Below, piece after piece: positions 1 to 42,182 of a DNA stretch of 42,182 bases. Position 1 is the first letter of the stretch, and each line of letters starts with the position of its first letter. Made by a program: the position numbers and the translations under genes. The notes under the pieces are model-generated. The model saw nothing but the letters and a program-made list of their open reading frames with translations. It was not told where the DNA came from and did not search any database. The DNA is from Synechococcales cyanobacterium bin59.metabat.ball.084 (GTDB lineage: Bacteria > Cyanobacteriota > Cyanobacteriia > Cyanobacteriales > Chamaesiphonaceae). Where the stretch lies: assembly GCA_013297675.1 (NCBI GenBank), contig JAAFHZ010000026.1, forward strand, positions 1 through 42,182. The letters run 5' to 3'.

Positions 1-630
1 TCTCAACTTATTGCCACCGCCCCTTACCTGGTAATTGGTGAATGCGTCGTGGGTGGCACCACTACTGCCTTGGCTTTGCTGACTGGCCTGGGGATCAAGG
101 CTGATGGCAAGGTAAATAGCAGCCATCCCCGATGCAATCATCAGCAAAAAAAACTGCTGGTAGAGCAAGGTCTACAACATATTTCACCTCATGCTACTGT
201 CTGGGATGTTGTGGCGGCGATCGGAGATCCCATGCAGGTAGTAGCAGCGGCCATGGCGGTAGCAGCCAGTGAGCAAGGAGGAGTATTGCTAGCGGGCGGC
301 ACCCAAATGTTAGCAGTCTATGCCCTGATCCTAAAATTGGCCCCAGATTGTCATCTGAAGCGAATTGCTGTAGGAACTACTGGCTGGGTAACACAAGATT
401 CTAGTGCTGATGCCGTGGGCTTGGCAAAAGTCCTTTCACCTGCAATGTTTTATTCTGCCCAAATGCAGTTTGCTAATGCTAGCTATGAACAGTTGCAGGT
501 GTACGATCGAGGCTTCGTCAAAGAGGGGGTAGGAGCTGGCGGGGCAGCGATTGCCGCTAGCTTGTACCGAGATTGGAATAGCAACGATGTTTTGCAGGCT
601 ACTGAGAGCCTATTAAGCTTGATGCTGTAG
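1..630 (+). CDS. cobT: CobT-family nicotinate-nucleotide-dimethylbenzimidazole phosphoribosyltransferase-like protein, 3' part
   Basis: The frame is open from base 1 to a TAG stop at 628-630, so the gene begins upstream of the window; about 209 C-terminal residues are visible. The visible part starts with a Gly-rich segment (IGECVVGGTTTALALL), followed by VNSSHP, a GDPMQ motif and a second Gly-rich stretch (GGVLLAGGTQM). These resemble the CobT-like family common in cyanobacteria and archaea (TIGR00303 / UPF0284), which is distinct from classical enterobacterial CobT. The family is annotated as activating the lower-ligand base for cobalamin assembly, though biochemical proof for this branch is limited. 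The end (KEGVGAGGAAIAASLY) is also typical. It is not linked to another cobalamin gene here, but a B12-riboswitch cobalt operon lies at 37.8-40.7 kb. Confidence 0.8.
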   Translation, partial: SQLIATAPYLVIGECVVGGTTTALALLTGLGIKADGKVNSSHPRCNHQQKKLLVEQGLQHISPHATVWDVVAAIGDPMQVVAAAMAVAASEQGGVLLAGGTQMLAVYALILKLAPDCHLKRIAVGTTGWVTQDSSADAVGLAKVLSPAMFYSAQMQFANASYEQLQVYDRGFVKEGVGAGGAAIAASLYRDWNSNDVLQATESLLSLML

Positions 631-636
631 GTCTAT

Positions 637-1011
637 TTAATGAACCCGCTGTCTAGCGAGCAACTGCTCTTCGAGAGCCGCAATGCGCGAGTAGGCCACA
701 GTGAGCTGGGCAGTCAGGCGCTGAATTTGGGATTGAGGCGACAGCATAGTTTCTTGCTGACGGTAGCTGCTGGTTTCATTGTCAAGCAACACGTCTTGAT
801 GAATTAACCAATCGGCAGACTCTTGGATGTCGATTTTGGGAAAATTTTGCTGGGAATTAGCCTTAGAAACTGCTTTAGGAGCAACCTCCTGGCGGTCATT
901 TTCAGGTAACAAGTGCTGATGTAGTCGATCGAGAATGTGATAGACATCATCTACTCTACTAGCGAGTATCTCGATTTTTTTCTCTACGGGCTGTTTATCT
1001 GTTGGTTGCAT
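637..1011 (-). CDS. hypothetical protein with C-terminal coiled coil
   Basis: 124 residues, ATG at 1011, convergent with the cobT-like gene (6-bp gap). I do not recognise the family. The N-terminal 35 residues are charged and heptad-like (KIEILASRVDDVYHILDRL). The middle is polar and low-complexity. The last 35 residues (IQRLTAQLTVAYSRIAALEEQLL) have a strong leucine/isoleucine heptad pattern, consistent with a coiled coil and self-association. There is no signal peptide, membrane segment or cysteine. The composition fits a small soluble cyanobacterial protein. The reading frame is well supported by length and lack of a competing frame; function is unknown. Confidence 0.65.
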   Translation of the reverse strand: MQPTDKQPVEKKIEILASRVDDVYHILDRLHQHLLPENDRQEVAPKAVSKANSQQNFPKIDIQESADWLIHQDVLLDNETSSYRQQETMLSPQSQIQRLTAQLTVAYSRIAALEEQLLARQRVH

Positions 1012-1213
1012 AGTCTAAATCTCTAGGTGGATGGCTTAGTGAATATTGAAATCATGTCCCTGCCAAGTGCCAGAATCTATTGCGGAATCTTTTGATTGGT
1101 TTAACTTTTGCTACCTGAAACACCAAAAAATATGGTAATTTTGGTTGGGAGCAACTAGGGATAGACGGCGATTGCCCAGCAAGATAAATTGGTGTATGTG
1201 GGGTAAAGAATAA

Positions 1214-1846
1214 ATGCTGAGTGCTAAAGAATTTTTTGCAGTCTGCGCTGGACAATGGCAAACTGATCGGATTTATCACTACCCCCTGCGGGGAGAAGTG
1301 GAGCGTTCTCATACTGAATTTAATGCAGAAACTTTAACTTCGGTAGAAAAACACCAAATTTCTTCATCTTTCATTCCTAGAGAGTTTTTTAAAAGTGATG
1401 ATGCAATCGAGAATTCATACGGTTTTGCGATTGCTTTTGACACCAAATCAGAAACCGGTGAAGAAGTTTCGATGCGGTTAAAAGCTTTATTTATACCCGA
1501 TGCGCTCATTACTTATCCAGATAAACTGCCTAAAGACCCTACCGCCCCAGCATTACCATTGTCTGCAGAAGTTGCCGATAGTAAAGAAGTGGTGCAGGGC
1601 TTTTATTTACGTGATGAAGGATATTCTGAATCGGGGGCAATTACCGGGCGCTTTACTTACTTACCCAGTCGTCAGGCATTAGAAATGACCACTTATTATG
1701 CTCGATCGGTAGCTGTAGACCAAATCCGGATCTTGTCAGAACAGGTACGTTTGCGCACCATTATCACTTACCAGCGACCAGTAGCTGGTGCCGTACCCAG
1801 CGTGATTACTTTAGTGGGTTTCGGCTTAGAACGACGAGAGGAGTAA
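1214..1846 (+). CDS. CpcS/CpeS-family phycobiliprotein lyase-like protein
   Basis: 210 residues. The N-terminus (AKEFFAVCAGQWQTDRIYHYPL) matches the opening of CpcS/CpeS lyases (EFF..S.G.W.S.R..HH). The C-terminal half carries the lipocalin-like barrel pattern ending in EQVRLRTIITYQRP, which corresponds to the PNLRLRTS strand of the family. Members attach bilins (for example phycocyanobilin at Cys84-type sites) to phycobiliproteins in the cytoplasm. This copy is about 30 residues longer than typical CpcS and lacks the usual HHLA signature after the first helix, so it may belong to a divergent branch (CpcU/CpeU-like or uncharacterised). It ends 5 bp before the next gene, suggesting cotranscription. 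Family assignment is good; bilin and target are not predictable. Confidence 0.75.
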   Translation: MLSAKEFFAVCAGQWQTDRIYHYPLRGEVERSHTEFNAETLTSVEKHQISSSFIPREFFKSDDAIENSYGFAIAFDTKSETGEEVSMRLKALFIPDALITYPDKLPKDPTAPALPLSAEVADSKEVVQGFYLRDEGYSESGAITGRFTYLPSRQALEMTTYYARSVAVDQIRILSEQVRLRTIITYQRPVAGAVPSVITLVGFGLERREE

Positions 1847-1851
1847 TATCG

Positions 1852-2961
1852 ATGGAACGTCGTCAATTTTTACAGGCTTTGGGTCTGCTGTCTCTAGAGC
1901 CGCTGCTTTTTGGCTGTCAACAAGCGCCTCCTCATCAACTGCAAGTCAAATTGCTCCGGGGTACTTTTCCCGGGGTATTACTGGGCGAATTTCGCCGTTT
2001 TAGTAAAAGTGATTTGTTGGAAGTATCAGCTTTTGGCCAACTGGCTGAAGGCTTCAAGCTATTAAAAGATTGGAAAAACCCTCCGTCTGTCAAAGGTGGC
2101 TGGCGACTGCCTTGGCAGGCACCGCCCAATTATCAGGCCACTAATTTAATCTCGCTGGGTGACACCTGGCTACAGGCGGCGATCGAGCAAAAGCTTTTAC
2201 GACCATTAGATATTGGCCAGTTGCCCCGTTGGCAAAAGCTTGCGCCCCAGTGGCAAAAACTGGTCAGCAGCGATGGCCAAATTTGGGGCGCACCTTACCG
2301 CTGGGGCAGCACAGTATTAATTTATCGAAAAGATCGCTTACAGCAAAACAATATTCCACTACCTACCGACTGGTCTGATCTGTGGCGACCTGCATTGCAA
2401 GGAAAAGTGGTGCTGCTCAATCAACAGCAAGAAGTGATTGGCCTGACTCTGAAGCGCCTTGGCCACTCTTACAACACCGATCCCCAGCAGGTGCCGGAGC
2501 TATTGCCAGCATTGCGGCAGCTATATCAACAAACCTTGTTTTATAGCTCCGATCGATATATCTCGCCGCTGTTAACTGGTGATGCCTGGGTAGCCGTTGG
2601 TTGGTCGGCAGATGTCGTGGGTTTGTTGACTCGTCAACCAGATCTGGGTATTGCAATTCCAGCTTCTGGGGCTTCGTTGTGGGCCGATTTATGGGTGCAG
2701 CCCAGCACAGCTAAGGCTTTGCCAAGTTCTTCGCCTTCGATCGAGCAGTGGATTGATTTTTGCTGGCAAAATACAGCGGCTACCAAAATTTCTACCTCTA
2801 CTAATGGGGCTTCACCAGTATTCAGCGGCCAACCGTTGCCCCCAGAGTTACCAGAAAATCTGTTGTATCGGGCTTTTGCTCAGGGCGAATTTTTGCCCAG
2901 CTTAAACAAAGCACAGCAGCAGCAGTATCAAAAGCTTTGGCAAGATATGCGGGTAACTTAG
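1852..2961 (+). CDS. extracellular solute-binding lipoprotein (PotD/AfuA-type)
   Basis: 369 residues. The N-terminus MERRQFLQALGLLSLEPLLFGC combines a twin-arginine-like start, a hydrophobic stretch and a lipobox ending at Cys22, indicating export and lipid anchoring. The remainder resembles class 2 periplasmic binding proteins of the spermidine/putrescine or iron type. The hinge-region pattern GQIWGAPYRWGSTVLIYRKD around residues 142-161 is characteristic, as are DWSDLWRPALQGKVVL and VGWSADVV. No permease or ATPase genes are adjacent, so the substrate is unknown and the protein may be an orphan binding component. It follows the lyase-like gene by 5 bp. A weak stem (TAGCC/GGCTA) lies just past the stop at 2961. 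Confidence 0.8.
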   Translation: MERRQFLQALGLLSLEPLLFGCQQAPPHQLQVKLLRGTFPGVLLGEFRRFSKSDLLEVSAFGQLAEGFKLLKDWKNPPSVKGGWRLPWQAPPNYQATNLISLGDTWLQAAIEQKLLRPLDIGQLPRWQKLAPQWQKLVSSDGQIWGAPYRWGSTVLIYRKDRLQQNNIPLPTDWSDLWRPALQGKVVLLNQQQEVIGLTLKRLGHSYNTDPQQVPELLPALRQLYQQTLFYSSDRYISPLLTGDAWVAVGWSADVVGLLTRQPDLGIAIPASGASLWADLWVQPSTAKALPSSSPSIEQWIDFCWQNTAATKISTSTNGASPVFSGQPLPPELPENLLYRAFAQGEFLPSLNKAQQQQYQKLWQDMRVT

Positions 2962-3030
2962 CCGGATCGGCGGAACCCTGGTAGGCTAAACTGATCAAGA
3001 ATATCTTGATCTAAATTGCCTGGAAGTATT

Positions 3031-4095
3031 ATGGAGAAATCAATTCGCTCGATCGTGCACAGTCTGCCCAGTAAACAAGCGGGCATGGTAAAGAGCGATC
3101 GAGCTATTCGCCTGGATAAAGGCGAGTTTCCCTATCCTCCTGCACCTCAAGTGATCAGCGCAATTCAAGCAGCAGCCAGTGGTATCAATCGATATCCCGA
3201 AGTGCTGACTAATACTCTACGCCAAGCGCTTGCCGATTATAACCAGGTAGAACTCGATCAGATTTTTGTGGGCAATGGTTCAGATGATTTGATTGAACTG
3301 GTGCTGAAAATTTGCATCGAGCCAGGTGATCAGGTGATTTTGCCGGTGCCCACGTTCTTTGTATATGGAGCAGCCAGCCAAATGTTGGGTGGTGTAACTG
3401 TTGCGGTGCCACGCCAAGCCGATTTTGGCCTAGATGTGGCGGCAATTCTGGCCGCGATTACTCCGCGTACTAAGCTGATTTTTATTGCTAACCCCAATAA
3501 CCCTACGGCGAATTTGGTCGATCGCATGGCTCTGATTGAGTTACTAGACCAAACCGACTGCTTGATAGTGGTGGACGAATGTTATTTTGAAATCTGCCAA
3601 ACCACAATCGCTGCTGAAATTGAAAAATATCCCAATCTGATTGTGCTGCGCAGCCTTTCTAAGGGCTTTGGTTTGGCGGGCTTGCGACTGGGCTATGGTA
3701 TTACTAATTCTCAAATGACCGATTATCTCTATCGGATCGCACAAATTTTTCCGGTGAATCAGTTGGCGATCGCAGCGGGCATGGCGGCCTTGGCTAATTT
3801 GGATTATATGGAGACTAAGCTAGCGGAAATAAAAAAAGAGCGGCAGCAATTAGCTGAAGCCCTACAAGCTTTAGGGCTAAAAGTATATCGATCGGATACT
3901 AATTTTTTGTTGGTAAGCTGCAAATCTTGGCATATTACCTCCGCTTCTTTAGTAGCCCAATTAGCTCAACAAGAAATTTTTGTGGCGGATTTCGGAGGAA
4001 AACCCGGTCTAGATAATTATCATTTACGGATAGCTACGGGCACCCCTGCTGAAAATGAAGTTTTTCTAGCTACTTTGCAAACTTTAAAGCCGTAG
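3031..4095 (+). CDS. hisC: histidinol-phosphate aminotransferase
   Basis: 354 residues from ATG 3031, chosen over an upstream in-frame TTG (3016) because GGAAG sits 4-8 bases before it. This is a fold-type I PLP enzyme. Visible are N157 in IANPNNPT, D182 and Y185 in VVDECYFE, the PLP lysine K211 in SLSKGFGLAG, and an Arg-containing LRLGYG segment. DKGEFPYPP near residue 30 and GNGSDDLI near 81 fit HisC. The enzyme converts imidazole-acetol phosphate and glutamate to histidinol phosphate in histidine synthesis. Cyanobacteria often carry two HisC-like paralogs, so a related aminotransferase role cannot be excluded. It stands alone, with a hairpin 23 bp after the stop. Confidence 0.88.
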   Translation: MEKSIRSIVHSLPSKQAGMVKSDRAIRLDKGEFPYPPAPQVISAIQAAASGINRYPEVLTNTLRQALADYNQVELDQIFVGNGSDDLIELVLKICIEPGDQVILPVPTFFVYGAASQMLGGVTVAVPRQADFGLDVAAILAAITPRTKLIFIANPNNPTANLVDRMALIELLDQTDCLIVVDECYFEICQTTIAAEIEKYPNLIVLRSLSKGFGLAGLRLGYGITNSQMTDYLYRIAQIFPVNQLAIAAGMAALANLDYMETKLAEIKKERQQLAEALQALGLKVYRSDTNFLLVSCKSWHITSASLVAQLAQQEIFVADFGGKPGLDNYHLRIATGTPAENEVFLATLQTLKP

Positions 4096-4117
4096 CTACA
4101 TCAATACTGCTAAATAC

Positions 4118-4147
4118 AAATCCCACCTCAACTGCGAGATGGGATTT
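4118..4147. terminator. bidirectional terminator-like hairpin between hisC and a small minus-strand ORF
   Basis: The arms 4118-4129 (AAATCCCACCTC) and 4136-4147 (GAGATGGGATTT) pair over 12 positions with one G-U-type wobble and a 6-base loop. It lies 23 bp after the hisC stop and 15 bp after the stop of the small minus-strand ORF, so it could serve both. The U-tract is short (ATTT) on either side. Confidence 0.6.
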
Positions 4148-4161
4148 GCGATGGTGCCTAT

Positions 4162-4302
4162 TTAACCGCTGCACTCTAGAGAAAAACAACCAGACGCTAA
4201 CGCTTGTGAAAGCCAATATTCTAATTCCAACTGCTGCTTTACTCGAACCATCCGCTGTTTGGTTGGCTTGGCTTTTTCCACCACATTCTGTAATAAAGAC
4301 AT
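4162..4302 (-). CDS. possible small protein, 46 aa
   Basis: ATG at 4302, TAA at 4162-4164. The product starts MSLLQNVVEKAKPTKQRM and continues with a charged amphipathic helix (VRVKQQLELEYWLSQAL) before a short Cys-containing tail. AAGGTG lies 6 bases before the ATG on the minus strand, a good ribosome binding site, and the terminator-like hairpin follows the stop closely. These three signals together make a real small gene plausible. I do not recognise the sequence, and at this length chance is not excluded. The remaining 200 bp up to the CDF gene show no other coding signal. Confidence 0.45.
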   Translation of the reverse strand: MSLLQNVVEKAKPTKQRMVRVKQQLELEYWLSQALASGCFSLECSG

Positions 4303-4499
4303 GTTTCGCACCTTATTTAAACTTGAGATTTTGATCTACTAACTTCCAACCAAGAACTGCGTTCTTTCCCTCACCTCTAGAAGCATTTTAACCTTGGCCT
4401 GAGTTTGCTTCCGCATCTAAGTTAACATATTTGACAAATCTTTTCAGAAAAGTACAAATTTACTGTAATCTGGTGTAACATTTGGATATTCTTCAACCA

Positions 4500-5438
4500 T
4501 TACAAATTACCAGAACTCCCTTCTGGATCTGGGCGATCTAGTTCGCTGTCTTCCCAGGAAAGGGGATCTTCTGATGGCTCTAAGTGGGTAATAGTATGAG
4601 TTCCTGGTAAAGCTCGGGCAATTTCTAGCTCAATTCGATCGCACAAATCATGGCCTTTTTGTACTGTCCATTGCCCCGGTACTAGTACATGCACCGATAC
4701 AAAGCGCCGAGAGCCTGCCAAACGAGTCCGTAGGGCATGAAACTGAGTGCCATCTTGCTGGTGAGCTTGCAAAATTTCGTTGATCATCGCTAAATCTGCC
4801 GGAGACAAAGCGGCATCAAGTAACCCTGAGCCAGTTTCACGCAATAATCGCCACCCCGCCCAAACAATATTGGCGGCCACCCCGATCGCAATCACAGGAT
4901 CTAAAATCTGTAAATTGGTAATCTGCACTGCCACCAAACCAATTAATACCCCGATCGAAGTCCATACATCGGTGAGCAAATGGTGGCCATCGGCCTTTAG
5001 GGCGATCGACCTTAGCCGTTTCCCGGCGCGGAGCAAAATCATCGCCACACCGCCGTTAATAGCTGCGGCAATCATTGAAACGACCAATCCCCAACCAATT
5101 TGCTCGATCGGCTGGGGGTGATAAATTCGGTCGATCGCTGCCACCATAATGCTGATGGCTGCTACTAAAATCAACAGTCCTTCCAAGGCGCTAGAAAAAT
5201 ACTCAGCTTTAGAGTAACCAAAAGCATGGCCAGCATCGGGTGGTTTGGCAGCCAAAGTTAATGCCCAAAGAGCCGTCAGCGCTGCAACCAAATTCACCTG
5301 AGATTCTAACGCATCAGAAAGCAAGCCCACCGAACCAGTTAGTTTGTAAGCGCCAAATTTGAGAATAATGGTGGTGACAGCGGCTCCGATCGACAGCAGC
5401 GCAAAAGAGCGAGCCGATGGTGCAGCAATAGTTTCCAT
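4500..5438 (-). CDS. cation diffusion facilitator (CDF) metal transporter
   Basis: 312 residues with about six membrane helices between residues 12 and 205. TM2 contains the metal-site Asp in [12 protein letters not shown], the loop has the family signature [13 protein letters not shown], and TM5 has the HxxxD pair ([13 protein letters not shown]). The C-terminal cytoplasmic domain (about 215-295) has the ferredoxin-like dimerisation fold pattern with histidines ([19 protein letters not shown]). CDF proteins export Zn, Co, Fe, Ni or Mn by proton antiport. The SDALES motif, in place of the more usual DSLHD/HMLTD, and the acidic C-terminal tail mark a branch widespread in cyanobacteria; the metal cannot be called. 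It is a single gene. No ribosome binding site is evident before ATG 5438. Confidence 0.88.
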
Positions 5439-5527
5439 GGGGCTATAGGTGTTAATTACTTCCAGCCCTCATTCTAACGAAAAAGGTTAAAATTCCTCGA
5501 TCGAGGTGAAAGTCTTCACATTGATTA

Positions 5528-5578
5528 CGCAAAAGAGTTTGTAGTGAGGTATACATTTTCACTACAAACTCTTTTGCG
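5528..5578. terminator. perfect 20-bp inverted repeat downstream of a small minus-strand gene
   Basis: The arms 5528-5547 (CGCAAAAGAGTTTGTAGTGA) and 5559-5578 are exact reverse complements, with an 11-base loop. It begins 10 bp past the stop of the 65-aa gene on the minus strand and is the likely transcription terminator. A run of four T lies within the distal part of the stem rather than after it. Confidence 0.65.
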
Positions 5579-5588
5579 AGACAACAAT

Positions 5589-5786
5589 TTAGCTAGCTTT
5601 TTCTAGCATCCGGTTGCGTGCAGCTATCATCAAACTGCGGCGATGCTCTAGCTGCTGATTTTGGCGGTTGATCGATGCCTGCCAAATCTCTGGCCATTGT
5701 TCGATAATTATTTTGGTGATTCGATCGACCTGTAAGCCAGATTTTAGACCGGATTTAGGTAAACTAGTTGCGTTATTGGTTTTCAT
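5589..5786 (-). CDS. small hypothetical protein, 65 aa
   Basis: The start at 5786 is chosen because GAGGA lies about 8 bases upstream; a longer frame reaching 5870 has no such site. The protein begins MKTNNATSLPKSGLKSG and then has one long amphipathic, Arg-rich region (ITKIIIEQWPEIWQAS, then HRRSLMIAARNRML) ending in EKAS. There is no signal peptide or cysteine. It could be a small nucleic-acid- or protein-binding factor, but I recognise no family. The strong hairpin after its stop supports a real transcription unit. Confidence 0.55.
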   Translation of the reverse strand: MKTNNATSLPKSGLKSGLQVDRITKIIIEQWPEIWQASINRQNQQLEHRRSLMIAARNRMLEKAS

Positions 5787-6329
5787 GATGAAAGTCCTCA
5801 AAGATGATGCACAAAAACTTGCTGGTTGGCGAGTTTTTGCTGAGTACAGGATGACTGAACAAGATAACATCTCGACAGTCGATTGCTGCTTCAGAGCAGG
5901 CTCATGCTGGGTTTACAATGGTGCATTTTAGATAATGACTATCAGTGCAATACTGACACTTGTTACGAAAAACGCGATGCAAACGGCAAATGAGCTGGAA
6001 GCCTTTCGTACAGGCAGTAAATAACGATGAACGTAAAACACTGGTCGAAAAGCTTCAATCAATTATTAGACAAACTAAAGTCATATAATTACCCAACGGG
6101 CTGGGTGTTACTTACTGTAACATGTATTGACAGCTAAGTTTTTACTTTCATTGCTAATATTCCAGCATTATCAGGATTACTTATGATGCTTTAAATTACT
6201 ATTAGCAATAGGAATCTGGTAGTCAAAAATCATTTAATAGAGAAAAAATAAAGCTGATAATCTGGCTGTGCACGACTTTTTTTGCTCATAAACTAACTAA
6301 TTGTAATTAGCCTGCTTCACCACAAAATC
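5787..6329. other. 543-bp region without a confident gene; possible gene remnant
   Basis: AT-rich. The only coding-like signal is a plus-strand frame at 5990-6088 (32 aa, starts MSWKPFVQAVNNDERK and ends RQTKVI) with helical, charged composition. It has no ribosome binding site and an in-frame TGA 27 bases before the ATG. A hairpin (ACCCA/TGGGT, 6091-6106) follows its stop almost immediately, so this may be the 3' end of a decayed gene. I see nothing else supportable. Confidence 0.3.
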
Positions 6330-6367
6330 AAAGTGACCCTGCTGATTTAAACCAGCAGGGTCACTTT
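6330..6367 (-). terminator. terminator of the secE-nusG-rplK-rplA operon
   Basis: Perfect 15-bp arms 6330-6344 (AAAGTGACCCTGCTG) and 6353-6367 with an 8-base loop, starting 15 bp past the rplA stop. On the minus strand the stem ends in TTT and is followed by GATTTTG. Its position separates rplA from anything downstream. Confidence 0.8.
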
Positions 6368-6381
6368 CACGTTTTTAAAAT

Positions 6382-7091
6382 CTAAGCTTCGAGCTTCAAA
6401 TCACGCAGAGAGTTAACATCGATTTCGATACCCGGGCCCATAGTGGCTGAAATATAAATACTTCTCCAATAACGACCTTTGGCACCAGGAGGACGGTTCC
6501 GATCGATGCTTTCTTGTAGAGCTTTGAGGTTGATCATCAAATCTTCGGCAGAAAAAGCAGCTTTGCCAAACATGACGTGAACAATACCGGTTCGATCGGC
6601 TCTGTACTCCAATTTACCTGCTTTAAATTCAGCGATGGCCGTAGCTAAATCAGTAGCTACGGTACCAGCCTTGGGCGAGGGCATCAAACCCCGTGGGCCG
6701 AGTACCTACCTAACTTGGCAATCTGGGGCATCATGTCGGGAGTCGCAATCAGCAAATCGAAATCCATCATGCCTTTTTGGATTTGTTCAATTAGCTCTTC
6801 GGAGCCAGCTAGATCAGCACCAGCCAGGGTTGCTTCGTTAACTTTTTCCCCACGGGCAATTACTGCTACCCGAATTACTTGACCAGTACCTTTGGGCAAA
6901 GCCACGGTGGTACGCAACTGTTGGTCGGTGTACTTGGGGTCAATACCCAAGCGAATGTGCGCTTCCGCCGACTCGCCAAACTTGGCGGTGGCGGTTTCTT
7001 TCAGTAAAGCGAGCGCGGCTTCAGGTTCGTAGGCGCGGTCTTCTACTTTTTTTTGCAGCTCTTGATAGCGGCGAGAATATTTTTTAGTCAT
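6382..7091 (-). CDS. rplA: 50S ribosomal protein L1, reading frame broken by an apparent 1-base deletion
   Basis: L1 binds 23S rRNA at the L1 stalk and assists tRNA release. Two overlapping frames together give the whole protein. 7091 to about 6704 encodes the N-terminal part, from [12 protein letters not shown] through [17 protein letters not shown]. The frame 6382-6687 and its extension encode [20 protein letters not shown] to the C-terminus [10 protein letters not shown]. At the junction (about 6701-6708 on the plus strand) the minus strand reads GGTAGGTACTCGGC, where GGT AGG GTA CTC GGC would keep L1 in frame, so one G is missing. The unshifted N-terminal frame stops after YSAHGV. Restored length is about 237 aa, normal for L1. 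A sequencing or assembly error is the simplest explanation; true decay or recoding is less likely. Confidence 0.9.
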
Positions 7092-7157
7092 GTTTTAATT
7101 GGGGGTCGATCGCGAAGCCACTGGCCTCTGCCCCGTAAATGGGTGAATAAGAGAAAA

Positions 7158-7583
7158 CTAGTCGGTAATGGTTACGCCCATATTCCGAGCGGTGCCGCCT
7201 ACGATATTCATCGCAGCTTCAATGTCATTGGCGTTCAGGTCAGGCATCTTGGTTTTGGCGATTTCAGCCAACTGTGCCCGAGTAATGCTACCAACTTTTT
7301 TCTTTTGAGGTTCGTTAGAACCGGTTTCGATGCCAGCGGCTTTTTTGATTAAAACCGAAGCAGGAGGAGTCTTGAGCACAAAGGTAAAACTGCGATCTTC
7401 ATAGACCGAAATTTCTACCGGAATGACCATACCTGGCTGGTCTTGGGTCTTGGCGTTGTAATCTTTACAGAACGCCATAATGTTCACACCGTGTTGACCT
7501 AATGCAGGACCAACTGGTGGTGCGGGGTTCGCTTTACCAGCGTTCAACGCTAGCTTGACGATTGCTACTACTTTTTTTGCCAT
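7158..7583 (-). CDS. rplK: 50S ribosomal protein L11
   Basis: 141 residues, the normal length. The opening [18 protein letters not shown] with [17 protein letters not shown] and FCKDYNA is the L11 N-terminal domain, which binds release factors and stringent-response factors at the GTPase centre. The C-terminal rRNA-binding domain contains [10 protein letters not shown] and [18 protein letters not shown]. It lies 3 bp downstream of nusG and 66 bp upstream of rplA, in the usual order. Confidence 0.97.
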
Positions 7584-7586
7584 TTT

Positions 7587-8213
7587 TTACTGTTTTTGAA
7601 CCTGATTGAACTCTAATTCTACGGGGGTATCGCGCCCAAAGATCGAGAGGAGGGCTTTTAGTTTGCTCCGTTCGGGGCTAACTTCAATAACTTCTCCGGC
7701 AAAATCTTTAAATGGCCCAGACAACACCGCAATTTTGTCGCCTTCGTTGAGGTTGGTCTTGACTACCGCTTCTTGTTCGGTAACTTGGCGGAAAATCCGA
7801 TCGACCTCTCCAGGAGATAAAGGCAAGGGTTTGACATGACCGCGCCCGCGTCCGTAGCCGCGTTTTTGCTCAGCACCTACAAAGTTAATCACGTTGGGGG
7901 TGTTTTTAACTACCGTCCAAGCGTCATCATCCATGGCCATCCGCACTAGCACATATCCCGGAAAGACTTTTTCTTCGGCGTGCTGTTTAGATCCGTCTTT
8001 TTTGAGGCGGACGATCGCGGATTGAGGTATTTCTACCTGAATGATTTGATCGCCGACACCAAAAGAGTGAATCCTTTGTTGCAAGTCGAGTTTAACTTTG
8101 TTTTCACAGCCAGATGCTACTTGAACTGCATACCAACGGGGCTTTACCTGAGGGGTTGGACTTGCTGAACTGCTTTCTTCGAGCAGCATATCGTCTTCTG
8201 TAGTCGAACTCAT
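7587..8213 (-). CDS. nusG: transcription elongation/antitermination factor NusG
   Basis: 208 residues. The NGN domain (about 25-130) is recognisable from RWYAVQVASGCENKV, the Pro-containing FPGYVLVRM and NTPNVINFVG. The KOW domain (about 155-208) contains EGDKIAVLSGPFKDFAGEV and the FGRDTPVELEF end. NusG binds RNA polymerase and couples it to Rho or the ribosome. An N-terminal acidic, Ser-rich extension (about 20 residues) precedes the domain, as in other cyanobacteria. AGGAG lies about 8 bases before the ATG. secE ends 9 bp upstream and rplK starts 3 bp downstream. Confidence 0.97.
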   Translation of the reverse strand: MSSTTEDDMLLEESSSASPTPQVKPRWYAVQVASGCENKVKLDLQQRIHSFGVGDQIIQVEIPQSAIVRLKKDGSKQHAEEKVFPGYVLVRMAMDDDAWTVVKNTPNVINFVGAEQKRGYGRGRGHVKPLPLSPGEVDRIFRQVTEQEAVVKTNLNEGDKIAVLSGPFKDFAGEVIEVSPERSKLKALLSIFGRDTPVELEFNQVQKQ

Positions 8214-8222
8214 AAAACTCTC

Positions 8223-8462
8223 CTAGCCTGGAGTTTTGAAGATGATTTTAGCTACCTCTGTAAACAGGCCATTAACTCCGTAGATGACTGCCGCAGACAG
8301 GGAGACCATCAATACTACGGCTAAAGATTCGCTGATGAGCTGTTGACGGTTTGGCCAGATGACCTTGCCTAACTCAGTTTGACTATCTTTGACGAAGCCA
8401 ACCAAGTCTAGCTTAGTTTTTTCGTCGGCTGTGGTATTGGTCGGTGTCTTATCGGTGGCCAC
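8223..8462 (-). CDS. secE: preprotein translocase subunit SecE
   Basis: 79 residues with one membrane helix near the C-terminus (SLAVVLMVSLSAAVIYGVNGLF). The preceding amphipathic segment FVKDSQTELGKVIWPNRQQLI is the conserved SecE cytoplasmic helix with the invariant V-I/V-W-P. SecE clamps SecY in the plasma and thylakoid membrane. It is the first gene of the secE-nusG-rplK-rplA operon; the 247-bp gap upstream should hold the promoter. Confidence 0.95.
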   Translation of the reverse strand: MATDKTPTNTTADEKTKLDLVGFVKDSQTELGKVIWPNRQQLISESLAVVLMVSLSAAVIYGVNGLFTEVAKIIFKTPG

Positions 8463-8589
8463 GTTGTTACGCCTCGTTTAGTTTGGTTAAGGTGTCGATC
8501 AAAGCAGAAATGCTCTGCGATCGGCTGGATGATCAGACTAATAAATTGATCTGCTCACCAATCTCTTAGTTTAGCTGAGATTTTGTCTG

Positions 8590-8617
8590 TGTGGCTAAGT
8601 CGATCGAGTGATTTTGT
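8590..8617. repeat. 28-bp copy of the sequence that is the MITE target near 12.1 kb
   Basis: These 28 bases (starting TGTGGCTAAGTCGATCGAG and ending ATTTTGT) are identical to 12057-12079 joined to 12199-12203, the sequence flanking the MITE once the element and one target duplicate are removed. The copy lies about 130 bp upstream of secE, in a gene-free region. Confidence 0.8.
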
Positions 8618-8709
8618 AATCAAGATCTAGAACCAGTGATTCCGGATTGATCGATGCTCCCCTAGTGACCCGACACAAATTGCCCACGATGCTTTGAACA
8701 ATACATACT

Positions 8710-9957
8710 TTACGGCTCCTCCCAAATAATTTTGCCTTTTGCATTGATAAGAGCAGATCTGCCATCAGACAGGCCTATTTTCCCGATACCATTAAAGAAT
8801 GGTTCAGCCCTCCCTAACTGTACAGGAATTACAACTTCTCCTGTGCGGTTCACATAGCCAGCCTTCTGTCTCTCTATGTCTTCCACTGGAATCAGTCCAC
8901 TGGAAAACTTTGTAAATCCGTTTGCAGGAGCCAGCCAAGAAAACTTCAAGTTAGGAGGAAGCTTAAACACAACTTTCCCGGTGGAGTCAATTACTGTTGA
9001 TGTTGGTTTACCATTTTCAGTATAAAGAATTGCTAAACCCTCATTAAAAACAGTCTTTCCCTTTCCAGCCGAAAATCTCTGTTCTTTTTGATCTATGAAA
9101 AGGTCTTCCGCATGCTTGCTCTCACTCACCGAAGCAATGCCGTTACTTTCAAAATTTGCAGCCGAGAAATATTTTAGATCGATCACAATTTTGCCATCTT
9201 TATTTATGTATCCATTCTTTTCACCCATAAACATTCCAGCACCCAAGCCAACTATCCCTTTCCCAACAGAGGCTAGCCCATTATGAAAACACTCTATATA
9301 TTTTATTTCTGGCGAAATAATTAATTCTTTACCTGTCTTAATATTTACCAATTTATGGCTCAAATATTTTTCATCCTCTTCACCTCCTAATACATTTTCA
9401 TCCTTAGGCTTCATTTCATCTTGGACGAAATCAGGAAAATTTAACGCATCGGCTGCTTTTTTAATTGCTGCTCTGACTTCATAAGTTTCGCTAATTACTT
9501 CTTTTACAACATAACCTTCTGAATGACATAAAAATCGCTCGTTCTCTTTCGATTGCAAAATCACTTTCCCGGTAATATCTATCACTTGGCTAGTCCCAAA
9601 TGGATTCATATTAATATCAGCTTTGAAGTATTTAGGAGGCTTCATATAAGTAGTATCAACAATAGCTAGTCCATCAATAAATTCAGAAATAATATCTTTA
9701 TAACGAGGAGTAATTACTACTTTTCCATCACTGGACATAAATCCGCGTTTTTCTCGTAAACCGCCAAACGACATCACCTCTAACTTGACAGATTTTTCAT
9801 CAGTGATTTCAAAGTTTTGATTCTGAAGCGTATTTTCTACTAATTCAGGGTCTTTTGTTACTTTTAAAGATTCTGACTTGGCAGCGAATAGCACGGCCAA
9901 AGAACAAACAGAGCCAATTAAGACGAATAATAAAGACTTTTTATTAAATATATCCAT
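8710..9957 (-). CDS. WG-repeat protein with N-terminal membrane anchor or signal peptide
   Basis: 415 residues. Residues 8-26 (SLLFVLIGSVCSLAVLFAA) form a hydrophobic segment after a Lys pair, so the protein is exported or anchored with the bulk outside the cytoplasm. The rest carries WG/KWG-type beta repeats: REKRGFMSSDGKVVITPRY, NGYINKDGKIVIDLKYF, AGYVNRTGEVVIPVQL, ALINAKGKIIWEEP, with degenerate units between (SQVIDITGKVIL). Such repeats form beta-propeller-like scaffolds for binding. It is the last of three same-strand genes (83 bp after the tlde1 protein gene) and is AT-rich relative to neighbours. A role as partner or immunity factor of the preceding enzyme is inference only. Confidence 0.8.
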   Translation of the reverse strand: MDIFNKKSLLFVLIGSVCSLAVLFAAKSESLKVTKDPELVENTLQNQNFEITDEKSVKLEVMSFGGLREKRGFMSSDGKVVITPRYKDIISEFIDGLAIVDTTYMKPPKYFKADINMNPFGTSQVIDITGKVILQSKENERFLCHSEGYVVKEVISETYEVRAAIKKAADALNFPDFVQDEMKPKDENVLGGEEDEKYLSHKLVNIKTGKELIISPEIKYIECFHNGLASVGKGIVGLGAGMFMGEKNGYINKDGKIVIDLKYFSAANFESNGIASVSESKHAEDLFIDQKEQRFSAGKGKTVFNEGLAILYTENGKPTSTVIDSTGKVVFKLPPNLKFSWLAPANGFTKFSSGLIPVEDIERQKAGYVNRTGEVVIPVQLGRAEPFFNGIGKIGLSDGRSALINAKGKIIWEEP

Positions 9958-10040
9958 GACTTAAATAGTAACAACTTTTTTGTACTAAAATTTGCTGACC
10001 CAAAATGTTTAAAATTTGAATCAGCACAACGCTCATGTGC

Positions 10041-10847
10041 CTACAGAGTGCGCTCAGATGTGGGCCGTTTCACTTGATTACTCGCGTTCAACACATCGGT
10101 GTCTTTTTTGGCGGAGTCTAGTGATCCATTCCCTACTCCTGGCCTGCTATCTATTACTTTTACTGTTCCGAGAACTTTGTTGGTAGACTCTTTCAGTCCT
10201 AACATATTTTCAATTTCTAGCCACTTTAGTTTGTTTTCAGGGTGAATCGTTAAACAACCTGCTGATCCAAAACCTATGTGCTCTCGAACATTTGTTCGCT
10301 CAGTTATGATAATACCTCTTGTTCCCCGAACAGTGGCTTTATCATCATTAGGATTACTATCTTGTAATTCGAGCCGATACCAGCCGCCTCCGACACCATA
10401 TCTTTGTCTATAGTCGTCCTTGGGACCACCTTCTCGTCTCTTTAAGTTAGAATTGTTATGTATGTTGTAAGTGCCCAAAGGCATTGGCCCCGTATCTCGA
10501 ACATTAGAGTATTCTGATTCATTTATGTATTTTCCTTTCCCAGAAAATGCTCCAAGGTTTTGTGACCCTCTTCCTCCTGGTTCGATTGTCACTGACTTGA
10601 CAGCTTGCCCATCCACATATTTAGTCATAGTTAATGTACCAGTACCCATATCAAAAACTCCATTTACAGTGGTTCTGACAGTAGCACCTCCACCTCTTGA
10701 TAATAATCTATTGCTATCATTGATGGCTGTATTTTTTGATCGGTCACTGTTGACGTTACTACCGATAGAACTGTCAGTAGGAGCATTCAGCATCCGTGCC
10801 CTATCGTTAATTAACTGTAATCTGCGGCTTAAATTATTTGCTGTCAT
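10041..10847 (-). CDS. tlde1/DUF2778-type L,D-transpeptidase-like protein
   Basis: 268 residues without a signal peptide. Residues 1-60 are polar and Ser/Asn-rich. From about residue 65 the sequence follows the tlde1 (DUF2778) pattern: GVFDMGTGTLTM, then AFSGKGKYIN, then DTGPMPLGTYNI. The catalytic region is EHIGFGSAGCLTIHPEN, with His and the GSxGC cysteine as in YkuD-type L,D-transpeptidases. Family members cut or exchange peptidoglycan stem peptides, and several are secreted antibacterial effectors. Absence of an export signal fits delivery by a secretion machine or lysis. The C-terminal 40 residues are a polar tail. It sits between a coiled-coil membrane protein gene and the WG-repeat gene. 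Substrate and delivery are unknown. Confidence 0.7.
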   Translation of the reverse strand: MTANNLSRRLQLINDRARMLNAPTDSSIGSNVNSDRSKNTAINDSNRLLSRGGGATVRTTVNGVFDMGTGTLTMTKYVDGQAVKSVTIEPGGRGSQNLGAFSGKGKYINESEYSNVRDTGPMPLGTYNIHNNSNLKRREGGPKDDYRQRYGVGGGWYRLELQDSNPNDDKATVRGTRGIIITERTNVREHIGFGSAGCLTIHPENKLKWLEIENMLGLKESTNKVLGTVKVIDSRPGVGNGSLDSAKKDTDVLNASNQVKRPTSERTL

Positions 10848-10897
10848 TAGAAACTCTATGCTCCTGGATTTCTGAGTATGGTAAAATTACATGTTTA

Positions 10898-11521
10898 CTA
10901 CTGACCTTTTTTAGCTTTAGAAACTCCTTTATTTTTAATACCTAAATAATCTTGAATTTTTTGTATTTTCTCAGACATTATGTCATTAGTTTCATTGTAT
11001 CTGGTTGTCATTGTACTTACGACAAGGCCACTAATAAAAAATGTTGGTATAACTATTGCCATCCATACTATCAATAGATTCTTCCAATCAAACATATCAT
11101 TGTGAGAACTCTGCTGCAAAACCAAAGTTTTTTTAATCATTAAAATAGAATCTTGAATTTCATCTTGTTCTTTTTGCAAAGATCTCAACATATTCTTTAT
11201 GTCATCTAGAGTATCTATTTGAAGATGATTAGCTTTGTCTATGGTGCTTTTTACTAGAACAATATTTGGCCTAACTAAGTCCATTTCTTGCCCTAAATAC
11301 TCTAGATTATTGACTACTACCGTCAGATATTTAATCGATTCTTGCATCGCTGAAGATAGATCGGATATATCAGTACTTCCTTGCTTTTTTTGATGCTCAA
11401 GGAAGTCAAAAATTTGTCCTAGGCTATGTACTATACCATCGATTTCGCCTTGCTGTTCTTGAAGGATTTGATTCGATGCTGTGCGATCACCGCTATTTCG
11501 AGAAAAATTACCTTGATCCAT
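10898..11521 (-). CDS. coiled-coil protein with single C-terminal membrane helix
   Basis: 207 residues; ATG at 11521. Residues 20-140 are long heptad-rich helices (IVHSLGQIFDFLEH, SIKYLTVVVNNLEYL, DDIKNMLRSLQKEQDEIQD). Residues about 147-170 (NLLIVWMAIVIPTFFISGLVVS) form one membrane span. A short Lys-rich tail (IKNKGVSKAKKGQ) follows, suggesting a tail facing the cytoplasm or a positive-inside anchor. I recognise no family. It leads a three-gene minus-strand unit, 50 bp before the tlde1 gene. It could be a membrane tether, adaptor or delivery factor for that enzyme; this is inferred from order only. Confidence 0.65.
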   Translation of the reverse strand: MDQGNFSRNSGDRTASNQILQEQQGEIDGIVHSLGQIFDFLEHQKKQGSTDISDLSSAMQESIKYLTVVVNNLEYLGQEMDLVRPNIVLVKSTIDKANHLQIDTLDDIKNMLRSLQKEQDEIQDSILMIKKTLVLQQSSHNDMFDWKNLLIVWMAIVIPTFFISGLVVSTMTTRYNETNDIMSEKIQKIQDYLGIKNKGVSKAKKGQ

Positions 11522-12056
11522 GACTTAATCCTTTCTATTTTGTATGTGACTTTGTGAATTTTATAGCAGGCTCACCAGTTTTTATGTAATTCACCTCTTT
11601 TGTGAAGAGGTATTTTTATTTAATTATTGTCTAGTAATATTCTGATCTAAACCATCCTTATCATAAAATACGTTTTTCTATATTGCAACCCACTTCATAA
11701 GCATACCAGCGGTCAATTGGCACTTTACAGCACTTTCCAGTTAGGTGAAGCACAAAAATTTCTGTAATTAGTCACTGACTTTTGAAAGCCTGCAATCACT
11801 AACTGGCAGAGCTTACAAGACTTTTTCATTTTCTAGGTTTTCTTGACTGATGACGAAAGAATGCAGGTTTCAGCGTTCGGTGAGGTTTTCGGTAAACATA
11901 AATATTTCTTATGTCGATCTATAGATCTTCAACTGACAACACTTCTAAGCTTTGTCATTCTCAATAAGACCATCCTTATTGCGATTACTAATTACAAATT
12001 TCTCTGAAAGACTGGTTCAGTAATGGCCAAGCATACCTCATGAATACGGAAAGCGC
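11522..12056. other. AT-rich non-coding stretch upstream of the three-gene cassette
   Basis: No convincing ORF. A hairpin at 11591-11609 (ACCTCTT/AAGAGGT) is followed by ATTTTTATTT on the plus strand, resembling a terminator with no upstream gene. An 8-bp inverted repeat CCAGTTAG (11737-11744) / CTAACTGG (11799-11806) with similar flanks may be the end pair of a degraded small element. The promoter of the cassette should lie near 11530-11650 but I cannot place it. Confidence 0.35.
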
Positions 12057-12079
12057 TGTGGCTAAGTCGATCGAGTGAT

Positions 12080-12189
12080 GGGTGCGTGTGACTTTCTGAA
12101 AATAAAAATCAGACAGGCCGATCAAGGCTAGCAGCACCAACGGAAAATAGAGTCTGGTAAATTTTCTCCTTAGAAAGCCACACGCACCC
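12080..12189. mobile_element. 110-bp MITE with 18-bp terminal inverted repeats and 9-bp target-site duplication
   Basis: The left end 12080-12097 (GGGTGCGTGTGACTTTCT) and the right end 12172-12189 are inverted repeats with one mismatch in 18. The element is flanked directly by TCGAGTGAT at 12071-12079 and again at 12190-12198, a perfect 9-bp duplication. It is too short to code a transposase, so it would be mobilised in trans by a full element with the same ends. A 9-bp duplication fits several IS groups (for example IS1-, IS4- or IS903-like); I cannot assign one. A minus-strand 72-aa frame (11988-12206) reads through it and is probably incidental. Confidence 0.85.
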
Positions 12190-12240
12190 TCGAGTGATTT
12201 TGTCATGAAAATCCACGCAGGAAACTTTCTGGTGGTATTT

Positions 12241-12261
12241 TAGACTATTTTGCAGAGTCTA
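12241..12261 (-). terminator. small hairpin downstream of the Uma2-like remnant
   Basis: TAGACT (12241-12246) pairs with AGTCTA (12256-12261), 12 bp past the stop of the minus-strand remnant. Six base pairs and no strong U-run, so it is a weak terminator candidate. Confidence 0.35.
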
Positions 12262-12273
12262 TTTTGGCTGGTA

Positions 12274-12444
12274 TTAGCCAGGATCAATGCCGAGTTTTCG
12301 CAGCTTTGCTTTTAGTTGCTCAACTTCTTGTTTGGCAATAGGTAATAGGTTAGCAAATTCTTGAGAAGAGATAGTTGGCATAATTTTGGGTACCAAGTAC
12401 ACGGTCTTCGATCTGGTTGATGGGTAGAAACCCGCTCCTCGATT
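12274..12444 (-). pseudogene. 3' remnant resembling the C-terminus of a Uma2-family gene
   Basis: An open minus-strand frame of 56 codons without a proper start, closed upstream by TGA at 12445-12447. It reads FYPSTRSKTVYLVPKIMPTI, then an amphipathic helix (IAKQEVEQLKAKLRKLG) and ends IDPG. That layout (short beta strands then a coiled tail ending in LRxLGIDP) is seen at the C-terminus of many cyanobacterial Uma2 (DUF820) proteins. Upstream coding-like words in another frame (YPDREVIRLLVDI, 12452-12520 region) suggest further frameshifted remains. An intact Uma2 gene lies divergently 150 bp away. The assignment rests on weak pattern similarity. Confidence 0.35.
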
Positions 12445-12598
12445 TCAGCTCAGATTGATATGTCCACCAGTAAGCGAATTACCTCTCTATCGGGGTACTC
12501 CAGCCTGCGTAAGTTAATATGAATGTAGATTGCAGAAGTAACCTATTTTTCAAGACTTTTTAGATTGACTGATTGTTAATGCGTTTGCCACCAAAACA

Positions 12599-13192
12599 AT
12601 GAATACCTCAATCGCCTCTGAACCCATCACCACCCTACATAACCTCAAATCCTGGACAGTCCGAGACTATCACCGCATGAGTGAACTAGGAATCCTTAAC
12701 CCCAATGAACGAACTGAACTAATTGCCGGACAAATTACCCTGATGGTTGCCAAAGGAACACCCCACGTCATCACTCTACAACTGCTAGCTAGTGAACTAT
12801 TAGCCCAGCTTGGTACCACCGCTCTCATTCGTACTCAAGATCCTATTCATCTGGATGATTCCTCAGAACCAGAACCGGACTTAGTAATTGTGCAAGGGGA
12901 AATTTTAGATTACGTCGATCGCCATCCCCAACCTACCGATATCCACCTCTTGGTAGAAGTCGCCGATTCTACCCTCAACTATGACTGCCAAGTCAAAGAT
13001 AAAATTTATGCAAAAGCTGGCATCTTAGAATACTGGGTGATAGACCTAAAAAATCGCCAAGTTCATATTTTTCGAGACCCTCAGACAACCGACTATGCCA
13101 GCCACTTAATTTTGGCGGAATCCCAAACAGTTTCTCCTTTGGCATTTCCCCATGTGATTATTCCGATCGCTTCCATCTTGCCTCCAGTGTAA
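12599..13192 (+). CDS. Uma2 (DUF820) family putative PD-(D/E)XK nuclease
   Basis: 197 residues, complete. Family marks: YHRMSELGILNPNERTELIAG near the start, EPEPDLVIV (the metal-binding Asp) near residue 97, and HLLVEVADSTLNYDCQVKDKI with E and K in the PD-(D/E)XK core near residues 122-138, followed by YAKAGILEYWVIDL. The fold is restriction-endonuclease-like, and the family is strongly expanded in cyanobacteria, where its role is unresolved (DNA repair, mobile-element or host defence have been suggested). No ribosome binding site is clear. It ends 16 bp before the deacetylase gene. Confidence 0.88.
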   Translation: MNTSIASEPITTLHNLKSWTVRDYHRMSELGILNPNERTELIAGQITLMVAKGTPHVITLQLLASELLAQLGTTALIRTQDPIHLDDSSEPEPDLVIVQGEILDYVDRHPQPTDIHLLVEVADSTLNYDCQVKDKIYAKAGILEYWVIDLKNRQVHIFRDPQTTDYASHLILAESQTVSPLAFPHVIIPIASILPPV

Positions 13193-13208
13193 TCGCGCCA
13201 CATCACCT

Positions 13209-13937
13209 ATGCAAATCCAGAAACTTCTTCGTTTACCCCATCTTCCTTGGATATTGCTGTGTGGCACAGTGGTAGCTTTGGGATGGTTGGTGCTGCGGCC
13301 ACCCCGCGTGCTGTTTCAGCTAACAAATCACTTTTTTCCGGGGGCAATATACTTTGCTGCTACCGATCGACCAGTGATTGCTCTGACGATCGACGATGGC
13401 CCAGATCGCACAACTACTAATCAAATTCTGGACGTGCTCGATCAGCATCAGGTGACGGCCACTTTTTTTATCATCACCGATCGAATTCCGGGCAATGAAC
13501 AAACTCTACAGCGAATGTTAAAAGCTGGTCATGAATTGGGCAATCATACCACGGCAGATATTCACAGTATTGGCCTCAGCACGACCGCCTTTGAGCAAGA
13601 TCTCATCAAAGCTGATGCCATTTTAAAAACTTTCAGACAGCCCCAATGGTTGCGCCCTGCTGGTGGCTGGTATAGCCAAGAAATGATTAGTGTTGCCCAG
13701 AAGTACAACTACAAAGTTGCACTTGGTTCGATTTTTCCTTATGATACCAATATTTCTTCGCCTTGGTTTGCCACCCAATTCATTTTGGCCAATGCTCAGC
13801 CCGGTAGCATCATTGTGATGCACGACTCTGGCGACTGGGGCAAAAACACTGTTAAAACTTTAGAACAGGTGCTACCTAAGCTCAAACAGCGAGGATATCA
13901 GGTCGTTAATCTTTCAGCATTGCAGGTTCGTAGTTAA
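13209..13937 (+). CDS. polysaccharide deacetylase (NodB homology domain), membrane-anchored
   Basis: 242 residues with an N-terminal hydrophobic anchor (about 12-30) and the NodB domain from residue 55. Motif 1 is ALTIDDGPD (D62, D63). Motif 2 is GNHTTADIHS, where the usual HxxxH metal pair reads HxxxD, as in some cyanobacterial relatives. Motif 3 is LRPAGGWYS and motif 5 is SIIVMHD. Carbohydrate esterase family 4 enzymes remove acetyl groups from peptidoglycan, chitin-like or exopolysaccharide substrates outside the cytoplasm. The substrate here is not predictable. A short inverted repeat (TTCGTAGTTAACTACGAA) spans the stop and may act as a terminator. Confidence 0.88.
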   Translation: MQIQKLLRLPHLPWILLCGTVVALGWLVLRPPRVLFQLTNHFFPGAIYFAATDRPVIALTIDDGPDRTTTNQILDVLDQHQVTATFFIITDRIPGNEQTLQRMLKAGHELGNHTTADIHSIGLSTTAFEQDLIKADAILKTFRQPQWLRPAGGWYSQEMISVAQKYNYKVALGSIFPYDTNISSPWFATQFILANAQPGSIIVMHDSGDWGKNTVKTLEQVLPKLKQRGYQVVNLSALQVRS

Positions 13938-13966
13938 CTACGAACCTGCGCTAGTCAAAAATTGAA

Positions 13967-14311
13967 CTATTGGATTACAGGTTTCATCACTTTACTCACC
14001 AGTACTCGATTTCTAGCATCAATCACCTTCAGCCGATAGGCACCTTCTGGAGATTTAACCGGAGTCATGCTGTATGTTGTGCCTTTGTTTTCCCAAACAA
14101 ACTGACCTTGAGTAGCAGAAGAGTACTGGGCGATTTCTAGACACTGATTTTTGGAATTGCAGCCATGATAGCTGCCTTCTTCCCCGATCGAAACAGTGTA
14201 GCCGCCGCCTTGGTAGGTAGCTCCATCACCACAGGCATTAGCAGAAATCGATCCCAACCAGCTAGAGGCAGTGACAGCCGAGGCTAGGAATAAAACGCGC
14301 AGAGTTTTCAT
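13967..14311 (-). CDS. small secreted protein, unknown function
   Basis: 114 residues from ATG 14311; the frame extends upstream but the internal start gives a clean signal peptide (MKTLRVLFLASAVTASSW, cleavage near ANA-C). The mature part has three cysteines (CGDG, YHGC, NQC) and a beta-rich pattern (YTVSIGEEGSYHGC, AYRLKVIDARNRVLVSKVM). It is probably a periplasmic or secreted protein with one disulfide. I recognise no family. Its upstream region overlaps the sequence immediately beyond the TnpB right end, so insertion there may have altered its promoter. Confidence 0.65.
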   Translation of the reverse strand: MKTLRVLFLASAVTASSWLGSISANACGDGATYQGGGYTVSIGEEGSYHGCNSKNQCLEIAQYSSATQGQFVWENKGTTYSMTPVKSPEGAYRLKVIDARNRVLVSKVMKPVIQ

Positions 14312-14364
14312 AACTATATTTAGTTTTGTGATCAAAAAGGATGCTTGAATTAAACTCTTTGGAA

Positions 14365-14427
14365 TTGACACTCTCAGGGCTAAAGCCGCTGAGATTCTAT
14401 AGAGACTTCGCTTCTATACTCTCTATA
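14365..14427 (-). ncRNA. putative omegaRNA 3' part / right end of the TnpB element
   Basis: Two consecutive hairpins overlap and follow the tnpB 3' end on the minus strand: 14398-14405 with 14420-14427 (TATAGAGA/TCTCTATA), and 14373-14393 (CTCAG/CTGAG with an inner GGCT/AGCC). TCAA follows eight to nine bases later (plus-strand TTGA at 14365-14368), as at IS200/IS605 right ends. In TnpB systems the omegaRNA covers exactly this part, and the guide is the sequence beyond the right end. The 5' limit inside tnpB is not determined. Confidence 0.55.
14371..14393. repeat. direct repeat copy 1 flanking the tnpB-RHH module
   Basis: CTCTCAGGGCTAAAGCCGCT plus GAG; it matches 16156-16178 at 20 of 23 positions in the same orientation. 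It coincides with the terminal hairpin of the TnpB right end and overlaps the tnpB stop codon. Confidence 0.7.
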
Positions 14428-15876
14428 TATTCCGGCTTCAAACAGATTTAACTGCTTTAATATCGGATTCCTAGGCTCCTTCTCCAACGAGAACGATGTA
14501 TCCAAAGGCATAACTTTCCCGCAGCCCGCAGGTAGTGTTTTCTTTTTACCGGGGAAAACAAACCCAGCTCTTTGAGCTATTGCTCTTGATGCCTTAGTAT
14601 CAGCATGATCTGCATAGCCACAATTGCGACAAACAAATTTCTCGCCATCACGATTAGACTTTTCCGTGTGCCCGCAGCTAGGGCACTCTTGGGAAGTATG
14701 CCGGGGATTAACTGCCACTACCAGCTTCCCAGCCTTAATAGATAGCCATTCAATCATCTTAAAAATAGCTCCCCAGGCACAATCCAAAATGGATTTGTTT
14801 AGTCCAGACTTGGCTGCTGCTCCATTTCGGATATACCTTTTACCATCAGTCTTAGGCTTTGCCCGTTTGACCATATTTGTTATCTTTAGGTCTTCTCTTG
14901 CAATCAAATCAGCAGTTTTTACCACCCTGGTCGCTGCCTGCCAGTTATGCCCATCTCTTTTCTGGGCTAGCTTTTGTTTGACTTTACCCAGCTTGGCGTA
15001 AGCTTTTGTTTTATTCTTGGAGCCATTAACTTTTCTGGAGATAGCTTTAGTTCTAATCCTCAGCCGCCTAGCTACTCGATTGTTGGTCGTTGGACGAATG
15101 TTTTCAATAAACGAGCCATCACTTAGAGCAATCAACTTGTTAACCCCAACATCAATCCCTACGACAGATTGAACATCTTCCTTCAGTTCTGGCAAGACTT
15201 CACCATCATCTACCAACATGGATATATACCAAGAACCGCCTCTGCGTTTTATATTGCAAGTTCTAACCTCGGTAATTTTGCTAAAATCCCTGCTGTTATG
15301 GAAGCGCGTATCGCCTATACCTGGTAGATATACCGTGCCATACTTGTTTTTGATTGACTTCACTACTACTCGCCCAGGCTTGTACTCGAATGAATCCATC
15401 ACCCTGAAAAACTTTGGATATCCTTTGCCATGCTTCCAGAAATTAGTAAAAGCTGTATCAAGCGCAGCAATGTTTCTTTGAAGCACATCTGAATCTATAT
15501 CACCAAACCACGGGCTATCATGCCTGAGTTTCGTAGTTACCTTCATTTGAATTCCTGATGGGGAATCCCATTTGACTTGTCCTTTTGAATTTTTAAGCAT
15601 CAAAGAAACGTCATCAGGGATCACCCCATGCTTTTGGACTGGGCAGGTCAGCGGACTACACCAGATTTCAGCAGATTCTTCCCTAGTTTTGATGTCACAG
15701 TAAGATGCTTTGAGCATCACTTCCGATTGCTCAGAATGTTGGTTATTAGTCTCAAAGCCTTTAGACCTTTGCCTCAAAGCAAAGTTTCTATGTTTGCGTA
15801 GTGTCACTAACCAGCCTGACATTTTTTCGATTTGAGGCTGGGTAGGAACTAGTTTGAAATTCCATCTAATCAGCAA
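14380..15876 (-). CDS. tnpB: TnpB RNA-guided endonuclease (IS200/IS605 family)
   Basis: 498 residues. The TTG start at 15876 is supported by GAGGTG about 7 bases upstream. The N-terminal WED/REC-like part opens with [17 protein letters not shown]. RuvC-I is [12 protein letters not shown] (Asp about 242), RuvC-II is IAREDLKI (Glu about 328), a zinc finger has CPSC and CRNC (398, 401, 416, 419), and RuvC-III is [12 protein letters not shown] (Asp about 426). All catalytic residues are present, so nuclease activity is possible. TnpB cuts DNA guided by omegaRNA and helps retain the transposon. No TnpA (Y1 transposase) gene is present; a ribbon-helix-helix-like gene lies divergently 60 bp away. 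It would need TnpA in trans to move. Confidence 0.93.
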
Positions 15877-15935
15877 TTATTTCACCTCACAGCCTAGTGT
15901 ATAATCTTGTCTTAGTATGCATGGCAGGTCTGGAT

Positions 15936-16136
15936 ATGTCAACTAAAAAGAAAATGAAAAATGTTCCAGTTCTTTATGACGAACTTAAGACAAAACGAAC
16001 AGTCAACTTAACTGATACTGCCTGGGGCTTGTTGAAGGACAGAGCCACACAAAAAGGAATAAGTATCAGCGAACATATTGAGATCTGGGCAAAGTCTGAA
16101 GGCATTGATAATCAAAGAAGCGGAGACAGGGACTAA
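15936..16136 (+). CDS. ribbon-helix-helix-like small protein paired with TnpB
   Basis: 66 residues from ATG 15936; another in-frame ATG at 15921 is possible. After a Lys-rich start (MSTKKKMKNVPVLYDELK) comes the core KRTVNLTDTAWGLLKDRATQKGISISEHIEIWAKSEG, a beta strand followed by two helices, as in CopG/Arc-type DNA-binding proteins. The wording TVNLTDTAW..L...A..KGIS.SE is common in small cyanobacterial proteins found beside tnpB genes, to my recollection. It is divergent from tnpB across about 60 bp, so it could repress tnpB or bind the element's left end. That role is inferred. Confidence 0.65.
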   Translation: MSTKKKMKNVPVLYDELKTKRTVNLTDTAWGLLKDRATQKGISISEHIEIWAKSEGIDNQRSGDRD

Positions 16137-16155
16137 AGTCCCCCGAGCCGCTTCC

Positions 16156-16178
16156 CTCTCAGGGCTGAAGCCACTAAG
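16156..16178. repeat. direct repeat copy 2 flanking the tnpB-RHH module
   Basis: CTCTCAGGGCTGAAGCCACT plus AAG, 20 of 23 positions equal to 14371-14393. It follows the RHH-like gene by 20 bp, so the two copies bracket the 1.8-kb module. A second hairpin (GGGAC/GTCCC, 16128-16141) overlaps the RHH stop codon. Confidence 0.65.
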
Positions 16179-16327
16179 CTTCCCGCATCCCGCACTTGTA
16201 CTGTGAAATGCCACAGTAATGCCACAGTCTAGAATTCTGACTAGCTTTCCACCCCAAATTATCTATTCAACCTGCAATATAGTAGCCGATCGATCCATTT
16301 CGGAAATCAGCACAAATCGCAATTGAA

Positions 16328-19024
16328 CTAGCTTGCAGGTTTTTCAGCAGCAATTTTTTGAGTCGTGGTCTTTTTAGCTGCCACCTTCTTAGTAGTAGTT
16401 TTCTTCGCAGTAGCTTTAGCCCCAGTCGCTTTAGGGGCAGTTTTTTTAGTTCCCGTAGTTTTCGCCGCTGTCTTAGTACCCCGACCCTTCTTAGCAGGCT
16501 GCTTCGCTGCCAATAGAGTTACAGCAGTTTCTAAAGTGATATCTTCTAGAGTTTCACCTTCTGGAATTCCCACATTCACCTTGCCATGATTAATGTAGTT
16601 ACCATAAGGCCCTTCAAAAATATTGATCGGCTCATTGTCTGTGGGATGCACACCAAGTTTACGTAACGGCTCCTTAGTTTTACGACCCCCCCGCGTAGCC
16701 TTCGGCTCGGCCAGTAAGGCCACCGCCCGCTCAAAAGTCACTGTCAGCACATCATCAGTAGCCTTCAGCGATCGATATTCCTTACCGTCTTTACCCTGAT
16801 CATGCAAAATGTAGGGGCCAAAACGCCCCAAAGCCGCCTGTAACTTACCACCAGTCTCGGGATGCTCACCCAATTTGCGGGGCAAAGCCAACAGACCAAC
16901 TGCTAACTCCACCGTCACATCGGCCATTTGCACTCCCTTAGGTAAAGAACTTTGCTTGGGCTTCTTGCCATCTTCGGTTTTCACCCCCAGCTGCACATAG
17001 GGGCCATAAGGGCCAAGCTTGGCATAGATCGGCTCACCGGTTTCTGGATGATAGCCCAACACATCCATCTCACCGCTCTTTTGCTTCAACAGCAGCTCGA
17101 TCGTCTCTGGAGCTAAATCTGCTGGAGTGAGATCAGTAGGAATCGAAGCATTGCCCTGCTCCGACTCAATATAGGCACCAAATTTGCCAATTTTGATCTT
17201 CACATCTAGGTTTTCTAACTCGATCGTCCGCGCCGTTGTGGCATCGATCTGAGTTTCCTTTGCTTTTACCTGAGTTTCTAAGCCATCATCACCCAAATAG
17301 AACTTTTGTAAGTAAGGCAGCCAAGCAGTCCCACCAGTAGAAATATCATCCAGGGTCTGCTCCATCCGCGCCGTAAAACCCACATCCACCAATTCATGAA
17401 AATGATTTTCTAGTAGCGCCGTCACCGCAAAAGCCGTAAAAGTGGGCACCAAAGCATTGCTTTGCTGCATTACATAGCCCCGATCGATGATGGTGCCAAT
17501 AATGCTGGCGTAGGTACTAGGCCGCCCAATCCCTTCGCTTTCTAAGGTCTTCACCAAAGACGCTTCGGTGTATCTTGCCGGTGGTTGGGTTTGGTGATCG
17601 ATCGCGTCTAGTTTTTTACAGGTGGGCTGATCGCCTTTTTTCAGCGCAGGCAAAATAATTTCTTGATCTTCGATCGCTGCATCTGGATCATCCGAGCCTT
17701 CTACGTAAGCTCTCAGATAACCAGGGAAGTCAATGCGTTTGCCGCTAGAGCGGAAACCGGCTTTTTCGACCTGAATATCGACGATTACTTGAGTTTGACG
17801 AGCATCGGCCATCTGACAGGCTACTGTCCGCTTCCAGATCATGTCGTAGAGAGCTAGCTCTCGTTCTTTTAAACCGGTCTGCTTAGGCGTTTGAAAAGTA
17901 CTGCCCGCTGGTCGGATCGCTTCGTGGGCTTCTTGTGCACCTTTAGACTTCGTGGTGTATTGACGAGGCTGAGGGCTGAGGTACTCGGCACCATACATTT
18001 GCTCTACACAGCTTCTGGCCGCCTCGATCGCCTCAGCAGAAAGATGCACCGAATCTGTACGCATGTAGGTAATATAGCCCTGCTCATAGAGCTTCTGGGC
18101 AGTACGCATGGTATCTCTAGCCGAGAGCCGCAGCTTGCGGTTGGCCTCTTGCTGCATGGTGGAGGTAGTAAAAGGTGGTGATGGCTTGCGAGTTACGGGT
18201 TTTTCTTCTAGGTTTGCCACCATCCAGGCTTTGTCCTGTAAATCAGCTTTAAGTTTTTCGGCAGCAGCGCCATCCAGCAAAGCCACTTTTTTACCAGCCA
18301 AAAGCTGACCAGTATTTGGGTCAAAGTCAGCGCCCGTGGCTACTTTAACTCCATCCAAAGTCATTAACTTGGCTTCAAAGTCGGTTTTAACCTGTTGTAA
18401 AACCGCTTTCAGATCCCAATATTCGGCGGTACGGAAGGCGCGGCGTTGGCGCTCTTTGTTCACCACTAACCGCACAGCCACTGACTGCACTCGACCAGCA
18501 GAAAGACCGAAGGAGACTTTTTTCCAGAGCAGCGGTGAGACGGTATAGCCTACTAATCGATCGAGAATTCGGCGAGTTTCTTGAGCGTGTACTACGTCTT
18601 CATCAATTTCACGGCAGTTGCTTAGAGCTTTCTTGATCGCCTCTTTGGTAATTTCATGAAACACCATCCGCTTAGCGGGCACCCGAGGTTTGAGCAACTG
18701 TAATAAATGCCAGCTAATACTCTCCCCTTCTCGGTCTTCGTCCGTGGCCAGAATCAGTTCATCGGCATTCTTTAAAGCAGTCTTTAGCTCTTGGACAATC
18801 TTTTTCTTGTCTTTGGGAATCACGTATAGCGGCTCAAAGTCTTGTGCTACATTGATCCCTAGGTTCGACCATTTCTCTTTTTTGAACTCTGCGGGAATCT
18901 CGTCAGCAGAAGAAGGCAAATCGCGCACATGCCCCATCGAAGCCACGACTTGATAGCCATTAGGTAGAAACTTGCTGATAGTGCGGGCTTTAGTCGGCGA
19001 CTCGACAATGACAAGGGTGGTCAT
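16328..19024 (-). CDS. topA: DNA topoisomerase I (type IA)
   Basis: 898 residues. The Toprim domain (1-130) shows VIVESPTKART and the acidic ATDEDREGESISWH. The catalytic tyrosine lies in GYITYMRTDSVHLS (about residue 315), and GRPSTYASII follows near 490. The C-terminus has no Cys4 zinc fingers; instead there are TopoI C-terminal repeats (IKIGKFGAYIES, LGYHPETGEPIYAKLGPYGPYV, LGEHPETGGKLQAALGRFGPYI, LGVHPTDNEPINIFEGPYGNYI), then about 55 residues of Lys/Ala/Thr repeats (AKKTTTKKVAAKKTT) able to bind DNA. The enzyme relaxes negative supercoils. Such tails are usual in cyanobacterial and actinobacterial TopA. It is a single gene. Confidence 0.96.
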   Translation of the reverse strand: MTTLVIVESPTKARTISKFLPNGYQVVASMGHVRDLPSSADEIPAEFKKEKWSNLGINVAQDFEPLYVIPKDKKKIVQELKTALKNADELILATDEDREGESISWHLLQLLKPRVPAKRMVFHEITKEAIKKALSNCREIDEDVVHAQETRRILDRLVGYTVSPLLWKKVSFGLSAGRVQSVAVRLVVNKERQRRAFRTAEYWDLKAVLQQVKTDFEAKLMTLDGVKVATGADFDPNTGQLLAGKKVALLDGAAAEKLKADLQDKAWMVANLEEKPVTRKPSPPFTTSTMQQEANRKLRLSARDTMRTAQKLYEQGYITYMRTDSVHLSAEAIEAARSCVEQMYGAEYLSPQPRQYTTKSKGAQEAHEAIRPAGSTFQTPKQTGLKERELALYDMIWKRTVACQMADARQTQVIVDIQVEKAGFRSSGKRIDFPGYLRAYVEGSDDPDAAIEDQEIILPALKKGDQPTCKKLDAIDHQTQPPARYTEASLVKTLESEGIGRPSTYASIIGTIIDRGYVMQQSNALVPTFTAFAVTALLENHFHELVDVGFTARMEQTLDDISTGGTAWLPYLQKFYLGDDGLETQVKAKETQIDATTARTIELENLDVKIKIGKFGAYIESEQGNASIPTDLTPADLAPETIELLLKQKSGEMDVLGYHPETGEPIYAKLGPYGPYVQLGVKTEDGKKPKQSSLPKGVQMADVTVELAVGLLALPRKLGEHPETGGKLQAALGRFGPYILHDQGKDGKEYRSLKATDDVLTVTFERAVALLAEPKATRGGRKTKEPLRKLGVHPTDNEPINIFEGPYGNYINHGKVNVGIPEGETLEDITLETAVTLLAAKQPAKKGRGTKTAAKTTGTKKTAPKATGAKATAKKTTTKKVAAKKTTTQKIAAEKPAS

Positions 19025-19309
19025 AAAGGCGATGTTAAGGAGGATTGCTTATTCAAGCTGGAATAATTTTTGCAATTTGTCAAGTACTTCTTAAGAATTT
19101 TTTACAAATACCCGAGACATTGATGAAAACTAGAGTACACCAATGCTAAACATCCTTGATCTACTGCATACTGTTAAATTACCCAAGAATTGGGGCATGG
19201 TGAACTGGGGAAGATTGGCATTTACCTTTATAATTGGATGAAGTTTTGCGAATGCGTGGCTGTGTGGCCTACTCAATGTTCCTTTAGAAATTCAACTAAA
19301 ACCTTGACC

Positions 19310-19639
19310 ATGAAAAAACTGCTTCTGACATTACTGACGATGCCAACAGTTGTGGGCTTATTCCTGCCAATAGCTGCCCATGCTGGAGCCAAAATTGCCG
19401 ACTTTAGCAAGGACGATCGAGTGTTATGCGTCGATAAGCACAGCCAAAATTATTGTGTGACTCGTACAACGCCTAATGCCAGGTTAGCAAAGATGGCTAG
19501 AGATATTGGATCTAACTTTGAAGCTGGGATCGTCTTTACTGATGAAGAAAGTGAAGCAGCGGCTGCTAGATTTGGCTGTGACTGTCCTGCTTGCATTCGC
19601 GCAATCAAGCAAATTCGGCTTTTCACTGGAATTATTTAA
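19310..19639 (+). CDS. small secreted Cys-containing protein
   Basis: 109 residues from ATG 19310, chosen because it begins a signal peptide (MKKLLLTLLTMPTVVGLF, cleavage near AHA-G). A TATAAT box at 19229-19234 places transcription start after the more upstream in-frame starts. The mature protein has four cysteines (VLCVDK, NYCVTR, FGCDCPACIRA), enough for disulfides or a metal site; the CDCPAC cluster resembles a zinc or redox knuckle. I do not recognise the family. It probably functions in the periplasm. Confidence 0.6.
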   Translation: MKKLLLTLLTMPTVVGLFLPIAAHAGAKIADFSKDDRVLCVDKHSQNYCVTRTTPNARLAKMARDIGSNFEAGIVFTDEESEAAAARFGCDCPACIRAIKQIRLFTGII

Positions 19640-19740
19640 CTTATTTGTTTGGCTTTGCTGTCAGAACTGCGAGGTCGTTGAACAGAGATTCTTTATAGCT
19701 TTTGCTCTGGGATCTCGGTTAGCGACCTCCTCTTATTGGG

Positions 19741-19746
19741 TATAAT
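19741..19746 (+). promoter_or_regulatory. -10 box of the glycosyltransferase pair
   Basis: Perfect TATAAT; TTAGCG lies 16 bp upstream as a weak -35. It implies a start near 19753, which rules out a translation start at 19736 and supports ATG 19832. A 7-bp inverted repeat GAGGTCG/CGACCTC (about 19670 and 19721) lies just upstream. Confidence 0.55.
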
Positions 19747-19831
19747 TCTGGGGCAGTCTCCTGTCTGTATGCAACTTTCTTCTGTACAACTCAGCCCCAC
19801 AGAATTTTCAGTCTTGGAAGACAGCCCCACC

Positions 19832-20935
19832 ATGAAGCACATTTTATATGTTTTGCCCTATATGAATCTTGGTGGGACTGAAAAACAGGCTTTTAGTTTA
19901 ATGAATAACTTGCAGCATAAATATCATATTTCGCTGTTAGCTCCAGATGGTTTGGGGGCAAAACCATTTCGTGATATGGGGTTTCCCTATCTAGAATTTC
20001 CTCGGCTAGAGCAAAACTTTTTCGGCGGTATCATCCAGTTTCGCCAATCTTTATGGGCTATTCACCGCCAGCAGCCGATCGATGCTATTCATGTTCATGG
20101 TGCCCATGAGTTGATCTTGTTGGTGAAGCTTTTGTTACCCAGAGTCCCAATAGTTTTTACGGTGCATGGCTACCATGGTCGTCAAAGCCCGATCAGCTAT
20201 CGCCTAGCCGCCTTTTTTTGCAATTGGTTTGCCAACCAAGCTATTGTCGTTTCCCAGTCCGAATTAGAATTATTGGGAGCACACCGCCTCAACATTCATA
20301 AAACCACTTTGATTTACAATGGCGTAGCCGAAACTAAGCCAAATATGTCCCGTATTGCCGAGCTAGCCGAGCAGTTTTCTTTGAATTCAACTACTCAAAT
20401 TACGATCGGTACAGCAGCCCGACTCAGCGAGGCCAAAGGTCTAAGATATTTAATTTTGGCTGTAGCACAGTTGATCGATCGACATCCTGAGATTAAACTA
20501 ATAATTGCAGGAAAAGGGGAGCTAGAAAGCGAATTGCATCAGATGGTGATAGATCTGGGAATCTCGAAACATGTAGTATTTGCTGGATATGTAGCCGACT
20601 TACACAACTTGCTATATTTGATGAAAATTTTTGTACTGCCCTCTCTTCAAGAACCATTTGGCTTGGTTTGTGCTGAAGCAATGTCTCTCGGTAAACCAAT
20701 TGTGGGGACTAATGTGGGGGGTATTCCAGAACAGGTTATCCATGGCCTAAACGGTTTTATTGTACCCCCAGGAGATTATCGTGCTTTGGCAGAGAGTATT
20801 GATCGACTGTTGGCTGACCCAACATTGTTAGCCACTTGTGGCCAACAAGGCTATGAGCGTTATCAAGAAAAGTTTGCCTTGGCTGGAATGCTGCGCGATA
20901 CCGTAGATGTTTATGAGAAAGTCCTGCTTGAGTAA
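19832..20935 (+). CDS. family 4 glycosyltransferase
   Basis: 367 residues from ATG 19832 (HILYVLPYMNLGGTEKQAFSL is the typical N-terminal Rossmann start; the frame extends upstream past the likely promoter). The C-terminal domain has IGTAARLSEAKGLRYLI, then LIIAGKGELE, VFAGYVADL, and the nucleotide-sugar motif LQEPFGLVCAEAMSLGKPIVGTNVGGIPE (E-x7-E). GT4 enzymes are retaining transferases using UDP- or GDP-sugars, here probably for exopolysaccharide or cell-surface glycans. The next gene starts at the base after its stop, so the two are cotranscribed. Confidence 0.9.
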   Translation: MKHILYVLPYMNLGGTEKQAFSLMNNLQHKYHISLLAPDGLGAKPFRDMGFPYLEFPRLEQNFFGGIIQFRQSLWAIHRQQPIDAIHVHGAHELILLVKLLLPRVPIVFTVHGYHGRQSPISYRLAAFFCNWFANQAIVVSQSELELLGAHRLNIHKTTLIYNGVAETKPNMSRIAELAEQFSLNSTTQITIGTAARLSEAKGLRYLILAVAQLIDRHPEIKLIIAGKGELESELHQMVIDLGISKHVVFAGYVADLHNLLYLMKIFVLPSLQEPFGLVCAEAMSLGKPIVGTNVGGIPEQVIHGLNGFIVPPGDYRALAESIDRLLADPTLLATCGQQGYERYQEKFALAGMLRDTVDVYEKVLLE

Positions 20936-22255
20936 ATGCAAAACACTACCCTGCTACTGACTTTTATTAACAACTTAAGTTCGGCGATTCAGCTAGAGCA
21001 AATTCTGTCGATCGAGCCTCACCCTGATTTTACTATGCGTGGTTGGGTAGGGGAATGTGCCTTGGTAGGCAAGGCCAAAAATAAAATCTACGATATTGAT
21101 GTGCGCTGGGCGACACAAGAAACTATTTTTTACCAAAATCTGTGGGATTTTGGCTGGAATGAACAGATGCTGTTGGCCAATCGCCATCAAGAACTCCATA
21201 AGCTAATTATTTATCTCTGTGCTCCTGGAATGAAGATGATCAAATGGGGTGTACATGCAGTACCAAACCATTTTTTGATTGGGCGGAACTGGATTAGTCT
21301 TACCCATTGTTATATTCAAGATCCTCATCCATTTACTTTACCAAATCTAGATCAGCTAAATCTAGATCACAATAATACAGGTTATGCTACCACGGCCAAT
21401 TTAACCGATCGAGTTCCCACAATTCAACGAGAATTTGCTGGCGTAAGTTTATCTCTATCTCATGTACCTCAAGGTGGTCTGCGCACTAAGGGCTTATTTA
21501 AAGATGCCAATCCAACCAGGCCATTATTATCGATCGTTACAGTTGTTTATAACGGTGAGAAATATTTAGAACAAACTATTCAATCGGTCATTAACCAATC
21601 TTATGAAAACTTGGAATATATCATTATTGATGGTGGCTCCACCGATCGAACCTTAGAAATTATTGCTAAATATAATGACTACATTAATTATTGGATCAGT
21701 GAACCAGATACTGGTATTTATAATGCGATGAATAAAGGAACTAAACTAGCCACTGGCAGCCATATTTTACACCTAAATGCCGATGATTTACTGTTTGAGC
21801 CGCAGGGACTAGAGTTTTTGAATATTGCCCACTTTGAGGATAATCATATGCGCAGCATTCTCAAAGTTAATTTACAAAATGGGCGAATGACCAGAGAACC
21901 GATCGAGATGACTAAAAATAGTTTGGCAGAGCATGTTACTTATCAAGATCATTTCCTGCAAATATCCCATACCGCCATGGTGCATCCCGGCTTTATTAAT
22001 AAAATCAACGCTACCAGTATTTTTAGTGAAGAATATCAAATTTTCTCAGATACCATAATGCTGATTGAAAAGTTTAATACTGAATCCGTCAGGCTATCTT
22101 CAGTTCCGCTCTCAATTTTCCGCAGTGGTGGTGCCTCTAGTAACAATTGGCTGATTTTGATCGAAATGTGGCGAGAAATTCGCAAACAGCCTGCTATTTG
22201 GCCAAAAATTTCTCGGTGGCTTCAGTTGCAAGGGGTTTTTGCAGTCTGGAAATAG
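20936..22255 (+). CDS. family 2 glycosyltransferase with extra N-terminal domain
   Basis: 439 residues; ATG immediately follows the stop of the GT4 gene. The GT-A domain starts near residue 195: LLSIVTVVYNGEKYLEQTI, then IIIDGGSTDRTLEI and SEPDTGIYNAMNKG, with the DxD-type metal motif as LNADDLLF. This is the WcaA-like colanic acid/exopolysaccharide branch. The first 190 residues are of unknown type (contains FTMRGWVGECALVGKAKN and Trp-rich segments) and do not look like a second GT; they may bind a carrier or partner. Inverting transfer of a nucleotide sugar to surface polysaccharide is expected. Confidence 0.88.
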   Translation: MQNTTLLLTFINNLSSAIQLEQILSIEPHPDFTMRGWVGECALVGKAKNKIYDIDVRWATQETIFYQNLWDFGWNEQMLLANRHQELHKLIIYLCAPGMKMIKWGVHAVPNHFLIGRNWISLTHCYIQDPHPFTLPNLDQLNLDHNNTGYATTANLTDRVPTIQREFAGVSLSLSHVPQGGLRTKGLFKDANPTRPLLSIVTVVYNGEKYLEQTIQSVINQSYENLEYIIIDGGSTDRTLEIIAKYNDYINYWISEPDTGIYNAMNKGTKLATGSHILHLNADDLLFEPQGLEFLNIAHFEDNHMRSILKVNLQNGRMTREPIEMTKNSLAEHVTYQDHFLQISHTAMVHPGFINKINATSIFSEEYQIFSDTIMLIEKFNTESVRLSSVPLSIFRSGGASSNNWLILIEMWREIRKQPAIWPKISRWLQLQGVFAVWK

Positions 22256-22305
22256 CTTGATTTAGCTGGCAACATCATCAGGGTGATTTTCGCTGTCAGT
22301 AGCTA

Positions 22306-22698
22306 TTAATCTTGAATATATTCAGTGCTATTCACCAAGCACGTTTCGGCTCTTTGAAACTCCCGTCCTAAATAGGCAGCATGATCGAACATGGTAACGG
22401 GGCAAGCTCCTTGTTCAAAAATAGCCACACAGAGTTCTTTGGCGGTGCGGCCAGTGAATACCTGCTCCGATGGTCGATCGACTTTGCCTTTGGCCGGAAT
22501 AACCTTGCCAGTTTTGGGATCTACCGCTAAGCCCCGATCGTCGATTACATTCCCAAAATGCTTGGCACAAATGGTTTTAGCCGCAGCATCCACATAAATA
22601 ATAAAATATCCACCAGGATCAAGGTTTATGTGGCGGTTAGAAAGCAGGCGATCGATTTCGGTGATCGCTTTTAAGTCGTTGGATTTAGTGATAGGCAT
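22306..22698 (-). CDS. DUF4346 domain protein
   Basis: 130 residues from ATG 22698; a TTG 30 bases upstream is the alternative. It shows LDPGGYFIIYVDAAAKTICAKHFGNVID, then GRTAKELCVAIFEQG and HAAYLGREFQRAE. This pattern occurs as a single-domain cyanobacterial protein and as a C-terminal extension near tetrahydromethanopterin methyltransferase-like or pterin-binding proteins. Function is unknown. It is soluble, with two or three cysteines (CAKHF, ELCVAI, GACPV). Confidence 0.7.
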   Translation of the reverse strand: MPITKSNDLKAITEIDRLLSNRHINLDPGGYFIIYVDAAAKTICAKHFGNVIDDRGLAVDPKTGKVIPAKGKVDRPSEQVFTGRTAKELCVAIFEQGACPVTMFDHAAYLGREFQRAETCLVNSTEYIQD

Positions 22699-22781
22699 AG
22701 GGAAAACGGGGAAGGTCTGTATCAACAAATAACATATTTTTCAGACACTGTGCCAATTGCTGTACTAATCTCAGCTCCAAT

Positions 22782-23513
22782 TCAGGCTTTGGTGAAAAAT
22801 AATAAATGCTGCTGAGGCAAAAGATCCTCGGTTTTTTGCCAGGTAAGACCCACGGCTGCCAACTCACGACGAATCTGTTTTTGGGTAGTTTTGTGATGGG
22901 GTTTGATAAATACTAGTGGATCTTCACCGCGATATTCGGTTAGAACAACTCTTCCTCCAGGCTTTAATGCGGCCACAATGTTGGTCATCACTTCTTGCGG
23001 AAAGTTGAATTCGTGATAGGCATCAACCATTAAGGCCAAGTCGATGCTATTGGTAGACAAGCCAGGATTTTGTTCGTTGGTAGCCAACTGAGGGCGAATG
23101 TTGGTAATTTTTTCTCGATCGACTCGCTTTTGCAGTAGATCAATCATTTCGGGCTGAAGATCGATCGACAGCACTTGACCCTGAGGTACTTGCTGGGCGA
23201 GAAGCTGCGAAATATAGCCGGTGCCCGCCCCTACATCGGCCACGGTATCGGTGGGGTTGAGACCCAGTGCGGCCACCATTTTCTCGGGCTGTTCTTCCTT
23301 GGCTCGATCGGCTCTTTCTAGCCACTCTGCGCCGGTGTACCCCATTACTTGGGCAATTTCTCGCCCCATATAGACTTTGCCGGTGCCATCGAAGCTGGGC
23401 TGACGGTAGCTATAGAATTTTGATTGGATGAGGGCAAATCCTGGAGCCATGGCGAGCTGCCAGCAAATTGCTAAGGTGAGTAAGAATTTTAGCGGGGTTA
23501 GAGACATCAACAT
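22782..23513 (-). CDS. class I SAM-dependent methyltransferase with N-terminal export-like segment
   Basis: 243 residues. SAM motif I is VADVGAGTGYISQLL (about residues 90-104), followed by acidic SIDLQPEMIDLL, then ALMVDAYHEF (motif IV-like) and LKPGGRVVLTEYRG. The first 27 residues (PLKFLLTLAICWQLAMAPGFA) look like a signal peptide or membrane anchor, unusual for an enzyme that needs cytosolic SAM. Similar proteins, with the segment YMGREIAQVMGYTGAEWLER, are found in cyanobacteria and planctomycetes. Substrate unknown. If the N-terminus is only an anchor, the enzyme may act on a membrane lipid or quinone. Confidence 0.82.
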   Translation of the reverse strand: MLMSLTPLKFLLTLAICWQLAMAPGFALIQSKFYSYRQPSFDGTGKVYMGREIAQVMGYTGAEWLERADRAKEEQPEKMVAALGLNPTDTVADVGAGTGYISQLLAQQVPQGQVLSIDLQPEMIDLLQKRVDREKITNIRPQLATNEQNPGLSTNSIDLALMVDAYHEFNFPQEVMTNIVAALKPGGRVVLTEYRGEDPLVFIKPHHKTTQKQIRRELAAVGLTWQKTEDLLPQQHLLFFTKA

Positions 23514-23635
23514 AAGCCTAAATTACTTTGAATTAATGGTAGTGGATTCTTTGGGAAAAGGCGGCAATTGGATATTTTTGAATTTAGAATTGCTGAAACT
23601 GATGCGGATCGATTCGGGAAGATCGCTGGAGCTGG

Positions 23636-23641
23636 TATAAT
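23636..23641 (+). promoter_or_regulatory. extended -10 box of purN
   Basis: TATAAT preceded by TGG (extended -10 pattern TGnTATAAT). It implies transcription from about 23648 and thus excludes the upstream in-frame TTG at 23568 as the purN start. Confidence 0.55.
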
Positions 23642-23666
23642 TCTGCCCACCTGTTTGGAGATCGTC

Positions 23667-24272
23667 ATGGATTGTTTAGTTGCCCCGAGTTTGCCGATAG
23701 TCCCCGATCGATCTAGCAACTTACGACTGGGGATTATGGCTTCGGGGAGTGGGAGTAACTTTGCCGCAGTGGCTGAAGCCATTGCCACTGGTCAACTACC
23801 GGCCAAAATCGCTGTGCTAATTTACAACAATCCTCACATTAAGGCTTTGGAATATGCTGCCCAATATCAGATTCCTGCGGTTTTTCATGATCATCGGGGA
23901 GTAGAACGAGGCGCTTTAGATAGGGCAATCGTCCAAACCATGCAGGAGTATCAAGTGAACTGCGTAGTGATGGCTGGTTGGATGCGGGTGGTGACACCGG
24001 TATTAATTGATGCCTTTCCCGATCGAATTATTAATATTCATCCCAGTTTGCTGCCCAGCTTTCCAGGAATTAAGGCGATCGAACAAGCCTTGGCAGCCAA
24101 AGTAAAAATCAGTGGTTGTACCGTTCACTTGGTTCGCCCAGTAGTAGACAGCGGCCCGATCTTAATCCAAGCAGCAGTACCAGTATTGCCAGATGATACT
24201 GTCGAGACACTCCATGCCCGGATTCAAATTCAAGAACACCGCATTTTACCGGCGGCTTTAAAGTTACTCTAG
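23667..24272 (+). CDS. purN: phosphoribosylglycinamide formyltransferase (GART)
   Basis: 201 residues from ATG 23667, with GGAG 6 bases upstream. The substrate loop is LGIMASGSGSNFAAV; catalytic motifs are NIHPSLLPSFPG (Asn and His) and the family HLVRPVVDSGPILIQAAVPV segment, in which the catalytic Asp is present. It transfers a formyl group from 10-formyl-tetrahydrofolate to GAR in purine synthesis. The N-terminal 20 residues before the Rossmann start (MDCLVAPSLPIVPDRSSN) are an extension. It is a single gene, convergent with the FHA-cyclase gene. Confidence 0.95.
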   Translation: MDCLVAPSLPIVPDRSSNLRLGIMASGSGSNFAAVAEAIATGQLPAKIAVLIYNNPHIKALEYAAQYQIPAVFHDHRGVERGALDRAIVQTMQEYQVNCVVMAGWMRVVTPVLIDAFPDRIINIHPSLLPSFPGIKAIEQALAAKVKISGCTVHLVRPVVDSGPILIQAAVPVLPDDTVETLHARIQIQEHRILPAALKLL

Positions 24273-24290
24273 AGTCCGGCTATAGAGAGT

Positions 24291-25349
24291 CTATATATCA
24301 CGAACACCGTGATCCATTGATTTCATTTGAGCTGTAACCGGCGCAGTTTTCTTAATCTTAGGCTGGGGCTTGTCTCCGGCCAAACTTAAGAAAGTATTGA
24401 GAGCGCTGAACTTGGTGGCATAAGTAATTGCCGGTTGTTCATAGCCCTTAAGCTGTACCGAACACTGTTTGAACACTCTATTTTCACCAATCAACGGCAG
24501 TACATATTGGTAAGTCTCGCTGCCGATCGCAATTTCTGCGCCAATTTCTTTGGTGATGCTTTCTAACCGAAAAGCCGAATTCACGGTATCACCCAACGCC
24601 GTATAGTCTGGCTGGCTGCTACTGCCAGCATTGCCCACCATCCCATAGCCCGTATTAATTCCGGCACCTACCCGTAGCTCAAAAGGCAAAGGATAGCGCT
24701 TACTCAGGGCTTTGGTCATGCGATCGATATCATTCAGGGCGTGCAAAATACCCATCATTTCTTGCTTGGTGACAGTCTCAGAGTTGTGAAACCACAGAGC
24801 CATCACCGCATCACCAATATACTTATCTACCCAGCTACCATAGCGGCGGATAATATGCCCAGCATTGCGGAACCAAGTTGTCATCACTTCCGAAAGCAAA
24901 TTCTCATCGGTCTGCCGAGCCAATACCGTATAGTTACGCATATCTACCACCATCACCGACATTAGCTTCCGCACATGCAAGATCGAAGTAACAGTGCCAT
25001 CTAGCGTCATTTCATCGCCGCTGTTCACAGCAGCTTCTTCGATCTGAGGCCGGAAAAACTTCAGTTCAGTCTGACCAAAGGTGACAGTATCTCCATCATG
25101 GATAATGAGGGGAACGCTTACTCTCCGTCCATTCACAAAAGTACCGTTGCTACTGCCCATATCAATTAGGTAGTAACCACTTTCGGTACTTTGCAGCATG
25201 GCATGATTGCGCGAGATACAGCGATCTTTGATCACAATATTGCTTTCTTCACCCCTACCAACCGTCCAGCACTTGCCTTCCACGAGGGCAAAGCGGCGAG
25301 TGCCAGAATCGGCTTGCAGCACTAAGTAGGCAGAGGGTCCTTGATTCAC
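24291..25349 (-). CDS. FHA domain-class III adenylate cyclase
   Basis: 352 residues. An FHA domain spans about 22-100 (WTVGRGEESNIVIKD, ISRNHAML, DMGSSNGTFVNGRRV), a phosphothreonine-binding module. The cyclase domain spans about 130-320. Both metal Asp are present (VVDMRNYT and YIGDAVMALW). The base-selecting pair is Lys in WVDKYIGD and Asp in QPDYTALGD, which indicates ATP. The transition-state Asn/Arg are in DTVNSAFRLE. It should make cAMP in the cytoplasm, with activity or location controlled by binding a phosphorylated partner. cAMP in cyanobacteria controls motility and light or carbon responses. The C-terminal 35 residues are disordered. Confidence 0.92.
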   Translation of the reverse strand: MNQGPSAYLVLQADSGTRRFALVEGKCWTVGRGEESNIVIKDRCISRNHAMLQSTESGYYLIDMGSSNGTFVNGRRVSVPLIIHDGDTVTFGQTELKFFRPQIEEAAVNSGDEMTLDGTVTSILHVRKLMSVMVVDMRNYTVLARQTDENLLSEVMTTWFRNAGHIIRRYGSWVDKYIGDAVMALWFHNSETVTKQEMMGILHALNDIDRMTKALSKRYPLPFELRVGAGINTGYGMVGNAGSSSQPDYTALGDTVNSAFRLESITKEIGAEIAIGSETYQYVLPLIGENRVFKQCSVQLKGYEQPAITYATKFSALNTFLSLAGDKPQPKIKKTAPVTAQMKSMDHGVRDI

Positions 25350-25449
25350 AACAGAGGAGGCGAGGGGGAACTAAATAACTTACAGAGATTGGTAGAGATA
25401 AAAAGGAAATATTTTTGTAATAAATTGAGTTTCAAGAAAAACTACATGT

Positions 25450-26160
25450 TTACATCGATTGTGCGCCAGATTGCGCGAAAGCGGCAACGACTAAAAACAA
25501 GCTATCCACAAAAATAGTGGTTAATACAGCACCGCTAAAAGCGTACCAGTGATTTTTCTTTTGACCTAAACAGATTATGCCCAAGCTCAATAGTAAAGTC
25601 ACCAATAGTGCAGCCCAAGTTGTGCCTCTGGGAGTTTGAACTTGGCCGATCGCTGCTTGCAGCAAGGGCGCAACCAAATCTGGCTGGGCTACCATTACCT
25701 GCTGCCAATACTGTACCAAATCAACTGCATATATATATAGATCAGTGGCGGCAGTACCTAATAATGAACCCAGATAAAACAGACTACCAACCTTTCCTTT
25801 ACCCTGCCAGCACAGCCAGAGCACTACCGGTAAGCCGATCGACTCTATGGGCAAATGAATCGCTGGTAGCCACCGCCACCAGCCCCAATAAATTGCCCCA
25901 GCAAACCAGCTCCAGCTAAAGCCAAAGAGCAAGTCGCCCCACAGCTTAGTTTGGGGACGCTGATATAAAAAATAGCTGAGTGCCACCCACAGCATAGTGA
26001 GCGCCAAACATACACCGGGCATCTGTCTTACTAAAGGAGCTTCGATAAATACTGGTATTGATACTAATGCCGCTGCGCCGCAAAATACCTGCCAATGACT
26101 TTCGCCAACCGCCGCCAACCAGCCCTTTGCCAGATTGGGGTTAAAAGTGTTATTTAACAA
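25450..26160 (-). CDS. DUF3120 multi-pass membrane protein
   Basis: 236 residues with about six or seven membrane helices; Trp-rich segments such as FSWSWFAGAIYWGWWRWLP lead into HLPIESIGLPVVLWL. This matches the cyanobacteria-specific DUF3120 pattern. No catalytic motif is visible. The IESIGLP box after an aromatic stretch is the most recognisable part. Function is unknown. It is divergent from uppP, across about 150 bp. Confidence 0.75.
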   Translation of the reverse strand: MLNNTFNPNLAKGWLAAVGESHWQVFCGAAALVSIPVFIEAPLVRQMPGVCLALTMLWVALSYFLYQRPQTKLWGDLLFGFSWSWFAGAIYWGWWRWLPAIHLPIESIGLPVVLWLCWQGKGKVGSLFYLGSLLGTAATDLYIYAVDLVQYWQQVMVAQPDLVAPLLQAAIGQVQTPRGTTWAALLVTLLLSLGIICLGQKKNHWYAFSGAVLTTIFVDSLFLVVAAFAQSGAQSM

Positions 26161-26312
26161 AATGGTTTGTTAAGTTTATTTACTGAATTTTAATTATTCC
26201 TTTAAAGATATCACAAAAATCTCTGGAGGCTAGGCACCGGCCTGTGTACTAGCAAAGAGTATAGAGAGTCCGGGTTTTCCTGTATGCTAGATGGCGATAA
26301 TGTGAGGTTGAT

Positions 26313-27185
26313 ATGGAATATTTGCAGGCAATTATCCTGGGCTTAGTCCAAGGTATTACTGAGTTTCTGCCGATTAGCAGTACGGCACACCTGATTATTT
26401 TTCGCGACGTGCTGGGCTGGGAAGAAGTGACCTGTGCGGCCAATGCGGTTAAATGTGTCCCCCATCCTGGCTGGAGCAAAGCGGCGATCGATGGAATTCA
26501 GCTTGGTAGTGTCGGTGCCGTTTTTGTGTACTTATGGAAAGATATTGTGCAAGTTGTAAAGGGTTCTTGGCAAGCATTTCAGGCTAAAGATTGGCGCAGA
26601 GAAGAATGGAAGCTGCTGGTGGGCATTGCCATTGGGACTTTGCCCGCACTGCTAGTTGGTCTGGCTGTCAAAATGAGTAAAATTCCTTTAGAAAGCTCAT
26701 TGGGTATTGGGGTGATGTCTATCATCATGGCCTTACTATTGGGCGGAGCTGAGCAGGTGGGCAAAAGAGAACGCGATTTTCATAAGCTCAAAATTATGGA
26801 TGGGGTGTTGGTTGGTGCCGCCCAGGCTCTGGCTATCTTGCCCGGTGTTTCCCGTTCTGGCTCGACCATTACCGCATCACTTTTTTTAGGGTTAAAGCGA
26901 GAGACTGCTGCCCGGTTTTCTTTTTTACTAGGATTGCCAACTTTAACTTTGGTAACTTTGATACAAACCAAGGATGTCTTGGCAAATAAAGCCATGATTA
27001 TGCCGATGATTGTAGGTATCATTGCCACTTTCGTTTTTTCTTACTTATCCATGGCCTGGTTAATGAAGTTTTTGAAAAATCAGAGCACCTGGGTATTTGT
27101 CTGGTATCGCTTGGCTTTTGGCTTGGCCATCTTAGGCGCGTTAGTATTTGGTAATGGCAAACTACCTAACCTGGGAGCATTATGA
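26313..27185 (+). CDS. uppP: undecaprenyl-diphosphatase
   Basis: 290 residues, multi-pass. The two signature motifs are LGLVQGITEFLPISSTAHL (the Glu-rich motif) and ILPGVSRSGSTITASLFLG (PGxSRSGxT). It removes phosphate from undecaprenyl diphosphate on the outer face of the plasma membrane so that the carrier can be reused for peptidoglycan and polysaccharide synthesis. GAGG lies 5 bases before ATG, and a TATGCT -10-like box is at about 26283. Its stop overlaps the next ATG by 4 bp, giving coupled translation. Confidence 0.95.
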   Translation: MEYLQAIILGLVQGITEFLPISSTAHLIIFRDVLGWEEVTCAANAVKCVPHPGWSKAAIDGIQLGSVGAVFVYLWKDIVQVVKGSWQAFQAKDWRREEWKLLVGIAIGTLPALLVGLAVKMSKIPLESSLGIGVMSIIMALLLGGAEQVGKRERDFHKLKIMDGVLVGAAQALAILPGVSRSGSTITASLFLGLKRETAARFSFLLGLPTLTLVTLIQTKDVLANKAMIMPMIVGIIATFVFSYLSMAWLMKFLKNQSTWVFVWYRLAFGLAILGALVFGNGKLPNLGAL

Positions 27186-28540
27186 GCGACGCGGCGATCA
27201 AACCAGCCGAAATTAGTGGCGTAGTTCCTGGCTCGATCGCTGAGGAAGTTGGTTTCAGCCCAGGCGATCGACTAGTAGCCATCAATGGTCAACCGCTGCG
27301 AGATCTGATTGACTATCGGTTTTTCTGCGCCGAAGAATTCCTGACCCTAGAGGTGTTAGACGATCGCAATCGTCCTCACCGCATTGAAATCGAAAAAGAT
27401 TTTGATGAAGATCTGGGCTTGGAATTTGCCTCTGCTTTGTTTGATGGCTTGATCCAGTGCAATAATCGCTGCCCTTTTTGCTTTATCGACCAACAGCCTC
27501 CTGGTAAACGGGCTTCGCTGTACTTCAAAGATGACGACTATCGCCTGAGCTTTTTGTATGGCAGCTACTTGACCTTGACTAACCTAAGCACCCATGAATG
27601 GGAGCGGATCGATCGGCTGCGTCTTTCGCCCCTGTTTGTCTCGGTTCATGCTACTAATCCCGCAGTGCGCAGCCGACTGTTGCAAAACGATCGAGCCGGA
27701 AAAATCTTAGAACAATTGGCTTGGTTCCAAACTCACCGCTTACAAATACATGCTCAGGTCGTACTCTGTCCCGGCATTAATGATGGCGCAGAGCTAGAGC
27801 GCACCATTCGAGACTTGGGATCATTCCATCAAGGAGACATCCCCGCCGTGGCTTCAGTCGCCGTAGTGCCGGTCGGACTCACTAAATTTCGTCCGCCTAG
27901 TGCAGATCCTTTGCTGCCGGTGAGTATGCAAGATGCCCAGCAGGTGATCCAACAAGTGGAAGCCCTGCAAGCCGAGTTTCGCCAAGCCTATGATTCCACC
28001 TTTGTCTGGTTAGCCGATGAATGGTATCTGATTGCCCAGCAAGAACTGCCCAGCAGTGCCAGCTACGAAGATTACCCTCAACTCGGCAACGGGGTCGGTT
28101 CTATCCGGCGGTTTATCGATGATTTCACTGCCGAGATTGCTGATTGTCAGCCACCAGCTCAAGCTGTAACTTATACTTGGGTAGTGGGTAATGCCGTTGC
28201 TCAAGCTTTCGAGCCGATTGTCGATCGACTGAATCAGTTTGCAGGTTTGCAAATCAATTTGGTACCGATCGCCAGCGACTACTGGGGACAAACCATGACC
28301 GTAACCGGTCTGATCACTGGCCAAGATTTGGTCAAAAATCTCCAGAAACTACCCCTAGGTGATGGAATATTGATTCCAACCGTCATGCTCAAACACGACG
28401 AGGCTAAATTCTTGGATGATATGACTCTCGCTGAGTTGGAGCAAACGCTAGGCGTACCAGCGTTGCCCGTCGCAGACATTGCCGATTTTCTGGCAATAGT
28501 TGGTATAAACACCCAAATTTCTGATGACAATTGGGGCTAA
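27182..28540 (+). CDS. PDZ-containing putative FeS oxidoreductase (TIGR03279 / DUF512)
   Basis: 452 residues. An N-terminal PDZ-like domain (about 10-70: GVVPGSIAEEVGFSPGDRLVAING) is followed by a radical-SAM-like region with CNNRCPFCFIDQQPPGKRASL (Cys-x4-Cys-x2-Cys at about 97-105), DDDYRLSFLYG and LFVSVHATNP. The DUF512 domain follows (about 290-450). The family is conserved across cyanobacteria and Clostridia; its reaction is unknown. The cysteine spacing is one residue longer than the classical CxxxCxxC. Translational coupling to uppP (ATGA overlap) may hint at an envelope-related substrate, though this is inference. Confidence 0.9.
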   Translation: MSDAAIKPAEISGVVPGSIAEEVGFSPGDRLVAINGQPLRDLIDYRFFCAEEFLTLEVLDDRNRPHRIEIEKDFDEDLGLEFASALFDGLIQCNNRCPFCFIDQQPPGKRASLYFKDDDYRLSFLYGSYLTLTNLSTHEWERIDRLRLSPLFVSVHATNPAVRSRLLQNDRAGKILEQLAWFQTHRLQIHAQVVLCPGINDGAELERTIRDLGSFHQGDIPAVASVAVVPVGLTKFRPPSADPLLPVSMQDAQQVIQQVEALQAEFRQAYDSTFVWLADEWYLIAQQELPSSASYEDYPQLGNGVGSIRRFIDDFTAEIADCQPPAQAVTYTWVVGNAVAQAFEPIVDRLNQFAGLQINLVPIASDYWGQTMTVTGLITGQDLVKNLQKLPLGDGILIPTVMLKHDEAKFLDDMTLAELEQTLGVPALPVADIADFLAIVGINTQISDDNWG

Positions 28541-28674
28541 AAAATGCTAACTAGTATTTAAGCGCTGTGTCTGAATTTTCATCAAACTGAATTTTTTGAT
28601 CCACCGATTGAAGCCTCCCAAAATCGCCCAAAGTAATTGTGAATTAACATCAAAGAACAAAGAACCAACCCCAA

Positions 28675-30063
28675 ATGACTATTTTCAAACCGTCTAAAAC
28701 TCTTGGTGCAATATTCCTCTTGACTGCTTCAGCAGCGGCACCGGCTAGCGCCCAAAGTAATGCTCCAGCACCAGCCAGGAGTCCCAATCAAAACCAGAAT
28801 CTACTACAACGCCAGTCCAAGCCCAGCGATGTCAGAATTCAAAGTAGTCGCAGTCTGACATTGCGCCAAGCTTTAGACTTATCAGAAAAAAATAACCGAG
28901 AAATCGAAGCTGCCCGCTTACAAATCGATCGCAGTACAGCCTCGATCAGAGAAGCTCAAGCGGCAGAATCGCTCACGGTAACTGCTGATGGCTCTCTTAC
29001 CAACAGTGGTGCTCCGTTAATTTCTAATAATGCGCTAGGAAATGCTGGTACACCGTTACGCGCTGGCATTGAAGCGGGTTATGCCATTTCTTCGGCTGGT
29101 CGCAACAGTAGCCGGGTCAAGGCCGCAGAAGGTCAGTTGAACTTCAACCGCTTAGAAGTCGATCGCGTTGCTCGTCGAGTGCGCTCAGATGTGATTACAG
29201 CTTATTACGATTTGCAGGAAGCCGATGAACAGCTCAAAATCAACATCGCTGCGGTCAGAAATTCTGAGCGTAGTTTGCGCGATGCCAGGTTACAAGAGCA
29301 AGCTGGACTAGGCACCAAGTTTGACGTGATTCGTGCCGAGGTGCAAAAAGCTACTGCTGAGCAGGATGTCACCAGAATTGCCAGTCAGCAGCTCAATGCC
29401 CGCAAGCGGTTAGCGCAAATTTTGAATGTTACCGAAAACGTAGAATACACCTCTGCTGAAGAAGTCGTACCCCGTGGCACCTGGGATATCAGCTTAGAAA
29501 ACAGCATTATTTTGGCCTATGGCAACCGACCAGAGCTGAAGCAAGCTGGTGTGCAGCGAGAAATTGGGGTACAACAAGCCAATGAAGCTGCCGCTGGCGA
29601 TCAGCCGCAGATTGGTTTGTTTGCTCGCTATGACTTGGGCAAAGATTTTCAGCAATCTGCTGGATTTGCCGATAATTATAGCGTGGGAGCCAGAGTCCGC
29701 TGGGATTTCTTAGATGGTGGAGCCGCTAGCTCACGGGCAGCTCAAGCTCGGGCAACCCAATCAGTTGCCGATACTCAGTACATTACTAGCCGCGATCAGA
29801 TTCGTCTGCAAGTGGAGCAAGCTTACAATACTCTCAACTCCGACCAGCGTAATATCATTACTGCTACTGGTGGACTCAAGCAGGCTGAAGAAAGTCTGCG
29901 TTTGGCTAGACTGCGTTTTGCGGCTGGAGTAGGTACTCAAACCGATGTAATTAGTGCTGAAACAGAATTGACCAGAGCAAAGAGCAACCGCTTAAGAGCA
30001 GTGATTGGTTACAACCGTTCTCTTTCTACTTTAAGAAATGCGGTGTATGCCGGAAATTTCTAG
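28675..30063 (+). CDS. TolC-family outer membrane efflux protein
   Basis: 462 residues. A signal peptide (TLGAIFLLTASAAAPASA) is followed by a Pro/Gln/Asn-rich linker and two tandem OEP repeats. Repeat 1 begins SLTLRQALDLSEKNNREIEAARLQ (about 60) and repeat 2 ENSIILAYGNRPELKQAGVQ (about 270). Long helices such as SVGARVRWDFLDGG and LRLARLRFAAGVGTQTDVISAE are typical of TolC barrels and tunnels. It forms a trimeric export channel in the outer membrane for type I secretion and drug or siderophore efflux. No pump or adaptor gene is adjacent. A strong hairpin follows. Confidence 0.9.
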   Translation: MTIFKPSKTLGAIFLLTASAAAPASAQSNAPAPARSPNQNQNLLQRQSKPSDVRIQSSRSLTLRQALDLSEKNNREIEAARLQIDRSTASIREAQAAESLTVTADGSLTNSGAPLISNNALGNAGTPLRAGIEAGYAISSAGRNSSRVKAAEGQLNFNRLEVDRVARRVRSDVITAYYDLQEADEQLKINIAAVRNSERSLRDARLQEQAGLGTKFDVIRAEVQKATAEQDVTRIASQQLNARKRLAQILNVTENVEYTSAEEVVPRGTWDISLENSIILAYGNRPELKQAGVQREIGVQQANEAAAGDQPQIGLFARYDLGKDFQQSAGFADNYSVGARVRWDFLDGGAASSRAAQARATQSVADTQYITSRDQIRLQVEQAYNTLNSDQRNIITATGGLKQAEESLRLARLRFAAGVGTQTDVISAETELTRAKSNRLRAVIGYNRSLSTLRNAVYAGNF

Positions 30064-30087
30064 CTAATTAGCTATATAACTGATCTT

Positions 30088-30122
30088 GGGGGAGGCGATC
30101 GAATTATTCGATCGCCTCCCCC
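30088..30122 (+). terminator. hairpin after the TolC-like gene
   Basis: Exact 16-bp arms 30088-30103 (GGGGGAGGCGATCGAA) and 30107-30122 with a 3-base loop, 24 bp after the stop codon. The stem contains a GCGATCG (HIP1-like) word. No U-run follows, so it may also be an mRNA-stabilising stem. Confidence 0.7.
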
Positions 30123-30178
30123 CTTGGCAAACGAGCCAAAATTCTTGATAATTCTTAATATAAGTTAGTTGGAAAAAT

Positions 30179-30478
30179 ATGAGCACCATCACCTTTGCCA
30201 AAGAAAACAAAGAAGTCGTTATTGCCCTGGGTTCTAACCTGCGCGAGAAAACTGTCCAAAATGGCATTGATATGTACACTTTCAAGGGCAAGATGATGAA
30301 CTGCGGCGGCTACGGTCAATGCGGTATGTGCAAAGTCGATATCCTCGAAGGTGCCGAAAATCTCTCGCCCCGCACGGAGTTTGAAGAAAAGAAGCTGAAA
30401 AACAAGCCTGCAAGCTTCCGGTTAGCCTGTCAGACGATCGTGAATGGTCCGGTGAAGGTCAATACTAAACCAGCCTAG
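30179..30478 (+). CDS. [2Fe-2S] ferredoxin-like protein
   Basis: 99 residues. Cysteines lie at positions 42, 48, 51 and 84 ([12 protein letters not shown], then FRLACQT), the plant-type C-x5-C-x2-C...C arrangement of a [2Fe-2S] cluster. The surrounding beta-grasp pattern ([18 protein letters not shown]) fits. This is the low-abundance branch related to Synechocystis Slr0148, not the major PetF (which has CRAGACSTC). It is a cytoplasmic or thylakoid-surface electron carrier with unknown partners. It lies between the TolC-like gene and psbM. Confidence 0.85.
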
Positions 30479-30516
30479 ACCATACCGAATTTGTGGCTGG
30501 TTTTTGTAAAGGTTGC

Positions 30517-30545
30517 TTGCTGCAATAGTCGCTCTGCGGTATGCT
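30517..30545 (+). promoter_or_regulatory. sigma70-type promoter of psbM
   Basis: TTGCTG (30517-30522) and TATGCT (30540-30545) with a 17-bp spacer. It predicts a start near 30552 and a leader of about 35 bases before ATG 30587. Confidence 0.65.
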
Positions 30546-30586
30546 AGCTCTTAAATATTCGGTATATTGTTAATTGAGAAAAAAGT

Positions 30587-30697
30587 ATGCAAACTAATAC
30601 TCTTGGCTTTGTAGCTAGCCTGCTATTTATTCTGGTGCCTTCGATTTTTTTGATAATTCTCTTTATTCAAACTAATACTCGTGACACTGGCGCTTAG
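30587..30697 (+). CDS. psbM: photosystem II reaction centre protein M
   Basis: 36 residues (starts MQTNTLGFVASLLFILVP, ends TRDTGA). One membrane helix with the family pattern MQ-N-LGF-A--LF-LVPS-FL-ILYIQT; here SIFLIILFIQT. PsbM sits at the dimer interface of photosystem II in the thylakoid membrane. The length is normal. A 17-bp-spaced promoter lies upstream and a T-tailed terminator downstream, so it is a single-gene unit. It is easily missed because of its size. Confidence 0.93.
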   Translation: MQTNTLGFVASLLFILVPSIFLIILFIQTNTRDTGA

Positions 30698-30759
30698 TAT
30701 TGTGAGTGTCTGATAATATCAGCCACCAAAATATCTTGCATGACTAAGAATCACCAAAG

Positions 30760-30795
30760 GGGCAAAGTAGGTATAAAACCTGCTTTGCCCTTTTT
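30760..30795 (+). terminator. intrinsic terminator of psbM
   Basis: Stem 30760-30772 (GGGCAAAGTAGGT) with 30778-30790 (one T-G wobble), 5-base loop, then TTTTT at 30791-30795. It lies 62 bp after the psbM stop and just before the convergent thrB stop. Confidence 0.85.
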
Positions 30796-30802
30796 GATAT
30801 TG

Positions 30803-31699
30803 CTAGGATATCTGTGCGCCTGCTAGATCTAACTGAAGAATGCGCACGATCGGCTCGATTCCCATTATTTGCCAAGCTGTTGACATAGCTTGGACTACTT
30901 GGTTAGCTCTACTTTCATCAACCAAAGCCAGTAAAGTTGGCCCAGCACCACTAATCACCATCCCATAAGCTCCTGCTGCCACGGCGGCTTGCTCTACCTC
31001 GATATAACCTGTGATCAACTTTTGCCGATAGGGCTGATGAATTCGATCTACCAACCCGGCCTTCACCCATTGACCATTACCGGTCTCTAAACCGCGCATT
31101 AACAGCGCCAAGTGCGAAATATTAAACACCGCATCAGCACGACTATAGGTACTGGGCAAAACCTGTCTGGCTGCCGCTGTAGACAGCTCAAAATTTGGGA
31201 TTGCCACTACTGGCAAAATAGCTGAATGCCAAGGAAGATCGCAAATTTCCCATTTTTCGCCGTAGCTGGCCGCCAACCGACAGCCGCCAATCAAAGCTGG
31301 CACCACGTTATCGGGGTGGCCTTCCATGGCGATCGCCATTTCCATAATTTCGGCTGGACTCAAGGGAAACCCTGCGAGGCCATTACCACCCAACAGCCCA
31401 CCGACGATCGCGGTGGCAGAACTGCCTAAGCCTCGGGCTAAAGGCACTTCTAAGTTAATTTCTAATTTTATTCCTGGTACAGGTCGTTGGAGCCGATCGA
31501 ACACCTTCACAAAGGCTTGGTAAGCCAAGTTCTGAGAGTCTAAGTCTACGCGGTCAGCTTCGGCACCTTGAGCCGTAATCTTCAGACCTTCTGCCAAAGT
31601 AAAAGTAAATTGGTTATACAGGCTCAAGGCTGCACCAATGCAGTCGAAACCTGCACCTAAATTAGCAGTGGTAGCTGGAACTTTAACGCTGACAGACAT
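30803..31699 (-). CDS. thrB: homoserine kinase
   Basis: 298 residues from ATG 31699; an in-frame TTG 6 bases upstream is less likely. GHMP kinase marks: KVPATTANLGAGFDCIGAAL at the N-terminus, the ATP loop PLARGLGSSATAIVGGLLG near residue 90, and the C-terminal GAYGMVISGAGPTLLAL. It phosphorylates homoserine on the way to threonine. GGAG lies 9 bases before ATG but sits in the 3' arm of a 22-bp hairpin (31704-31755), so its accessibility may depend on RNA folding. Confidence 0.95.
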   Translation of the reverse strand: MSVSVKVPATTANLGAGFDCIGAALSLYNQFTFTLAEGLKITAQGAEADRVDLDSQNLAYQAFVKVFDRLQRPVPGIKLEINLEVPLARGLGSSATAIVGGLLGGNGLAGFPLSPAEIMEMAIAMEGHPDNVVPALIGGCRLAASYGEKWEICDLPWHSAILPVVAIPNFELSTAAARQVLPSTYSRADAVFNISHLALLMRGLETGNGQWVKAGLVDRIHQPYRQKLITGYIEVEQAAVAAGAYGMVISGAGPTLLALVDESRANQVVQAMSTAWQIMGIEPIVRILQLDLAGAQIS

Positions 31700-31703
31700 A
31701 GAC

Positions 31704-31755
31704 AAAGGCTCCGATTTTGACTGTAGGTTATTTTACAGTCAAAATCGGAGCCTTT
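31704..31755 (-). terminator. perfect 22-bp hairpin between dgkA and thrB, covering the thrB ribosome binding site
   Basis: Arms 31704-31725 and 31734-31755 are exact reverse complements (plus-strand left arm AAAGGCTCCGATTTTGACTG plus TA) with an 8-base loop. It begins 24 bp after the dgkA stop and ends 4 bp before the thrB ATG on the minus strand. It can terminate dgkA transcripts; the GGAG of thrB is paired within it. A TTGACT word in the 5' arm could act as a -35 for a short or leaderless thrB transcript. Confidence 0.75.
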
Positions 31756-31779
31756 TGCAGAATATGATGGCAGCCAAGG

Positions 31780-32277
31780 CTACTTTAAGCTACTCCAAAA
31801 CAGCAGCGTAAACAGCCGAGGCAAGATCAACCAAGCCGCTACCATCAAAGAAGCCATTGCCGAAATCAACACCGCACCAGCCGCACAATCTTTAGCTACC
31901 TTAGCTAGCTCGTGATAGGTTTTTTCTACTGTTAGGTCTACTACTGACTCGATCGCCGTATTTAATAACTCTAAAGTAAGCACCAAGCTACAGACAATCG
32001 AAATAATGGCCATTTCTACCGGCGGTAATCGGAGATAAGCTCCCAGACAAACCGCCAAAGTTCCTACTGCACAATGAACCCTAAAGTTGCGCTGAGTCAT
32101 GAAAGCATAGCTCACTCCCGCTGAAGCATAGCGGAAACTCGCAAAAAAATTGTTGGCTACTTGCAAAGCCATGTCGCGCTTGTGGGCAGACTTCTTACTC
32201 ACTAATCCAGAAGCTTTAGTTGCCATAGAAACAGAGGGAGAGGTAATTACTGTAGACTCGTCCAGTTTATGTTCCAT
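31780..32277 (-). CDS. dgkA: diacylglycerol/undecaprenol kinase family protein
   Basis: 165 residues. About 40 N-terminal residues form a polar extension. The DAGK core follows with three membrane helices and the signature ELLNTAIESVVDLTV, then HELAKVAKDCAAGAVLI. The conserved Glu and Asn of the active site are present. Gram-positive and cyanobacterial homologues often phosphorylate undecaprenol rather than diacylglycerol. It lies 63 bp after ybeY, in the widely conserved ybeY-dgkA order. The link with uppP (lipid carrier recycling) at 26.3 kb is functional, not positional. Confidence 0.92.
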   Translation of the reverse strand: MEHKLDESTVITSPSVSMATKASGLVSKKSAHKRDMALQVANNFFASFRYASAGVSYAFMTQRNFRVHCAVGTLAVCLGAYLRLPPVEMAIISIVCSLVLTLELLNTAIESVVDLTVEKTYHELAKVAKDCAAGAVLISAMASLMVAAWLILPRLFTLLFWSSLK

Positions 32278-32340
32278 AGCTTGTTTTCCCCACCGTAAAA
32301 AATATGAATTATTTGCTAAGATTCACCATGCCACTGCTAC

Positions 32341-32850
32341 TTATAGCTTAGGATCACTTGCAAACTGTGTCTCAATTACTACATTAATTGTTCCCAGTAG
32401 AATGTCCTGACAAGCCAGCATTGCTGCCAAGCTCTGGTCGTCTGGGTGATCCCAGCCCAGTAGATGCAAAAAACCGTGACTGGCTAGCCACAGTAGTTCG
32501 ATCGAGAGGGAATGACCCTGCACATCGGCCTGCTTCTGAGCAGTTTCTACTGAAATAATAATATCACCCAAATATAGCGGCAGGCTACCCATCTCTGGCG
32601 GTAAGATTATCTCTTCTTCTAAAGCAGCAAAAGCTAATACGTCGGTGGGTCGATCGATCTGGCGGTATTGGGCATTAAGGCTCTGGATTTCGGCATCATC
32701 AGTCAGCCGCAGAGTAATTTCATAATCTGCGGCTGGTGGTAAGCCTAAGTTGGGCTGAGCAATCCAGGTTTGAAAATGCTCTGACCAAGAGGCTTCATCA
32801 ATATCAATAAATAACTGGTCAAGGGTATTTTGAACGGTAAGCTCTAGCAT
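32341..32850 (-). CDS. ybeY: endoribonuclease YbeY (16S rRNA maturation factor)
   Basis: 169 residues. The zinc motif HGFLHLLGWDH (HxxxHxxGxDH) is intact near residue 127. The substrate region LNAQYRQIDRPTDVLAF and LYLGDIIISVE are standard. It processes the 3' end of 16S rRNA and takes part in ribosome quality control. Its start codon directly follows the stop of the DUF3285 gene, with no gap. Confidence 0.96.
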   Translation of the reverse strand: MLELTVQNTLDQLFIDIDEASWSEHFQTWIAQPNLGLPPAADYEITLRLTDDAEIQSLNAQYRQIDRPTDVLAFAALEEEIILPPEMGSLPLYLGDIIISVETAQKQADVQGHSLSIELLWLASHGFLHLLGWDHPDDQSLAAMLACQDILLGTINVVIETQFASDPKL

Positions 32851-33081
32851 TTAGCGAGTCAAATAAGCCAAACCGACAAATAGAACCAATAAGCCTACAG
32901 TACTCAAAAAGAAGTGCTGAAGAGATTTGCCCCGCTTTTTAACCATGTTGCGCATAGCGAGTTTGACATAGCTGTCAGGGCGCTTTCCTGGTTCAGGGCT
33001 GGAGGTTTCTATATCAGGATTGCTCTCAGCAGCAATTTCAAGGTTTTCTTGATTTTCTAGGCTGGTAGTTTCGGTGGTCAT
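32851..33081 (-). CDS. DUF3285 small membrane protein
   Basis: 76 residues: an acidic N-terminal half (ENQENLEIAAESNPDIE), the conserved block RPDSYVKLAMRNMVKKRGKS, and one C-terminal membrane helix (FFLSTVGLLVLFVGLAYL). The block and helix are the cyanobacterial DUF3285 pattern. It is cotranscribed with ybeY (0-bp gap), as in many cyanobacteria. Function is unknown. Confidence 0.85.
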   Translation of the reverse strand: MTTETTSLENQENLEIAAESNPDIETSSPEPGKRPDSYVKLAMRNMVKKRGKSLQHFFLSTVGLLVLFVGLAYLTR

Positions 33082-33210
33082 AAGATTGATGAAGATATTA
33101 AAAACTCGTATGGTATTGCGGCAGACTGCTGCTCATAAGCTGACGTGGCGATAGTGGGCAGCGCTCGGCAACAGCCCACCATCCAAGCTAAACATAGCAA
33201 ATTATGGCCT

Positions 33211-33891
33211 TTAGCTGCTCCAGCTTTCGCGGTCTTCGCGGCCACCTAGGCTGTTGCGATTACCCGTATTGCCTGCCACCCCATTTTTAGCTTTTTTGGC
33301 GCTGCGCTGAAGAGCATCTAATCGAGACTCATAGCGGCGACGCAGGCTTTTTTTGGAGGTGTCATCAATCAGAGACTTTAGAGCACTAGCAAGGCTCTTG
33401 TAGGCATTTGGCAAAGTATAGCCAAACCGAGTAGCTAGGGCGATCGCCTTTTCATCAGCTTCGATCGATTCTTTTACATACCGCTCATTGTTGTTGCGCA
33501 CATACAGGCGATAGCCTGAGATGCCGCAGAGTGATAGAGCTAAGACTAATAACAGGCCATCCCGCACCCAGAGTTCGCCCACGGCACCGCCCAGACCAAT
33601 GGCTAAAGCGGCCATTTCCCAACCATCCCGAGGGATAGTGTCTTGCTGGACGCGGGCTACTTCGTGCCAAAATAGCAAGTTGCGCTGGTCGATCGCCAGT
33701 TTTTCCCATTTTACCAAGTCGATTTGGATTTCCACTTGATCTTTCCCAATTTCTTCGCACCGCACTAAAGGCGGATTGACTTCGGTGGTAGTTTCCACCG
33801 TTACCCAACTTTGCAGTTCGGGGGGGATGATACTCTTCAAGCGGCGCAGCTCACTCATTTCCGCGCGAGCAGAGGCAGTAGTGTAGGACAT
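33211..33891 (-). CDS. DUF3318 membrane protein
   Basis: 226 residues. The N-terminal part (EMSELRRLKSIIPPELQSWV) and the block NLLFWHEVARVQQDTIPRDGWEMAAL are characteristic of DUF3318, a cyanobacterial family. Two hydrophobic segments (AALAIGLGGAVGELW and LLLVLALSLCGISGY) follow, then a helical Arg/Lys-rich C-terminus (KKSLRRRYESRLDALQRSAKKAK) and a disordered tail. The HE in FWHE resembles a protease site, but no further zinc motif is seen. Function is unknown. Confidence 0.8.
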   Translation of the reverse strand: MSYTTASARAEMSELRRLKSIIPPELQSWVTVETTTEVNPPLVRCEEIGKDQVEIQIDLVKWEKLAIDQRNLLFWHEVARVQQDTIPRDGWEMAALAIGLGGAVGELWVRDGLLLVLALSLCGISGYRLYVRNNNERYVKESIEADEKAIALATRFGYTLPNAYKSLASALKSLIDDTSKKSLRRRYESRLDALQRSAKKAKNGVAGNTGNRNSLGGREDRESWSS

Positions 33892-34471
33892 AGGTTGTCT
33901 GAAGTTCGATCGAGATATTTTCTAATTGTAGCCATTCATCCCCAAAATAGATATCGGAAATCCGCCATTGAGCGAAAGTTTTCTGGAAGTTGATCTACAA
34001 CAAAGCCGATGGGAGGGGCTAATTCCTAGTATTGATTAGGTATGAGTGACCCGCTAGCGCTGATTTGAAGACTGATTTGCAGGTGGTGACTCATCTGCCC
34101 CAAAGTCCATTAAAAGTCTATTAATAATAAAGTCCATTAGTAATATTTTCAGACCGCGATCGAGGTCACTGTGCTAGGTGACGAATATTGATATTTTCCA
34201 TATTATTCAAAAACTTGGGATTTCTCACCGGTTCGACTGTTACCAAGTCATCTATTTCATGTAGGATGAGTTGGGACTTTCTGGCTGTTGAAACTGTTAA
34301 GTTGGGTAGATCGCGGAACTATCTGATGCTCTCCTGCGACACTCGATTGAGTTTCTTTCCTGAATTGGCAACACTATCCGTGAAAGCATAGTCAAATGCC
34401 TCGATCACCTTTCGAGGGAAACCGTTCTCTATTTATTCAGCGCACTTAAATTGTGTGGCACCAGGGGCCAA
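33892..34471. other. 580-bp intergenic region with three 11-bp direct repeats
   Basis: The region between divergent DUF3318 and response-regulator genes has no convincing ORF. It carries AAAGTCCATTA at 34102-34112, AAAGTCTATTA at 34113-34123 and AAAGTCCATTA at 34129-34139, spaced 11 and 16 bp. These could be binding sites for a regulator of either gene. I recognise no match to HLR1 or PHO boxes. The rest looks like ordinary leader or promoter DNA. Confidence 0.5.
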
Positions 34472-35197
34472 ATGAAAAAAATTTTACTGGTGGATGATGA
34501 TAAGACGCTACAGACTGTCTTGACACGCTATTTGGAAAAGCGTGGCTATTCGGTACAAGTAGCGACTTCCGGCATCCAAGGATTGAAAATGTTCTCGCAA
34601 GATCCACCAGATTTGGTGGTATCCGACATTATGATGCCGGGAATGGATGGCGTAGAATTTTGTCGCAGACTGCGCGCTACTCGTCCAGGTCAGTTGGTGC
34701 CATTTATTTTTCTCACTGCTAAGAAAGATTTGGAAGACCGAGTACAGGGTCATTATATTGGTGCTGATGATTACATCACTAAGCCTTTTGAGCCGTTGGA
34801 GCTGTTGGCGAAAATTGAGTCGCAGTTAGAGCGATCTCGTCGGATTCACTCTGAGATGATTCGCCTCATTCAGCAGGCTCCCGAAGATCCTGCGGCAGTT
34901 AAAGAAGAGCAAGTAGAGGCTCCTGCTGCTGTGGCAGCGTCTACTCGGGCACCTTTACCCACTGAACCTACTGAAGAGTTGCCATTGACTCCGGCTGAGG
35001 CGCGGGTATTTTGGGAAGTGATCCAGGGCTTGACCAATAAGCAGATCAGCCAAAGACTGTTTATTAGCCCTCGCACTGTTCAAACTCATTTGAGCAATAT
35101 TTTGACTAAGCTCAGCTTAGAAAATCGATCGCAGTTGGTGCGCTTTGCTTTTGAGCATGGCCATCGCCCACCTTTAGCAGAAAAAATTGAAAACTAG
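34472..35197 (+). CDS. response regulator, REC-LuxR type
   Basis: 241 residues from ATG 34472 (GGGG 5-8 bases upstream; a start 21 bases earlier is less likely). The receiver domain has the acidic triad (VDDD), phospho-acceptor Asp52 in VVSDIMMPGMDG, Thr in FLTAKKD and Lys in YITKPFEP. A Pro/Ala/Glu linker leads to a LuxR/NarL HTH (LTPAEARVFWEVIQGLTNKQISQRLFISPRTVQTHL, then NILTKL). It is close to the Ycf29-type regulator kept in cyanobacteria and red algal plastids. No histidine kinase gene is adjacent. Confidence 0.9.
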   Translation: MKKILLVDDDKTLQTVLTRYLEKRGYSVQVATSGIQGLKMFSQDPPDLVVSDIMMPGMDGVEFCRRLRATRPGQLVPFIFLTAKKDLEDRVQGHYIGADDYITKPFEPLELLAKIESQLERSRRIHSEMIRLIQQAPEDPAAVKEEQVEAPAAVAASTRAPLPTEPTEELPLTPAEARVFWEVIQGLTNKQISQRLFISPRTVQTHLSNILTKLSLENRSQLVRFAFEHGHRPPLAEKIEN

Positions 35198-35221
35198 ATT
35201 AGTTTTAATCTTGATTTCAGT

Positions 35222-35255
35222 ACCTCTATGAAAGTTATTTCATAGAGGTGTTTTT
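35222..35255 (+). terminator. intrinsic terminator of the response regulator gene
   Basis: Exact 12-bp stem ACCTCTATGAAA / TTTCATAGAGGT (35222-35233, 35238-35249) with a 4-base loop, followed by GTTTTT. It lies 25 bp after the stop. Confidence 0.9.
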
Positions 35256-35279
35256 ATCGATTAACAATAGTGATTGAAA

Positions 35280-36287
35280 TTAAGATTTGCGCAGCTTGCC
35301 TTGAAGTTTAGCTAACTTAGACTGCCACCACAAAGTCTGAACACGCCATTTGGTAAGCGGTGCAATGCCAGAAAATGATTTCTCTTGATAGTCAAAAAAA
35401 TCGTTGATTTCTGGCAAAATAGACTGCCAACGCTGCACGATCGATTCTTCCCGATAGGTCTGCAAAAATTCTGCGGGTAAGGCGGTGGGTTGCTGAGTCA
35501 AACTGCGCAAAATTCGCTGTACGTCATAGCCAGTATCGTAAACAGCAATTTTCTGGCAGTTGAAGCCCGGATCTAAATAGTCGGCCAAAGCATGGTTCAT
35601 ACTAGCAAACACCTGACAGCCACAGGCGATCGCCTCCAGCGGCGGCAGCCCAAACCCCTCGGTTAAACCCTGGATTGCCCAGTATTCCGCCGAATCATAC
35701 AAGTAAACTTTCGATCGATTAAACAGACCTGCCAAGTCTTCCACAAAACCATCCAAAACTTGCAAGTTACACTGCTTACTCAGGGCTGGCAGCAAAGATT
35801 GCCGCAGATAACTAGAAGTTTTACGCACCTGCACCAGTACATCAATATCTCTACTTTGGTGGAGATTCACAAACTCTGGAGAAATTTCGTTGGGTAGATA
35901 ATACAGCAAAGAATGAGGAGCTTGCTGCCCCCAATAACCCAAAGTATTTCGACTCACCGTTAAAATGGGAACGTGGCTATCTAACCGAAAGCCATAGTTA
36001 CTGCTGTGGGCATGATACATCACATGATGCCCTTGAAGCTGTTTGACCAACTTAGGTACATCAAAACCCCAGCTCACCACAAAAATCTGATTTGATCTCG
36101 GCCCTGCTGCCAATAAATCGGGTAAAAACAGCTTGTTTGGTTCCCGCTGTCGATAGGTGACAACTGCGGCATCAGTAACTTGCTGAGCCAATTTCATGGC
36201 TTTCATCTCTGCTACCAAACCGCCACAAAAGTACTTTTGAGTGGTTCCAGGAAGCAAAAAGAGCAACGTGCGTTGAACAGATGCCAT
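35280..36287 (-). CDS. family 4-like glycosyltransferase
   Basis: 335 residues. The N-terminus starts RTLLFLLPGTTQKYFCGGL. The C-terminal domain has the nucleotide-sugar pocket EGFGLPPLEAIACGCQVFAS (E-x7-E) near residue 215. Histidines in HVMYHAHSSNYGF resemble the catalytic region of GT4 enzymes. It is a standalone gene, with no nearby partner. Sugar and acceptor are unknown. It ends in a basic helical tail that may bind membranes. Confidence 0.82.
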   Translation of the reverse strand: MASVQRTLLFLLPGTTQKYFCGGLVAEMKAMKLAQQVTDAAVVTYRQREPNKLFLPDLLAAGPRSNQIFVVSWGFDVPKLVKQLQGHHVMYHAHSSNYGFRLDSHVPILTVSRNTLGYWGQQAPHSLLYYLPNEISPEFVNLHQSRDIDVLVQVRKTSSYLRQSLLPALSKQCNLQVLDGFVEDLAGLFNRSKVYLYDSAEYWAIQGLTEGFGLPPLEAIACGCQVFASMNHALADYLDPGFNCQKIAVYDTGYDVQRILRSLTQQPTALPAEFLQTYREESIVQRWQSILPEINDFFDYQEKSFSGIAPLTKWRVQTLWWQSKLAKLQGKLRKS

Positions 36288-36339
36288 AGCTCAAACTGTG
36301 AAAATATCTTTGTTATTGTATAACAACGGCAATCATCTG

Positions 36340-37683
36340 CTAAAAATCTGTCATGGCATGGAAATGTAAATGGCAATGGGTATCTTGATTAGTGGTTTCA
36401 AAAGAATGTTGATGAGTATGGTGTTCATCATGACTATGATCATGTTCATGCCATTGCCCTTGCTGCAAACGAGTAAACAGGTAAGGCCGTAAAGCCAGCC
36501 AGACTACTATCAACAAAATCAAACCCACTAAACTACTAACTCCAAAATTGTATTTTGGTAAATGTTGCCCCAACCATCCCGCGATCGGATAGGCAAAAAC
36601 CCACCACAAATGGCTCCAGGCAAAATGAGCGCCATAGACCCGGCCTTGAATTTCGGTGGCCACTCGATCGGCGATTAAGTTTTGCACCATCACATTTACC
36701 AGGGTTTGTCCTGCCCCAGCGATCATCCATAATATTAGCAGACTACCTAAATTCACAAAATTTGCAGGCAACACTGCCAAGTTCATCAAAACAGCACCGC
36801 TGCTGATCAGTAAAATAGGGCTAACTTTCTGCTTTAGATAGCCGGAGCTAAGTGCCGCCACCGTTGCTCCCAGACCAAACGCGGCCATCACCCAACCATA
36901 TTCCAGCTTGCCACCATGCAGCGACCCTTGAAGATGACCAACCGTATTTACCAAAATTTCGGCACCAGCGATCGCCGTAATTAGTTGCATCGCCAAGGCA
37001 TAGCGCAGCGGAGCATCGGCAAACAGACAAACTGTGCCTATCTTAATATCAGCAATGGTTTGATGAATTGTTTTGGGAGCGGCTGAATTTTGTTGTACCG
37101 TCAGTTTTCTGGGCAAAGTAACAATTAAAATTGCCGCCAACAAAAAAGTGAATCCATCTAAAAAGAAAACCTGTCTTGTTCCTATAACTGCTGCCAGACT
37201 GCCCGCTAAACTAGGACCAACCACATTTAGCAACTGAGAGGTGGCGCTAGCTAGAGAGATTGCCTGCGATCGATCAGCCTCGGTCGTCACCAGGGGAATA
37301 GTAGCTGTATAGGTGGGAGCGAAAAATGCATAGAAAATATTGAGAGTCAGCACGATTGTATAAATATGCCAAACCTGAGTAACGAAGGGAAAGAGGCAAA
37401 CGATAAGCATTCTTGCTAGATGAGTCCAAGTCATCAAGATCTTGCGATCATAGCGATCGGCCAACACTCCAGCGATCGGTGATAGCAAAACGAACACTGT
37501 AACTCGCAGAGTCAAAGCCACAGCCAAGACTGTACCAGACTGTTCACCAGCCAACTCAAAAGCCAACAGAGCTAGCCCCAACCAAGTTAAAGCATCTCCG
37601 ACTAAGTTAATGGTCTGCGCCAAATACAATCGGGCAAACGTAGAATTATGTAAAACCTGTAGCCATTTGGGTAAGGGGTGCAT
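36340..37683 (-). CDS. MFS exporter with histidine-rich C-terminal tail (NreB/NrsD-like)
   Basis: 447 residues with about twelve helices; the MFS loop motif is GVLADRYDRKILM (residues 72-84). The opening (STFARLYLAQTINLVGDALTWLGLALLAF) matches the DHA3/enterobactin-exporter type branch that includes NreB and NrsD. The last 35 residues are extremely His-rich (HEHDHSHDEHHTHQHS, then HCHLHFHAM), as in the nickel/cobalt exporters NreB and NrsD. It is divergent from the cbiMNQO cobalt uptake operon, so uptake and export of Co or Ni sit side by side. Metal export is inferred from the tail and context. Confidence 0.82.
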   Translation of the reverse strand: MHPLPKWLQVLHNSTFARLYLAQTINLVGDALTWLGLALLAFELAGEQSGTVLAVALTLRVTVFVLLSPIAGVLADRYDRKILMTWTHLARMLIVCLFPFVTQVWHIYTIVLTLNIFYAFFAPTYTATIPLVTTEADRSQAISLASATSQLLNVVGPSLAGSLAAVIGTRQVFFLDGFTFLLAAILIVTLPRKLTVQQNSAAPKTIHQTIADIKIGTVCLFADAPLRYALAMQLITAIAGAEILVNTVGHLQGSLHGGKLEYGWVMAAFGLGATVAALSSGYLKQKVSPILLISSGAVLMNLAVLPANFVNLGSLLILWMIAGAGQTLVNVMVQNLIADRVATEIQGRVYGAHFAWSHLWWVFAYPIAGWLGQHLPKYNFGVSSLVGLILLIVVWLALRPYLFTRLQQGQWHEHDHSHDEHHTHQHSFETTNQDTHCHLHFHAMTDF

Positions 37684-37743
37684 GTTTTGTAGTTATCCAG
37701 AAAATCTGCTGCTGTTGTATTTATGGTAACTGGTTAAAGAATA

Positions 37744-37758
37744 TTTCTCTCAGAGAAA
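37744..37758. promoter_or_regulatory. 15-bp dyad in the divergent metal-transporter intergenic region
   Basis: TTTCTCT-C-AGAGAAA is a perfect palindrome with one central base, 61 bp upstream of the MFS gene and about 75 bp before the riboswitch. It may be an operator for the exporter. No known box is matched. Confidence 0.35.
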
Positions 37759-37814
37759 ATAATTCACAGGTAACAGCAGACTCCGTATTCATACTTCGTA
37801 ATCAAAACTTGCTC

Positions 37815-37935
37815 GATTTCGGCTATGCTGTGGGGGTTGACAACTTTTGTCAGCTCGGGGAAAGCGCGGTGTGAATCCGTCACTGTCCCGCAACTGTAAT
37901 AGGAGCAGTGGCTTCTTCAGTCAGAACACCCGATC
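37815..37935 (+). ncRNA. cobalamin riboswitch upstream of cbiMNQO
   Basis: The core GAATCCGTCACTGTCCCGCA followed by ACTGTAATAGGAGC and, 14-20 bases later, AGTCAGAACACCC (B12 box) are the conserved cobalamin-aptamer elements; GGGGAAAGCGCGGTG gives the 5' part. The aptamer ends about 33 bases before the cbiM ATG, close enough to occlude the GAGG ribosome binding site at 37959-37962. It should lower cobalt uptake when B12 is plentiful. Outer limits are approximate. Confidence 0.9.
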
Positions 37936-37967
37936 GAAAAGAGTTAATCTGCTTCTGCGAGGTACGG

Positions 37968-38738
37968 ATGCGTAAAAATAATAGGCCGCGAAAAGCTTTA
38001 AGCTTATTTGCAATGGTTGGTCTCAGTACTTACCTAATTTTAGGTGGTGCGGCTCCAGCTCAGGCCATGCACATCATGGAAGGCTATTTGCCCCTAGCTT
38101 GGGCTTTGTTTTGGTGGTTAGCTTTTGTCCCATTTTTTGCCTGGGGATTGCGATCGCTGGTCAAGATCACCAAAGAAAATCCTGATCTCAAACTGCTATT
38201 GGCTTTATCTGGCGCTTTTGCCTTTGTGCTCTCCGCCTTAAAAATTCCTTCTGTAACCGGGAGCTGCTCTCATCCGACTGGCACTGGATTAGGCGCAGTG
38301 CTATTTGGCCCTAGCATCATGTCGGTATTGGGTTCAATGGTGCTAGTATTCCAGGCGCTGTTGTTAGCTCATGGCGGATTGACTACTCTGGGAGCCAACG
38401 CCATGTCGATGGCAGTTGCTGGACCTTTTGCCGCCTATTGGATTTATCATCTGGTGCTGCGAACTAGTGGTAGCTATGGAGTAGCAATTTTTTGCGCTGC
38501 GGCTCTGGGGGATTTAGTTACTTATGTAGTGACAGCTATGCAGCTTTCTTTAGCTTTTCCCTCACCAACTATATTTACTTCTTTTGTCAAATTTGGGGGC
38601 ATTTTTGCTGTTACTCAAGTGCCATTGGCTATCAGTGAAGGTCTGTTGACAGTATTGGTGTGGAACTGGCTTCGTCAGTATAATTCGGAAGAGCTTAACA
38701 CTTTAAAATCAATTTCAGTGAGGAATAATGTTTTATGA
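37968..38738 (+). CDS. cbiM: ECF cobalt transporter S component CbiM
   Basis: 256 residues from ATG 37968 (GAGG 5 bases upstream). A signal peptide ([22 protein letters not shown]) precedes [13 protein letters not shown]. Cleavage after AQA would free Met1-His2, the N-terminal metal ligands essential in CbiM/NikM proteins. The multi-pass core contains the conserved [20 protein letters not shown]. It recognises Co2+ in the membrane and works with CbiN, CbiQ and CbiO. It is the first gene of the operon, with an ATGA overlap to cbiN. NikM-type nickel specificity cannot be ruled out, but the B12 riboswitch favours cobalt. Confidence 0.95.
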
Positions 38739-39100
38739 AAGATCAATCTACTGATTCATCCAATCATCAGCCTTTATTGAGCAACAAATTAAAAAATTGG
38801 TTACTAGTTGGCGGAGTTGTTGCTTTAGCATTAATACCATTAGTTATAGTTAAAGATGGTAAGTTTGGGGGTGCTGATGATCAAGGAAAGGAGACCATTA
38901 CCAAAATCGCTCCCAATTATAAGCCCTGGTTTGAGTCGTTTATGAAGCCTGCTAGTAGTGAAATTGCTGGTTTGTTATTTGCAGTGCAGGCGGCTTTGGG
39001 GGCAGGTACTTTGGGCTACGCAATCGGCCTTTACAAAGGTCGATCGGAGGCTCAGCGGCTTCCGCATCATCCTGTTAATCAAAAAATTGAACAAGAGTGA
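38735..39100 (+). CDS. cbiN: cobalt transporter auxiliary subunit CbiN
   Basis: 121 residues with two membrane helices ([18 protein letters not shown] and [20 protein letters not shown]) separated by an extracellular loop containing KFGGADDQG and KPWFESF, the CbiN pattern. A 25-residue polar N-terminal extension is present. CbiN contacts CbiM and is needed for metal loading of the S component. It overlaps cbiM by 4 bp and cbiQ by 4 bp. Confidence 0.93.
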
Positions 39101-39882
39101 ACACACAGCTTGATGCACTCGCTTACAGCAACCGCTTGCGCAGTTTACCACCAAAACAAAAGCTCTTTTTTGCGCTGGCGTTACTAGTAACAGCTATGTT
39201 TGTACATCCTCCGATCCAGTTGGCGATCAGCTTATGGATGTTGGTTTGGACTGTATTTTATGCCGGTATCCCCTGGCGATTTTATTTAGGCATGGTGCTG
39301 GGCGTAATGTCTTTTTTACTGACTAGCCTAGTGGCGATCATCGGCAATTTTGCCTCATTGGCACCGGCTGATTCTCTATGGAGTTGGCCGTTATGGGGGG
39401 GACAGGTTTATGTGAGTATGGGTGCCTTACAGCAGGCGATCGAGATTTTTTCCCGTTCTTTGGCTAGCACCGCCACCCTATTTTTTATTATTTTGACCGT
39501 GCCTTTTGCCGAATTGGCTGTAGTTTTAGAACAAACACCACTGCCCACGATTTTAACAGAGCTGCTGCTGCTTTGTTATCGGTTCATTTTTTTGCTTGCA
39601 GAGGTCGCTCAAAGTATCGCAATTGCCCAGCAATCCCGAGGGGGCTACCGCACTCGTCGCTTGGCCTTAAGCAGTGTCAGCTTACTTATTCGCCAGCTCA
39701 TTCAACGCACCGCTCTGCGCTATCAGCAAATTGCTCTGGGCATTAAAGCCAGGGGGTTTAACCAAGAATTTCGCTTTTGGCAATCCCAGCCCTATAAATA
39801 TTCTTGGCGCTATGGTTTAGAGTCGATCGCTGGCTGTATTTTATTAATTATTGGCGAAGTGTTTTATCGAATATATGTCTGA
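39097..39882 (+). CDS. cbiQ: ECF transmembrane (T) component CbiQ
   Basis: 261 residues, GTG start overlapping the cbiN stop. Several membrane helices; the coupling helices with the Ala-Arg-Gly signature are IAIAQQSRGGYRTRRL and GIKARGFNQEF, which contact the ATPase dimer. The N-terminal segment before the first helix (LAYSNRLRSLPPKQKLFF) is typical. It connects CbiO to CbiM in the plasma membrane. Its 3' end overlaps cbiO by 8 bp. Confidence 0.93.
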   Translation: MNTQLDALAYSNRLRSLPPKQKLFFALALLVTAMFVHPPIQLAISLWMLVWTVFYAGIPWRFYLGMVLGVMSFLLTSLVAIIGNFASLAPADSLWSWPLWGGQVYVSMGALQQAIEIFSRSLASTATLFFIILTVPFAELAVVLEQTPLPTILTELLLLCYRFIFLLAEVAQSIAIAQQSRGGYRTRRLALSSVSLLIRQLIQRTALRYQQIALGIKARGFNQEFRFWQSQPYKYSWRYGLESIAGCILLIIGEVFYRIYV

Positions 39883-40705
39883 CTATTTACTAGAAATGCA
39901 AGGGGTAGACTACACCTATCCGATGGCCGAGCAAGCGGCAGTAAAAAATCTCAGCTTCCGACTACCAGCCGGTCGCAAAACTGCTTTAATTGGTCAAAAT
40001 GGTTGTGGTAAATCTACGCTGTTTTTGTTGGCCGATGGTTTATTTCGTCCGCAGCAGGGAGAAATTTTGTTAGATGGTGTGCCCTTAAAGTTCGATCGAC
40101 AAACATTGAATCGTTGGCGGCAGCGAGTGGGTTTGGTGTTTCAAGATCCTGAGCAGCAATTGGTAGCACCGACCGTAGAGTCAGATATTTCCTATGGGCT
40201 TTGCAATCAGAATTTACCAACGACAGAAATAGCCGATCGAGTACAGCAGACTTTGGCCGATTTTCAGCTCACAGAGCTAGCCAGAAGACCATTGCATCAT
40301 CTCAGCCTCGGTCAAAAAAAGCGGGTGAGCATTGCCGGAGTGATGACGCTCCGACCAGACTTGGTGTTGTTAGATGAGCCAACAGCCTATTTAGACGCAT
40401 TGCAAACTAAAAATTTATTGTTAGAGCTAGATAGCATTGCTCAATCAGGAACCACTTTATTAATTGCTACCCATGATTTGGATTTTGTCTATCAATGGGC
40501 AGATTGGATACTAGTAATGCAGCAAGGCAGTTTGCTATTAGAAGGCGAGACTCTAGCAGTGTTTGAGCAGTTGCAGGCTCTTCCAGATTTGGAGTTGGGA
40601 CTGCCGTTGCTCTGGCAGGTATGGAACATGCTACCACCAGCAATCAAATTAAAGACCGTACCACCTAGATCAATTAAAAAACTGCATGACTCTTTACATT
40701 TTTAA
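39875..40705 (+). CDS. cbiO: ECF energy-coupling ATPase CbiO
   Basis: 276 residues from ATG 39875, inside the cbiQ end. Walker A is IGQNGCGKSTL, Q-loop VFQDPEQQL, signature LSLGQKKRVSIAG, Walker B LVLLDEPTAYLD and H-loop IATHD; all are intact. It hydrolyses ATP in the cytoplasm to drive cobalt uptake. Only one ATPase gene is present, so it should act as a homodimer. It is the last gene of the operon. Confidence 0.96.
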   Translation: MSDYLLEMQGVDYTYPMAEQAAVKNLSFRLPAGRKTALIGQNGCGKSTLFLLADGLFRPQQGEILLDGVPLKFDRQTLNRWRQRVGLVFQDPEQQLVAPTVESDISYGLCNQNLPTTEIADRVQQTLADFQLTELARRPLHHLSLGQKKRVSIAGVMTLRPDLVLLDEPTAYLDALQTKNLLLELDSIAQSGTTLLIATHDLDFVYQWADWILVMQQGSLLLEGETLAVFEQLQALPDLELGLPLLWQVWNMLPPAIKLKTVPPRSIKKLHDSLHF

Positions 40706-40780
40706 ATTTCCTGTCACTACTCTACCGCTAGAGAGTGCCGATCGAAAAACTCTTGTTTCCAGACCAGTCTAATAGTGGCG

Positions 40781-40806
40781 ATGCTTCTAGCGGAGACACT
40801 CCGCAA
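40781..40806. repeat. interspersed cyanobacterial palindromic repeat (one copy)
   Basis: The sequence ATGCTTCTAGCGGAGACACTCCGCAA contains GCGGAG/CTCCGC (40790-40804). It resembles the GCTTCGCGGAGACGCTCCGCGAACG-type dispersed repeat that I recall from many cyanobacterial genomes. It lies in the 144-bp gap between cbiO and the gamma-glutamyltransferase gene. Confidence 0.5.
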
Positions 40807-40849
40807 CCGGTTAGAATGCTAGACGAAAGTATCTCTGCCTTTGCCACTC

Positions 40850-42182
40850 ATGAAAATTGCTCAAATTCTACCCGCTGTTGCGATATTCACCCTGCAATTT
40901 AATAGTCTCATACCGGCTAAGGCTGCATCCTCTCGCCTTAGTAAAGGCCAACAGGGGATGGTGGCATCAGCTCATCCGGTGGCAACTCAAGTGGGCTTAA
41001 AAATTCTCAAGCGTGGTGGTAACGCAGTAGATGCGGCAGTGGCTACTACTTTGGCAATCTCTGTCGTCGAACCATTTTCGGCAGGGATTGGGGGTGGGGG
41101 ATTTTTGCTAGTCCAGACCAAAGATAGGATGCAGGCATTAGATTTTCGGGAGCGTGCGCCCCAAGCGGCCAGCCGCAATATGTATTTAGATGCCAACGGT
41201 AAGGTCAAGCCCAAGGCCAGCTTAGAAGGCCATTTATCGGCGGGGATTCCGGGGACGATCGCCGGTTTAGCCGAGGTGCATCGCAAATACGGCAAGTTGC
41301 CCTGGTCAGAGTTGGTGCAACCATCGATCGAGATTGCTAATAATGGTTTTACTGTCACCGAGATTTTAGCGAAGCAGCTAAGTGGTAAAAAAGACTTATT
41401 ACAGAACAATTCGGCTGCTCGCCAAATCTTTCTGCCCGGTGGCAGAGCGCTGAGAGCAGGAGACAAGCTGCGGCAGGTAGATTTGGCAAGAACTTTGCGA
41501 TCGATCGCTCAAAATCCTAAAAATTTCTATCGTGGTGCAATTGCTCAGGCGATCGAATCGGATATGCGACTCAACGGCGGCATAATTACTCAAAAAGATC
41601 TGCAAAACTACCGCCCTATCTGGCGCGACCCGCTCTGTGGTAAGTTTCGCCAATATCAAGTTTGCTCTATGCCACCACCATCTTCGGGTGGGGTGCATTT
41701 GCTGCAAATCTTAAATATTTTGGGTGATAGTGATTTAGCTGGGATGGGGTGGCATAGCCCTGCCGCTTTGCATCTATTGGCCGAGTCGATGCGGATTGCC
41801 TATGCCGATCGATCTTTCTACTTGGGTGATCCAGCTTTTGTCAGAGTCCCGGTAACGGCCTTAACCAGTCCGGCTTATGGCGCATTGCGCCGCCAAGAAA
41901 TTTCTTTGACTACTGCGCGGCCTTCTACCCAAGTGCAGCCTGCTGCTTGGGAAACTTTACGGCGCTTTCAGCCCGGTGCGGCGATCGAAAATCCGATTCA
42001 GAAAATTCCGGCTTTGCCCAACACCAAAGAATCTCAAGATACCAGCCATTTAACGGTGGTCGATCGAAATCGGCAAGTAGTGACTTTAACTTTTACGGTT
42101 AACTATAACTTTGGCTCTGGTGTAGTGGTGCCTAAGACCGGAATTTTGCTTAACGATGAAATGGATGATTTTGCGGTGGCTC
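40850..42182 (+). CDS. ggt: gamma-glutamyltransferase, 5' part (truncated by window end)
   Basis: The frame opens at ATG 40850 and runs to the window end (444 codons). A signal peptide (MKIAQILPAVAIFTL, ending near AKA-A) precedes GMVASAHPVATQVGLKILKRGGNAVDAAVA. SVVEPFSAGIGGGGFLLV and LDFRERAP form the large subunit core. MPPPSSGGVHLLQIL is conserved. The autocatalytic cleavage and nucleophile site is QDTSHLTVVD, with Thr398 encoded at 42041-42043. The enzyme hydrolyses or transfers the gamma-glutamyl group of glutathione in the periplasm. The rest of the small subunit lies beyond the window. Confidence 0.93.
   Translation, partial: MKIAQILPAVAIFTLQFNSLIPAKAASSRLSKGQQGMVASAHPVATQVGLKILKRGGNAVDAAVATTLAISVVEPFSAGIGGGGFLLVQTKDRMQALDFRERAPQAASRNMYLDANGKVKPKASLEGHLSAGIPGTIAGLAEVHRKYGKLPWSELVQPSIEIANNGFTVTEILAKQLSGKKDLLQNNSAARQIFLPGGRALRAGDKLRQVDLARTLRSIAQNPKNFYRGAIAQAIESDMRLNGGIITQKDLQNYRPIWRDPLCGKFRQYQVCSMPPPSSGGVHLLQILNILGDSDLAGMGWHSPAALHLLAESMRIAYADRSFYLGDPAFVRVPVTALTSPAYGALRRQEISLTTARPSTQVQPAAWETLRRFQPGAAIENPIQKIPALPNTKESQDTSHLTVVDRNRQVVTLTFTVNYNFGSGVVVPKTGILLNDEMDDFAVA

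Follow-up and report, generated by a model that had tools for sequence, protein, structure and literature searches.

What is the 110-bp sequence with inverted ends that lies in this stretch of cyanobacterial DNA, and which enzyme could have brought it there? In the initial annotation of the whole 42,182-nucleotide stretch (hereafter the window), positions 12071-12198 were read as a 110-bp MITE with 17/18 inverted ends and an exact 9-bp duplication, and both the coordinates and the letters proved accurate. We compared the element with its own genome, with the genomes of its family and with known transposon systems.

Anatomy of the 110-bp element

The MITE spans positions 12080-12189. On its left, the letters and the flank comparison place a 9-bp target-site duplication, TCGAGTGAT, at 12071-12079, and the same 9-mer follows on the right at 12190-12198 (9/9 identical; neither copy is assigned a strand). 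The left terminal inverted repeat, GGGTGCGTGTGACTTTCT, occupies 12080-12097 (+). The right one, also 18 bp, occupies 12172-12189 (-) and matches the left one, inverted, at 17 of 18 positions. Weaker inverted similarity extends to 28 nt (82%). Between the two repeats lies the non-coding interior (12098-12171, +), which on either side resembles insertion-sequence ends over its outermost 10-16 bp.

The structure stands alone in the window. With up to three mismatches, the 18-mer GGGTGCGTGTGACTTTCT occurs twice, both times at the MITE, where 100 dinucleotide-preserving shuffles give an expectation of 0.03 for the window. We also scanned for inverted repeats that match at 15/18 or better, agree exactly in their outer 7-mer, lie 60-400 bp from each other and have duplications of 8/9 or more on their flanks. 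The MITE is the sole match in the window, and no match was found in any of 20 first-order Markov random windows.

At 110 bp, the element is too short to encode a transposase of its own, and no open reading frame of at least 80 aa is listed in 11522-12598. Hairpin folding is strong on both strands, with z-values of -6.43 and -6.37. A search of 11522-12598 against Rfam returned no family at the gathering score, and the two weak matches listed both lie outside the MITE.

Eight copies in the genome

Searching the own assembly (4.64 Mb, 220 contigs) with the 110-bp query identified eight full-length copies, all 110 bp long and 95-100% identical to the window copy. The search for the 18-bp ends, proposed in the initial annotation along with the prediction of further copies, gave 16 exact places in the genome. 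The copy on contig C81 is identical to the window copy and has different flanks. Six of the eight copies have 18/18 inverted ends, while the window and C81 copies have 17/18 and share the single mismatch in the right repeat. The expectation that other copies would also be flanked by duplicated 9-mers was largely borne out: the duplication is perfect at six of the eight, counting the window, matches at 8/9 for C177 and is absent at C57 (0/9). By eye, the target sites share no common motif. The C177 copy sits inside an IS982-family transposase gene. The element thus combines the traits of a MITE, namely small size without a transposase gene, terminal inverted repeats, target-site duplication and several genomic copies.

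Uninterrupted insertion sites

For all eight copies, the flanks were joined without the element and without one duplication (except at C57, which has none) and searched against 11 family genomes. Occupied and empty sequences were compared by pairwise alignment of the joined flanks, since MAFFT had misplaced the gap. Matches spanning the junction were obtained for three of the eight insertions (window, C181 and C177), and no uninterrupted site was found in the 11 genomes for C2, C57, C81, C101 and C118.

The window site is uninterrupted in the sister genome G001, the only other genome of the genus compared. There, 96 query bases align on contig C65, 23 of them left of the junction, and the 9-mer is present once, with one difference. 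A polysaccharide deacetylase gene (window 13209-13937) adjoins the empty site in G001 with 82% residue identity. Neither the Uma2 gene nor the gene left of the MITE (10898-11521) has a match within the 3.1-kb G001 stretch around this site, and the DNA alignment between the window and G001 stops 23 bp left of the insertion. We therefore regard the two sites as the same place by their right side, the left side having been rearranged in one of the two genomes. The Uma2-family gene (12599-13192, +) lies between the MITE and the deacetylase gene in the window. Together with the identical copy on C81, the uninterrupted site in G001 agrees with the earlier proposal that the insertion is fairly recent.

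The other two empty sites are of a different kind. The C181 site is represented by paralogous intergenic repeats, including one on C153 of the own genome (98%), and the C177 site by paralogous IS982-type genes of G006 and G002, so that both illustrate the sequence in its unoccupied state, at loci other than those of the two insertions. The flanks of C181 (L030, around 616-725) belong to an intergenic repeat family with recurring TTAGGCTGA-like motifs, which also includes C153 (L060 1279-1472), C103, C146, G001:C82 and G001:C69; a single copy of this family, that on C181, carries the MITE insertion.

A presumed partner insertion sequence with related ends

At C120:604-1764 lies an insertion sequence of 1161 bp flanked by a perfect 9-bp duplication, TATACCCCT. 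Its two ends match, inverted, at 16 of 18 positions and stay alike beyond the outer 18 bp. Six of the eight MITE copies have a right end identical to the final 28 bp of this insertion sequence, and the other two, the window copy among them, match it at 27/28; on the left, 2 of 18 positions differ between the insertion sequence and the MITE. A 180-bp left-end piece on C193 (97% identical), the sole other long piece of the insertion sequence in the own genome, carries the 18-bp left end without a mismatch. In the C101 copy, the outer 34 bp of the MITE match the insertion-sequence ends at 27-30 of 34 positions, and neither MITE end is clearly closer to the left or the right end. The insertion sequence lies between two pieces of a haem-peroxidase-like gene (L014 151-636 and 1669-3999), the downstream piece matching at E 7.2e-54 and the upstream piece at E 0.00025, below the Pfam cut-off.

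Two coding pieces of the C120 element match the NCBIfam ISKra4 profile with E 1.4e-26 and 5.3e-29 (93.6 and 101.6 bits), each alone below the whole-protein cut-off of 205 bits. ORFA (69 aa, L014:671-880) has no match to this profile, and none of the three coding pieces has a Pfam match. ORFA and ORFB (stop to stop, 790-1443) overlap in the -1 frame at seven T residues (828-834), a putative frameshift site. Further on, the transposase frame breaks after a run of seven G, beyond which the gene continues to its end in a different frame (L014:1415-1735). Six relatives were given for comparison at this spot; L059 gave no row, and in all five readable ones the G run is shorter and interrupted. In four of these five the frame continues unshifted across the displayed residues; the comparison with the fifth, G001:C108, was made at the DNA level alone. 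The break could reflect either a genuine lesion of the gene or a misassembly, and because of it the C120 copy may not be autonomous, despite the ends that it shares with the MITE. No intact transposase gene with MITE-type ends was found in the own genome, and the ISKra4 profile detected no other transposase gene there at E <= 0.001. The partner insertion sequence predicted by the initial annotation was thus found, in the form of an element with closely related ends and a 9-bp duplication. This supports the earlier interpretation, with the qualification that the ends differ at 2/18 on the left and 1/28 on the right from the window copy and that the gene is frame-broken.

Relatives in other genomes

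With a 154-residue query piece, the transposase was found in 6 of 11 family genomes, including the own genome and not the sister genome. Five relative loci from genomes of the family were examined for their ends. Perfect 9-bp duplications and 18/18 ends occur at L055 (1174 bp) and L056 (1226 bp), L058 (1218 bp) has ends matching at 24/24 and no duplication, and L057 and L059 yielded no pair of ends. The 9-bp duplication is thus usual for insertion sequences of the C120 type and not universal in this five-locus sample. The proteins of L057 and L058 exceed the ISKra4 whole-protein cut-off. When C120 and four relative loci were compared, a long -1 overlap of reading frames with a run of 7-9 T was seen in C120, L057 and L058, and a 10-nt overlap without a T run in L055, the frame of which contains a stop; for L056 no overlap was listed.

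In the sister genome, pieces of the insertion sequence were found on C69, C82 and C108, all three at a contig end, as expected of a repeated element that breaks the assembly. A further match to the ISKra4 profile was seen in this genome at L050 (G001:C62:5479-5823, E 1.6e-18, profile positions 67-209).

Searching the 11 family genomes with the MITE (E <= 1e-4) gave matches in two and none in nine. The sister genome has no full-length copy, its matches being insertion-sequence ends and one decayed relative. In the named-genome collection, the exact 18-mer occurs in four stretches, two from the sister cyanobacterium (L040 and L041), one from a Chloroflexi bin (L038) and one from Vibrio (L039); the last two may be chance matches. 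Plasmid records contain no match to the MITE.

Decayed and distant relatives of the MITE were also found. Two decayed ones are alike in the interior as well, on C163 (75% over 75 nt) and on G001:C73 (72% over 88 nt). On C112, two more distant elements of about 100 bp with GGGTGCATGTGA ends (L018 1066-1168 and 4260-4361) lie where the surrounding sequence is repetitive; a search near their ends for 9-bp duplications of at least 7/9 found none, and they are possibly an older MITE subfamily. These relatives suggest that the MITE lineage is older than the eight recent copies.

Discussion

Together, our results indicate that the feature is a genuine, fairly recent MITE, a non-autonomous element probably moved in trans by the ISKra4-family (ISMich2-like) transposase of a C120-like insertion sequence, a reading to which we assign a probability of about 90%. 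The anatomy of the MITE is a matter of observation, and we infer the link between enzyme and element. The shared ends, the 9-bp duplications on both the MITEs and the insertion sequence, the near-identical copies and the uninterrupted sites support this reading. Against it stand the frame break in C120, the C57 copy without a duplication, the five of eight copies without an empty site and the MITE centre unmatched in C120.

For the ISKra4 family, 8- or 9-bp duplications and inverted ends of 18-39 bp have been described (PMC3942029), and for the ISMich2 group of this family, assigned there to p-MULT 4 of the Mutator superfamily, two reading frames joined by a -1 frameshift. The C120 element resembles these systems in its ISKra4 transposase match, its two-ORF -1 overlap and its 9-bp duplication, flanking 16/18 ends; the window MITE, by contrast, is a 110-bp passenger without a gene. 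By analogy with such systems, a Mutator-type DDE transposase of the ISMich2-like kind, made from two ORFs joined by a -1 frameshift and supplied in trans, would recognise the ends of about 18-28 bp and mobilise the MITE. It would insert the element at a staggered 9-bp cut, and gap filling would then produce the 9-bp duplication. Circular intermediates have been reported for members of related Mutator-like families (PMC3942029).

Could the hairpins account for the feature without any transposition? As a structural RNA or hairpin repeat, REP-like or terminator-like, the sequence would have been retained for regulation, and the strong folds on both strands fit this idea, but such folds are expected of any element with 18-bp inverted ends. 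Insertion is evident from the 9-bp duplications and the uninterrupted sites, one copy interrupts the IS982-family gene on C177, and the Rfam search of the region gave only weak matches outside the MITE, so that we consider this explanation very improbable. A chance inverted repeat that happens to lie within a chance 9-bp repeat is refuted by the eight genomic copies and by the empty random windows, and its probability is negligible.

A question within the preferred reading, whose odds are not to be added to those above, is whether C120 represents the source or a cousin of it. The MITE may have been moved by a different ISKra4-type insertion sequence that is now lost or is absent from the 220-contig assembly. 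The broken gene of C120, the two differences in its left end and the unmatched MITE centre favour such a lost source, as do the decayed relatives on C163 and G001:C73, whose recognisable interiors indicate that the lineage may predate the C120 copy. Against it are the 28/28 identity between the C120 right end and six of the eight MITE right ends, the exact 18-bp left end on the C193 fragment and the lack of another transposase gene under the ISKra4 profile in the own genome. On balance we regard a lost source as a serious possibility, somewhat less probable than not.

Whichever source moved the MITE, the origin of its centre is a separate matter. The central 48 bp of the C101 copy have no detectable match in the C120 insertion sequence, since 186 of 200 letter shuffles reach the same score or a higher one, and descent of the centre from C120 is thus unsupported. 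The central ~48 bp could come from an unseen related insertion sequence, of which the MITE would be a deletion derivative, or the MITE could consist of two ends with captured unrelated DNA. The interior is unlike any detected part of C120 and is still recognisable at C163 and G001:C73. Thus, it is tempting to speculate that the MITE has long formed a separate lineage within the genus, in which the same passenger was kept and re-amplified by successive ISKra4-type transposases and not made afresh, an idea that we put forward tentatively and think rather unlikely.

The MITE represents a new family, but one of a well-known kind, and the finding holds little surprise. Nezha, reportedly another MITE of cyanobacteria (Zhou et al. 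2008), is likened here to the window element by kind. As reviewed in PMC10969869, bacterial MITEs are likewise short and non-coding, share their inverted ends with an insertion sequence, duplicate their target and occur in several copies; the window MITE differs from them in no respect of kind, only in being a new sequence family. No title in our literature search pointed to an ISKra4-family MITE; the search did not extend to ISfinder or to most subscription papers, and we therefore make no claim of priority. The general picture is unchanged by this finding, which provides a clean MITE and a presumed partner for the ISKra4/ISMich2 transposon type, of value in annotation and as a substrate for testing. 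Elsewhere in the window, positions 14380-15876 (-) encode a 498-aa protein with OrfB_IS605 and Cas12f1-like TNB domains, a TnpB-type gene.
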